Assembly: GCA_037576215.1 (NCBI GenBank)
Contig: JBANDB010000007.1
Span: 3,937,001 to 4,001,000 of the forward strand
Source: Armillaria gallica
Taxonomy: Eukaryota > Basidiomycota > Agaricomycetes > Agaricales > Physalacriaceae
DNA: 64,000 nt
Direction: 5' to 3'
Below, piece after piece: positions 1-64,000 of this stretch. The notes under the pieces were generated by a model. That model was not told where the DNA came from and ran no database searches. It worked only from the letters and a program-made list of their open reading frames with translations. The translations under genes and the position numbers were made by a program. How positions within the stretch are numbered: position 1 is the first letter of the stretch; every line of letters begins with the position of its first letter.

Positions 1-3000
1 TCTCATGAGTGGTGTAACAAGTGGAGCACTCCGTGATGACCCTCCTGGCATTGGTTGCAGTTGGCACCTGAAAACCAATTGTTTCAAGTGTAGTCAATTT
101 GATAGTGAGCACATGAGAGGCAGGTCTTTTCATAATGCTAGAAAAAGGTTTTACTTGAGGAGAAAGATAAAAAAAATAGTGAGCTCACATCAGAAGCACA
201 CAAGTAGTAGGTGTAATAAGAAGAATAAGCACTATAGATGCCATTCTTGTTGCTGTAGTGAATGAGGCTAGGAGAAAATCAGTCTGGATGAAGGGAGAAG
301 AAATAAAGAGCTTACTCAAAAAACTTGTTGGATGCAGTGACTAAGTCCTCAAAGCGGTAGTCCTCCAACTCAGCATGGCTGTTATGCCTGTTGATAGAGA
401 CACCCTCTTGATCAGGGTCTTGCACCTGTGTGAGCTCAGCAGCCAGGAATTACTGCTTGGGATGACCAAGAAACATCTGATTAGTAGATCTGAGGCAAAT
501 ACAGCCCACTCTAGTAAGAAAAAACATTTACATTATATCTTATATAGCAAGAATCCCTCTACAGCCTTATAACAAAGCAGTACATGCTCCTGCATCAGAA
601 AAATATTATATAATTGTTTCAGGCAAATATTCAGCACCTTCTCTCCTACATATGATGCCCCTATATTGCCTGCTGCTCTTTCAACCACTGCTATAATAAT
701 TTAGGCATAGCTACTGCCCAAAATAGGTTTCAGTATGCTTCAGCATTGGCACTCTAGCATAATTGCTGAATTGGCTTATGAGCACCAGATATCTCACCCT
801 CCTGCTCATTGTTTGGGCGAGAAAAAAAATCTACAAGCCCTAAAAATAATATTGCATATTCTAATACTGCCTCCCGACCTATGTGCCACCTATTTTGGCT
901 GGATTCAACATTGCTGCCTCAGATGTAGCAAATCGTGAAAAAATATCATTTCCAATCTGATAAGCTTCATAATTTTTAAAAGCTGACTGAAATTTGGGAT
1001 CCTGGATACAATAAATTCTTTAATTTTCATTGAAAAACATGTATATTTCACTTCTCTATGAAACAATATTATTTGCTTAATATTTTTTACCATCCAGACC
1101 ATAGTGAAAATTCTATTCCGATGACTTTCAGAGCTTGCCAGAGCAAGCTAAAATCATTGCTCTCCTCAAAATTTCACCAATTCTTTTACTTTTGACTCAT
1201 TTCTAGACCATAGAAATGTAATTAAGTACTTATTGTATCTGTATTTACTTATACTAGTAGGTATCAGGGCAGAATTGATGCTTGATAACTCAATACATAG
1301 CAATTTCATTCTCAAAGATAGTAAAACCTATTGCTTCAATAATAAATGCCACTATACATCACAAAATTAATATGAAGTGTCTCAAAAATCATTTGTGGCA
1401 CTTACATATAGTAGTTTAAACCCAAATATTGCTCTGAAGAAAAGATAGTGTAGCCATACTCAATAGTACAATGAGTGGAGAAACATTCACATTGTATTGA
1501 CTTTTACTTAAGGATTAAACTTGTTATCAGAACATGTATTAATGGATTGGGGTGGATTGGAGGCCTAGATACAATACTATGATATGTATTCTAGGATATC
1601 CCGCTATCTTGATACTATTTAGGACAATGGTAAGAGGTGTAGTAACAATATACTGTTCAGAAAGACCCAAAATGCAGAGTAATGAGAATAAAATAGAAAT
1701 TATCATAGGATAAGAGCACTCTAGTATGCTATAAACTAGATATGAATACTATAAATACATGTATGGAGATATCCCAATGATTTCTGGAACCTCCCACTCA
1801 CTCAATTGCCCCAGACCATACATCTGCACAGTAATTAAGTGGCTGTGCAGCATCTTTTTCTATCCCTTCCCACCACTCTCCCCTCATTTTACATCCTCTT
1901 GCTCATCTCTATTGCCCATTTTTATGGATTTCAGATATGTTTTATTTGATGTAACTACTAATACATTGCTTTTAGGTCTTTTGGCACATCCAGTGTCATG
2001 CCCGCAGTATGTCTAAGGGTGTAATTTTGCAAAATGTCATATCTTACACATTAGCAATGTAGAGCCATTGCAAGTGGGCTGACAGTGCAAGTGGCATGTG
2101 AAGAAGCAAGGTCACTGAGGTAGAGACCTCTATAATAAAAAAAGAAGCAACAGAATTAAAACATAAGGACTTTGTTGTTGCACTTTACCTTATGGGCATG
2201 CACGGCAACAAGGCCAAAGGGTGAGCTAGCCTGCAAACCCACCCATTTGCGATAGAGGACTCAGCTGGAGTGGGATGTGCTTGTATACAGGCCAAGGCTA
2301 ATTTAGATAATGACACATCTGTAATTTATGACATGTGGTCCCTGGGGATCTGGAAAAACAATATCATGCATGGGGTAATCAAGAGAACCCCAGGCATGGT
2401 CTAGAAACAGACTTCAGCCAATGGAAATAGCGAGCAGACTGGAAAGCTGAAGCATTTCTTGGTTACCGGGTCTAGAATATGATGCTGTCACCTTTGGAGC
2501 AGACCTGAAAGCTGAATACAAAGTGTGATCAGTGATCAAGGATTAAGCAGCTATTGAGTGCATGCTCGCAAGCTACTCTGCTGCTAGGGTGAGTGACACT
2601 GACATCACTTAGCTCTTTGAGACTACTAAAAAGAGGAACAAGTGGCGCACTGCCTAGAGCGCTGTGCCAACTCAAACAAGGAATATCCAGCCAAAAAAGA
2701 AGTAAATTACTAAAAATCTGTTTGTAACAATTAATCTCCCATAGTATAAGTAGAGTAGATTTTCATGTATTAAGGCAAGCTACCTATCCCTCACATAATG
2801 TAATAAAGTTTCAGTTTGGATCTGGACTTGTCGCACCACATAAGAGTTAGTGACTTTAAGCCTCAGCTACAATGCAAGTTTAGCAAGCTCACAGAGAAAT
2901 TGAATAAGAGAGAAATTTTGGATACAAACTTCAGTTTACTTGAGATAAGAAAGAGATTCAGAAACAGTGATGCTGCACCTGTCTCAAGAGGTTTACTTGG

Positions 3001-3300
3001 TTACATCTGAGAAGAAGCTCTGTTCCTTTTCTGGTTCAGTGTAAGAAAGAGAAGTTGTCTTGTGCCAGCCTCTGTGTAGGTCTAAGAGTAGTTTGCAAGG
3101 GAATCAGCCAGCTTGAGCTGTTCTAGCAGTTGCACAAAGTGTGACAGGTGTGTGCAGTTGGACCTCGCAGCATCATTGTTAGGGTGAGTGCACTGTGTGT
3201 GAGGACTTGTGGGGATGGTTTTGAGAATAATTGAGATTTGAGTGGGAGTGCCGAGGGCCTCCATCATGATGAGTTTGGAAGTCAGGTTTAGCAACTAAGA
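1..3300. other. AT-rich stretch without a recognisable gene
   Basis: Only short open frames (under about 90 codons) occur on either strand, and none shows a domain, a signal peptide or a convincing series of short fungal introns. Composition is AT-rich and no repeat family seen elsewhere in the window was recognised here. It is probably decayed intergenic or transposon-derived DNA. Confidence 0.5.
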
Positions 3301-3489
3301 TAAAGGCAGTGTCACATGCAGATTAAATCTTGTGGCAGGTTGTACTTAGCGAGCTCACTGACCAAACTTGGTCATTTTGCAGATCTGCATATCCATGTGT
3401 TTTGTCTTTTGAAATATCCTTTGCCTCAAGGGTTGCATGGTTCACTGTGCTCTCTTGTAAAAAGCTCTAAAGAGAAGAGAATTTGAGAT

Positions 3490-5110
3490 TAGCTTGATAA
3501 TACTACATTGATAAGCCTAAACTTCCATGGCAATGGCAACACCCAAAACTTGGAGAGAGCTTAGGCAATTAACATAGCAACACAGCAATCAAGGCAATGT
3601 GTTTGCGAGTGGTTTGGTGCACCTCCGTGCAGTCAATTCCTCGATAATGCAAGATACACTGTGACTTTTCAGTCAGCGAAGTAGTACTCATGGTCAAGGA
3701 GTACTAATAGATGTTGGCTGTAAGCTGGGAAGGATCTCGATAAACGAGAAGGGACAGAATCTGGTATGACTTGAATACCAAGAAACTGTGATAAGAACTG
3801 CGAAAATGGTCTAGAAACCACAAAAATGGATCTAGAAATTGTAGGGATGCTCTAGAAATCGTAGCAATGTGCTAGAAATCATAGGAATGAGCTAGAAAAT
3901 GTGGGGAGGAACTAGAAAATGTTGTGATGCTCTAGTAATCGTGGCAATGGACTAGAAGACATCAAAATAGCCTAGTAAACGTAGCTTAGGGTGTACCTAA
4001 TATTGTGAGTTGAAACAATAGCAATAAATGTACAGAGACTGCAAGAAACTGGTAGAAATCGTAGCAACTGAGGTGCTGAGTGAGGTGCTGTGGCAATAGA
4101 TGCATGGCAACTCCAAACAATGATAAAGATGAGGGTGATCCTATGGAGCTGAACTGGGCCTACACAGAGGCAATACTGAACTGGGCGATGAAAACAATGG
4201 TGATGTAGAAGGTGAAAGCGATGAAACAATCCTATGTGGTGAAAGTGAAGTGATGTTGCGGCATTAAAAGACAAAAGCAAGTTATTAACGCAAGATTTCA
4301 TGTATTGGTGCAACCAACAACATTTAAAGAGTAAAGCAAGCAGTGGGGAATAACTTGGAGTAACTGTAGCTGACTGGTAATGCTGTAGCCTCGTCAACTG
4401 GGTAAAAACTAACTCTAAAAATGCAGTTTCTACCTAGTTTTTATACTACAAGTACGATTTTATAAATAGAATATTCTTCGGAGCCTTAGTAAGGCTGTAA
4501 GTCCTTGGCTTTTGTAATAGCCATAGTAAACATATGGTATCTGTAGTTCTAAAGTAACAGCAAGTCCTTGACATTGCCGTGTATGGATGCGAACCATGTG
4601 GTTTTATTGAGCGATGAGCAGATCATAAGGTGCTGTGTAGCTGCAGATTATTGAGCTGCAGTTGCCATGCTGAGGTGTATGCATGTGGCAACAATAATTC
4701 GAAGTCTTGGCACTGTAACAGCCTTAGTAAACGTGGTCTATAGTTGCCATAGCTGTAATTATCATAGCTGGGAGGGTACTTGTGCCAATCACATCATTTC
4801 ATTAAATGATTGATGGACACATCAACCAGATGCTTCTGAGTGATGTAGCAACTCTGTTTTAGGATGATTGTCGATCAAAGGTGCCTTGCCATGATGAGAT
4901 ATGGTAATTGTGATGCAAGGCAAGCTGGGAAGGATAACAGAGTGTGTGGGGAGTGGATGTCATGGTTTTAGGACTGGATCTGAATGCTTGTGGCTTATAC
5001 TGCGAAAATCCATGGTATTATCAAATGTTGGCAGTGTTATAGAGTGTGTGAGGGTTATAATGGCATCGTTTTGAAGATATTGGGTGATGGATGGCTAAAT
5101 CCACGAATTC
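3490..5110 (+). repeat. Old interspersed repeat, copy 1
   Basis: Two stretches align, in reverse complement, with DNA on both sides of the gypsy element. Positions 3500-3720 match about 27010-27250, and 4370-4920 match about 16540-17060. A short piece near 5095-5140 matches 13050-13100. By eye the matches run around 70 percent with small indels. Shared landmarks include a TTATAAATAGA TATA-like motif near 4460 followed by TAGTAAGGC. It may be an LTR or an untranslated part of a dead retroelement, but no ends or target duplication could be fixed. Confidence 0.6.
3811..3991. repeat. 20-bp tandem repeat, about nine units
   Basis: CTAG recurs at 3811, 3832, 3852, 3872, 3892, 3912, 3932, 3952 and 3972, an almost exact 20-bp period. 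The unit reads roughly CTAGAAATCGTAGCAATGNG with a few substitutions per unit. A related partial unit lies near 4046. It sits inside old repeat copy 1, and I did not find it in the inverted copy. Confidence 0.85.
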
Positions 5111-5619
5111 TGAGTGTACAGAGCCTGGAGGCTCATGCAACATTGTTACATGCATCATTCTAGCGAGCTTACTGAGATAATTTAAGATACTGTTGGCATG
5201 CAAGTGGAATTAAAATCCTTGCTCCTCTCCACACTTAAGGAGATTGTGTGTGTGTATGTTTTATGGGATTGAATATAGGTTTTGTGTGTGTTCATACTAG
5301 GCCATGCTCAGTTTCATGGGTGCCCATCACCAGCCTCATCACTGGAGGTCTCAAGACCCCCAGATAGCAATCCTTTCACATCCCACCTCATGTGCAAGCC
5401 CTCACATGAGGCAGTGCCATGTACAACTCTCAAATAACATCTCATTGCAAGCAAGATCAACTGGGATGATGTCGAGGCCCATCGCCACTCACCATCAGCT
5501 CCACAACCGGTTCTATCCCCACTCATTCCCTAGGCAGCTCCCCCTGCATCGACATCGGTGTCCATTGCTCATGCACGGTCAATCCACAAGACCCAACAAC
5601 TATGGATGCAGTTGAGGAT

Positions 5620-5870
5620 TGAAGATCAGGTATCATCTGCAAGTACAAGGCTAGAACAAGCAGACAACAATAGGGACAACAACAACAACAAACAGGGTGA
5701 CAATAATGATAACGGGAAACATGGGAAGAGTCTGAACATGATGGAGAGGTAGGATAGAGGGTGGGGCGATGCAGGGAGGAGGAAGGTGGGATGCACAATG
5801 GGGTGGAACAGTGTGAATGGGAGGGTGAAATAAGGATTGGTGCAATCAGGGCACCAATGCCCAACAGCCA
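5620..5870 (+). repeat. Degenerate direct repeat, matching 8560-8850
   Basis: This stretch resembles 8560-8850 in the same orientation. Both contain a run like CAGACAACAATAGGGAC next to purine-rich GGAGGAAGG-like tracts, with scattered similarity between. The open frames here are simple-sequence translations and are not taken as genes. Confidence 0.4.
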
Positions 5871-6469
5871 CAGCCACACCAATGCAACTTTGAGTGTTAA
5901 TTACTCTCCCATAAATGCATTGAACAAGACCAAGATGGCAGTTACACAAGCACCAATGATGCTGCCACTGCTACCCCCACCTGATTCCAACATCAGTTTC
6001 TACTGCCTGCCCCAGGCCCCAAATAGCCCCAACCAGGCTATGCTGTAGGATTTGACCCTTTTTCTATGCTAATTAGCTTTTAAGCAGATGCCATCTAAAC
6101 TGCTCATTAAAAGCACAGCTGCTACCATGGCTTTGGGACCTTTTTTCTTGGGATTACACTGGTAGCCCTGCTATATTGGGTCAGGTTTTCAGCTGGAAAA
6201 TTTTTTTGTACTGGTATTGATTTCTGGCTAATTTTGAGTCCATAATGGCCTTTCTTTTCAGGATTCAGATATCATTTAAATTTTTCTCTTAAATGCCTTG
6301 TTTCATCATACATGCATGGAAACCAATGTAATTTATTTGACAGTATATTGACTTAAATACACTACAGAATCAACAGGAGAATGGAAAGAGAGAACAGAGG
6401 CTGTAAAAATATGAAGACAGGGTGGATTTAATATTTCGAAATAGATCTCAGCAATAACAGTGATGTATA

Positions 6470-7640
6470 AGGAGCAAACTGACAGTGCCATAGTCTCCAG
6501 TGCTCTCAAAAAACAGAGGTGTAGAAACAATGGCACTGAATGAGATTACTGACAAGCAATGACAAGATTTTTTTAGGGCAGGGCAGGATCATGATTGTTG
6601 GGTGGGCATTGGCTATGATAGCATTGTCATAAGGGAAATCAGATGATGCCATCATGTCTAACATCCTTAAAAATAGGGGTGTCAAAAAGACAGCACCAGT
6701 TGATGCAACTGTTGAGCAAGAATAGAGAGATGTTTGTAAGGATGGGGCCAGAGATATTGAACATGATGTCGGTGACAATAGCATTGTCGTGGAGGAAATT
6801 GGATAGTGCCATTGTGTCCAACATCTTTAACAACAGGAGTGTCAAAAGACAGCACCAGTTTAAGTGAAATTGAGAGGATATTTGCAAGGATGGGATCATG
6901 GACATTGAACATGGCATTGGCAATGATAGCATCATCATGGGATCAAACTGATAGCCCCATCGTATTCATAAGCCTTGAAAACAGTGCCAAAGATATAAAG
7001 GCACCATTCGGTATAATCATCGAGTAAGGGTGAGATTGATTTTAAGGGATGCAGACAGAGATGTTGGGCATTGCTGAAAGTAATAGAGGCATTGTGAGAG
7101 GAAACAGTTGGTATCATCATCTCCAGAACTCTCAAAAAGGGGGGTAGAGAGATGATGGCACCTCTTAGGGTAGTCATTGAGTGTTGGTGGATTGATTTGT
7201 TTGGGAAGATGGGGCTAGAGCATGTGGGAGCTGTGTCAGCGATGATAGTGGTGTGGCTGAAGAAAGGATGGTACTATATTTTAGGAACCCTCAATAATGA
7301 GGATGTAAGAAGATGGTGCTTGCTGAGGTGAGTGTCAAGCAGTGGCAGGGGGATTTTTGTAGATGGTGAGACTCATTTGTTGGGTAGGGATTCAGCAATG
7401 ATGGCAGCATTGAGAAGATAACTTGATGTTGCCATCATCCCCAGCACTGTTGAAGATGGTGGTGATGAGACAAAGGCACCTGATGGTGAAGCAGTTGAGC
7501 AAGAGTGGAGGAATATTGTAGGAGTAGGGCAGGAGATGTTTAAAGTGATATTGGCAATGATAGCTGTGTCTATGGAGGAAACTAAGGGTGCTATTATTTT
7601 TAGTATCTTTGATGAGGTCATATAGGCTGTTTTTAGAAAA
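6470..7640 (-). repeat. ~157-bp satellite array, minus orientation
   Basis: A degenerate tandem repeat shows corresponding landmarks (reverse complement of the pyrimidine-rich ATTTTTGA core) near 6507, 6668, 6828, 6975, 7131, 7289, 7447 and 7605, a mean spacing of about 157 bp. Each unit also has ATGGCACC- or ATGATGG-like text just after the landmark. The same unit appears in the opposite orientation at 8840-10330. Several ~70-100 codon frames run through the array on both strands because the repeat is poor in stops; I do not call them genes. Confidence 0.75.
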
Positions 7641-7644
7641 TGAG

Positions 7645-8560
7645 GGGAAGCACATAGAGATGAGAGTAGAGAACAAAAGAACAATGTGGTGTGCCTAACA
7701 GCACAGCTGCTAATTGAGGTTTGGAGGCTTGTTCTAGAGGCTCAAAACTTGGAAAGATATGTGTTCAGTATCATTTTCTTCTCAATGCAATCCCTTTCAG
7801 CACATGGTATCTATCATAGTACAATTTTAAAATATATATTTATCTTTATATCTCAAAATTCCAAGTCAGTGTCTAATACTATAGCTGATAATGCCAATTT
7901 TGTTTAAACCAGGAGTGCAAAATTCTCTATTTTATAAATACATGGATCTTGCCTTCATAATCTAGAGTTTTTCAGTCAGAAAACTAATCAATAGAACTAC
8001 TTTTATTAGCTATAACAAATTCACTGGATGGCTAGTTTCACAAAACTTGAAAGAAATTGTTTTACTGATACATACATTATTACATAATGAAGCCAGCCTT
8101 GCTTTGAGTGATTTTTATCTGACCAATACTGTTCAGAGCAGTCTAAAGTGCATTGGTTGCATTGGAAAAGATTCATATAATAAGATATACTCTGGAAGTA
8201 TACTTTACAGATTTTCTGTGGTCTACCAAGACTAGTTAGAGGTGGTATAGACCTTGCAACAAGTTTTGATCAGACTACAGTACAGAAAAACAGTGTTTTT
8301 AGATGTGTATATGCCATATTGTTGATATCAAACACAAATAAGATATGAATTGATATATAGTAAAGATACTTATGTAGTTTTAATATACATATGACTGTAT
8401 GCAGTCAAAAGAGCATTTGTTGCTGGTAGGATCAGGGACTCAGCCTGATCATTCACACAGATCAACTCTCCTCTTACCATCATATCCATCCAGTCTTGCC
8501 TGACATCCATCTCATCTGTGCCTGATGTCTCTACAGCATTACTGTATCAGGTGTCAGAGA
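7645..8560. other. AT-rich spacer between inverted satellite arrays
   Basis: No convincing gene, intron series or tandem repeat is visible. The midpoint of the two satellite arrays falls near 8225, so this is the loop of a very large imperfect inverted repeat. Confidence 0.5.
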
Positions 8561-8850
8561 TGACTATTTTATTTGTTTCACCTCTCATTCCCATTACCGC
8601 TGATGAATATCCAGATAAATAATGATGCATGTAAGACCTAGAGAGGGTAGTTTGGGAATAGAGAGAGTGTTTAAGGTGCTGGGCTGTGGAAGGTGGATGA
8701 AGGGCTAGCAAGGACAGGACACAAAAGGGAGAGTGGGTGTGAGTGCGGAAAGCCAGGACAAGGATCAATAGACAACAATAAGGATGACAACACCATCCTT
8801 GATTGCCAGCCACACCAACTGGCCCCACTGACTTGTCACCCACTTTTTTG
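8560..8850 (+). repeat. Degenerate direct repeat, second copy
   Basis: This is the partner of 5620-5870. It contains CAATAGACAACAATAAGG and nearby purine tracts, and directly precedes the plus-oriented satellite array. Confidence 0.4.
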
Positions 8851-10330
8851 AGACTGCTGAAGATAATAACACCTTCTGTTTGGTCCTATAAATACTCAAT
8901 TCTGTCCAACATTGACTGGTTCATAGCCAACACCACCTCTACCAGAATTCCCTCACCCTCACTTAATGGCCAGACAAGCTAGTGCTGTTGTTTTGTCACC
9001 CCCATTTTTGAGGGTGCTGAAGACAACGGTCTGGTCAGTTTTTCCCCTAGGCATTATCATTGTCATTGACACCCTGTGCAATGACCCTGACCCCACTTGG
9101 TCAAAAATTACCCTACCCACACTTAACAGCTAGACAAACTGGCACTGTTATCTTGTCACCCCCATTTTTGAGAGTGCCAGAGACAATGGTGCCAACTATT
9201 TCTACCTGTGATACCACTATCATCCCTGGTGCCATGCTCAAGGATCCTGACTCTATCCCAACAAAAAACCCCTACCCTTGTCTAATAGCATGACAGACTG
9301 GTGCCGTCTTCTCAGCACTCCCATTTTTGAAGGTTCTAGAGACGATGGTGCTGTCAATCCCCCTCTTAGAATCTGCTATCACCACCAATGGCCTACCCAA
9401 CATACCTATCCCCATCTCATATTTAAAAAAACCACTTCCTGGCTTAACAAGCATCTAGCTAGTACCTTTGTCTCTATTTTTGACAGTGCTAAGGATAATG
9501 CTAATATCTGTCTCATCCCTGGATGCCACTGTCTTCCCCTGAATGCCTGCCTATTAAGCCAACCCCACTCACTCAAAAATACCATCTCACTTACTGATTA
9601 CCCTGTCTGATGTTTCCATCTCTATAACCCCATTTTACAGAGTGCTGGAGATAATAGAGATATCTGTTTTCCCTCTCGATGCTGCTATCATCACTGATAG
9701 CCACCTAACATCCTGCCCCTCACAAAATCCAACTGTCTTGCTTGATGTCCACCCTTACTCATGCTGTCATCTCACCACCCTTATTTTTGAAGGTGCTACA
9801 GATGATGGTATTGTCTGTTTTCCACCTAGATACCACCATTGCCAACCTGTTCCCCCACATACTCATGCCTCACACCCCTGCAAAGATATACTCACCCTCG
9901 CTTAACAGCATCACTAACTAGTGCCATCTTTTTTACACTCCCAATGTCGAGGGTGCTCTTACAGATGACACTATCTATTTCATTCCCCAATGTTGTTATC
10001 ACAGCCAATGCCCTGCTCAACATCACTTTTCCTGCTACTACATAAACCTCCCACCCATGTTTAACAGCCACACCAAATTGCACCATCTTCTCTACACCCC
10101 CACTTTTAAGAGTCCTCAAGATGATAGTACTGTCTACTTTCTTTCTTGATACTGATATTGCTACTGACACTCTGCTCAATATGCCTGCCCTGATCCTGCA
10201 AAAGCCATTATATCCTCACTCAACAATCGCACTTCTTAGCATTGTCCTCTCAACACTCCAGTTTGAAAGGGCACCAGAGATGATGGTATTGTCTGTTTTC
10301 TCCTATCACACTGCTATCATTGTCTATATT
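8840..10330 (+). repeat. ~157-bp satellite array, plus orientation
   Basis: The core CCCATTTTTGAGGGTGCT and its variants lie near 8844, 9005, 9165, 9324, 9477, 9633, 9784, 9944, 10104 and 10261, a mean spacing of about 157 bp over ten landmarks. A second landmark, ACTTAACAGC followed by AGACAAACTGG or a variant, precedes several of the cores by about 40 bp. Units are diverged, so the array is old. The period is close to a nucleosome repeat length. No continuous conserved reading frame runs through the units. Confidence 0.8.
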
Positions 10331-11650
10331 CTGAGAAATATTTTACATATGTTTTTCTTTCTGCTTACTTGTTTGTTTGGTCAATTTTATAGAATTTTGC
10401 TCAGTATCTAAAGTAGTTACACAATACAAAACCCATATGATTTACCCAGCCAGCAGTGAGATAAAGAAAACGCTCATTACACCAAAATATTAAAATACAG
10501 AACTGACATTAATTTATAAATAGACTGCAACATATGTATTGCATCGAATTAGGTTTATAATCTATATCCATACAAAAATAGGCAGCTAATATTTTGGGTA
10601 TACATACTTTAGTAGGAACCTACCTCATATAGTATGGATATTTAAGCCAATACCTGTGAAAACAGCCTAGCTGGTGGCTGTGCTAATGAGTGTTTGAGAT
10701 GCCATCTGCTCAAATGCTAATTAGCACTTCAAATGCCATGGCCCTATAGGATGGGGTTCCTCAACCTCTATGCATCCCCTATTTTTAACATAGGGAATCA
10801 TGACTATCAGGCCAATTTCATCTCCAGACATCATCATTACTGACAACAATGACAACAACCTCAGATTCCTATCTCTGCCACATCCTCTACTCTCTACCGA
10901 CTGTATGATCACCATTGGACTATGACTCACATTTTTGATAGCAGAGAATCTGATAATGGTGTCTATTTTCTCTCATAATCCTGCCCTGATGCTCAATTCC
11001 ACTGTTGATCCCTGTGCACCTCCCAGCCTGCTCCCAGCTTAAGCCACTACCATAGGCGCACTCTTAACACCCAGTATACTCACAGAGTAGCACAATACTA
11101 TGACTAGTGTGCTTGCTTAACCCCATCAATAATTCCCACTGTCATCAACAGTGTCCCAACCTTGACACCCCCATTTTTGAATTTTGCATCATTGTGCATT
11201 TCTGTTTTGCTGCTGTTCACTCACCCTAATGATTTTTGAGTTCATCAAAACTACACATACATCCTATAGTGTCTGCCAGCATGTATGCTAGCTCCTGCCT
11301 GTAATCCTGCTATTTTATTAGTTTTATTTATATTTAATATTAAAATTCTAAATCAGTGAAAGGGAAAAAGAACATCCAAATGTGTTGCATGGAATCCAGC
11401 CAATTTTAGATTCAGGGCATGGGAGGAATGTTGGGAATGCACTTGAGAATATTTTTTAATACTAATGCAATTTTTTCCTGGACACACAGTGAGCAGGAGG
11501 GTGTGCAATGGCCTTCAATACACTCAATCTATGTTTAGGAGCATGCTTACTAAAACAGAATGTGGATGTCTGACAAAGCATGGCTGTACAGAAAGTAATA
11601 TATGCCATGCTGTCAGAGAGCCTTGCTACAGCTGGATAAAATGTATCTAG
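10330..11650. other. No gene recognised
   Basis: AT-rich DNA with a few scattered satellite-like pieces (CACATTTTTGATAG near 10930 and CCCATTTTTGAATTT near 11170), suggesting outlying degenerate units. No other feature can be supported. Confidence 0.45.
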
Positions 11651-11659
11651 TTATTCCTG

Positions 11660-12945
11660 CTATGTAGGGAATCGGAGGCAATTTCCTAAGACTAGGGGTG
11701 TAGCAACCATGGAAGCTTTGGCATTGCTGGGGATAACAGCTACTTTGGAAGCAGCAACACTAGTGCAAGTCAGTTTGAAAGGGCTAGGCTCAGAAGAAGC
11801 AGCTTTCTGAGACACACGCTTCCTTTTCAAGATCTTCTTCTTCTTTGAAGGTGGCTCCTCATGAGCAGAGGAAGTAGCAATGGCAGAAAAAGTAACAGTG
11901 ATAATGAAAGGGGGAGAATTGTGAGCAGGCTCATAGCTGCAAGCAGCAGCCTTGCCTTTGTCCTTGCTCTTTTTTTTCTTTTTCTTTGGCTGGCTTTTGC
12001 CACCATGGTTGAAAGTGAAAGCCTCAACAAGCTTAACGACTGGAGGAGAAGCCTCAAGTGAAGGCAAGTGCATGACTAGGGAGCAAGAATAGAGGAAAGT
12101 GCCAGTCACTGGGTAATAAACTCTGGAAGATGATGGTGGCACATTCACATCCATAGAATCAATGGGAGGAAAGAGCTCCTCAAAGCTAGCAGGCAGCTGA
12201 TCCTCTACTGGAAGAGGAGGTGGCAGCATCTCTGGAACAGGAGAAGCCTCATGTACAGGCGATAGTAGCTGGGCACCAAAGAAATCACCTTGTCCCAAAA
12301 TGGGAGGCAAGGGTGATGCAGGACAACATTGCAGCAGCGGGTTCAGTTGCCTACACATGAAATGCAAGGAAGACCCAGGGGTGTCAAACTAAAAAAATGC
12401 ATCATTAGAAATCAGAGAAAGAGAAAGATAATGAAAACTCACTTTGTCCAATGGGTGCACAGTAGTATCCAATGGTAAAGGCTGAAAAAGAAGATAATCA
12501 GCTGACAAGCAGGCAACTGAAAGAAAGGATGGTGACTTACATCAAAGGGCATAGCCTTAGGTTGAGAAGCTGATAACAAGACTAGGAGTCAGCAAGCTTA
12601 CTAACTTTGGAGAGAGGAACTACTGATTTGTAATATTATCAACCAAGGTGGTAGCAATGGCAGAGCTAAAAAGAAATAGCTAAGTCAGTAAGAAGAGGAG
12701 AAAGAAAAATATAGTTGCTTACTGCCAGAGCCAGGAGTAAGCAGTGCTTGGTGCAGATCCTGAATGAAGCTAGCCATCTCTTGAAGGCTGTGACTAAGAG
12801 AGGCACTTTGCAAAGCAGGTGTAGTATGCTGTGATGATGTAGTAGTGGGCATCTCCATTGGACAATGATACAAACTGAGAGGTTTGATGGGAGAAAAAGA
12901 GTTCCACAAAGAAGAAGCCTGATGATTAGCACCTATAGCAAGCAC
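11660..12945 (-). CDS. Unrecognised intron-containing gene, low-complexity basic/Ser-Pro protein
   Basis: I do not recognise the product. The last exon (12388 down to 11660) encodes about 240 residues with an acidic/proline-rich first half, a lysine run followed by SKDKGKAAA near the middle, and a second basic cluster (KKKKILKRKR), so a nuclear protein is plausible. Upstream, phase-0 small exons fit at 12481-12443 and 12555-12541, separated by introns with GTGAG and GTAAGT donors and T-rich tracts ending in TTTTTAG and TTTTCAG. A further exon at about 12945-12727 ends at a GTAAGC donor with an ACTGAC branch site. The chain reads MPFD-PLPLDTTVHPLDK-FDTPGSS without a stop across the last three exons. 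The true start and the exons between 12555 and 12727 are uncertain. It could be a host gene or a mobile-element accessory gene. Confidence 0.45.
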
Positions 12946-13049
12946 TTGGATATATCAAAGCCAGTCAATTGACTGGTGACCTATATAGGGCAGTCAAATC
13001 TGTCACTCTCCCTGGGGACTGTTATGCCTCGTCACAGCCCTCTCTCATG

Positions 13050-13233
13050 CTTGCTGATGAGCCTCCAGGCTCTGTATGCTCAGAATTCATAGATTTTACC
13101 TGCTAATTAACACTACTGTCCCATCAATGGCCTTTCAGCAAACCAATGATTGCATGCACATTGATACAACTTTTATCCTACAGCAACCACTCCTCACATG
13201 CTTTACACCTATGACTGCCATTTATAACAGATC
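13050..13233 (-). repeat. Old interspersed repeat, copy 2, fragment left of the palindrome
   Basis: The reverse complement contains GAATTCTGAGCATACAGAGC followed by CTGGAGGCTCAT, nearly identical to copy 1 near 5103-5135. The palindrome starts immediately after this fragment, so the palindrome appears to lie within an older repeat copy. Confidence 0.5.
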
Positions 13234-14620
13234 AAATAGTGTCAGTTGAAAATATTCAATTTCTCAGAATTATATAGTATATTAATTAGCAGCCCAACTC
13301 ATGATATCATTAGAAAATCCAGCAGATTCAGGAATTGAACTCAGGCCTTTAAAAAGATTTTTAGCAATGTCACATGACTTTTCCAAGCAGATATGCTAAC
13401 CACTATACCATACTAGCATTATATATTTATATATTTATATCTCTATATGACCTTTCTCTCTTATATTTATAATATTCCAATTGGGCCCCTCCCTTTGGTG
13501 CACTCTGGTGTGCTTTTTTGCCTTATTGGGCTGGTCAAATCAGCCCATCAATTGTGCCTAGAATTGGCTATGCCATAGCATTGATGGCATCAATATCAGG
13601 CTATTTTCAGTTAAAATTCACATTTTGGCTCATTTGGAGCTTCCTCAGGCTACTGGGTGGGTTAGGGGATGGTATTAGTATATGTATAAACATAAATAGC
13701 ATAAAAGCAAACCCTCTGGTGAGGTATGGGGGCCCTGGAGAGAGGGTAAAAAGGGTAAAATAGTGAAAAATAGTGGAAAATCACTGAAAATTTGCATTTA
13801 GAGGGTGCTACATGCATTGGATCACTTTGAAAACTTGATATATGAATTTCCTTGTCTTGAAAACCCCTAAACAGCCCCTCTATAGTATATGTGGCATATT
13901 TTATAGCTAGGCATAATTGGAAAAATTGGCTTTTTATAGTGCTATGTACATCAGATCACTTTAGGGATGTTATCAATCAATTTCTACACTATGAAAACCT
14001 TAGAATACATCTTCATATGCTATATATGATCACTGAAATGCAATGAAAAATGAGGGATTGAGGGGGGAAATACTGTTTATTTAGTGTTCTGGCTATCATG
14101 TCAATCTGGGGACATCACCAATTGATTCCTTGACATTGAAAACCCCTAAACAACTCTTAGTTACATTTATGGGGTTTCAGAAATGATGGCAATAATGATG
14201 TATCAGTTTAAGAGGAGCATACATGGAAATTTGCATTTCTGAGCTTCAGAAAACTTTAGAGTTGCTACCAATGGATTCCTTGACCTTTAAAGCCCCCAGA
14301 ACATCCCAAGAGCACAATACATACCTCTAGAATACATGCAAGAAAAGTATAATAGTGAAAATCTCCGAAATGTCATATTGCTCACATTTCTGAATGTTGG
14401 GGAAGGTAATTCTGTTATAGAATACACAATATATATTGTATTATAGTGTGTACAAAAGATTAGGATAATCCAAAATGTATTGACAGAGATATAAGGAAAT
14501 CTTTTTGAAAATGAAAAGGAGCACCTCCTAGATTTCAATATTCTGGTCATCCTATCACCTGGAGACTATCAGATTCAAATTCCTGGACCCAAGAAACATC
14601 AGATTCACCTATCATTCATG
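13234..14620 (+). repeat. Left arm of a 2.9-kb near-perfect palindrome
   Basis: Every stretch I compared is the reverse complement of 14718-16104, with paired coordinates summing to 29338 and no indels. The outer ~1.3 kb looks identical. An 81-codon frame at 13518-13763 has an identical partner at 15820-15575. Differences cluster in the innermost part (near 14530-14620), and most of those seen are transitions. The frames inside the arms show no known domain and are probably not genes. A unique loop of about 97 bp (14621-14717) separates the arms. Confidence 0.9.
13316..13407 (-). other. tRNA-like sequence in left palindrome arm
   Basis: Mirror copy of 15931-16022: it has matching A-box and B-box sequences on the minus strand. 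No proper acceptor stem can be drawn. Confidence 0.6.
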
Positions 14621-14717
14621 GGGTTCATGTGTCAAAACTCTAAAGTAATAAGTGTGCTCTTATTTATGCACAAAGTTATACTGTCTGCATGGATCATGCC
14701 TTAGTAAAAATTACCCA

Positions 14718-16104
14718 CATGTATAATAGATGAGTCTTATATCTTTTGGGTCCAGGAATTTAAATCTGATAGTCCCCAGGCGATAGGATGACTAGAACAT
14801 TGAAATCTGGGAGGTGCTCCTTTTCATTTTCAAAAAGATTTCCTTATATCTCTGTCAATACATTTTGGATTATCCTAATCTTTTGTACACACTATAATAC
14901 AATATATATTGTGTATTCTATAACAGAATTACCTTCCCCAACATTCAGAAATGTGAGCAATATGACATTTCGGAGATTTTCACTATTATACTTTTCTTGC
15001 ATGTATTCTAGAGGTATGTATTGTGCTCTTGGGATGTTCTGGGGGCTTTAAAGGTCAAGGAATCCATTGGTAGCAACTCTAAAGTTTTCTGAAGCTCAGA
15101 AATGCAAATTTCCATGTATGCTCCTCTTAAACTGATACATCATTATTGCCATCATTTCTGAAACCCCATAAATGTAACTAAGAGTTGTTTAGGGGTTTTC
15201 AATGTCAAGGAATCAATTGGTGATGTCCCCAGATTGACATGATAGCCAGAACACTAAATAAACAGTATTTCCCCCCTCAATCCCTCATTTTTCATTGCAT
15301 TTCAGTGATCATATATAGCATATGAAGATGTATTCTAAGGTTTTCATAGTGTAGAAATTGATTGATAACATCCCTAAAGTGATCTGATGTACATAGCACT
15401 ATAAAAAGCCAATTTTTCCAATTATGCCTAGCTATAAAATATGCCACATATACTATAGAGGGGCTGTTTAGGGGTTTTCAAGACAAGGAAATTCATATAT
15501 CAAGTTTTCAAAGTGATCCAATGCATGTAGCACCCTCTAAATGCAAATTTTCAGTGATTTTCCACTATTTTTCACTATTTTACCCTTTTTACCCTCTCTC
15601 CAGGGCCCCCATACCTCACCAGAGGGTTTGCTTTTATGCTATTTATGTTTATACATATACTAATACCATCCCCTAACCCACCCAGTAGCCTGAGGAAGCT
15701 CCAAATGAGCCAAAATGTGAATTTTAACTGAAAATAGCCTGATATTGATGCCATCAATGCTATGGCATAGCCAATTCTAGGCACAATTGATGGGCTGATT
15801 TGACCAGCCCAATAAGGCAAAAAAGCACACCAGAGTGCACCAAAGGGAGGGGCCCAATTGGAATATTATAAATATAAGAGAGAAAGGTCATATAGAGATA
15901 TAAATATATAAATATATAATGCTAGTATGGTATAGTGGTTAGCATATCTGCTTGGAAAAGTCATGTGACATTGCTAAAAATCTTTTTAAAGGCCTGAGTT
16001 CAATTCCTGAATCTGCTGGATTTTCTAATGATATCATGAGTTGGGCTGCTAATTAATATACTATATAATTCTGAGAAATTGAATATTTTCAACTGACACT
16101 ATTT
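14718..16104 (-). repeat. Right arm of a 2.9-kb near-perfect palindrome
   Basis: Reverse complement of 13234-14620. The homology stops abruptly at the outer ends: the shared AATAGTGTCAGTTGAAAATA ends where left flank ATCA and right flank ACAGTG diverge. No target-site duplication is evident at the outer borders. The unit could be a foldback-type element or two copies of a tRNA-headed repeat joined tail to tail. Confidence 0.9.
15931..16022 (+). other. tRNA-like sequence (Pol III A and B boxes) in right palindrome arm
   Basis: TGGTATAGTGG fits the tRNA A-box consensus TRGYNNARNNG, and GAGTTCAATTCCT fits the B-box core GWTCRANNC about 65 bp downstream. The acceptor stem does not pair (the 5' end GCTAGTA has no partner near the 3' end), so this is a tRNA-derived, SINE-like segment and not a working tRNA gene. 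Confidence 0.65.
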
Positions 16105-18075
16105 ACAGTGCTTCTGGAAAATCATGAGAATCACAGAAAATGTCATCATTGGTTACATTGCTCAATAATCAAGGATATTTACCTAGTTTAGTTATAACCC
16201 TTTGATACATTCAAGACACATTTAGCAGCGTCTCTTCTTTGCTGACCACTCCAAACATCATTTTACTTGTCCTGTACCATGCTGAAAAAGTGGTAGTTGT
16301 TATTGTTGATGTAAATATGGTAGCAGGGCTCAACACAGGGGCTTCTATCAATTCCTGCAATAATATGGAGAGATTTTCTACCACAACTCTCAGAATAGTC
16401 AGGGGTCAACAATTCAACAGCGTATATACCAAAAAGAGTATTTGCAAGCTGATTTGGGTTCAGAAACATGATGACATCATTTCCCACAATTCTCATTATT
16501 TTCTAGAAGCACATTCTAGCATGCAAGGCTGGTGCTTTGTTATCTATTTCATCTTGCCATACATTATAATTGCTGTACTTTATCATGGCAAGGCACATTT
16601 GATTGACAATCACCCCAATATAGAATCATCGCATCACTCAAAAGCACTCAGTTGACATGCTCATTGATCACTTAATGAAAATGATGTGATTGACACAATT
16701 ACTCTCCCAGCTATGGCAATAGCAGCTACAGCAACTACAGACTGTGTTTACTAAGGATGTTACTTTGCCAAAGCCTCAAGAAAACATTGCCTCACATGTA
16801 CTCCTCAGCACAATGACTATCACTCAGAAATCCAAAGCTAAACAGCACCTAATAATCCACTCATTGCTTAGCAAAATTATACAGTTTTTGTCCATACATG
16901 GCAACATCAATGAGTTGCTGTTACTTTAGAAGACTAAGGACCATATGTTATCTACGATTTTTACAAAGCCAAGGCTTTACGGCCTTACTAAGTCTTGCAT
17001 ATCTACTCTATTTATAAATTCATATTGGTAGTATAAAAACTAGCTAGAAAATGTAGTTCAAGGCAGTTCATCTCTAGTTGACCCCAGACTATATTAATTA
17101 TCATCATGCTCTAGTCTGTCACCAGTAAACAATGTTTATTCACCATTCTACAGCAATACACTATTTACCCCAGCATATTCTTGATTGCATGTCAACTCTT
17201 GGGCTCACCAGAGTTATTCCATGGTTTTTAACTGTGAAGAGTCCTTTGCTATATGCTCTTCACTCTTAACACTATTGGTGCATGCTCATATTGTGCCAAT
17301 ATGTGATTACCATGCCATACCTTGCCCATATTATCTTTTATAGGCTGTCATTGTTTCTTTTTCACCATCGTTATCATCATCCATTTGAGTAGTCTCAGAG
17401 CAGACTTAGGATCAGTTTCAGCCAGTTTTCATATACTGTACTATTTTGACCTTATGTTCATGGCTTGTGACATGTTATACAACATCTTCAGCTGAGCAGA
17501 TGTTCATGGATAGCTATGACAGGGTATGTTCATCTTCATATTGTATCATCTTCATTACTGTTGCAGCCTTGTGGCTATCTTCTGTGACTGAACACCTAAG
17601 CTGTGAGCTCAATCCTTTATGATTGCAGCTTTTTACTATCCAGTGATGATGTCATGGATTGCTGGATTGTTTGGGTGGATGAAGACTTGACTCTTGCAGG
17701 TAATGCGAAATCCATCTTTGAGCTGCCAGAGTAGAGTTGTCAAGGCTGTATTATAAAACTGAATCACTTGTATGACAGAAACATCTGGGAATGCACATAA
17801 ACACTCTGGATATGTGTATTTCGTTATTCCTTGCTCAAAAATGGCATTAATTTAGAATTTTCTTTCAACTCTTCATTGTAAGCTGTGACATGCTATGAGG
17901 TATGCATATCTTCGTTTCACAGGCCTCTGTGACACATTATGTGAACTTAAGGTTGAAATAGTACAGTAGTATCAGTCCCTTGAGTGAACTTGAAGGTTAG
18001 TTTGACATAGGATAGGATTGTTTCAGCACCAGACCATTTTCAACATTGACTCAGCACTATTGCATCATATAGGAC
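16105..18075 (-). repeat. Old interspersed repeat, copy 2, middle part
   Basis: Positions 16540-17060 align in reverse complement with copy 1 (4370-4920), including the TATA-like TTATAAATAG and the TAGTAAGGC stretch. No counterpart in copy 1 was found for 17100-18070. The gypsy element was inserted at its right edge, and the repeat resumes at 26743. Open frames here are short and show no domain. Confidence 0.55.
18071..18075. other. Target-site duplication, left (aggac)
   Basis: AGGAC directly precedes the LTR start TGTTAGGG and is repeated exactly after the other LTR at 26738-26742. Confidence 0.95.
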
Positions 18076-18602
18076 TGTTAGGGACGTGCCAAATAGACAA
18101 GTATAACTCGCACGAGCGGAGGTCCGCGGAGTGCATGGGCTTTGGCGAAGCTATTAGCAACGTCACCCTTGAGCCGAAGCCCTAAGATTGGATTGCGGAA
18201 CGGAGTCCACGGAGAGCGAAGGTTTGGATAGAGAGTAAGGATAGTCCAACGGAGCGGAGGCCGCAGACTTGGAGAGCGATGGATTAGACTTGGAGTCAGA
18301 GAGAGATTTGGCTAAACCAAGTTGATATTCGAACTGAGTATCTACAAGTGATTCTACAGTATATATATGACTAGGTAGTCCGAGTCGGAGTCCGATGGAC
18401 TCCGATGGAGTTCTGTTCGCTACCGGATTCGGGTTCTAGATTTAATATGTGAAATAGTAAAATGAAACGGAAATGAAATATTAAATGGAGTAAGTAAATG
18501 GTAAGCAGCCGGGGGCCGTGGAGGTCCGATGGTGTGATTTGTTGAGGTGAAGTTTCTGCGTGAAGTCAGTGTGAAGCGGAGGTCCGCGGCATGCGCGTAA
18601 CA
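18076..18602 (-). repeat. 3' LTR of gypsy element
   Basis: The left-hand LTR begins TGTTAGGGAC and ends GCGTAACA. It contains a TATATATAT tract at 18360-18368, which is symmetric enough to serve either strand. It lies about 400 bp upstream of the start of the antisense gene. Confidence 0.95.
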
Positions 18603-18606
18603 GTAT

Positions 18607-18615
18607 CCCCCCCTT
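18607..18615 (-). promoter_or_regulatory. Polypurine tract of gypsy element
   Basis: On the minus strand AAGGGGGGG lies four bases before the 3' LTR boundary. A polypurine tract here is the expected plus-strand primer of an LTR retrotransposon and confirms the minus orientation. Confidence 0.8.
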
Positions 18616-18764
18616 AGTGTTCTTGCCCTCAAGAGCACTGATCCCAATGGCCGATCAGTATAGGTATGCATGCACGAAATTTGACCATGGGAATTTTGCA
18701 ACTTAACCTCCTACCTTCATCATCCCTCTTTTTTTCCTCGCTTCTTCTTTCCTCAACGAGAAAC

Positions 18765-20500
18765 ATGGCAGCGCCCGTCGAGTATCGTGACTCCGTAACT
18801 CCTGAGCCCTATGAGTCGGCACCAACGCCTCCCGATCTTTCCTTTGAAGATTACAAGACCTTGACGGAGGAGCGGACCGCCGCGGAGGAGCGTTATGAGG
18901 ACGCCGTAGGTCGACATGATGACTGGAAGGCTGCACGAGCAAAGGAGGCCCGGGTGGAGAAATTGAAGCAGGATAAGTTGGCACGTCTGCTGAAGGTTGA
19001 GGCCTTGAAGAAAGAGAAGGAAGAGGCTGAGAGGAAAGCAGAGGAGCAGAGGCAGGAGGAAGAGCGGCTCCGACTGGAGGCCGAAAAAGAAAAAGAGCTG
19101 GCCTTGGAGAGGGAGAAGCAGGAGGCCGCAGAGCGTCAGCATCTGGCTGACTTGGAGGAACAGGCGGAAAAAGAGAGGGAGAAAGAACGCGAGGATGAGG
19201 TGAACGAGTTGGCTTTGAAGGCTGCTGGTGCCCCGTCGGCGAGTGACGGTGATTCCGAGGCGGATCCCTCGGACCCGAAGACTGTCGCGATGGCTGCATT
19301 GAAAAGGAAGAGGGAGATTGCGAAGGGAAAGAGGAGGGCGGATACCACAGAGCCTCGAAAGCGTAAATTCCGGTCCGCAAGTGTGGTGGAGGATAGTGAG
19401 GGAGGTGGGGCTGCTTCGGCGGGGCCGTCGTCACCCAAACGTCTGAAGACGGAGCCTGTACCTCAGGCCGGTGATAAGGTCTTGACTGGTAACGGTATGT
19501 GGAACCGTCGGAGCTCCGGCCTGTTTGCTGACTTGGGTTAGGACGCTGTGGCAAGTGTCGTGCTGACAAAACCGCCTGTTTCATCCGCGGCGCGCTTCGA
19601 ACCTGTCAGCGTTGTCGCGTCAAGAAAGCTCAGTGTTCGTTTAACAAGAGTGGCGATGAAGGTGGCCCCGCAGATTCCGGTAGTATGCTGGACATCCTTC
19701 AGGATATTTCTTCCCGATTGGCGCGTTTGGAGGAGAAGGTGGATAAGGTTGCAGAAAGGGTAGAGGACCTAATGGATGATTACCATCCAGATTACGACGT
19801 CAAGTACCCCAAGGACCTCCCTTCCGAGTCTTTGAGAGCCGAATTCGAGGCGTCCCGACTGGAGCTCCACAAGACGGGCGATATCTATAGCGAGGCGTTG
19901 CGTCAAATGGCCAAGCAACGTCTTGATAGGGATATGGCTATTATCAAGGGCGAAGGTTTACAGGCGTTGACCGTGGATATGCCGCTGGGAATGGAGGATC
20001 CCTATGAGATTCTGAACAAGTCCTTCTGGGTTGGTCAAATTGGCGCCGCCGGGTTGCATGAGCAGATGCTGGCTCGCAACAAGTTCCTACGGGCCCGCCG
20101 GGACTTCTATAATGCGCACGGACACCGCAAGGAATGGCAGTTATGGAAACGGTTGTTGAAGGACCAGGAAGGGTACCGGGTGGAGGATTCGGACGAGCCG
20201 TTGGACTTGGAGGAGGAAGTTAGGGAGGATATGGTCCCGGGCGTGGAGTCCATCGGCATTCTGGAATTGGACGTCTTGATTAAAATGCCCATGCCTGATG
20301 TGGACCCAGAGGAAGAGGCCGAAAAGGAGCTCCGGCGGCAGGCGACGGCGCGGATGAGGGCGTATAATCGTGAGAATGGGATCGAGGTGGAGAGTGAAGG
20401 AGAAATGTATGAGGATTTGGAGCCGATGTTGGTACAGGAGCTTGAGGGGGAAGTAGAAGATGTAGATATGGCGGGTCCGTCTGGCGCCGAAGCTTCCTGA
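18765..20500 (+). CDS. Antisense accessory gene of gypsy element: coiled-coil Zn2Cys6-cluster protein
   Basis: Two exons, 18765-19494 and 19542-20500, encode 562 residues on the strand opposite to gag-pol. The start MAAPVEYRDS was chosen as the ATG just before the conserved-looking body; an upstream in-frame ATG at 18666 is possible. Residues about 45-175 form a highly charged Glu/Lys coiled coil, followed by basic NLS-like clusters (KRKREIAKGKRRAD, PRKRKF). The exon junction leads straight into CGKC at residues 246-249; the six cysteines 246, 249, 256, 265, 268 and 275 fit CX2CX6CX8CX2CX6C, the spacing of fungal Zn2Cys6 clusters. A second coiled coil follows (MLDILQDISSRLARLEEKVD), and the C-terminus is acidic. 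DNA binding in the nucleus is inferred, not shown. The gene converges with pol, leaving about 260 bp between stop codons. A purely structural zinc-binding role is the alternative. Confidence 0.8.
19495..19541 (+). other. 47-nt spliceosomal intron in the antisense gene
   Basis: It has donor GTATGT, branch site CTGAC at 19528-19532 and acceptor GGTTAG. Unspliced, the frame stops at 19539-19541; spliced, GGN joins CGC TGT GGC and the six-cysteine cluster becomes in frame. An intron in this direction would not be removed during reverse transcription of the sense genomic RNA, which explains how it can persist. Confidence 0.85.
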
Positions 20501-20759
20501 ACGTTGCTTGCCTTGTTATATAATTTTGTACCCATAATTTCTTGCTAGTATTGTACATCGCCGGGCCCCAGAGGTCCCATAATTATATTGATTTTCTTGG
20601 AGTTGGAGTTAGGAATGGAAGAGAGTGAGAACAGAGCCGACGGGTTCCGTTCCCGATTAGGAAATGAATTTGCAATAGTTTTTGTGGATTTGATTTGAAA
20701 TAGAAAAGGTCGGAGCCGATGGAAACCGATGATGTTACAGGGTGAAACGGAGGGAGAAA

Positions 20760-23700
20760 TTAGAGGGTGGATTTTCGGATGGTGACTTTGGCTAAAGGTC
20801 CTGGTTTGTCTGGGTAGCGACGGTGGAAATCGTCAATGAATTCGTCTGCGGAGAATTCGGTAGCCGGTAACCAAGCAAATTCCTCGTCGGTGCCTTCATA
20901 ACCTAACCATTGAATCCTGTAGAGAAGAGGGCACCGGAACCGGCGGTCTATTTTGGAGTCGAGGATCTGAGCTATTTCGTACTGCTCTTCACCATCAACT
21001 TCCACCGGAGGCGGCGGAGGCTGAGTGCGATTAGGGATAGTGTTTTCTTCTACAGGTTCCAGTTGCGATACGTGGAAGACAGGGTGAATGGCACGGAGGT
21101 CCGACGGGAGCTTGAGAGTGAAGGAATGGGAGCCTGGTTGAGCTATGATTTCAAATGGGCCAAGGAATTTCTCCGCGAATTTCGCAGTAGGGTGAGTAGT
21201 CTTGATATGCTTGGAGCTAAGATAGACTTTGTCACCTACTTTGAAAGGAGGAGCCGGATTTCGGCGCTTGTCTGCTTGGATCTTGTAGCGAGACTGCGCC
21301 TGGGTGATTTCGTCACGTAGGAATTGGTGTAGTTCATCAAGGTTGACTACAAAGTCACGGGCCCGGGCGGAGGCGATATCACGTTCAGGATGAACAGTGA
21401 TATTAGGGTGGTAGCCTTTGTTGGCAAAGAATGAAGAAATTCCGGTGGAGGCATTCGGAGCATTGTTGTATGCAAACTCTGCGATGGGTAGTAGTAAATC
21501 CCAGTTGTCCTGTTGATAAGAACAATAAATGCGGATGTACTGTTCCAAGGTTTGGTTTGCACGTTCCGTTTGCCCGTCGGCCTCCAGATGATATCCAGAA
21601 GTGAAGTGAAGTTCCATGTCCAAGGCCTTAGCAAGGGCGCGCGTGAATTGGGAGACAAATTCGGAGCCGCGGTCAGAGGTGATGTGGTTAGGGACGCCAT
21701 GCTTGGAGAAAACATGAATGACGAATAACCGGGCAAGTTCTTCGGAATTAATGGTGTCGTGTGTAGGGATAAAGATGGCTTGCTTGCTTGCGCGGTCAAT
21801 TACTACAAGGATAGCAGTGAATCCGTTGGAGTCCGGTAACTGTTCAATGAAATCCATTGAAATGGAATCCCACGGACGATCCGGAACCGGCAAGGGTTTA
21901 AGTAAACCGTAAGGGCGGTGTCTAGGTGTCTTGTTGCGACTGCAAACCGTACAAGATTTGACGTAGTGGCAAACATATTCACGCATCTGTGGCCAGGTAT
22001 AGTTCCGTCGGACTAATTCCAAGGTCCGATTTTGACCAAAATGACCTGCCAAGATGTGATCGTGATTATTCTGTAGGACACGGAGACGGAGATCCTCGGA
22101 GTCCGGCACATAGATGCGATTATCAAGACAGAGGATGTCTGATTCATCTACGGACCACTGAGAGGGGGAAGTGGGAGTGGAGGATTGGGCCTGACGGAAA
22201 CCGTCGGAGGCTGCGGAGTCGGATGATTGTGCTTGCTTTATGTCTAAATGAAGCTTGTCAATATCCATTATAGCACTAGCACGGAGGGTAGGGCCTTCGA
22301 GGAAAGTAGCACGGAGAGACGCAGAGAGTTGTTCTTGAGTGAATACAGGGTGGAAATTGTGAGGATTGACTGCTGCGTATTGACTATCCCCCTCTTTTGG
22401 ATAGACGTCCCATCGTCTAGTGAGTGCGTCCGGTTTTCCTCCGAGTTTCCCTGGTCGGAAGCGGATTACTAGATTGAATTGGGATAGGTATTCAGACCAC
22501 CGGACTTGCCGTCGGGTGAGAATCTTGGTGGTTGAGAAATATTCAAGATTCTTGTGGTCTGTTACGACGTCGATCGGTTCCGCGGAGCCTTCGAGGTAGT
22601 GACGCCAGTATTTAAAGGCTTCAAAGATGGCTAGAAGCTCTTTATCATGGGTGTCGTAGTTGAGTTCGGCATTGTGGAGGCTCCGGGATAGGAAAGCGAT
22701 AGGGTGGATTTCGCCGTCGTCAAGGTAGATAGAGAGGATAGCAGCAATGGCGTAGTTGGAGGCGTCGGTTTCCACGACTAATTGCCGGTCGGGGACCCAA
22801 TGGGTAAGGATAGGAGCGTGAGTGAAGGCTTGCTTTAGTTCATTGAAAGCGGCCATGCACTTGTCGTCGAATTTCCACGGAGTTCCTTTGCGTGTGAGGT
22901 GAGTTAAAGGAATAACGATGTCACTGTACTCGTGGATGAAACGGCGGTAGAAATTGGCGAAGCTGAGGAAGGATTGGATATCCTTAACTTTCCGCGGAAC
23001 CGGCCAATCTAAAATGGCCTTGACCTTGTCTTCGGACATGCGGAGGCCCTCCGGTGAGAGAATGTAGCCTAGATATTCCACGGAATCCCGGTGAAACTCG
23101 CATTTGGATCCTTTGCAGTAGAGCCCGTTTGCTCTTAATCTGCGTAGGACCTCGCGTACGTGTTGCCGGTGCTCCGCGGGGTCATTGGAGTAGATGAGGA
23201 TGTCGTCGAGGTATACGACTACCGAAACATCAAGCATGTCAGCAAAAATGTCGTTCACGAAGCGTTGGAATGCCGTGGGAGCATTGGTGAGCCCAAAAGG
23301 CATGACACGCCATTCGAAGGAGCCGTAACGGGTCCGGAAGGCTGTTTTCCATTCATCACCTTCAGCTATGCGTACGAGATGATAAGCATGTCGGAGATCA
23401 AGTTTGGTATAGATGCGAGCGGAGCGCGCGGAGTCGAGGAGGTCGGAAATGAGTGGAAGGGGATAACGGTCTTTCTTGGATATCTTGTTTAAGCCACGGA
23501 AATCGACACAAAGACGGAGTTCTCCGGTCTTTTTCTTGACAAAAAGCACAGGAGCTCCGTGGGGAGAACGTGAGGGTGTGATGAATCCACTACGGAGATT
23601 ATCGTCAATAAACTCACATAAAGCTTTGAGCTCGGACTCCGAGAGGGAGTAAATTGGCCCAAGCGGAGGAGATGTTCCTTCCTCAATATTGATCTTGAGG

Positions 23701-24581
23701 TTGTATGGTCTATGCTCGGGGAGTTTCTCGGAGAGCGAGTCACTGAAAACATCAGCAAAGTCGTGATATTCTGCTGGTATGTCTGTCATATCCGGTGGGG
23801 CCGCAGAACTGGCCATTCCGCTGATGCTAGGTGCAGAAGGTTGGAGGGTGTATTGTTGAGCTCCATCTTCAGCACATGCTCGAACAAAAGCGGCCGCGGA
23901 GATGATAGATATCTTGGGGATAACCGATGCAGAAAAGGAAGGGATGGTAGGGTAGGAATAGATGGGTTCGTATGGCGGCGGAGTCCGTCGGGATCTCGGA
24001 GTTGGCTGGGAAGCCGGGGTTGGAATGGGATTAGGAGTTGGACGAGGAATGTCCGCGCGGTTAGATGCAGTTGCATCGGAGACCGTGGAAGCGCTTGCAG
24101 GGGAAGAGACACCTGGTAATGGTGAACGGAAAGTGATACTGTGCTTTGCCCAGTCAATCAACGGATTGCAGCGGGAGAGCCAGTTGTATCCCAGAACAAT
24201 GTTACAGGATGAATCTAGACGAGTGACATAGAAGTCAATAGAGATGATGTTTCCGGAAGGGAAACGCACTGGAAGGGTAATGGAATGAGAAATGTGAGAT
24301 CCGGCGGAGCCGTCAAGAAGCCGAAGTTGAACAGGAGGGATAGGTCTGGTAGGAAGGTTGTGATCCTCAACGTATTTAGAGTCGACGAAACAGTGGCTAG
24401 AACCGGAGTCAACCAAGGCAAGAAAACAAAGGATAGTAATGATTGGAGAGTCATCGGACTCCGTACCGGAGCCGACTTCAGAAGAGAGTGATACGGTTAG
24501 TGCATGGTTGGAAAGAGCGGCGGCGTTGAGGGTGACAACCTCCGATGTGCGATTACAGTCAACGCAACCCTGATCTCGCAC
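20760..24581 (-). CDS. pol: Gypsy Pol polyprotein (PR-RT-RH-IN-chromodomain)
   Basis: The frame is open for 1273 codons counted from a GTG at 24581, and stays open upstream into the end of gag, so it is probably made as a Gag-Pol fusion and has no start of its own. Domains by residue: aspartic protease DSGSS at 58-62; reverse transcriptase about 340-510 with YLDD at 457-460; RNase H about 600-720 starting at TDAS; integrase zinc finger with His 842/847 and Cys 877/880; integrase catalytic D910, D970 and E1006; GPF module at 1141; chromodomain about 1199-1258 (YRIQWLGYEGTDEEFAWLP). All catalytic residues seen are present and there is no break. The chromodomain places it in the chromovirus branch and suggests targeting to particular chromatin. 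Confidence 0.95.
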   Translation of the reverse strand: MRDQGCVDCNRTSEVVTLNAAALSNHALTVSLSSEVGSGTESDDSPIITILCFLALVDSGSSHCFVDSKYVEDHNLPTRPIPPVQLRLLDGSAGSHISHSITLPVRFPSGNIISIDFYVTRLDSSCNIVLGYNWLSRCNPLIDWAKHSITFRSPLPGVSSPASASTVSDATASNRADIPRPTPNPIPTPASQPTPRSRRTPPPYEPIYSYPTIPSFSASVIPKISIISAAAFVRACAEDGAQQYTLQPSAPSISGMASSAAPPDMTDIPAEYHDFADVFSDSLSEKLPEHRPYNLKINIEEGTSPPLGPIYSLSESELKALCEFIDDNLRSGFITPSRSPHGAPVLFVKKKTGELRLCVDFRGLNKISKKDRYPLPLISDLLDSARSARIYTKLDLRHAYHLVRIAEGDEWKTAFRTRYGSFEWRVMPFGLTNAPTAFQRFVNDIFADMLDVSVVVYLDDILIYSNDPAEHRQHVREVLRRLRANGLYCKGSKCEFHRDSVEYLGYILSPEGLRMSEDKVKAILDWPVPRKVKDIQSFLSFANFYRRFIHEYSDIVIPLTHLTRKGTPWKFDDKCMAAFNELKQAFTHAPILTHWVPDRQLVVETDASNYAIAAILSIYLDDGEIHPIAFLSRSLHNAELNYDTHDKELLAIFEAFKYWRHYLEGSAEPIDVVTDHKNLEYFSTTKILTRRQVRWSEYLSQFNLVIRFRPGKLGGKPDALTRRWDVYPKEGDSQYAAVNPHNFHPVFTQEQLSASLRATFLEGPTLRASAIMDIDKLHLDIKQAQSSDSAASDGFRQAQSSTPTSPSQWSVDESDILCLDNRIYVPDSEDLRLRVLQNNHDHILAGHFGQNRTLELVRRNYTWPQMREYVCHYVKSCTVCSRNKTPRHRPYGLLKPLPVPDRPWDSISMDFIEQLPDSNGFTAILVVIDRASKQAIFIPTHDTINSEELARLFVIHVFSKHGVPNHITSDRGSEFVSQFTRALAKALDMELHFTSGYHLEADGQTERANQTLEQYIRIYCSYQQDNWDLLLPIAEFAYNNAPNASTGISSFFANKGYHPNITVHPERDIASARARDFVVNLDELHQFLRDEITQAQSRYKIQADKRRNPAPPFKVGDKVYLSSKHIKTTHPTAKFAEKFLGPFEIIAQPGSHSFTLKLPSDLRAIHPVFHVSQLEPVEENTIPNRTQPPPPPVEVDGEEQYEIAQILDSKIDRRFRCPLLYRIQWLGYEGTDEEFAWLPATEFSADEFIDDFHRRYPDKPGPLAKVTIRKSTL

Positions 24582-24604
24582 GGAGGATACAGGGCTGCCT
24601 TCTA

Positions 24605-24611
24605 GTTTTCC
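24605..24611 (-). promoter_or_regulatory. Candidate -1 frameshift site between gag and pol
   Basis: On the minus strand GGAAAAC directly precedes the gag TAG. Gag reads GAA AAC TAG; shifting back one base reads GGA AAA CTA GAA and enters the open pol frame. The A-site slip AAC to AAA is well matched; the P-site is not a perfect repeat, so the heptamer is non-canonical. No downstream pseudoknot was checked. Confidence 0.45.
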
Positions 24612-25589
24612 GACTCCGTCGGAGCCGGATCCTCAGAAGCAGGAGCGGGTTCTTCAACTTCCGCAGCACGGCCCTTAGCGGAGGCCGCAGCTTTGCGTTT
24701 GTTGCAGTCCTCGGTCTTGTGCTTGCTTCCACAGAACATACAGAGATTGTTCTTTCGGCGGTGGTCCTTTTCTTCTTGAGTAAGACGGCCGTCTTTACCT
24801 AGCTTATCAGCATAGGGCTTGGGGTTGGAAGTGGATCCCGAGGAGTTGGAATCGGAAGACTTCGGAGTCGATCCGGAAGCCGAGGAGCTTGCGTTGGAAT
24901 TGGAACCCTTAGGTTTAGGGTTGTTGGAATATGAACCGGAGGACTTGTTCTCCTGGTTTTCACGGGATATCTCGGTCCTCCGAGTCCAGTAGCGAGCGTC
25001 GAGTTCTTGGGCTAGGAAGCGCATGTCACGGAGACTGTTAGGCTTCCCGTGGTGAGCCATATCGTCCTTGATGCATGTGCAAAGTCCGCGGTAGAAAGCA
25101 TGGCAGAGGGAATTGTCGCCGTAACCAACTTGGGATGTGTATTGGTTGAACTGAACCATATACTTCATGATTCGGTCTCTGTCGCGCATCCGGAGATGTT
25201 CCAGGGCATCCTCAGCATCTCCGATGGCATCGAAAGGGCCAAAATTTGTTCAGAGTTCGTCAAGGAAGGCGGCATAAGAGTATTGCCATGCTGGCGGATT
25301 CAGCGGATTGGGACGGAGGATGTCTGGTTCAAACCAGTCAAGAGTGGTGCCGGAAAGAAAGGAGATGGCATAGTTGACTTTACTGGCATCCGCCGCAAAA
25401 GCAGTGGGTCTGTCATTAAAGTTCAACTGAAGGGAGACAATGAAAGCCTTAAGCTTCCGCGGGTCGGAGCCATCAAATGTATCAGGTTCTTTGACCTTGG
25501 TACGGATGTTGTTGGGTCGAGGATTGTTTAGCGAAGTGGAAACCCCGCGCAACAGGTTCATGAATTCTCATAAGAATTCTTGCTCGTTG

Positions 25590-25735
25590 GGAGTATTGTT
25601 GTCGGGCCCGCCCGGTCCTCCTGGTCCATTGGGACCTCCCGGACCTCCGGGACCGCCAGGACCACCAGGGCCACCTGGTCCTCCTGGTCCATTGGGGCCG
25701 CCGGGGCCTCCGGGTCCATTCGGGCTACCTGGTTG
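25590..25735 (-). repeat. Gly-Pro collagen-like repeat within gag
   Basis: About 13 near-tandem GGP/NGP triplets are encoded, with repeating nine-base units such as GGTCCTCCT on the plus strand. Such a run in the N-terminal half of Gag is probably a disordered linker that varies in length between copies. Confidence 0.75.
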
Positions 25736-26197
25736 GGAGTCGGATCCATCGTCACCCTGGTTGTGTCGGTTCGAAGGATGAGTGGGGGTATCGGTTTCGC
25801 CTCCAGAATCATCGGATCCCGTGGCATCCGTTTGTTCCCCATTGGAGGTGGGTTGAGGTGCTGGGGTGTGTGGATCTGGATTCTCCCGGTATCCGTCGAA
25901 TATGCCTGTCCTTCGGTGACGTAGAAGGTCGTCGGGTGGCAGAGTACTGAAAGGGTTAGGAGAACCGTAGTTGTCGGATTGACGAGCGGTAAAATTGGAG
26001 TGGCTGTAGGTTTCCCTACGGGATGGTTGTCCTCCGACGGAGGCCGATCCAAAAAGTTCCGGATTTTCCTTGGATGCAGATGCTGGTATGTCTTCCATGG
26101 AAAAGATTGGTGTTTTTTGTTTCGGGCCTTCGCCTGTCTCTGGAGGGTAAGTGTATGTGGTTGTCATGATTTAGAAAAAATTCGACCCAAGGGGTTG

Positions 26198-26208
26198 AGT
26201 TCAAATAT
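26198..26208 (-). promoter_or_regulatory. Primer-binding region, self-complementary to the 5' end of the transcript
   Basis: Two bases inside the 5' LTR boundary, the minus strand reads ATATTTGAACT. There is no TGG start typical of pairing to a tRNA 3' end. It can pair with AGTTCGAATAT within the LTR (26470-26460) over 11 positions with one G-U pair. That segment lies about 30 bp downstream of the TATA tract, where the RNA should begin. This is the arrangement known for self-primed Tf1-type elements. Confidence 0.6.
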
Positions 26209-26459
26209 ACTGTTAGGGACGTGCCAAATAGACAAGGATAACTCGCACGAGCGGAGGACCGCGGAGTGCGTGGGCTTTGGCGAAGCTATTAGCAACGTCA
26301 CCCTTGAGCCGAAGCCCTAAGATTGGATTGCGGAACGGAGTCCGCGGAGAGCGAAGGTTTGGATAGAGAGTAAGGATAGTCCAACGGAGCGGAGGCCGCA
26401 GACTTGGAGAGCAATGGATTAGACTTGGAGTCAGAGAGAGATTTGGCTAAACCAAGTTG

Positions 26460-26470
26460 ATATTCGAACT
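26460..26470 (-). promoter_or_regulatory. Predicted transcript 5' segment that pairs with the primer-binding region
   Basis: The minus strand reads AGTTCGAATAT, complementary to 26198-26208. Its position about 30 bp after the TATA tract fits the expected transcription start. The same segment is present in the other LTR. Confidence 0.5.
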
Positions 26471-26494
26471 GAGTATCTACAAGTGATTCTACAG

Positions 26495-26503
26495 TATATA
26501 TAT
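26495..26503 (-). promoter_or_regulatory. TATA-like element of the gypsy LTR
   Basis: TATATATAT in the 5' LTR is the only clear TATA motif and lies 25-35 bp upstream of the proposed RNA start. Confidence 0.5.
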
Positions 26504-26737
26504 GACTAGGTAGTCCGAGTCCGAGTCCGATGGACTCCGACGGAGTTCTGTTCGCTACCGGATTCGGGTTCTAGATTTAATATGTGAAATAGTAAAATGA
26601 AATGGAAATGAAATATTAAATGGAGTAAGTAAATGGTAAGCGGCCGGGGGCCACGGAGGTCCGATGGTGTGATTTGTTGAGGTGAAGTTTCTGCGTGAAG
26701 TCAGTGTGAAGCGGAGGTCCACGGCATGCACGTAACA

Positions 26738-26742
26738 AGGAC
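26738..26742. other. Target-site duplication, right (aggac)
   Basis: Exact copy of the five bases at 18071-18075. Confidence 0.95.
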
Positions 26743-27260
26743 CAGTATCATCACCAATTTTTGTAGTTCCACGTTTTCTCTCACCATTCCACCCTCAGCA
26801 TCTCATTCTATGTTTGCCACATACAGTCCCCACTCCATTTTCTCATCGTCTTGCTCACTCCTAGACTATTGCTGACTGTTTAGACTATCTTCCATCATTC
26901 ACCCCACTCAGATTACCGTCCAGTGACATTTTCTAGTCTCATTGCATGTTTTCTCATACACATTCATGATATTCATATCATACCCATTTTCGTTTCCTCT
27001 CATTTCAAAAGATCTCTACTGGCTTGAAGCCATAGTATCTAGTACTTGACTACCGAGCAGTACTACTTCACAGACTTAAAGTTGCAATGTATACTTGCAT
27101 ATAGAGGAATTGATTTACTGTACAGAGATGCCCTGAACCACTCACACACATGATCACCTTGATTGCCATGCCACTATGTTAATTAACCAATCTCATTCTG
27201 AGTTGGTGTTGCCATTGCTATGGAAGTCTTAGGCCCATCATCACTAGGGCACAGCTACAC
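26743..27260 (-). repeat. Old interspersed repeat, copy 2, right part
   Basis: The reverse complement of 27010-27250 aligns with copy 1 at 3500-3720, for example CATAGCAATGGCAACACC and GTGAAGTAGTACT. It shows that the gypsy element split a pre-existing repeat. DNA from 27260 to 27640 has no recognised feature. Confidence 0.55.
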
Positions 27261-28225
27261 TTCTATTGCTGCTCACCAGTGGCACATGCTTGTGCACTCA
27301 TTGTGAGTGCTAAAATTTTATTTTGGGCTAGATTTTATTGGTTCTATTTTCTAGTGCTTTTTTGTGTGCTTTTTTCAGGGCATTAGGAGATAATATATTT
27401 GTATCATTTGGGTGCCCTCCTGACCATTGGGGGAGCAGGATATGGTTATTTTTAGAATATTTTTTCACGCCACTTTTTTTTCACTGGTCTTGATAGCAGC
27501 TACTATTCCCAGCATTTTTTTGTGATTTTTACTTTTTTGAAAATTGGGGTGGGGGGCAGGGGATAGGCACGCACTCATCCATTTTGGAAAATTGTATCTG
27601 TGAACATGCATGCAAGCCCCACAGAGTCAAGGACCCTAGAGTCCCCATCAGTATTATCAGACTTGGTCAATGGTCATTGGTGTCTGATGACTTCCTAGTG
27701 ATGCGCCATCATCTATGAAAATCTTGACAACTTCAGGAACTCAGGCTTGCCAGTGCTCATGCTCCATTTCAGTGAGCTGGTTGAGGTTTTTGCTGAAATC
27801 CTAAAGTTCACCCTTGTTTCAGAAAATCTGAATTCAGCTCTCCTTTCGCAGACTAAACAATGATCTACATAGGAAGAATAGTTGTTGTTACAGAGTTATT
27901 AGAATGAACCAATGTTTCAGTGTTGTGTCTTGCAGCTTCCACAAACCCATGTTTCTCCATTTTATCTGTTATTCAGGAGTTTCTTGCTTCCCAGTTTTCT
28001 CTCTTCTGCTCTTCATCAATGGCCTTGGCAAGGTGTCTGCAAACAGTTTACCTTCACTGGAAGTGGGAGCCTGCATACTTGGTTCAAAGAGGGCCTGTAA
28101 TCCACAAGAGAGTGTGAACAATGAGACTCCATAAGTTTACTATGGCAGATAAATGAATCGAACTAGAATTGATATTGAAAAAACTCATGGTCCAAGGATT
28201 GAATCAGGAAGGAAGTGATCCATCT

Positions 28226-28360
28226 AAGCAAAAGGTTTTGCAACACACACCCTCCCATCCTTGAGAGAGTGCATGCTCTGATCTCTCTGGCTGGGAGTTG
28301 AACCCATCCTTCGCAGGCCACACTTCACTGATATGCCAACAGAGAGCTGTGTATATGCAG
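28226..28360 (-). repeat. tRNA-like SINE module a, block 1
   Basis: The minus strand has CTCTCTG, then TTGGCATATCAGTG (A-box-like), GGGTTCAACTCCC (B-box-like), then CAGAGAG. The two outer heptamers pair as a 7-bp acceptor-like stem, the most tRNA-like of the nine modules. Confidence 0.6.
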
Positions 28361-28677
28361 TGTTGCTGGTCCCACATAGCAGTCATGATTCGTTTATGTA
28401 AATGGATCCATGACTGCAAAGTACATGCTGCTTTGGAATTTTGTAACGTAGATTTTGAAGCAATAACCTGAAGCCACAGCCACTTTCATTTGTAGAAGGT
28501 GCCATATATTGTTAGAGAATGGAAAATATTTGCATCACATGAGAAATCAAAAAGTGTGAGGCCTATGATAGAAGCAAGCCATGAGGTTCAGAAAGAAGCA
28601 CTGAGTATGAGGGCTTGCCTGAAATTATGAGAGTAGTCAGTGGCGCCAAAACCAGAACAGAGGGAGGTTGTCCAGCA

Positions 28678-28830
28678 TAACCATAAAGCTTCACAACATA
28701 TGCCCTCCTATATAGAGGAGGGCATATGTTGCGATCTCTCTCACAGGGAATTAAAACTAATGATGAGAAGCAACAAGACTGCTTCTCTAATATACCATCA
28801 GAGAGCTAACAGGTGTCCTTCAATAGACTA
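28678..28830 (-). repeat. tRNA-like SINE module b, block 1
   Basis: Decayed module: the B-box position reads TTAGTTTTAATTCCC on the minus strand. It is preceded on the plus strand by the hairpin GCCCTCCTATATAGAGGAGGGC. Confidence 0.45.
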
Positions 28831-29204
28831 TTTCACAGCTGACCCACAATGTAAGTCAGACATCATTGAAAATGGGAGAGTGGAGCAGAAATAGAGACTG
28901 GAACCATGGAAGTTTGCAATTCAGAAGAGGATTAGAGTGATAGAAGAATGAGACTCACTGAATGGAAAAAATAGGGTGTATCAAGCTAGCTGAACATGAA
29001 ACAAAAAGATAAAACATACTCACCCAGAGCTATGCATCAATACCTCTTGAGAAAAGTAAATGTGTGAGACCCAAGCCCATTCCGCCTGAGGCAAGAATTG
29101 GTGATAGAGATTTGTCATGTTGATGTTGAGGGGATAGAAGAGTAAATAGACTTTAAAATGGGATGTTGAGCCAAGATCAGAATAGAAAATGATTTGCCCT
29201 AGAC

Positions 29205-29350
29205 AAACAATGCACAACATGTGCCCTCCCTTAAGAAGGGAGGATGCATGCTGCGATCCCTCTTGCTGGGAGTTAAACCTAGCTCACAGAGCAAATGATA
29301 CATATCACGGATATGCCAATAGAGAGCTGACAGGATGAGGCTTCGCTGGT
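29205..29350 (-). repeat. tRNA-like SINE module c, block 1
   Basis: It contains the shared core GATATGCCAATAGAGAGCTG on the plus strand and a B-box-like AGGTTTAACTCCC on the minus strand. A hairpin CCCTCCCTTAAGAAGGGAGG lies at its 3' side. Confidence 0.55.
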
Positions 29351-31284
29351 GGTAAGATGCCATTGTTTATGTGAATGAGCAAGCTCATGTATGCTGTGCC
29401 CCATCCCCAGGGTGTGCAATTGAGTCAATGTGGAAGAGTGATGGAGTGGAAACAGTCGCTAAAAAGATAGTCTACAATGGTGGCCCACCCCAACAGCGAG
29501 GGTTCACTGATATAGTGAGGAGAATCTGTGAAGAGAATGTGGATGTAGCAGTGTCAAACATTAGCTGGGGACATCATTGATGCCAACTGGTAGTCTTGCA
29601 CAGCCAGGTGGAGACAGGGACAGAGAGTGATGTGACATTGCGAAGCATATACAGAAGAACATGGCGACAAGGAATAATGGCAATCTGTGGTGTCCGAAGC
29701 TTGGTGAAGCTTTTATGGAATGCACAATATAGTCTCAGGAGAGAGCTAGACAACACTTGATCAGGTCTGGGAAGAGTGACTCTGATAGAGGTGGCATTGA
29801 AGTAGGTGCCTGTTCTTTCATTCCATGCATGCCAGTCACCGCTAGTGGATCCAACTGTGATGTAGCACTGAGTCTTCTGGCTCCTCCTCCTCCTCCTCCT
29901 GCCATTTAAATACTGCATGCAGATCCATGAGTGGGTAAATTTTTTGAGGAGATTGGGGGCAAGATTGTGGTTTGTTTATGGAAGGGAGAGATAGCCATGG
30001 ATGTGTAGTTGCCGGTAGAGTGTCAGTGATCTCCCAGGAGGCCTATATGAGCAGCTAGTTGATGTGATTGTCTGATCGCAGGAAACTGAGTTTGCATCCA
30101 CGCATCAATCAAACGAGGATAAAAGCATGACAGACTCAACACACTGTACAAAGTTGGTTTGAGATATTGCTTGAAGCAACCATGGAGAAAGTGTGCACGT
30201 CTAGATATCTAAGCCACAAGTATCAATAGCACAGAATAAGGGGAGTGTTGAGAAGGCTGAGTAGTGAAACATTCAGAGGTTGCTAGTGGTGGTCGTAGGT
30301 ATGCAATACTGGTGTATGGTCCAAAGTCCAAAGTCCAAATGTCAACCGTAAACAGGCATTGCCATCGACCTCCTTGATGTGCTGTGGTCCCTCTCTGGAA
30401 TATGATTTACTTGGAGCCTTCAAAAAGCCTCCCTGATTCTATTAACACATAGAAGAGCAACTCAGACAGCAAGACTGTTGGCTCTCTCTCTGGGGACAAC
30501 CTGTCGCTGTCATCAGCCACCATCTGGGAGTGCAGACTTGGTTTAGCACACAGCCTAATCGCTAGTGCTCCACAGTTACCAAGTTCATCTTTGGTTTCAA
30601 CAGGCCATTTAGAGAGCGAATGCCAGCCACTAAGTGATGTTGCATGTAGATGGCTCTTGGTGTGGCAGCAGCACTACAGAGGTGCCTATATGCAGCAGGA
30701 GAGTACAGTTCATGCTCTGAATAATTGAGCGTTGTCAGTTCAAAGTCCCTTTGTAGTGTGTACCCCATTCTCTTAAAGCACCCTCCCTGTTTGATTTGTA
30801 GATTCAGATGCACAGATGTACCTTTTATGTGCTGCTGGAGACACATATGATGTTTTCAACCAAATAGGCCTTTCAAAGTTCAAGAAATGTCCTACCACTG
30901 GTTAGCCTTAGTATGTGTCAGTATGCTCTACTATTACTTGGTTATTCACTGACAGCTCCTTAAGGTTTCCACGAAGTCTATCAAAATCAGCAAGCATCCC
31001 GCTTGGCTCATAATTTAGACAAGTCACTCTGGACCTGGTTCAAGGCTGCAGTGCCGGTGTGAGGCCATCAAGTTACCACTACATCTCCTTGCTGACCTTG
31101 AAGCTGTGGTACCATGCCTCCAAGCCTGCAGAAGTTTGCTCCTGAACTCAGATGAGCTTATGAGCTCTAAATCTCCCAATCATTGCTTATTGATGTTGTG
31201 CACCTAGGTTTTGCAGTGTTTTTCTGTTGACTGGCTAAAACCTTCCCTCTATGCTAGAGTGCGAATCCTGGATATATGGGACGA

Positions 31285-31840
31285 CAATGGATCTTCCTCG
31301 ACAACCTGAACCACAGTGATGTCTGCATTACAGTCATCCCTGTTCACCTTCGCATCTCGAAACTTCTCCAACACTGTGATAATCACCCATGTCACTTCCC
31401 TCCAATGTTGATATTTGTGTTGCCTTATTCCTTGTGAGCTTGAGGAATCTTTCATGAGTGCTCTCAACCTTGTTTATCAAGTTATGGCACTTTTCTGTCC
31501 CTCCTTTGCCATCCTCCAGTTTGCTTTGGTACCTTGCAGCATAAAACAGGAGCTGTGTCAGCTTTGACTGATGACGCTGTCGGTTTATCGCCAGACTTTG
31601 GGACCCATCCAAATCATGATACTCAGAGCTGGATTGGTTTTCTCTTGGCGCATAAAAAGCAGGGCATTGAGCTTACAAGAGATGGAAGTTGTTTGGATGG
31701 TAGTTGTAATTCGTGACTCAAAAACTATGCGCTCTGGTTTGAGAAGGCAACATGACTCAATATATCTTTGTAGACTATCAGGTGAAGCGACCAGTACACT
31801 TGCATCCAGGTATGATAGTTTGTTGATTCTCATTTGCAAA
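31285..31840 (-). pseudogene. Remnant of an unknown minus-strand gene, block 1
   Basis: I do not recognise the protein. Peptides kept in the same frame here and in block 3 include KFRDAKVNRDDCNADI (block 3: KFRDAKANRDDCSADI), CKLN..LL..QEKTNPALSI, and SPDSLQRYIE (block 3: SPDSPQRYTE). Many differences between the copies are at third codon positions, which suggests the ancestor was a translated multi-exon gene. Frames are linked only by assuming introns or frameshifts. The boundaries given are approximate. Confidence 0.4.
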
Positions 31841-32699
31841 TGAGCTTACACATTTTCTTGCTACTAGATGTTCTGCATTCATATCATGTAGTATTTGATA
31901 ACAAGTTCAATGAATAATATACCATCCTTCAAGGAACAGATCTGTCCATGGTTTACTGAAGATGTAAGGCCAGCTCAGAGCAAATCTTGATGAATACTGT
32001 GTTGTTTCTTATGAGCATTCTTAACGTTTCTCACTCAATGACATTGTTTCATAGTGCTTGTAGTGCATGAGTAGTGCTCAAAAACAATGTGTTATGAAGT
32101 AACCGCTGCACCGTTCAAGACATGTCATAGATTCACAAGAATAGAGTCATTTTGGCCTCCCAAGTTATATCCATGATGGGTAAACAGATTCCTTACATTT
32201 TTGTCTTCTCACCTCTTATGTTAGGCCAAGCGCCATCTTGCTGTACCATTATACCACCAAAGCTTGGAATCAGATTGTCAATAGCAAGTAGGACCACAAT
32301 GTACCATTGTACTGCAAGCTCGATGCCAGACTCTGGAGGAGGTAAACTTGTTGGAAGATGTGTCTTCAAAGGTGGTCAATGTAGATATGCAAAGACCAAA
32401 CAACAATAAGTAACAAGAACTCTGACAAGGGCATATCTTCCAATTCAGCCCCTCTGACTAGGATCGAGCCCAGCTATTCCACATAGGTGCTTCCCTTGCA
32501 CACCATTGAAGAGTTAAGAAAGTTATATCAGCTGCCAGGCATTGTTCATCATTTGAGTAAAGCAAGATATGAATAACAAGCATCTGGAACGTGTATACTG
32601 ACAGATAAATAAACCAACTAGATGTGATGTGAAGAAAGAGTAAAGAAATTAAAAGCTTACTATTCAAGGCATTGAATCTGGGAGGACACGAGGCTTTTA

Positions 32700-32850
32700 A
32701 GCAAAAAGTGTCGCAATGCACACCCCCCGTCCTTGGAAGGGTGCATGCTCTGATCTTTCTGGCTGGGAGTTGAGCACAACTATCACAGCCCACACTTTGC
32801 CGATATGCCAATAGGGAGTTGTGTATATCCAGTGCTGCTGGCCCCATATC
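32700..32850 (-). repeat. tRNA-like SINE module a, block 2
   Basis: On the plus strand it has CTGGCTGGGAGTTGAGCAC followed by CGATATGCCAATAGGGAG. The B-box is weakened by a substitution. Confidence 0.5.
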
Positions 32851-33164
32851 GCCATGGTGGTTCATTTAAGTAAATAGATCCATGACTACAAAGTATATGC
32901 TGCCTCAGGAGTCTATAGAGCATATATGTATCTTGAATTCCCACAGCTTAAAGCCACAATCATTTTCAGTTGAAGAAAGCACCGCATATAGTTGGAAGAT
33001 GGAAAATGAACAGAGGCGATCTGCCATATAAGAAATTGACAGGCATGAGTCTGATGATGAAGAGAAACCACAAGGTTCAGAAAGAATGACTGTATAAAGG
33101 CTTGCCCTGGATTACAGGGTAGTCAGTGTTCCCAATGATCAAGACAGAAGAAGCCTGATGCAAA

Positions 33165-33310
33165 AAGTTTCATGACATGTGCATTTCCACATTGAGAAGG
33201 TGTGTGGTGTGATCTCCCCCACAGGGAATTGAACCCAACGACGGGAAGCAATGAGGCTGAAGTTTTCAGATAGGCAATCAGAGAGTTCATGGCTGTCCTA
33301 TCATGTATGC
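33165..33310 (-). repeat. tRNA-like SINE module b, block 2
   Basis: The B-box-like TTGGGTTCAATTCCC is well preserved on the minus strand; the A-box side reads TGATTGCCTATCTG. Confidence 0.5.
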
Positions 33311-33654
33311 AAAGAGATGCCAGAAGTTGAGGCTGGGACCATGGGGTTTGCAAATCCAAAGAGGATTGAAGCAAGAAAAGAAGGACGAGGCTCCCTGAAT
33401 GAAAAAAAGAGTGAGATGAGCTAGATGAACATGAAACAAAGAGATGAAACCTACTCATTCAAGATTACAGTGCAATACCTCTTGAAAGAATCAAACATAT
33501 GGGACTGGAACCAATCCTGCCTCAATGTCTGGGGTGAGAATTGGCGATAATTACTTGTTGTGTTGATGCCCAAGGATGCAAAGAATAATGAGACAAAAAT
33601 GGTACGTCGAGTTAGAGATTGGAACAAAAGAAAAGACTCATCCTGGAGTCTGGA

Positions 33655-33800
33655 CAAAACCAAAGCACAACACATGACCTCCCTAAAATGGGAGGGCACA
33701 CACTGCAATCCCTCTTGCTGGGACTCAAACCCAACTCGTGAAGTGAATGACACACCTTGCTAATATGCCAATAGAGAGCTGACAGGATGAAGCTTCGCTG
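33655..33800 (-). repeat. tRNA-like SINE module c, block 2
   Basis: The core CTAATATGCCAATAGAGAGC is on the plus strand, and TTGGGTTTGAGTCCC on the minus strand matches the B-box consensus closely. Confidence 0.55.
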
Positions 33801-36800
33801 GCTTTAAGGTGTCATCATTTATGTAAACAGATATAAGATGGACATTGTGCTCTAGGCGCAGGGCATGCAGTTGAGTCAATAGTATGGAAGAGTGATGGTG
33901 AGGAATAGCCATTGAAAGGTAGTCCATAATGGTGCTCATTTCAAAAGCAAGGGTCCATTGATGTGAAGAGAATCTCCAGAGAGATCTTGGATCTGGTGAT
34001 GTAGATTCGAGCAAATGCCATTAATGCCAGCTGATAGCTTTGCATGGCCAACCAGACATAAGGGCAGAGAACAATGTGATGTTGCAAAGCATGTCCAGAA
34101 AAATTAGATGTGCATGGATGTCCACTTTGGCATGAGACTTGTGGGTCTGGGAAACATGACGACAAGGAATAATGGTGATCTGTGGTGTCTGAAGCTTGGT
34201 GGAATCCATGGTAAGGGCTGGTTCCATGAGCCATTCTGGGTGCATTGCTCAATCAAGTCTGGAAAAAGCGACTCTGATAGCATTTGAGCCCTTCATCCTA
34301 AATGATGATTATATAGGACCACTGGCAAGGAGTAGGCACCTGTTCTTTTGCTCCATGAATATCAGTCAAAGCTAGTGAGTCCAGATTGTGGATTTTCTCT
34401 CAGTGCTAGTTCCTCCGCTTTTCCAGCTATATGGGAAGCTAGTCGATGAGATTTTCCTGAACATGGCATTGGCAAGCGAGTTGTGTGGGTGTTAGACAGT
34501 AAGCCCTGGGAAGCTCGGAGCATTAGAGGTTGATCCTGTCAGATAGAATCACTTGATGTATTCATCTTCTATCACAGAAAAATTGATGGTCTGCATCCAT
34601 GTATCAATCAAATGGTGATAAAAGGAAAAGGATGATGGACTCGACACACAGTATAAATTCAGCCCAGAGTGACCACAGAGAATGAGTGTACATGTTTAAG
34701 CTGTGAAGTATTAATATTGCAAAATAATAGGAGCATTGAGACAGCTGAGTAGTGGAAAACATGCAGAGGTCACAGTGGTTGTTCAGTAAGTACCAGTATA
34801 TGGTCCAGAGTCTGAAATGTCTCTTGCTCATCACCTAACCACTTCCATCATAAACTCACCTGAACATATGGCGATTTCTTTGGATCCCTCGAATAACAGA
34901 ACTCTTTGTCATACACCTCCCTGCTGGCCCTCTCTGGAGTTCAATTTCCATGGAGCCTTCAACAAGTATCTCTGATTTTGCCAATACATGGAAGAGCAAC
35001 CGAGACTCGTGCTACAAACAGCCCATTGAGACTGAAGGAGACTGGGTATGTGTGCAACACTGGTGTTTCGACTGTCCACTAAATCTAGTCTATGCTCCCA
35101 GATGGTGGCTGATGCTAATATTAACAGCAACTGGTTGTCTGGAGAGGGAACTGAGAGAGCTAGTGCTGACTACTGAGTGACTCATGGCTCCATTGCATGT
35201 AGATGGCTCTTGGTATGTCACTCGTTCACAGCTGCAGCATTGTGTGGAGGCACTTATATGCTGTTGATACTAGCACACTTTTTATGCCATTGGCTTGTTG
35301 CAACTGAGACTCTATGCAGACTCAATAGAGGTTCTTTGGCTCTTGAGCTACAATATTTTACATAATGACACCACAGTACATTGAAATCATGGCCTGTATA
35401 AATAAGCATCTCATCCATCGTGAGTGTGTCATTGGTCTACTGGCACATTTTCATTGACCTCATTTCTAGACGGTTTCTACTTGTCTTCAGAGTTCCTCCT
35501 CCCATTAGCCTTTGTCTTCATGTTCTTGATTACTTTATCATATCTATATCTTGACATTTCAACACAATATCAGCCATTCTCTTTACCTTTCAAGACCTCA
35601 AACATCTTAATGTTGTCCTCAATGTGATATACATTTCTTCTCGAATGACATACATGGCATTACCTCCATCCTCAAATATGTGGATAAATACTGAGACTGT
35701 TTCATACTCTAAGCATGGCAGCATAACATTGTGTTTTGTCTTCACCACATCTTGTCCACATATGGTCAACCCTTCCCAATAGTGAAGAACTCGTGGACAT
35801 TTCTGTTTATGTTAAAGATCACACTCCTTTAGATATCTGGCATTGCTAGTATTTAAGAGCTTGCTCACACCTGCCGCCAATGGAGAGTTCCACCCTGTCC
35901 TGTCAGAGACTCAGACGCACTTTGCTACTTCACCATCTATACATGGAGCCCCTCGACTTGATCTTTTTTGTGACCTCTTCAAAGGGTTGGTGTACATCCT
36001 AGTTGATATCTAATTGGGCACTAATCAGTTTCCAGGTTTGTTGACCCAGGTCTTGGTGCTTTACCATCGAACTGCAGCATGTAGTGCACAGACATAATAA
36101 TGAAAATGCACTGCCATTAAAAGCAAACAACCTGAGGTCAAGTATATCCCAAAAGAGGCAGTGGTAAAGTGGGATTCCTACTACAGAGACTTCTGGTGGC
36201 ACTGGCACTGCTGTTTTTCAAGTGGGATTGGAAATTTTTGGCAGGATTACCTATATAAGGCTTCAACTTAGTCTGATTCTTAGTTCCTTGCACAACTGTG
36301 CCGGCATACTAGATGCACTGGCCACTGATGCTTGACAGCCCTCCCCATGTTTATTGCATTGTGAAGGACTCTAACCAGTTACCAGGCCCTCTGAACTCAG
36401 CATGAGAGCCATGTGGCAGCATGAAGACAATAGGGTCAATAAGCTGTACCGTCGAGAGCCAACCTAAACTCACTGGGGCAAAATACAGATGAAGTCCCAG
36501 AAGCAGCTGTCACAGCAGGTACCCTCGATGGGCCAGGTGTGGCACCGAAAAATGTGGTGCTCATACCATACTGACTCCCACCAAAAAAGCGCCTTGGACA
36601 AGAAATGTCACAAATCCCACTGAAAAACATCAATCCTACTGAAAAACAGATATAATCTTATTCTGCCATCCCTCAGATGGTGATAGTGGTAGTCACAGCA
36701 TCCAGCAATGCCATAAGACACACATTCACTGTGCAGTATATACAGGGCCTGCTTTTCTTCTGTAACTTCATTGTCAAGTGTATGAGCATTAAGATGGACA

Positions 36801-36856
36801 CTAGCAAACAGTGAGCCCCCTTTATCATGGTTTTTGAAAACATTCATGCTCATGAA

Positions 36857-39800
36857 ATAGTAGGTATCACTTTTGTCAGGTCAAATGTACAGTCCCTTCT
36901 ACCTTCACATTCTTTTCGCTAAGTGTCTGTATTGGCTAGCCATCGAATTACTTAACCTACCCATGGCATTGGATACATGGTATTATCGTCTCAAGATCTT
37001 TGCAGGAAGTGTCTATAAGAAGACCAATACATATGCACTGAAGATAAAAGCACTAAAGACAACTCCAATACCCAAGTGGACGATCCGTCTTGATCTGTAA
37101 GGGGCACCAACTTACCACTTGAATCATAGCTTATTGCATATACAGGAGCCACATCAACGAATCTGAGAGATTTCAGGTAGAAGTATACTGTCATCAAGGT
37201 GAGAGAAAGTATCAATGCCTCAGTTTTTGTGGAGCATCGATCCAGGATGTTTTGATTAGTGAAACAGACAGTGAGTATATGTAGTAATCTGCACCCTTAT
37301 TTTGCTGACAGTATCTGAAACTCTGTTGCCAGTAATCATCATGTCCATCAGTAGCAACTCTGCCTGCCCCGACATCTCTTTGAAAATCTTCCAGGAAGGT
37401 GCCTCTGACTATCCTTTGATCACATGACCAGCAAGTGAGGACCTAGACATGTTGACTGCACCCCAGAGCGGCCAATTGGATACTGTGGATCCTGAAAGTC
37501 AGAACACCTCAGACTTGTCAGGTCTGCCAGCTGACAAGATCTCTGCACGATGATGTGCTCAGTAACGGCGAGTGGCAAATGGACTAGAGGCTGGCAATGA
37601 ACACTAACAACACTAAACCAATCACTAACTCTACACTTATCACCAATATATTGAATTTGGGCATTTCGAGTATAATAGAAGCACTCTGCAGACTTCAATA
37701 ATCAAGGAAAGTTGTTTAAAGACATTTTATTTCATTACTAGTGAGCTATACAAGCGTACTACTTGCACTAGCGGGGTTGGTAAGACACAATTGGATGAAT
37801 AGTGACTCAACTTGAGCTACTGCGCTCGCTCTGACTGGGACTGCTTCAAACTAGTGGCTCTCTTGGCCTTATAATGTCTTACAAGTGAATAAACACTTGA
37901 CTAGTCACTTTCTAGGCAGACTAGTGGTGCTCTTGGCCTAAGAATAATACTTTAAACTTCAAAAACTCACTTGAACTAACTTCAAAACACTCTTGGCCTT
38001 TGCAGGACACAAAAGATTGCTCTAAGACACTTCTGTTCACTCAATGCTATGGGTAATTTAGCGACTAGTAGCCGCTTCATCAAGGTTAAGCACAAAAGCC
38101 TTTAATTGGAGCACTAGATACTGACTAGTAGGTCACAATTGCAGGGATGGCTTGCCTGAGCCGTGCGTATGCCTATTCTACTACTTATATACTGACAAAC
38201 AAGGTACAATTGAGATATAAATAACTGACTAGAGGGGTATTATTGATAAGGATTTTTTGGCTAGTCACGAATAATGGTGAATAATCATGCAATAGTCGGT
38301 CTAGAAATGGTCGCTTGCTGACTAGTGGGCCTAGGAGCTCTGCTAGAGGTGGCATTCCATGTTCTTGGCCCAGCAATGCTCCACTTGTGTCAAGGATAAA
38401 CGGCTAGCCTAACGAGTGTGCCCGTAGCAGCTGTCAATCGTGATCAAAGGTGCAACCTGGCTATACTAGTTCCGATCATAAATAGATCTGTATTGTACTA
38501 GCCCAATCTGGACAGCTGCGCTTCATTGCTAAATTCATTTCTAAGTCCCATTAGAGACTGCTGCACTGTTAGTCAACTTGTCTTAAGCACTTGTGTGCAG
38601 ACCGTTCCACTAGTGACTGTACTTTCACAAGACCTGCATGTTCTGCTTCTTGTTGGGTGCACTTGTAGCTACCCTCATCGACTAGTGGTCATCATTTACT
38701 GACTCGCTTGGTATTCGAGGTGCTAATCACGCTGGCTGATAGACTTGACCCAATAGTGGTATCATGCCTAAATCCTGGCTTGATTAGTAGCTTTCTGGCT
38801 TGACTATCAGCTTGAAGCCTCCACTATAGTCCTTTAGTTATTGCTAGTCTAAGATAGATATGCACTAGTATGATTACAAAATCACAAAATCTAGGTGTGA
38901 ATGTGTAGATGGCATATTAACAATCAGTGGAAGATGATTGGTCAACTGTGGGAAAACTTGTTGATGAAACTGCCAAGCCTAATGAGCCCTCAGAATGGAT
39001 CTCAAAATTGATTGATGGTATTAATACTGTGCAGGACGCGATTGATGCATTCAAGGACATGAGCACATTCCTTGGGATCAATTGCTAGGTTCTAATTGAT
39101 CATTGCCAGCTACACCCAGCTGCTTCAATAGCATGGGGCATCATTTCCTTCTGTGTTAACATAATCACCAGCCTTGTTGGAAGCAGGATGACCAACTGAC
39201 CATACTTTTTCAGATAGGTCTTGAAGCAGCAGACAGAGCAAGATAAAACTGTACTCTGATTGTATGAAACTATGATCATGACCTACAAGGAGGCGAGCAA
39301 TGACCACTTGCTGTGGCAGCAAAAGCAGTTGGAACCAATCTATAAATTGCTGTTCCAGACCATGACTGAGTGCAGGATGCTCATCAAGAGATATATGAAC
39401 AAAAGCTGCTTCAGTGCATCCATCACTTGTTTTTAAAACAGTGATATCTAAGACATATTTCAGAGTGCTTCTTTTCTCTGAATGTGATGCAGAAAGCAGA
39501 AGAATTCATTTAAGGGTTTGCAATTTTGCAGGAGCAGTTGGATTTGGGTGTAGCAAAGGATGTGCTTGTCATGACATTGGGCATCAGAGCCAATGTTGAT
39601 ATACTTGGTATGTCCTGTCGAATTGCTTAAAAACATGATCTAAACACAATCTGAGTAGCTATGAAAACATTGCTCCAGGAACTAAAGCCTGAGCAGGAAC
39701 TTGGTCCCAAATCGACATGTATGCCTGATACACACATGGAAACCATCAACTACTTGCTGACATGGATTGCAGAATATGATGACAGCATCCTTTGGTGCAG

Positions 39801-42692
39801 TGGTCTGGCAGGGACAGGCAAAAGTGTGCTTGTTGGCACCCTCCATAATCTTCTCTCCTTTCAAATGAGTGGCCATAGTCACCTTGCTGCTTTCATTCAT
39901 TATAATAGAACCTCGTACTGGGATTTGTCAGGGCTCATCACATCCATTGCCTATTTCTTGGGCATGTTCGATCAACATATAGGCCATGCCATTGCTAAAG
40001 CTTTGGATGCATCTCACGCTGCAATCAAATTACCAGCATCTGAATCATGTATCCAGTTTTGACTCCTTGTGCAGGAGCCATTGGAGACGATCCAGGAATT
40101 ACAAGATGAAGAGCCATTGGCTGTCATCATTGATGGTCTTGATGAAAGTGATGTGTCGAAAAAATTGCTGGAAGTACTTGCAGATGGTTTTGGGCCCAAA
40201 CTGCCATTCATGTGCCTCATTGTCTCAAGTCGGCCCAAGGAAAGGATTTCTCATGTTTTCAAGCATCACCAGCAAGTCCATTGCTTTCCGCTGGATACCT
40301 CAGATGAGGTGAAACATGATATATGGCACTTCATCCAGCAGAGGTTTGCCAGTATCAAAAACAAGAGTGTCTGGGGCGTATACAATGAGCAAGATGTTGT
40401 CACTCAGCTGGCTGAGCGGGCGAGTGGGTTGTTCATATGGGTGGTCACAGTCTGTTCGTTCCTGTGCAAATTTCCCAGTTCCCAGAGGCTCAAGGTGTTA
40501 CTCAAGACTACAATTCCAGCAAATGCAATGGCAGCACTGACAATACTATATCAAACCATGCTGGATACCATTGTGTCAGAAGTATCCAGAACGAAGGAAG
40601 ATGTCTAAGTCCAACGATGCATTCGTGCAGTATTAGATGCCCTGATTGTTTGCAAGGACAACATGATGGTGTCTATGCTTCCTGAGCTTGTTCTGCAAGA
40701 AGGAGACCCTTCAGCACAATACATTATTGACAAATTAGGGAGTGTAATACAAGACAGAGATGGGAGTCTGGAGCTTATACACAAATCCTTCAATGACTTT
40801 CTTCGGAATCATGGCAGATGTGGTGATAGATGGTTCATAGATGTCAAGGAACATGAAAAGGAGCTTGCTCGGCATTGTGTGTTATCCTTGATGATCTTTT
40901 TGGAAAGATAGATGTCACACCATGATCACCTTGAGAAGGATCAGGCACAGCATGGTCTTTGGGTACTGTTCTGTTTCAGAGAGGTGGTGCAGACTCCACA
41001 CCATGTTGTATTGTCTGAGGGAGAAAGCTATGTTGTGGAAGTTCTTGATAATCATCCCAACATGCTGATTGAACTTGGGATCGACTGTTACCATTCCTTG
41101 TTTGAGTGTTACTTCCTACTCTGGGTCGAAATCCTTGAGGCGTTCAATGAATATTATGAAAATGCAGATCATTTGGATAACATTCAGTATGCATTCTCCA
41201 AGATAATTCCTCTGGTCAACATAAGTTTCCTGCTCTATATCATCAATATACACAACCTCATCATTGCTTCCATCTAGGCTAAAGTTACAGACCAAAGCTT
41301 TTGCACATATGTTTATCATGCCTTCTTATTCTTCATGTGTTTCTACCTATTGCACACATCAGTGCATGATGGGATACTCTTGTTACCCTCCAACAACCTC
41401 ATTTGCAGAGACAGGGAAGGCTGTGGTATCAATGCCCCTTTTGACAAGGAACGCCTGCTAGCTATTATATTTTGGGATGCAGGTGATGATGATTATGATG
41501 ATGATGATCAAAGCTTGTCATTGTCTGTATTTCAAGGCTCTCACTATATTCGATCTGAGTCCACAACATCCACTGCCTGACATTCTGTTGGCAGTCCTGT
41601 GCTGTTCAATGTTGACACAGGGAAGATAGTGGAACCAACATCTGCATCAATACTTTGCTTTCCTGATTTGCAATTACTATCCTACCACCACATTTCCTAT
41701 AAGCAGATGGATGCCAGTGCTCAGATCATTAGGCTAGTGGAGTTGCCATATAAATTTGAGTTCTCTCATCTTAATGGTATACAATACGAAGTCATTAAGA
41801 GGCATCACAGCAATGACAGCAATGATGACATGACCATGTTCTCCACTGGCATGTTCATCTCTATCATCAATACTCAGACCTCTCACTGTGACAATTACCT
41901 GTTTCTTGGGTGGAACAAGGATGGTTGCGATATACTTCAATATGCACAGGGATTTTTCATTGTTGATAAGGATTTAGGTTTGATGTTGAAAGTCGAGCCA
42001 GGTACGACTGCTGGTACCAAGAAATGGATAACCCTGGATGACTGCATATGAAATACTCATGGGTTCACTGTCATGGAAGATGGATATAGATTACTAGGAT
42101 GGACAGTAGCCACAGACATGATATTGTTACGAGAGTGGGAAACATCAACAGGTGCTCTGCGCTCTGACTACATACATGGCAGATTATAGTCTTTGTCATC
42201 TTTACAGTGATATTGACCATTTGGGATATAGGTTTTCCTAGTTTCAAAGTGGATGCCAAGTGGGATGTTGACATTATGCATAATAAGAGTAAATTTCACT
42301 GTATTCATTGCTAAATGTCACCTGATGGCTCAAAGGTTGCCATCACCAATGAGGCAAGATCGCAGACATGCATATTGGGAGTCATGCCTGGATCTGGTAT
42401 GGATATCATCACGGACCCTATAGAAGTCATCAAAAATGTGTACAACTTGGCGTGGTTTCCTGATAGCAAGAAATTTGCCTATATTCAAGATCAGAGATAT
42501 GAAGACTGTGACAATACGGAATGGTGGTTGTGAGATGTTGTTGCTCGATGTCCTATGAGCAGACAGAGCACAACGATTCACCATTCGTATGGCATCACTA
42601 ATCATCGTTGAATATTTGTCACTGCCAATGGGTGCAGGCTTATTACTCAGGATGACAAATCATTCATGACATGGGACATTTCAGATTTATAG
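36857..42692 (+). pseudogene. NACHT-WD repeat STAND protein, copy A (decayed)
   Basis: Paralogue of the gene at 57347. It keeps the C2-like start (YYRLKIFAGSVYKKT), the helical linker, the P-loop CSGLAGTGKS near 39799, Walker B VIIDGLDESD near 40120, the post-NACHT region (LELIHKSFNDFL near 40770), and WD-type ends (SPDGSKVAI near 42318, LITQDDKSFMTWDISDL before TAG at 42690). Lesions are ATA in place of the start ATG (36857), a ~1.4-kb insertion at 37548-38925, TGA at 40060, TAA at 40606 after a 6-base insertion, and TAG at 40909, with more breaks downstream. Because copy B is truncated in this window, copy A is the only view of the C-terminal repeat region. Family members are thought to act as cytoplasmic NLR-like signal switches. 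Confidence 0.85.
37548..38925. mobile_element. Insertion inside NACHT copy A, rich in ACTAGT-type motifs
   Basis: Copy B is continuous across this point, whereas copy A has about 1.38 kb of unrelated DNA between ATCTCTGC and TCAGTGGAAG. The segment contains around fifteen ACTAG/CTAGT motifs, often as GACTAGTGG or GACTAGTAG. No target duplication, terminal repeat or protein frame was recognised. The borders are accurate to about 10 bp. Confidence 0.55.
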
Positions 42693-44530
42693 AATATTTG
42701 TCTGTATTTAATATTATAGGATACATCTGCCTCACTCGAGCTCCCCTGGCACTACAATTCAAAAATCATCAAGCACCAATCAAGATTCAAGCATTAGGAA
42801 ATAAGCCATACCGAAATCCAAGTTCCGAGTCCTATAAATATAAGAAATTTGGTCTTTATACCAACCTAAACCCCAATCTTTGATCATCCAACACGGTATT
42901 TGCCACTGGTTTCTACCTGGCCTATTCGTGGGAAATTTTCACAACATCCATTATTTTCCTGTGAACATTCTTCCTTTTGGGAGCTCGCCTTTGACAACTT
43001 TTAAATTTCATGCTCCACAATCTTTTCATCCAGCGGCCACCATGCTGCTTCTTCAATCCACAACCATTGATGTTGTATCAGTCTGAATGGTCTCCAGCTA
43101 GTTATTTACATTGTCCAAGACAGGCACAACAAGTGATATAAAGAAGGCGCTGCTCAAGAGTAAGAATGGCAGAAAGAAGAAGGAGAGTGTCGAGAGTGTG
43201 GATGATAGACTTATAACAATGTCAGCACCAGCACGAGGGATCAGAGTCTGCCTCAGTAAAGCAAGCTAGCAGTATATTGAAGATGATGGTGTGTTTTCTC
43301 TTCACTTTCAAAACTAACCATGATACATTGATGGAATTTAGTTTCCAGGTGACATGGCAAGCAATCCCAAAGTCCTCAAGGTTTGAAAATGGCAATGCAA
43401 GTTTCAGAAGACATTTTGAGTAATCAGGAGGACCCAAAAGAGGAGATGCAGAATCTATCTGATCCCTGCCTCCTTATTGACTGATGCTTCCTGCCAGGAC
43501 ATGCCAGATATGGATTAACAGCCCCGTACAGTTGAATCCTATAAGTCTATTATCTTTCACTACTTCATGGTAAGCCCTTTCTGCCATCTTTTATCTGTGT
43601 CAACTTTGCACTTTTCCCATACATTTTATGTGGTCCTGGTTGTCAGATTTCTCTCTTATGTTCGTTTCACCCTCCCTTTTTCCCACCTTTCATTCTTCAT
43701 CGAGGAATGGCTTGTGTTTGATTATTGCACCTTTAGTCATCTGGGATCCTTTTTGTGACCGGTTTCATTATTTTAGCTACTCTTCAAGCAGTCATGCTCT
43801 GTTCTCCATTTTACTCCTGCTAGTGACATTTTATAGGTCATGCCCCATATTGCTGCTCTTGGAGAAGAAGATATTCAGAAAAATAATCAGTGCAAGTTCT
43901 GCAAGTGTGCATTGTTCACTGGCAGCAAGTTTTGAACAAGTCGATGCATGGCATTACAGTGGGAATGCTAAGATGATTTTTGATGGGAGCAATGATAGTG
44001 GATGTATGCCAGCAGCTTTGGTGTAAACAGCACTAATTGTCAGTTCGACTTAGAAGATAAGCTGCAGTATTGGTACTCAGAGGTAACAACACCTAAGGAC
44101 ATTGTAGTATCCTTTTCTTGCTTGTCTTGTGTTTTGGTCTTGTGGATTTCTTTTTCTCATAACACTCCCTTCCTATTATTGATGCAGCTTATTTTTGCTT
44201 GTGTTCGTGCAGTATATGTTCATTTGTAAAATTCAAAAGATTCATTTGGATCCTAGCACCTACATTTGCTCCACTGTGACATTGAATCATGTCTGTGGGT
44301 TGCTCACCTTGGGCCTCATGATTCACCTCGTTTCACCACCCGAGGGATTGGCCTAGTTAGGTTTACCTTCAAAACATGTTTCATACTAGGATCATCTCAG
44401 AGGACAGATCATACAGCACTTGTTCACCATCTCTGACTAAGGCTGTCACATCTCTCTGGACCATTGTGTATCTATGTCTCCTGTAGCACCCGTATAACCC
44501 CCTCATCATCTTTTAAACTTTATATTCACA
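42693..44530. other. No intact gene recognised
   Basis: A lysine-rich reading around 43140-43205 (KKALLKSKNGRKKKESVESV) may be an exon remnant, but no start, splice pair or domain supports a gene. The rest is AT-rich. Confidence 0.4.
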
Positions 44531-45269
44531 ATGGTTCACTTCACCTCCCTCCTCATTCTCCCTGTGTTGATTGCACTCTCTTCAGTGCTCCCTCTCTAAA
44601 AGTGCATTGCTCACATTATCACAGAAGCCACACCACTTGGGAATAAGCATGCATACTTTTTGTCTTTCCCCATGGTGTCATCTCATCTCAGTCTTTCTCT
44701 GGTTCAGCTCGCCACTGGTGGCATGGGTCTATGCAACCCACAGTCTTTACGAGTCTCCTGGGTGCTGGAGGAAACCATAGCCTACTGTGACCAATGAAAC
44801 ATGCCCAAACAGATGATTGACCTTGCTAAACAACTTGGCAGCAATTTAGAGATGATCAGGTTGACCGAGCTCTTTGCTCAACAACTTCACAATGCTGTAG
44901 GCTCTCTATACACCCCATTATATCCTCTCTGACACACTTTCCAGCCTGATAGCTTGCAAGTGTCCTACTGTCAGACTGTCCCAAAGAAGTTTAAGCTCAA
45001 CAGATTGTTCCGCTAACAGTTCACTGTGTCCAACTCCAAAGAGTTTAGTGGAGACCAGACTGGAAATGTCCCTCTCAGAATGAGAATTGTTATTCCCCCT
45101 GGTTTGTGGCCTACCAAACCTGATGGTCAAGTCCCCAATGGTGTTGACAGTATGTCTCTTCTGCTGTCATTTTAATAATTCTTATCTTAACTTCTAAGTC
45201 TATTGCATGCACATGGCATGTACAACTCAGGCTGATGCTGATTTGCACATTGCTGCCACCGTTGGGTGA
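44531..45269 (+). pseudogene. Decayed small secreted protein gene
   Basis: It begins with a clear signal peptide, MVHFTSLLILPVLIALSS, which soon meets a stop. Downstream remnants in the same direction read MPKQMIDLAKQLGSNLEMI, then VSYCQTVPKKFKLNRLF, then EFSGDQTGNVPLRMRIVIPP and GLWPTKPDGQVPNGVD. A 49-nt intron (45150-45198; donor GTATGT, acceptor TTCTAAG) leads to IYCMHMACTTQADADLHIAATVG and TGA. Stops and frame breaks (for example after AYCDQ and LNRLFR) make it a pseudogene. The Cys-, Asn- and Pro-rich text suggests a small extracellular fungal protein; I cannot name the family. Confidence 0.5.
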
Positions 45270-46390
45270 GGAGATAAATGGCCTTGAGAATTTCTTGTAC
45301 AATCAGGTATGTTATGGGTATTGATGGAGATGGGACCTCGAGTTCAGTGCAGAGTTGAAAGTAAGCTCAGATGCACTAAGTATGCAGAATTCTGATGGTT
45401 GCATGTGATCACTCCTATCTGTGTAGATCTATGAGGCAGCAAAGAAGCAAAGGGCACAGAAACAGCACAACACACAAAGGGAGACATGGGTGACACAGCA
45501 GGCAGAAGGGCAAGTGAAGCAGAGAAAAACTCATGAGATCGAGTATTATTCATTGCAATCATTGTGCTTAAAAACAACCTAAGTCCAGCTTCATTTTGAG
45601 TCCCTTTTGACAATTCCTTTGAGCTCACTCACTCACACAAATGGAAGGGTCGTCTCCTGTTCATGCTACAGATAGGCATAATCTCCTGTTGCATTCATAC
45701 AGTGGAAAATGCACATCTGCAGCGAGATCCATGCAAAAATAAGTAGAAGATAGAAAACCAAGTCCTGGCAGCATACACAAGTAACTGTAACCCTACCAAT
45801 GCAGAGCATAGGACTCGGTTACTGCCACCCAAATGTAATGGCCCTCAAATGCTAGTTCAATTGAATTGAACATTGTCTACTGAACTTAGAAGATGATGAT
45901 TGCAATTGGTAGTTCATCATAAGGCATACAGATAATATCATAACACAGATACACCCAGGATCGCAGCGCCAAGTTCTCGTTGCATTGCACAAGTAATTAC
46001 CAAAGTTTAAAAAATGGTTGTTCTACATGGTGTATAAGCACAAGGAAACATGAGATGAGGTAAGAGACGAACTTATGTGTGGTGCTTTGATGGCAGTAAC
46101 CTTGGCCTTCTTGTCAGAGACGCGCTTGGCAATGAGAGCACTAAGAGATGGATTGGTGAGAAAACAGAAGCAGAAACAGAATACTCACTCATACTCAGAA
46201 TTTTCTATGCTTAATGGAGCGGAAGTGACAACAGCTCTGGAAACAGATGGGAGTAACAAGATGCTGAATCTTAGGAGCCACTTCACATTCTCCTTCTTCC
46301 CACTCTTCACCTCCTGACAGATAACATGCTTGTGGACATCATCCTCCTTGGACAAGTTGAATATCTTGTAGATGTTCGTCACCTGCTGGG
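45270..46390. other. No gene recognised
   Basis: Scattered short frames only. The stretch ends with a GAGGA pentamer (46391-46395) that is the left target duplication of the copia remnant. Confidence 0.4.
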
Positions 46391-46395
46391 GAGGA

Positions 46396-46623
46396 TGTTG
46401 GAAACTGTAGGTTCACAGTGGGTAGACTAGTGGCTGGTAAAGCCAGACTAATGAACTTGTATTCTCTGGCTCCTACAGAGCCTGTATTTATACTATGAAA
46501 ACTATCTAAAATGTTCTACTAAACTCATCCATAAGCAGTAAGTATTGGTTCCAAGGTCATCCGACATCATGCTGACTTGAACCTTCTACACTCTTCTCGT
46601 GGCTTTCCATGATATCTCCAACA
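46396..46623 (-). repeat. Copia 3' LTR
   Basis: 228 bp from TGTTGGAAAC to ATCTCCAACA with 6-bp terminal inverted repeats. A TATAAATA motif on the minus strand near 46490 is a likely promoter element. Confidence 0.75.
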
Positions 46624-46899
46624 CTCCCCCACAAGACAGCATTATGCTGCAAAATCTAAAAATACTAAAAATAGAACCAGACACCAAACTCAAAAACTCC
46701 CCCAGAAGTCCTCTATTCTAACCCATATCACAGGAGCACACAGCTACTCACAGCCAGCCAATAACACATATCCAGGCCACCAGATCACACAGATCTACCG
46801 TGATAGATAACACATATCCACTGGAGCTTAGAAGACCAACCTTCCAAAGGGAAATCTGGTACCAAAAATCTTCCTTCAAGTAATTGCCTCAATAGGCAC

Positions 46900-47610
46900 A
46901 GTCATCGCTGAGCTCATAACAGACTTGGCTTGCATGTTCTTCATTACGGTTATCGTCCCACTCCCAATCATTGCGTCTCTAGGTCTGACCAATTTGGCAA
47001 TCTCAGCTGATATGCCCTGGTTTCCCACAATTATAGCATGTAACCTGATTCCTTCCCTTCTTTCCTTCTTCAGACCATGGAATTCTCCCTCGGGTCCTTC
47101 ATACCAGCATTGCCATGTCCCCAGTAGCACTGTCAAAACTTGGCAGGCCGCCTCTCCTTCCTTCCTCATCAATCAAAGCATTTGTCACTACTGATAATGA
47201 ATTGATATCATCTCCTGCAGTGCATAATGATGCTGCAATGCTTGACCAACTCTCATCAAGATTGAAAATCAGAACATCAACAATATCAATGTCCTTGAGC
47301 TTCACTCCGATGGCTTTCAACCTCCCAGCAAGGCTCATAATTCTGCTTATGTAAGTGCAGATCAGTGCCTCGGCATCATGATTGAATCCATAAAACTGCC
47401 ACTTTAGTGCAATTCAGTTGGCACACGAATTCTTTTCATAAATGTTGGCTAGTGCCTTCCATGCTTCTGCTCCATTGGTACACTCCTGAATATACTGGTA
47501 TTGGCTCAAGTCTACAGTCAATCCAATTGTTGTGACATCAGGAAAACCCAGAAGTCGTCTTTTGCATCTTTTCGGTCTTGCACAAGACAAAAAAGATGCC
47601 AAAGACCAAA
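46900..47610 (-). pseudogene. Copia Gag (UBN2-type) with zinc knuckle, frameshifted
   Basis: Three overlapping minus-strand frames chain together: LSQYQYIQECTNGAEAWKAL and NIYEK (about 47540-47420), then MSLAGRLKAIGVKLKDIDIV to LNFDESW-like text and NALIDEEGRR (about 47340-47150), then near 47045 CYNCGKPGHIS followed by a TGA and DC. The first two match the copia Gag capsid core, and the last is a CX2CX4HX4C zinc knuckle broken by a stop. At least one frameshift separates the pieces. It is non-functional. Confidence 0.75.
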
Positions 47611-48978
47611 GACCAAGGGTCTTATAAAAGTAAGGTACATATTCTTGTCAAGACAATTTTGTCTTGGCAAAGATGACATCTTTTCATCTTTTTGTCTTTA
47701 TTTTCATTCATGGTCCAATGGTGTTGGAGAGAAATACTGATATATTGATTTGTATCTACTACAATCAACCGTAACATACAACACTAACACTACAACCATC
47801 TCCACTTCAGAAATAGTACTAGAAAACGATACTGGCTTGCCACCACCACCCGAAATCCTCAGATTCAGCATTACGAGGGTGACTCGCAATCAACCATGGA
47901 TGAATGTTGTACAAGGCATGGATGAGTCCAATTCCTGCTGAGGATAGATGTAAGAGGGATAAGAGTGGTATGATTTAGACGATACGACTGTGCTAGGAGT
48001 ATATCAGTATATTGAATCATCATCAGAAGAATGTACCACAGCAAGGTTTCCTGCAGGCTGGAATAATGTGCACCGCAGAAGGGAGAAATAAAGCTAAATA
48101 GTCTAAACTCAATGGTCAACAATGAGATGAAAGAGAATGGAAGAGCACGTGCCTGCTGGCATGTCCCTTCCTAGAAAACCATCATCGCAGTTTCCACAAT
48201 GGCCCTCCTGGTTTGCACATCTCCTACAGTTCTTGTCAGCTCATATGTATACACCCCCCTACAGCCCTAGTCAGGCCATGCCGCTTCTCCTCTACACCGT
48301 TAGCACAATGTTGGCAGGCTGGAAGGCAATGCAAGAATTAAGTTTAGTACACACAACAAGAGATCCACATGCCTTTGCCCACTTTCATACCACCAGTGTA
48401 TGCCTGAGTGTTTGCGTCATGAATACTAATCTGCTGCAGCCCACAATTGAGCAGCAAAGCTAGGGAGATGGTGAGGAGAGAGGTACTAGGTAGGGAATTG
48501 TGATTGCGCAATTTAGACTCCAAGTCCAAGTCCAACACCACATGCATACGGAGATGCCCGGTGGAGTTTGAAAGAACTTAGCAGATTTTTTGTTACTGTT
48601 CCACTATTCTGCTGTCTACCACTGGTCCCCCGGCGCAACATTGCAACATTGTCTTTTCATGCCGGGTATGCATAGACATTCAATTCCACTATTTCCTCAG
48701 TTCTTCCATGCACTATTCTTATGCAAATAGCCCTCATGTTCATTTTTCCCTTGTCATACTAGACTCTGCTCATAACTTGAAGTTTATCAATACAATACAA
48801 GCACCCTGCTCCAGTTTCAGTCTGAAAACATGCTAACTGTGCAGTCATTTGAAAGAGACCACCCCAATGATAAGATCAGAAAGACACCGAAGACCAGTTT
48901 GCCAAGACCAAGACTCAATCACTCAAGAAAAAGTGGCAGAAAGATAGCTAAAAAAAGACCAAGCTCCATAAGACAAAC

Positions 48979-49176
48979 TCTTGGTTTTGCTGATGGAGTG
49001 CCTCTTAAGACTAGTAAACTCTTCCTCTGGTTTTGCTGCTTGATACTACGAAAACTATCTAGAATGTTCTACTAAACTCATCCATAAGCAATAAGTATTG
49101 GTCCCAAGGTCATCCGGCATCATGCCGACTTGAACCTTCTACACTCTTCTCGTGGCTTCCCACAATATCTCCAACA
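48979..49176 (-). repeat. Copia 5' LTR, partly degraded
   Basis: 49043-49176 is about 90 percent identical to the matching part of the left LTR. Similarity fades toward 48979, where TCTTGG stands in place of TGTTGG. Confidence 0.6.
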
Positions 49177-49580
49177 GAGGATAGTGTCAGTGAGGCCAGG
49201 GATTTCTGAATTCGCATCAGCACAAGTAGAAAACAAAGATAAACGTGCACACACCAGCATCTCCCTGCTTCACAATGACCAACTCAGTACATGGATATCA
49301 GGGCCCACTATGCACCCACAGACAGACTTTTGCTCCCTCTCACCCATCCGGCGAGTGCGATAGCAAGAGTGACCGTCAGCCAACAACAGAAGGATACGGT
49401 AGGGTAGAAGGACACCCTGCTTCATCGAGAAACCCTACTTGTTGTTTCTTCCAGAAACTTATACCTTGAGTTCGTCAGGAATGCTTCAACCTGGGGTGCT
49501 GGGATGTCATTGGCACATAGACCTGCTTGGTTTTTGAATGAGTGGCCTGACCCCTAGGACTGCTGATAAGGAAAGAAGAG
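49177..49580. other. No gene recognised
   Basis: It contains the right GAGGA target duplication and no other supported feature. Confidence 0.4.
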
Positions 49581-50854
49581 GAATGAAGTCAGTGGTTCAC
49601 GGGAGAGGTGAGTCAGTGTGCAGACCGGATGAATCCGGGTTAAGTTGCTTTCTCTGATTCTGTTTCTTCACTTCTCATTTATAGCACTGCTTTACAGCGA
49701 TGCACTCGAATTATTGTTTGAGGCTTCGAGCGAGTGTGAGGTTTGTTCCTCTGTTCTAACCTTGTACGACACTGTGACTAGAGATAATCCTCCACGAATA
49801 TGATACTGCGCTTTCAACATGTCTTTCTCCTTTTCTGCTCATGTCACCATACCCTCGGACCTGGTCAGCGGTGTGCCTGCCTGCCTGCGCATTATGGGAA
49901 ATCTGGACAATTTCAGACCTCAAGGTCACCAGGTGCTTAGCGCTTAGCACTCATGGTTCCACTCCAGCAGGCGAGTCGAGTCGGGACGCATCATCAATGT
50001 TCCAGTGTCATGCCTTGTGCCTCGTACAGCTTCAAATCCACTTTTCTCCATGGTATTTGCCAGCCAGGCATTTCCTACTTTACGATTTTCTCTCTTCTGC
50101 TCTTTATCCATAGCCTTGGCAAGATGTCTGCGAAACGGTTTGCATGTTGACCTTCATCGTTGAGGAGCCAGACTGCTCTCGTTGCTTCTGGCCGATGTAA
50201 CCTTCTCTTTTAGAATTGTTTACGATGTATAGTATCTGGACTAAGATGAAGAGCAAATACTGCAGCTGCAAGACTTTGACGGGAAGGCGACATGGTACGG
50301 CTGAGTACAGTTCACTATAACCGTGTTTGATGCTTGATAAGTTTTAAATAAAAGGTAGTTGATCAAGATACCAATACTCGAATGCGTGAAAAGCAGAATG
50401 TGCTACAGTGGGACGAATACGTGACTAGAGTCTGCCTGCCGATTATATATGCCGTCAGTGCATACTTCTGTTGCGGATGCCGATATGACACTTCTTCAAG
50501 AAACGACAGCACCAGGATGGCCTGGATTTTGACATACATCATGACCTTTCAATATGGAATAGAGCTCTTCTCTTGTGAGGACCTCAATCATCAGTGCTAT
50601 CCTCAACATGATGGAGACATCTATCCCTTCCTGAATGAGGTACGTAGCATTTTGATGTATCCGAGATGAAATTTCGAATACTAAGATCATTTTCACAGTT
50701 AATCTTCTCTAAACACAGTGGTGTAACATCACGATTTGTCTTCATTGCACCTTGTCCATGTGTAATATGAAGAGCTCTTTTCTTGTAATCGTCTCTGTTT
50801 AGTGGCCCTACCACGAAGTGAGTCTCAAGGATTCCCTTTGACTACCCATTTTTC

Positions 50855-50950
50855 CAAAAATCATGTTGGGACTCGAGCCCGTGTATCGCTTCGCCGATAT
50901 GCCAAGAGAGAGGTGAGTATATTCAGTGTCGCTGGTCCCATATTGCTGTG
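50855..50950 (-). repeat. tRNA-like SINE module a, block 3
   Basis: The minus strand reads TTGGCATATCGGCGAAGCG followed by ACGGGCTCGAGTCCC, a near-consensus B box. The 3' part of the module seen in blocks 1 and 2 is missing. Confidence 0.5.
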
Positions 50951-51239
50951 GTGATCCAGTTAGGTAAATGGATCCACGTCTGTAAAGTACATGCTGCCTT
51001 GGAACTTTGTAACATAGTTTGAATCGATGGATTAAAGCTACAGTACACTTCATTGGAATAAAACAACGTGTATTGTTAGAAGATGGAACATGCATAGAAG
51101 TTTGCACTGCATAAGAAATCAATAAGTGTGAGGTCAAAGATGAAAACGAACCGCGAGGTTCAGAAAGAAGTATTGAGTGTGAGTGTTTGCCCAAAGTTAC
51201 AGGAATAGTCAGTCTTCCCGAATACGAGAAGAAGTATGA

Positions 51240-51372
51240 AGCAAAAAGCTTCACAACACTCGCTGTCCGGTATTGAGGAAGGCGTGTGTTGCGATCCTCT
51301 TGCAGGGAATCGAGCCCAATGAGAAGCAATGAGGCCGAAGTTCTCAGATAGGCCATCGGAGAGTTTATGGCT
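51240..51372 (-). repeat. tRNA-like SINE module b, block 3
   Basis: The B-box-like TTGGGCTCGATTCCC on the minus strand matches the consensus exactly in its core. Confidence 0.55.
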
Positions 51373-51734
51373 GTCCTACGACAGTCTATATCACAGCCAA
51401 CCTATCACGTATGCAAAGAGATGCTGGAAGTTGAGGCTGGTACCATGAAGCTTGAAGAGGATCGGAGCGAGAAACGAAGGACGAAGCTCCCTGAATGAAA
51501 AAAAAAAGGGTGAGACGAGCTGGATGGACATGACATGAAGAGATGAAACATACTCACTCAGATTACAGTGCAATATCTCTCGAAAGAATCAAACGTATGG
51601 GACCAGAGTCATCTGGGGCAAGAATTTGTGATTGATACTTGTTATGTTGATGCAGAAGGGATACAAAGAATAACTGGACTTTGGACGTTGAGCCAGAAAT
51701 TAGAACAATGGAGAAAGGATTCATCCTGGACAAA

Positions 51735-51875
51735 AACAATGTGCAACACACACCCTCCCCTTCCTAGGGAGGGCATGCGCTGCGATCCCTCTTGCCGAGA
51801 ATTGAACCCAGCTTGTGGAGCGAATGACACACGTCGCCAATATGCCAACACAGAGCTGACAGGATGAAGGTTCAT
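51735..51875 (-). repeat. tRNA-like SINE module c, block 3
   Basis: It has GCTGGGTTCAATTCTCGGC on the minus strand and CGCCAATATGCCAACACAG on the plus strand, with the hairpin CCCTCCCCTTCCTAGGGAGG beside it. Confidence 0.55.
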
Positions 51876-54029
51876 TCGCATTACATATGTAAACGAGTAA
51901 ACCCTGTGCCCCATGCCCAGGGAGTGTGCAATCGAGTCGATACAGGAGAGCAACGAAAGATAGAAGGAAATAGTCATTAAAAAGAGAGTCCATAATGATG
52001 GCTCGTTTCAACAGCAATGGTTGCCTGATATAGTGGAGAGAATCTCCGTAGAGATCTTGGATATGGCGATGTCGAATGTTATCCGGGGATACTGTCAATG
52101 GCGACTGATATTCTTGCACAGCTCAAGCCTGGAGCGAGCGAGTGAGGGATGCAACGTTGCGAAACATGTCCAGAAGATGCACGGATGTTCGGTTTCGCAT
52201 GAAACTCATAGGTCTGTGAGGGAACACAGCGACAAGGAATAAGGGCAATCTGTGGTGTCTGAAGCTTGGTGGTGCTTTTATGGAATCCACGATACGGTCT
52301 TGTTACATACGCCACTCTGGGAGCATTGCTTGAGAGTCAAGAGTCCTGAAAAGGCAAGTGCGATAGATGCTGCGCTATTGGAGTCCCAGATGATGATTGT
52401 AGTCACCCAAGAAGGCACCTGATCTTTCATTCTATGGACATCAGTGGTGGGTCGAACTGCGGGGGCCCCTCAGCCCTGATTTCTCCTGCTTCTCCAGATC
52501 CTCCTCCAGATCCTTCAAATACGATATGCAGATGTATGGGCCGATAAAAAGTTTGAGTAGATCGTAAATCTACGAGATTGGGGGTAAGATCGAGGTTTGT
52601 TCGTGAAAGGGAGACATAGGCACACACATACAGTCGCTGGTATAGCATCAGTCATCTCAGAGACAACCTATACAGGATGCTAGTCGATGCGATTACATGA
52701 TGTAGGCGCGCAAGTGCATGGGTGTCAGGCTGGGAGAATTGCAGGTTGATTCCACCAGATAGAATCAGCTAATTCACCTTCCATCGCAGAAGAATCAATA
52801 GTCTGCATCCGCGCGTCAATCAAGCGAGGATGATAGGATCATGATGGACTCGACGTGCTGTAGGATATTGGTTTGTTCGGGATGTCATCCAGAGCGATGG
52901 CCATGGAGAATGAGTGTACGCGTCTAAGCCAGGAGTATTGTGATCTCCATAAACGGGAGCATTGAGACGGCTGAGAAATGGAAAACGCACGCAGGTCAGT
53001 GGTGGTTGATGTGTGGATGCCGGGACATGGCTCGGAGTCCGAAAGTCTAAAAGTAGCTTGTGCCACCCGCGTGCTCATCGACATCCTCTTAGCACATCAA
53101 TGCATCACTGGCACCATCGCAAATCCACCTGAATCGACCATGACTTCTTCGGACCACTCCCTCATGCATTAAACCTTGTCGACATACACCTCCTTGCTGT
53201 CCCTCTCTGGAGTGCAATTTATGCAGGGCCTTTGGAAGAGCAACTCGGATAGCGAGACTACCGCCTCCGGACAACCAGTCGTTGCTGATGTTGGAATCAG
53301 CCATAGTCTGGGAGTGCAGACTAGGTTTAATAGATGCAGCTACCCAAGTCACTTTGAGCGAGTGCCGACCACCGGGCAACTCATGGCTCTGTCGCATGTA
53401 GACCCTTCTTGGTGCGTTACTCATTTTCAGGGGTTTATATCCTGTTGATGCAATCTCTAGTATGCATCATCACATCACCTATCTAGCACGCTCTTTGCAC
53501 TGTCAGCACAACTCAGCCTGGCCTTGTCGATGCTTGTCGCAACTCGGACTCTAGACATGGCATGCGCGGACGTGACAAGTGCTCTTCGGCTCTCGAGCTA
53601 CAATCCTTCACATAGACTAGGACGTCAACTAAAACCATGGCACAGGATTTCCGCAACTCATATGAAAGGGCATCTCATTCATCGTGAGTGCGTCGTTGGT
53701 CTACTGGCATATTTTCATTGACCATTTCTAGGCGATTTTTGCTCGTCTTATCATGGTTCCTCCTCGGTTTTCGTATCTATGATATCCCGATGTTGCCCGC
53801 CCGTATGCTTGATTCTGGATCTCATCATTTTTGGCATGCAAGGAGGATTGGACTGCATGAGACTTAGGATTTGCAGAAGGTGTGCTCTCTTTTTATACAT
53901 CTCATTTTCTCACTGATTAAGCCATACCATTCAGGATGCTTGACTCATACATGTCATGAATGCGTACTTCAAGAATCGACATTATCCGTCGGTCAACCAG
54001 AAGGTGAATCCTGAATGTCAGGGACGATG

Positions 54030-54600
54030 ACTTGGACCAATAGATCTTCATCGATGACCTGAATCATGGCGATGTCTGCACTACAGTCATCTCTGTTTGC
54101 CTTTGCATCTCGAAATTTCCCTAACACCGTGATATTCTTCCTCTCCACTCCTCTTCTTCAATCCTGGTTTTCATCTCACCTCACGTGTTACGAGCTGAGC
54201 CTTCTTTTGAGAGTGCTCTTGACCTTGTCTACTCATCAAGTAACGGCACTTTTCCGTCTCTCCCTTACTTCGTGACCTGCCAGTCTGCTTTGGCATCTTC
54301 AAAGTTGTTATCATATGGTATTTTAAAGGGCTGCACCAGCTTTGACTGACGACGCCGTCGTTTTGTCACCGGACTTCAGAACTCATCCAAACTGCGATAC
54401 TCAGGGCCGGATCGGTCTTTTCTTGGCACCCAAGGAGTTGGTCATTGAGCTTACAAGGGACGGCGGTTGTAGTCCCACTCGAAAACTACACGCAATGACT
54501 TGAGGAAGGAGATATGGCTCAGTATATCTTTGTGGACTATCGGGCGACGTGACTGGTACACTCACATCCATGTAAGGTAATTCGATGGTTTTCATGTGCA
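54030..54600 (-). pseudogene. Remnant of an unknown minus-strand gene, block 3
   Basis: Counterpart of 31285-31840. It keeps NITVLGKFRDAKANRDDCSA and DIAMIQVIDED, CKLNDQLLGCQEKTDPALSI, and YMDVSVPVTSPDSPQRYTE. The frames are separated by stops that differ from those in block 1, so the two copies decayed independently or retain undetected introns. Confidence 0.4.
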
Positions 54601-54799
54601 AATGAGCTTACACGTCTTTTTGCTACCAGATATTCCGCATCTATATCATGTTGTTTTTGACAACATGTGTATGAAAATGACATCCTCAAAGGAAGCGATC
54701 TATCAGTCATCTGTTATGGTAGTTTGCTGAAGGTATAAGGCCAGCGCTCGGAGCGACTCCCCATTTGTATCAAAAGTATCGATTTACAGTGATTTTTTT

Positions 54800-57346
54800 T
54801 CTTCTACACCGCTGGTGCATAGATCACGCTCAAAGACATTACGAATTAGAGCTTGTCCTTCACCACTGTTGTCACTCAAGAGGTAATCACTACATTAATT
54901 TTGAGCATAGATCTGCAAAAAATGGGCGTACTACGACTGATGCCTTTGTAATCTCGGACGTTAGGCCTCAAACCCACTGGACAGCAACATACCATCTCGC
55001 TGCGCATTTATACCATGAGAGCTTGCAATCGTGAGATCAATGGCGAGCAGGTTAGGAAGGACAAGGACGTACCATATGACGCCAACTGCTTATAATGAAG
55101 CTTCAAGCGGGATAGGATCATGTATCCAGTGACAAGTTCTCTCCGAAGGCGACTATTTTGGACATGCAAAGCCAAAAAAAAAATACAACATGCGGCCTCT
55201 TTCTCTGAAGGAATGTACATCGCGATTCTTCCCACTTGGTGATCCACTACATAGACGCTTCCCTGGTACGCCATCAGTGGGTTCTATCGTTCGCCAAGAG
55301 TTGCCCCGTTTGTGTAAACCATGTTGCGGCGGCGCACCACAGATAGTCAAATCAGCCAATGCATATCCAGGACGGTCGTCTGAAGCGAGTACACAGATTC
55401 TGTGATGGATGCGGCAGACGTAGCATAACGTTGTGTACAGAACACTTCAGCGGGTTTGATACAGAAGTATAGGCATGCCGGAATTGAAAATGAGCAGTCA
55501 GACCTCTGAGTATCAGAATACACGCACAGAAAGGAGTTGGTGGTTCACGGAGAGGCGTGCGGACTGGATAAACCCGGACTTCCTTGTCACTGACCTTGAT
55601 CAACGCTGCTTATGCTTTCACTGGCATCCGTTTTCCTCAGCCTCCTATAGCGAGCCAGCACAATAAGCACCTGCTGTACTACCACTACAATACATGAACG
55701 CCGTTCCATACTGTCCAAATACCCGCAGAAGAAAACCCAATGCGTTCAAATTATTTTCCGAGCGAGTAACCACGTTCTGCATTGTACAAGGCTGGAGATA
55801 ATCTCGTATGAACGCCATCATTCTGATAACTATGCTATGCTCTTGACGTGCTTGTAGCTGCCCCTGTAGAGGCAATACCCTCCTCCCGCCATACCTCACG
55901 TCCTCCTCATTGCTGAGTCGTCGTTGATGTTCAGCAACTTGATGGTGACGTGCCTGCCTGCACGTTATTTGGAATCTTGGCAATTTTGGGAACCCAGCTG
56001 CTTGCACTCCATTTCAGCGAGCACATCGCTTGCCAGGTTCATGTTGAAGACTCCGAAAGAACTTCACGATCTTTTCAGCAAACTTACATTCTGCTCTTCT
56101 TTGCCAGACCGATGGCGGGATACAACTATCGGCTGCTAGGACTGTCTTTGTCACAGGGCCATTGAGACTGGCAGTGCCATGCATTGCTCGGCTTCCACAA
56201 ACCCGGGTTCCTTCACAAGATGTCTGTGGAATGGGATAAAGTGACCCTCGTCACCGAAGAATCCACTCCAATCTTTGCTTCGACCGCATCCAGCTTGAAC
56301 TTGTTGATTAAAATGAAGGAGAAAATTCTGGCAGCTGCGCGGAAAAGTGATACGGCGAAGGTGAGTGCAATTCACTTTGACCGTGTTTGACACCTAACAA
56401 TACCTGACAATCATTCAAGATCTCGAAATACCTCAGTGCCATGTTCAACATGATGACAATATTTTTTCTCTTATGAGGTATGCATCGCTCTGACCTCAAA
56501 ATACGTGAGATGGAACTGAGATCTCATTTTGCAGAGATGACCAACCTCTTCCAAGCATGGCGGCATAAAACATCATAGCACCTTGTCCGTGTAGTAATCA
56601 AACATCCAACGTCTTCCTTCCTTGTAATTGTTCTGTTTACACCACAAAACCGAATCCTTTAATCGGTGTCTGTCTCATCTTGAGCAGTAACACGATATCA
56701 AGCTCTTTTTGGTGGGTCATTCGAATCACTAAGCTAGATGATCCGTCAGCTGTGGCGCACTCAAGTTACTCACAAAAAGTCAATAACAGTGGGCGGTTGT
56801 AGGGAAAACCGAACATCTTGAATGTGGGAGAGAATTCCCATTTTGTCGACGATCCCCCGATAGCTACCCATGGATCGGCGCTCGGAGCTAATGAAGAAGT
56901 CGCTGTCTATACATGGAGTTCCTCAACACCTCCACAACTTGACCTTACTCGTGACCTCTTCGAATGGGTACCAAGTGTGTAATCTTAGTTGATATCTACA
57001 TTGGCACTAATCATCAGTTACGAATTCGTAGGCTTGCATTTGCCTTCGCGTAATACCACCGAATTGCAGTGTATACTGCTCGAGGGAAAATAGAAAGACG
57101 CTACCGTCAACAGCAGACCACCAGGGGTAGCCGGCATCGGGTCACGGCTATGTGGTTTTCTTTTTCTCGGCTGTGCATACAGCATCTTATCAAAGTCGAA
57201 GCAATGATGCTGTAAGACAAACATCTACCATGTGGTGTATATATGTACAGCACCTTCTCTTCCACTACACCTCCATCGTCGAGCAGTGAGATGGACAAAC
57301 GGTGAGCCCCTTCATTATGGTTTCTAGAATTGCCTGTGCTCATGAA
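54800..57346. other. Mixed duplicated DNA upstream of NACHT copy B; one possible exon
   Basis: The CpG content is higher than in the left half. A plausible plus-strand exon at 56221-56358 (MSVEWDKVTLVTEESTPIFA continuing to AARKSDTAK) ends at a GTGAGT donor, but the next exons could not be linked. A 120-codon minus frame (55645-56007) and a 68-codon minus frame (55153-55359) have no recognised domain. Text at 56960-57070 matches 35965-36075, upstream of copy A. Confidence 0.4.
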
Positions 57347-60300
57347 ATGGTAGATATCGCTTTCGTCGACTCAAAGGTACAGTCACTTCTACATCATATT
57401 CATAGTCTTTTCGCTAAGCGCCGTTATAACCTAGCTATCGAACTACTCGACCTACCCTCAGAATGGGATAAACGGTCGTATTATCTCAAGATCTTTGCGG
57501 GAAATGTCTACAAAAAGACCCAGACGTACAAGGTGAAGAAGAAAGACTGTGGGACAACCTCGACACCCAGATGGACACTCGATCTTGATCTGTAAGGGTG
57601 TTAACATACCACTTGAGTCGCAGCTCATTGCATATCCAGGAGGGATGTCAGAGAATCTGAGACATTTGAAGTGGAAATATATTACCGTCAGGACAAGGGA
57701 GAATATCGAAATCTTGGTTGTTCTGAGGCAATCATCGGAGATATTCTGATTGGTGAAGATGACAGTAAGCACCTTGCATTCTCGGCCATCGGTGTATAAA
57801 CTTTATGTACTAGCTATCATCATACCCATACATGGCAAGCTTTCCTGTGCCAACGCCTCTTTGAAGATCTTCCAGGACGATGCTACAGACTATCCTCCGA
57901 TCACACAATCGGCAAGTGAGGATCAAGACATGTCGGCTACATCCCAGAGCGGTCCATCAAATAGCATCGATCCCATAACACAGACTGCCTCAGATTTGTC
58001 GGGTCTGCAACCCGAGGCGACTTCTGCGAGGTCAGTCGAAAATGGTTGGGCAGCAGCAGGAAAGGTCGTCGAGGACACCATCGAGCCTAATGAACCCTCA
58101 GAATGGATCTCCAAATTCACCGATGGGATCGATACTGTGAAGAGCATGATTGATGCAGTCAAGAGCGTGAGCAGGTTCCTTGCGATCAATTTCTAGATTC
58201 TAATTGCGCACTCTCAGCTACATCCTGCCGCCTCAATAGCATTGGACATCGTTTTTGCTTGTGTTAATGCAAGTACCGGCCTTGTTCGAAGCAAGAAGAC
58301 AAGCTTATTGTGGCTTTTTGAATAGATCTTGAAGCAACAGGCAGAACAAGATAAAACCATACTCCAACTGTACGAAGCGATGATTATGGCTTACAAGGAT
58401 GCGAGCAACAATTGCAAGCTGTGGCAGCGCAAGCAGCTGGAGCCAAGCTATATAGCACTGTTCCAGATCACCAACGAGTGCGGGATGTTCATCAGAGGAT
58501 ATGCGAAGAAAAACTGCAACAGTGTGTCCGTCGACCCTTTCCAAATAACTGATATCTAAGACCTTTTTCAGAGCGCTTCTTTTCATTGGACGTGAAGCAG
58601 AAAGCGGAAGAATTTATTCAAGGATTTACAAATTTGCGCAAGCAGTCGGGATCGGATGTAGCAAAAGACGGTCTTGTCGTAACATTGGGTGTTGGAGCCA
58701 AGGTTGATACATTAGGTATGTCTCTTCGAATCGCTCAAAAATGTGCTCTAAACCAATCTGAGTAGCTATGCAGCCATTACTCCAGGATCTAAAGCCTGGA
58801 CAGGAGCTTGGTCCAAAATCACTGTGCATGACTGGTACATGCACGGAAACAATCAACTCCTTGGTGTCATGGATTGTGGACTGCGACAACAGCGTCCTTT
58901 GGTGTAGCGGTCTGGCGGGAACGGGCAAAAGCTCGCTTGTCAGCACCCTGCATGATCTTCTCAGCTTTCATATGGGCAGCTGCAGTCGCCTTGGTGCTTT
59001 CATTCGATATGACAGAACCTTATACCGGAACTCATCAGAACTCATCATGTCCATTGCCTACTCTTTGGGCATGTTCGATCAGCACATAGGCGAGGCTATC
59101 GCCAATGCTTTACATATATCCCATGCTACAGTTAAAATGGCACCATCCCAATCCTCTACCCAGCTTCAACTCCTCATGCAGAAGCCATTGGCGATGATTC
59201 CAGAATTACAAGATGAAGGGCCATTGGTTGTCATCATTGATGGTCTTGATGAAAGTGATGTGTCGGAAGATTTGCTGAAAGTGCTTGCGGATGGATTTGG
59301 ACCTGAACTGCCATTCATGCAGCTCATTATCTCAAGTCAGCCCGAGGAAAAGATTGCTCAGGTTCTCAAGGACCACCCATATCTCCATCGCTATCCTTTA
59401 GATACCTCTTCAAATGAGGTTAAACAGGACATACAGTACTTCATCTGGCAGCACTTTTCCAGCATCAACGGCAAGAGTGTCTGGGGCACCCACAATAAGG
59501 AAGATGTTATCACTTCACTGGCTGAGCGGGCGAGCGGGCTGTTCATATGGGTGGCCACGGTCTGTTCATTCCTGTGCGGTCTTCCCTGTCTTCGGAGGCT
59601 CAATGTGTTACTTGAGACTACGATTCCAGCGAATGCAACGGCGGCCCTGACAATTCTATATCGAACGGCGCTGAATACCATCGTATCAGAAGTGACAGGA
59701 GAGGATGAAGATGTCCAGCAATGGATTCGTGCAGTATTAGGTGCCCTGATTGTTCGCAAAGGCAACATGACGGTGCCCATGCTTCCTGAGCTTGTTCTTC
59801 CAGAAGGAGAAGGAGACTCTTTAGCGCAGCCTATCGTTGACACATTAGGAAGCGTGGTACGAGAGGATGAAGATGGGAACCTGGAGCTTATACACAAATC
59901 ATTCAATGACTTTCTCCAGGATCAGGGCAGATGTGGTGATAGATGGTTCGTAGATGTCAAGGAGCATGAACAGGAGCTTACTCGGCGATGTGTGTCATTT
60001 TTGACATCGTTTTTCAAAAATTGGACACCAACCACAGTTCAACTTGAACCTGTTCATTCAAACATCGATGTAAAGGAGACCATACAGGATTGCTACCGCC
60101 ATGTTGTGCCATCCCACATTGGAGATTATGCTGTGAATGTTCTACAGTGGCATCCTGATGCCTTCATTGAGCTTGGGAGCGACACTTACCGATCCTTGTT
60201 TGATCGTTACTTCTTGTTCTGGCTTGAAATACTCTATGCCTTTGACTCTCAGCCATATCTATGCAAAGGACTTCTTAAGGTGATTTCTGTGGTCAACATA

Positions 60301-61084
60301 AGCCACTTTTGCTCTGTATCCTGAATAAACACAGCCTCATTGTTACTTCTTTCTAGGCAGAAGTTACAGATCAAAGCCTTCGCACATATGTTTACCATGC
60401 CCTCACATTCTGGGAACATTTTACTCGATTGTCAATGAATCCAGTCAACCCTGCACATGTGTACACCCATGCAATGACCATCTCGCCTTCTGCAAACTTT
60501 ATCTGCAGAGACTGGGGACAAAACAGTGGTGTTAATGCCCCTTTCGATAAGGAGCACCTGTTAGCTCTCACACCTTTCAGTGTATCTCCTAATGAAACCC
60601 TCATTCAGGCTATGGCCGGTTACGGCTTTGAAAGTTTCTACATGTTCCAAGGCTCCCGACACATTCAATCCGAGTTCATATTGCAGCCTTCGAGCGATGA
60701 ATTAAAATGCCGACTTGGAAAAATGTTCTCTTCTGGAGGATCTGTCTTGTTTGATGTTGACATGGGGAGGATACTGGACTCATCACCTCCGTCGATTTTA
60801 TGCTTCCCCTATTTGCAATTACCCACGGCACCCTCCTCCTATGCTTCCACTTCCCACAAATCATTTTATGCCAGTGTTCAGACCGTTAGGTTCATGTGGT
60901 GGAAATTTTGTTGCAGGGCCAAGTCTGAGTACTCCTTCAATAGTACACAATATGAAATTATTGAAAGGTACGATGGCGACCCTCAAGATGCCATGATATC
61001 CAATGTTGATGACAACAATGATTTTGATGATAGAACTGACAACAGTATAACGCCACTATCCATGTTCATCTCTATCACTAATAC
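57347..61084 (+). CDS. NACHT-WD type STAND protein, copy B, cut by an insertion
   Basis: Eight exons keep one open frame of about 1120 codons: 57347-57591, 57640-57764, 57814-58166, 58218-58262, 58326-58521, 58572-58715, 58766-~60291 and 60357-61084. The introns are 48-65 nt with GT..AG ends and agreeing phases. The first exons form a C2-like region (YYLKIFAGNVYKKTQTYKV, TSTPRWTLDLDL). Exons 3-6 form a helical linker. The large exon carries the NACHT domain: P-loop GLAGTGKS at 58909-58932 and Walker B LVVIIDGLDESD at 59224-59259, then FLFWLEIL before the last intron. The final exon starts the C-terminal repeat region and breaks at an insertion. Such proteins are thought to sense non-self or stress in the cytoplasm by nucleotide-driven oligomerisation. 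The start is the ATG replaced by ATA in copy A; the first exon could extend further upstream. Confidence 0.85.
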
Positions 61085-63961
61085 CAGGCCATATATACCT
61101 TCTAATACATAATAATCCTATAATCACAGGGAGCATGTATTGTAATATTTGCTGTAATTACAGGTCAAGGTAATTTATTAGAATCACTATGATTCATGTG
61201 GGGAGCTCACTGCTGGGCTGTTGCATGCTCGCTGCACACCTATTTTGAGGTCAAGCGCGCTGCTTTCCTTTTCTGCTTGCAGCTTCTTTTTGTTCGGTTC
61301 CTGTAATTCCCGTGGATTTTTGGTTCGTTACGATATTCATCGTTCCTGGGAGGTCTATTTTTATTCATTTCTGATCAGGATCTTTCAGAACTGTGGTTCG
61401 TCCCGGCACAGTCCCGGCAGCATATGTTTTGGGGTGTGACAATGTGACATATTCATATTCACATCCTCCTCCTTCCGCCGCGGTTTGCTTCCTCCTCCTG
61501 CCCCTGCCCTGAAACCTTGGATACTTTCAAGATGTCGTTTAAATCATTATAGATGACACGTTCCATCATTTAGGCATAATTTGACCCCGGATGCTCCCCA
61601 CTCAGCGCTCATGGATGTCACGGTTATGCCATATCATGTATCGGGATATAGAGCTGTGATACTGGGCAATTGATTGGTTGTGCCATGATACTCTCTCTTT
61701 ATCTATCAACTGACATTCTATTTTAGAGCTGAAGTGCTCACAGGCTGGCACCGGACCCTTCACCGCTTTATCAATTGGACACTCGTCTGCTCGCCTGCTG
61801 CTCACCATGCACACTCATCCCATTCAGACCGTTATTTTATTCTGCTTCTATTTCCATCTTCTGTGCCATTCCATTGTCATTTTGGAATATGCACGTAGCA
61901 AGTCAGAACAACCGTCCATGACAGTCCAACTTATTCATTTTCTTTTCCTCGTCTTTTAAGAACGCGTACAGAGAATATGAGCATTAATTTGTATATATGC
62001 TGAATATCAGAATCTATCTGCACAAATTCCCTCTAATAACGACTGTTTCTGACATACATGGCACAATGGGATGCAGTATGAAGACGCATCTCTGCAATCT
62101 CCAAAAGTGACGATTCCTCCTGTGCTGCAACATCTGTGAAGGTCTTATGGTGTAGATTTCATTATATGGCACCTCAGTCATATGATCCCACATGATTTTG
62201 GTCCAGCGAAGTATACAGAGATGTGAAAATGTAGCCTCACGTTAATGCATAAGTTCAGTGATCTTCAGTTTTTGATTTTGTTGTCGGACCGAAACTCTAA
62301 GCTCACCATTTTGGGGTAAAATTCAACACGGAGCTGCACAGAGTATGCCGAGATATATCCCGATGGTCTATAAATTCTCCAAGTGCGTAGAACACCTAGT
62401 GGAAGATACTTGGTCTATCCATTCTGAAGTACTTTAGCCTGAAAAGGAAGCCCGGCATTTCCCAAACATTGATCAAGGCTGTTCATTGTCATCCTGAACA
62501 CTGTCGACGACTACCAACAGCCAATTGGACCTCTTTAAAATCCTGCGATTTCTTCGCCAGTCTTTCCTTTCATATTTTTTGACCTCTCTAAGTATAACAT
62601 TCGTCCTGTCCATCCTATCATCATTACGATGTTGCAATCGCCAGCTCATTTTTTAGCCAGTACAACTTGACTGGTGAGTTAGGCGTCTTTTGCCACATTT
62701 CCAGCTTGTAAACTCATACTGGTGACCCACAGTAGCATGCCGAATACTTTCTGCTGTCATGTCTTTCCCTCATTGTGATCCGAATCCAACCATGATCACC
62801 ATGGCCGTTGTCTCTTGAGCCGACCTCAAACAGCCGCCTGCCTACCAACCCACATCCCCATTCTCGCCCTCACCATCGACCGAAGACATTTCCTGCACTT
62901 ATCTAGAATTGCAAGGTTAACTTTGGCAAGCATGCCTGCCTTGACACGCCATACAACCACTGTCTGTCCTCACACTGCCCATCATTGTCTGCATGTGCTC
63001 CATTTCTTCTTACACCCTCCCAATGCCCAACCTCTCCATGCACTCCTTTCCCTGGGTCGATGATGTCTGTGCAATGACTCTCGCCGCTGCTTTCACACTC
63101 CTGACTTGCCGCTGGCTGTATCTCCATCATGATCTTGTGCATGCCATTTCCAAGGGTGCCGAGAATGGTGCTTACCGATGTCTCCCAAGGCCGTCTATTG
63201 TCATGCCTGTCCAGCGTCCGGTAATATTCTGTTATTTTGGGCGGGCTTACATACGACGGTGTATGAAAAAGCATGCGAAGCTGTTGTGAGTGCCGGTCCA
63301 AGAGCTGATTGATGGTTGTGGACGAGTCGGCGGAATGATCCTTGATTATGTGTAGTGTAGCTGTGTCTTTTGGGTAGATATTTTTGTTCTACATGTCATT
63401 ATTGTCAAATTTTTGGGATTGAAATGTTTTATGGGTTCGAAGAAACCCACGGAAAATATACGAAAAAAACAGTGGTTGGAAAACATATGAAGACAATAAT
63501 GAGACTCAGTGACATTAAAAAACATGAGATTACACCTGAAAATCTTTCAGTCGCGTGTTTGACATGAGGATCCCGAAAGAAGCACTGACCAGGGGCAATT
63601 ATAATAAACAAAGAGCCGGTAAAGAATGAATTTCCTAAACAAGAGCGAATATTGATTCAGCACCGGCTTATAGATCCCCAACAGATCTGGAAGGTAAAAG
63701 CAGTAATTGGCGCATCGATGCGCCCAGCACGGCGCACAGTCAACATCATCAACAATATGCTCACTGTGCCAGGCGACGAGCTCAGCTATAGTCTATCGTG
63801 TAAAAATGGCCCTGGTCCAGACCCACTAAAGAGCTCACTCAAATCAGCCTACAGTAAAGGTCATATAATAGATTAATTCAAGCTACAGTTACAGTGTTGT
63901 ATTACAATATGGCTGCCCTGCAATCATAGGTTTTAATTTATCATCCCCCAATTCCGGGGTG
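61085..63961. mobile_element. 2.88-kb insertion in NACHT copy B, probable DNA transposon
   Basis: Gene B stops matching copy A at 61084 and resumes at 63962. The seven bases CTAATAC occur at both borders (61078-61084 and 63962-63968), as a target duplication; an eighth base would be one mismatch. The ends begin CAGGCC and (reverse complement) CACCCC, and share an imperfect subterminal inverted repeat over about 75 bp: CCTATAATCACAGGG with TATTGTAATA at the left, CCTATGATTGCAGGG with ATTGTAATA at the right. The internal frames (longest 132 codons, minus, 62903-63301) have no recognised transposase motif, so it looks non-autonomous. The 7-8 bp duplication would suit hAT-like elements, but that is only a guess. 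Confidence 0.65.
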
Positions 63962-64000
63962 CTAATACTCAGACTCCCTCCCACTGCGACAATTATCTGT
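63962..64000 (+). pseudogene. Continuation of NACHT copy B after the insertion
   Basis: The last 39 bases read NTQTPSHCDNYL, matching copy A NTQTSHCDNYLFLGW near 41868-41915. The rest of the gene lies beyond the window. Confidence 0.75.

Follow-up and report, generated by a model that had tools for sequence, protein, structure and literature searches.

A spliced antisense gene with a zinc-cluster-like motif, and an excess of CGG/CCG pairs, in a Ty3/Gypsy retrotransposon of Armillaria gallica

Results

Organization of the element

The stretch of Armillaria gallica DNA analysed here (64 000 nt in full, referred to as the window) contains an 8.66 kb element at positions 18076–26737, with gag-pol on the minus strand. 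Its paired LTRs, target-site duplication and order of domains (protease, reverse transcriptase, RNase H, integrase) place it in the Ty3/Gypsy group. The LTRs, each of 527 bp and in the minus orientation, lie at the gag-pol 3' end (18076–18602) and the gag-pol 5' end (26211–26737), with 13 mismatches between the two copies, and are flanked by the duplication AGGAC (18071–18075 and 26738–26742). A polypurine tract recognized by eye, AAGGGGGGGATAC on the minus strand, occupies 18603–18618. The pol frame (20763–24581, minus strand) encodes protease, reverse transcriptase (RT), RNase H, integrase, an SH3 domain and a candidate, weakly matched chromodomain; RT, RNase H, integrase, SH3 and protease (RVP_2) were matched over the Pfam cut-off, whereas the match to the C-terminal chromodomain that would mark a chromovirus was sub-threshold (19.5 bits, cut-off 25.1). 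The gag region (24605–26170, minus strand) is a single frame with two stops in the window copy, and includes a GGP-rich repeat at 25596–25730. The observed/expected ratio of CpG was 1.00 in the element, compared with 0.36 in the remaining window.

A two-exon gene opposite to gag-pol

Between pol and the 3' LTR lies a gene on the plus strand (18765–20500), opposite to gag-pol, which after splicing comprises 562 codons and a stop. Exon 1 (18765–19494) encodes an N-terminal motif, a charged stretch and basic clusters (KRKR and RKRK); the 47 nt intron (19495–19541) has the donor GTATGT and the acceptor TTAG; and exon 2 (19542–20500) encodes a six-cysteine cluster (CX2CX6CX8CX2CX6C, 19547–19636), a coiled coil, a conserved helical part and an acidic tail. 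The coordinates, intron and reading frame given in the initial annotation were reproduced, and both the cysteine spacing and the basic clusters of exon 1 were present as it had claimed. A nested independent transposon was rejected as the origin of the gene, which is enclosed by one target-site duplication and one LTR pair.

Searches of the fungus's own genome (86 Mb, 28 contigs) with the exon-1 frame and with exon 2 found 87 and 91 matching pieces, respectively. There were 72 candidate pol 3' ends, of which 40 were scored for an adjoining antisense gene. It was found on the expected side and strand in 39 (19 of type A and 20 of type B, as defined below), within 600 bp of pol in 38 cases and at 2.1 kb in one, several of the gene copies being fragmentary. 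A conserved antisense ORF between pol and the 3' LTR is therefore a feature of most copies, as had been expected of sister elements, and a chance ORF was discarded because 39 of the 40 scored pol 3' ends carry the gene. The one scored copy that lacked it (L053, G000:C10:1373600-1378000) instead holds, in the interval from pol to a partial LTR, frames that belong to a different element and look copia-like by eye. An opposite-strand tally of 49 out of 49 included overlapping loci and is not an independent count.

The intron was found at the matching position in types A and B, with a GT donor, an AG acceptor and, by eye, a CTRAY-like branch motif. In diverged type A copies compared with the window, dN/dS was 0.06–0.25 for exon 2 (omitting a copy in which dS was saturated; many exon-2 dS values exceeded 1 and are imprecise) and 0.12–0.30 for exon 1, whilst it was 0.23–0.71 in the two nearest copies, where changes were few. 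These ratios exclude stop codons and include many decayed copies, and so blend the selection that preceded insertion with subsequent decay. Values for the diverged copies were well under 1 and not near it, in agreement with the initial annotation, and by this measure the diverged copies of the gene are under purifying selection.

The encoded protein

Zn2Cys6 clusters have the spacing CX2CX6CX5-12CX2CX6-8C. The central linker is 8 residues in type A, which lies within this range, and 14 in type B, which lies above it. All six cysteines, together with K27, K28, F33, N34 and K35, showed no variation among 15 sequences from the two types that were free of stops. Two wider sets (41 and 38 sequences) included partial and differently spliced models; there, only the last three cysteines were kept in at least 90 %. 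Several decayed copies had lost one cysteine. Conservation between the window protein and six type B proteins was 0.55–0.57 in the N-terminal 60 residues and 0.52 in the cluster, compared with 0.22–0.37 elsewhere. An N-terminal motif resembling EYR.S.TPEPYESAPTP (exon 1, residues 1–24) was better kept across the two types than most of the protein.

Matches to Pfam Zn_clus (PF00172) were all sub-threshold, and family membership by Pfam was rejected. Thirteen of 38 sequences matched at E up to 10, the best at E 0.12; the window piece scored 9.7 bits against a gathering score of 21, over residues 20–35 only, corresponding to the second half of the motif; and Zn_clus was absent from the 21 Pfam families matched at E up to 1 by 41 members. 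No NCBIfam family was found for the window protein. A sequence search of solved structures with window exon 2 returned KKT4 only (E 0.0034, residues 47–127), and a profile search returned only E values of 0.045 or more; the profile alignments to Leu3 (E 1.1) and AlcR (E 3.2) were not significant, though they covered the cluster. Several homologues are labelled Zn(2)-C6 proteins in UniRef, others hypothetical or uncharacterized.

AlphaFold2 predicted a long helix behind the cluster (exon-2 residues 45–78, central block pLDDT 95–96), consistent with the coiled coil that follows the cluster in the Zn2Cys6 family. This coiled coil was the only confidently predicted part. A model of exon 2 was poor, with a pLDDT of 55.8, and the cluster region (residues 1–40), predicted without metal, had block values of 44–60. 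Plain Zn2Cys6 membership, as put forward in the initial annotation, thus lacks support: the type A spacing and the coiled coil agree with it, the type B linker and the Pfam score do not. As judged from its sequence, the predicted protein has the spacing and layout of zinc-cluster DNA-binding proteins and lies outside formal Zn2Cys6 membership; its cluster may be a variant with the basic half in second place.

Two gene types on one backbone

Phylogenetic trees were reconstructed for 37 chosen copies with both exon 2 and pol 3' data. The exon-2 tree split types A and B at 100/100, and type B exon 2 was only 34–40 % identical to that of the window. The pol 3' part of type B copies was 88–97 % identical to the window in 13 out of 14 copies, the other (L045) having an identity of 0.78, where other pol-like sequence of the locus was probably co-aligned. 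Between the types, dS was 0.17–0.46 in pol and ranged from >1 to saturated in the antisense gene. Transversions at fourfold sites relative to the window numbered 176/456 in exon 2 and 80/2234 in pol for type B, and 436/2124 and 127/3295, respectively, for type A; these pooled totals include both L037 and L038, which are overlapping loci of one element. Stop codons were masked in these comparisons and pairs under the length limits were dropped.

Synonymous differences in the gene and in pol disagreed in all seven hand-chosen pairs, in both directions (P 8e-6 or less). The gene was the closer part between L011 and the window copy (21/377 in the gene, 59/291 in pol, P 7e-9) and between L043 and L051 (53/388 and 66/231, P 8e-6), whereas pol was the closer part between L041 and L048 (210/352 and 19/246, P 4e-42). 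Gene and pol distances were uncorrelated within type B (rho 0.03, Mantel P 0.41), and correlated within type A (0.75). The pol tree intermixed the two types, with four changes, two of which were forced by well-supported branches. AU tests on a 1.1 kb pol segment rejected neither a single B clade (P 0.113) nor a clade of the window copy with L010 and L011 (P 0.371), so the case for exchange rests on distances and not on topology.

Among the matches listed, many of which are unnamed, named homologues came from Armillaria only (A. ostoyae, A. solidipes, A. borealis and A. gallica). A. ostoyae, A. solidipes and A. borealis each contain relatives of types A and B, which suggests that the split between A and B is older than those species, unless the genes were transferred.

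The U3 region varies with the gene

LTRs were compared in 22 copies, the other 14 of 36 having been dropped for want of a complete adjoining LTR. Divergence between the types was concentrated at 18476–18575, in the gene-proximal part of U3, where identity between type B and the window was 0.51–0.75 in four 25 bp bins; in the eleven bins of 18076–18350 it was 0.86–0.99. Mean distances between A and B were 0.097 for R-U5, 0.225 for U3, 0.518 for the gene and 0.111 for pol. Over all 231 pairs, U3 tracked the gene (0.83) and R-U5 tracked pol (0.66), but the U3–gene correlation was largely driven by the contrast between A and B: within type B it was 0.31, and within type A R-U5 tracked the gene (0.76) more closely than U3 did (0.56).

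Two CGG/CCG sites in U3 were spaced by N4 in all 17 readable type A copies (of 29 examined) and by N3 in all 14 type B copies, as read by eye with decayed triplets; this difference is a hint only, since it reflects one inherited state within each type. The CGG/CCG sites of R-U5 were common to both types. Alternatively, the type-specific stretch could simply serve the antisense gene as its promoter or 5' leader. Elsewhere in the LTR, TATATATA was seen by eye at about 18364–18373 and in most aligned copies of both types; its placement could fit sense as well as antisense starts.

CGG/CCG pairs in the LTRs and coding regions

Pairs of CGG triplets are the classical half-sites of zinc-cluster proteins. 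The spacing N3-4 was chosen after viewing the LTRs, in which CGG-N3-4-CCG occurred five times in the 3' LTR (0.25 expected from dinucleotide shuffles) and four times in the 5' LTR (0.26 expected); gag and pol then provided an independent look. Against the same kind of shuffles there were seven occurrences in gag (24605–26150; 1.2 expected) and 10 in pol (1.9 expected), whilst the three in the antisense gene (1.3 expected) were not significant. The rest of the window, with its lower G+C and CpG content, contained two in 55.2 kb.

The excess in pol persisted under codon shuffling, in which protein and codon usage are held constant: 10 CGG-N3-4-CCG pairs were present against 2.9 expected, a number reached in none of 1000 shuffles. 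Two classes picked after viewing the pol spectrum were likewise in excess and were equalled in none of 300 shuffles each, namely CGG-N2-4-CCG (19 against 4.9) and the everted CCG-N0-1-CGG (13 against 2.8). In an open search of 5-mers in pol, CGGAG ranked first (41 against 18.2, z 5.3; next 3.1), with both orientations above codon-shuffle expectation (10 against 2.6 and 31 against 15.4). On the sense strand, the ratio of CTCCG to CGGAG was 31:10 in pol, 9:6 in gag, and 8:1 and 9:1 in the LTRs.

None of 24 other gypsy frames from the same genome gave P<0.05 for CGG pairs. The first 12 of these were one family (88–98 % identical); the 12 added were 65–95 % alike and 69–84 % identical to the first, some being short (146 and 395 codons). 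All 24 were 65–98 % alike and about 40 % identical to the pol of the window element; as they represent one other gypsy lineage, they count as one broad control and not as 24. Some results weigh against a function of these words. Among related copies, only nine out of 20 reached P<0.05 for CGGAG in the 3' kilobase of pol, and an excess also appeared in one of 12 tests on gene exons (exon 2 of L044, P 0.015). The LTR of L013 had lost all its CGG pairs. In decayed copies, CpGs within CGGAG were kept no better than other CpGs (0.559 compared with 0.548 in type B; 0.266 compared with 0.299 in type A).

Discussion

A candidate element-encoded regulator and its sites

The initial annotation had proposed that the antisense gene encodes a regulator of the element itself, which binds the LTR, controls copy number through antisense RNA or assists integration. 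The excess of CGG/CCG pairs speaks for the first of these roles; the other two found no direct evidence. We give an even chance to the reading that the element encodes a nuclear DNA-binding protein, with zinc cluster and coiled coil, that acts on the element's own DNA, and that the gene and U3 form an exchangeable cassette. Points against it are the sub-threshold Zn_clus matches, the low confidence of the predicted cluster, the ordinary decay of CpGs within CGGAG, the patchy CGGAG excess among related copies, the non-significant AU tests and a U3–gene correlation that owes most to the contrast between A and B. The antisense gene would probably be transcribed from the LTR just upstream of it and spliced once; the protein would dimerize, probably via the coiled coil, enter the nucleus and recognize the CGG half-site pairs observed in excess in LTR, gag and pol. 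Candidate sites in gag and pol would be kept through synonymous codon choice. A protein covering the element in this way would most likely favour the element's own transcription or counter silencing by the host. An activator or anti-silencer is more likely than a repressor, because cis sites that lowered transposition would vanish from successful copies.

This last argument also weighs against the alternative of a self-repressor, in which the antisense protein or RNA would limit gag-pol and thereby copy number, with A and B as immunity groups and a new cassette escaping the repression. It has a precedent, as some retroviral antisense genes repress sense transcription, and deep coexisting types on one backbone fit an escape from resident repression, as does the type-specific spacing of the U3 sites (N4 in A, N3 in B). 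However, an element should lose the sites through which it is repressed, whereas LTR, gag and pol have more of the candidate sites than expected. Moreover, since the R-U5 sites are common to both types, type-specific recognition would hang on two U3 sites with one linked inheritance within each type, and we regard self-repression as unlikely.

The CGG words might instead be signals at the RNA level, for example for packaging by Gag, and be unrelated to an antisense protein that has some other nuclear role. The predominance of CTCCG over CGGAG on the sense strand of pol, gag and both LTRs is what such a signal would produce, but both orientations exceed codon-shuffle expectation in pol, pairs are enriched more strongly than the single word (3.9-fold, for a class defined post hoc, compared with 2.2-fold for CGGAG), and the pairs have the form of zinc-cluster half-sites. 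This explanation therefore appears rather improbable.

With regard to the cassette, gene and adjoining U3 appear to have recombined as an exchangeable unit onto a shared R-U5–gag–pol backbone. Reverse transcription uses the 3' end of the RNA as the template for U3 in both LTRs. A crossover in pol therefore brings the gene and U3 along as one piece, and template switching at this stage would move them jointly. The greater divergence of the gene could alternatively be due to fast evolution or to a mutation artefact, with no exchange of cassettes; the non-significant AU tests on pol, the correlated gene and pol distances within type A and the strong CpG decay of these copies are compatible with this. 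The contrast recurs, however, in transversions at fourfold sites, a kind of change that CpG decay does not produce, and two pairs (L011 with the window copy, L043 with L051) run in the opposite direction, with the gene closer than pol; we consider divergence of this kind without exchange to be quite improbable. That the gene is a captured host transcription-factor gene carried as a functionless passenger, as annotations of its relatives as hypothetical, uncharacterized or Zn(2)-C6 proteins might allow, is very improbable given its place in 39 of 40 scored copies, its low dN/dS and the occurrence of both types in three named Armillaria species.

A fuller version of the preferred reading, in which the sites of the antisense zinc-cluster protein are written through codon choice throughout the coding sequence, and deeply diverged cassettes of regulator and target (A and about four B sublineages) have been moved among copies of one backbone and occur across Armillaria species, as a selfish arms race or as anti-silencing, is put forward tentatively, as possible but short of probable. 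The element appears to combine a likely DNA-binding protein with statistically unusual candidate sites, so that the pairing can be tested, and the natural A and B versions allow a comparison of specificity. If the reading is true, a retrotransposon places regulatory sites within the sequence that encodes its own proteins and exchanges its regulator cassettes, and the antisense genes found at the 3' LTRs of retroviruses have a fungal counterpart.

Relation to known systems

Zn2Cys6 regulators of the Leu3, AlcR and Pdr1 type have a coiled coil after the cluster and bind CGG-type sites. The Armillaria protein resembles them in cysteine spacing (type A), in the coiled coil after its cluster and in its CGG-type candidate sites, and differs in the mid-protein position of the cluster, the conserved lysines in its second half, the type B linker of 14 and the sub-threshold matches to Pfam and PDB. 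HBZ of HTLV-1 is a spliced antisense regulator gene at the 3' LTR whose product is a bZIP protein with a dimerizing helix; being retroviral and bZIP, and not a zinc cluster, it offers an analogy only. The HTLV antisense promoter is placed inside the 3' LTR in a passage of PMC7264820.

Antisense extra genes are already known in plant elements and in Botrytis, and the Armillaria gene is a variation on that theme. Passages of PMC11963269 and PMC7264820 describe antisense TRP28 ORFs with predicted DNA binding in 97 % of clusters of the Retand lineage of plant Gypsy elements, with ORFs of this type also in Grande and RIRE2, and the role so far proposed there for such plant antisense genes is that of a DNA-binding regulator. 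On that description, Retand and the present element share an antisense extra ORF between pol and the 3' LTR that encodes a predicted DNA-binding protein; the latter is set apart by its zinc cluster, by an intron that is conserved, by its occurrence in a basidiomycete, by the two gene types found with one backbone and by the CGG pairs within its internal region. In fungi, the Boty-like Gypsy elements of Botrytis cinerea carry brtn, an additional gene in antisense orientation (cited in PMC8365987). The likeness is one of description, the host of brtn is an ascomycete whereas Armillaria is a basidiomycete, and the word zinc is absent from the text of PMC8365987 on Boty-like elements.

The nearest mechanism, on the accounts in PMC5735166 and PMC10398659, is that of VANC from the Arabidopsis VANDAL elements. 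This transposon-encoded anti-silencing protein targets the element that encodes it by way of short repeated motifs, and protein and target have diverged rapidly. VANDAL elements belong to another class and their motifs are described there in non-coding tandem repeats, whereas the Armillaria words also occur in coding pol and gag. In literature drawn mostly from outside subscription journals, and for search terms to which other wordings are possible, no paper joined Zn2Cys6, antisense and LTR retrotransposon; equally, none joined gypsy, Armillaria and Zn2Cys6, or retrotransposon, zinc cluster, antisense and Basidiomycota.

The window also contains, 2 kb from the element, a pair of inverted-repeat arms (13234–14628 and 14710–16104), each of 1395 nt and 99 % complementary, separated by an 81 nt spacer.
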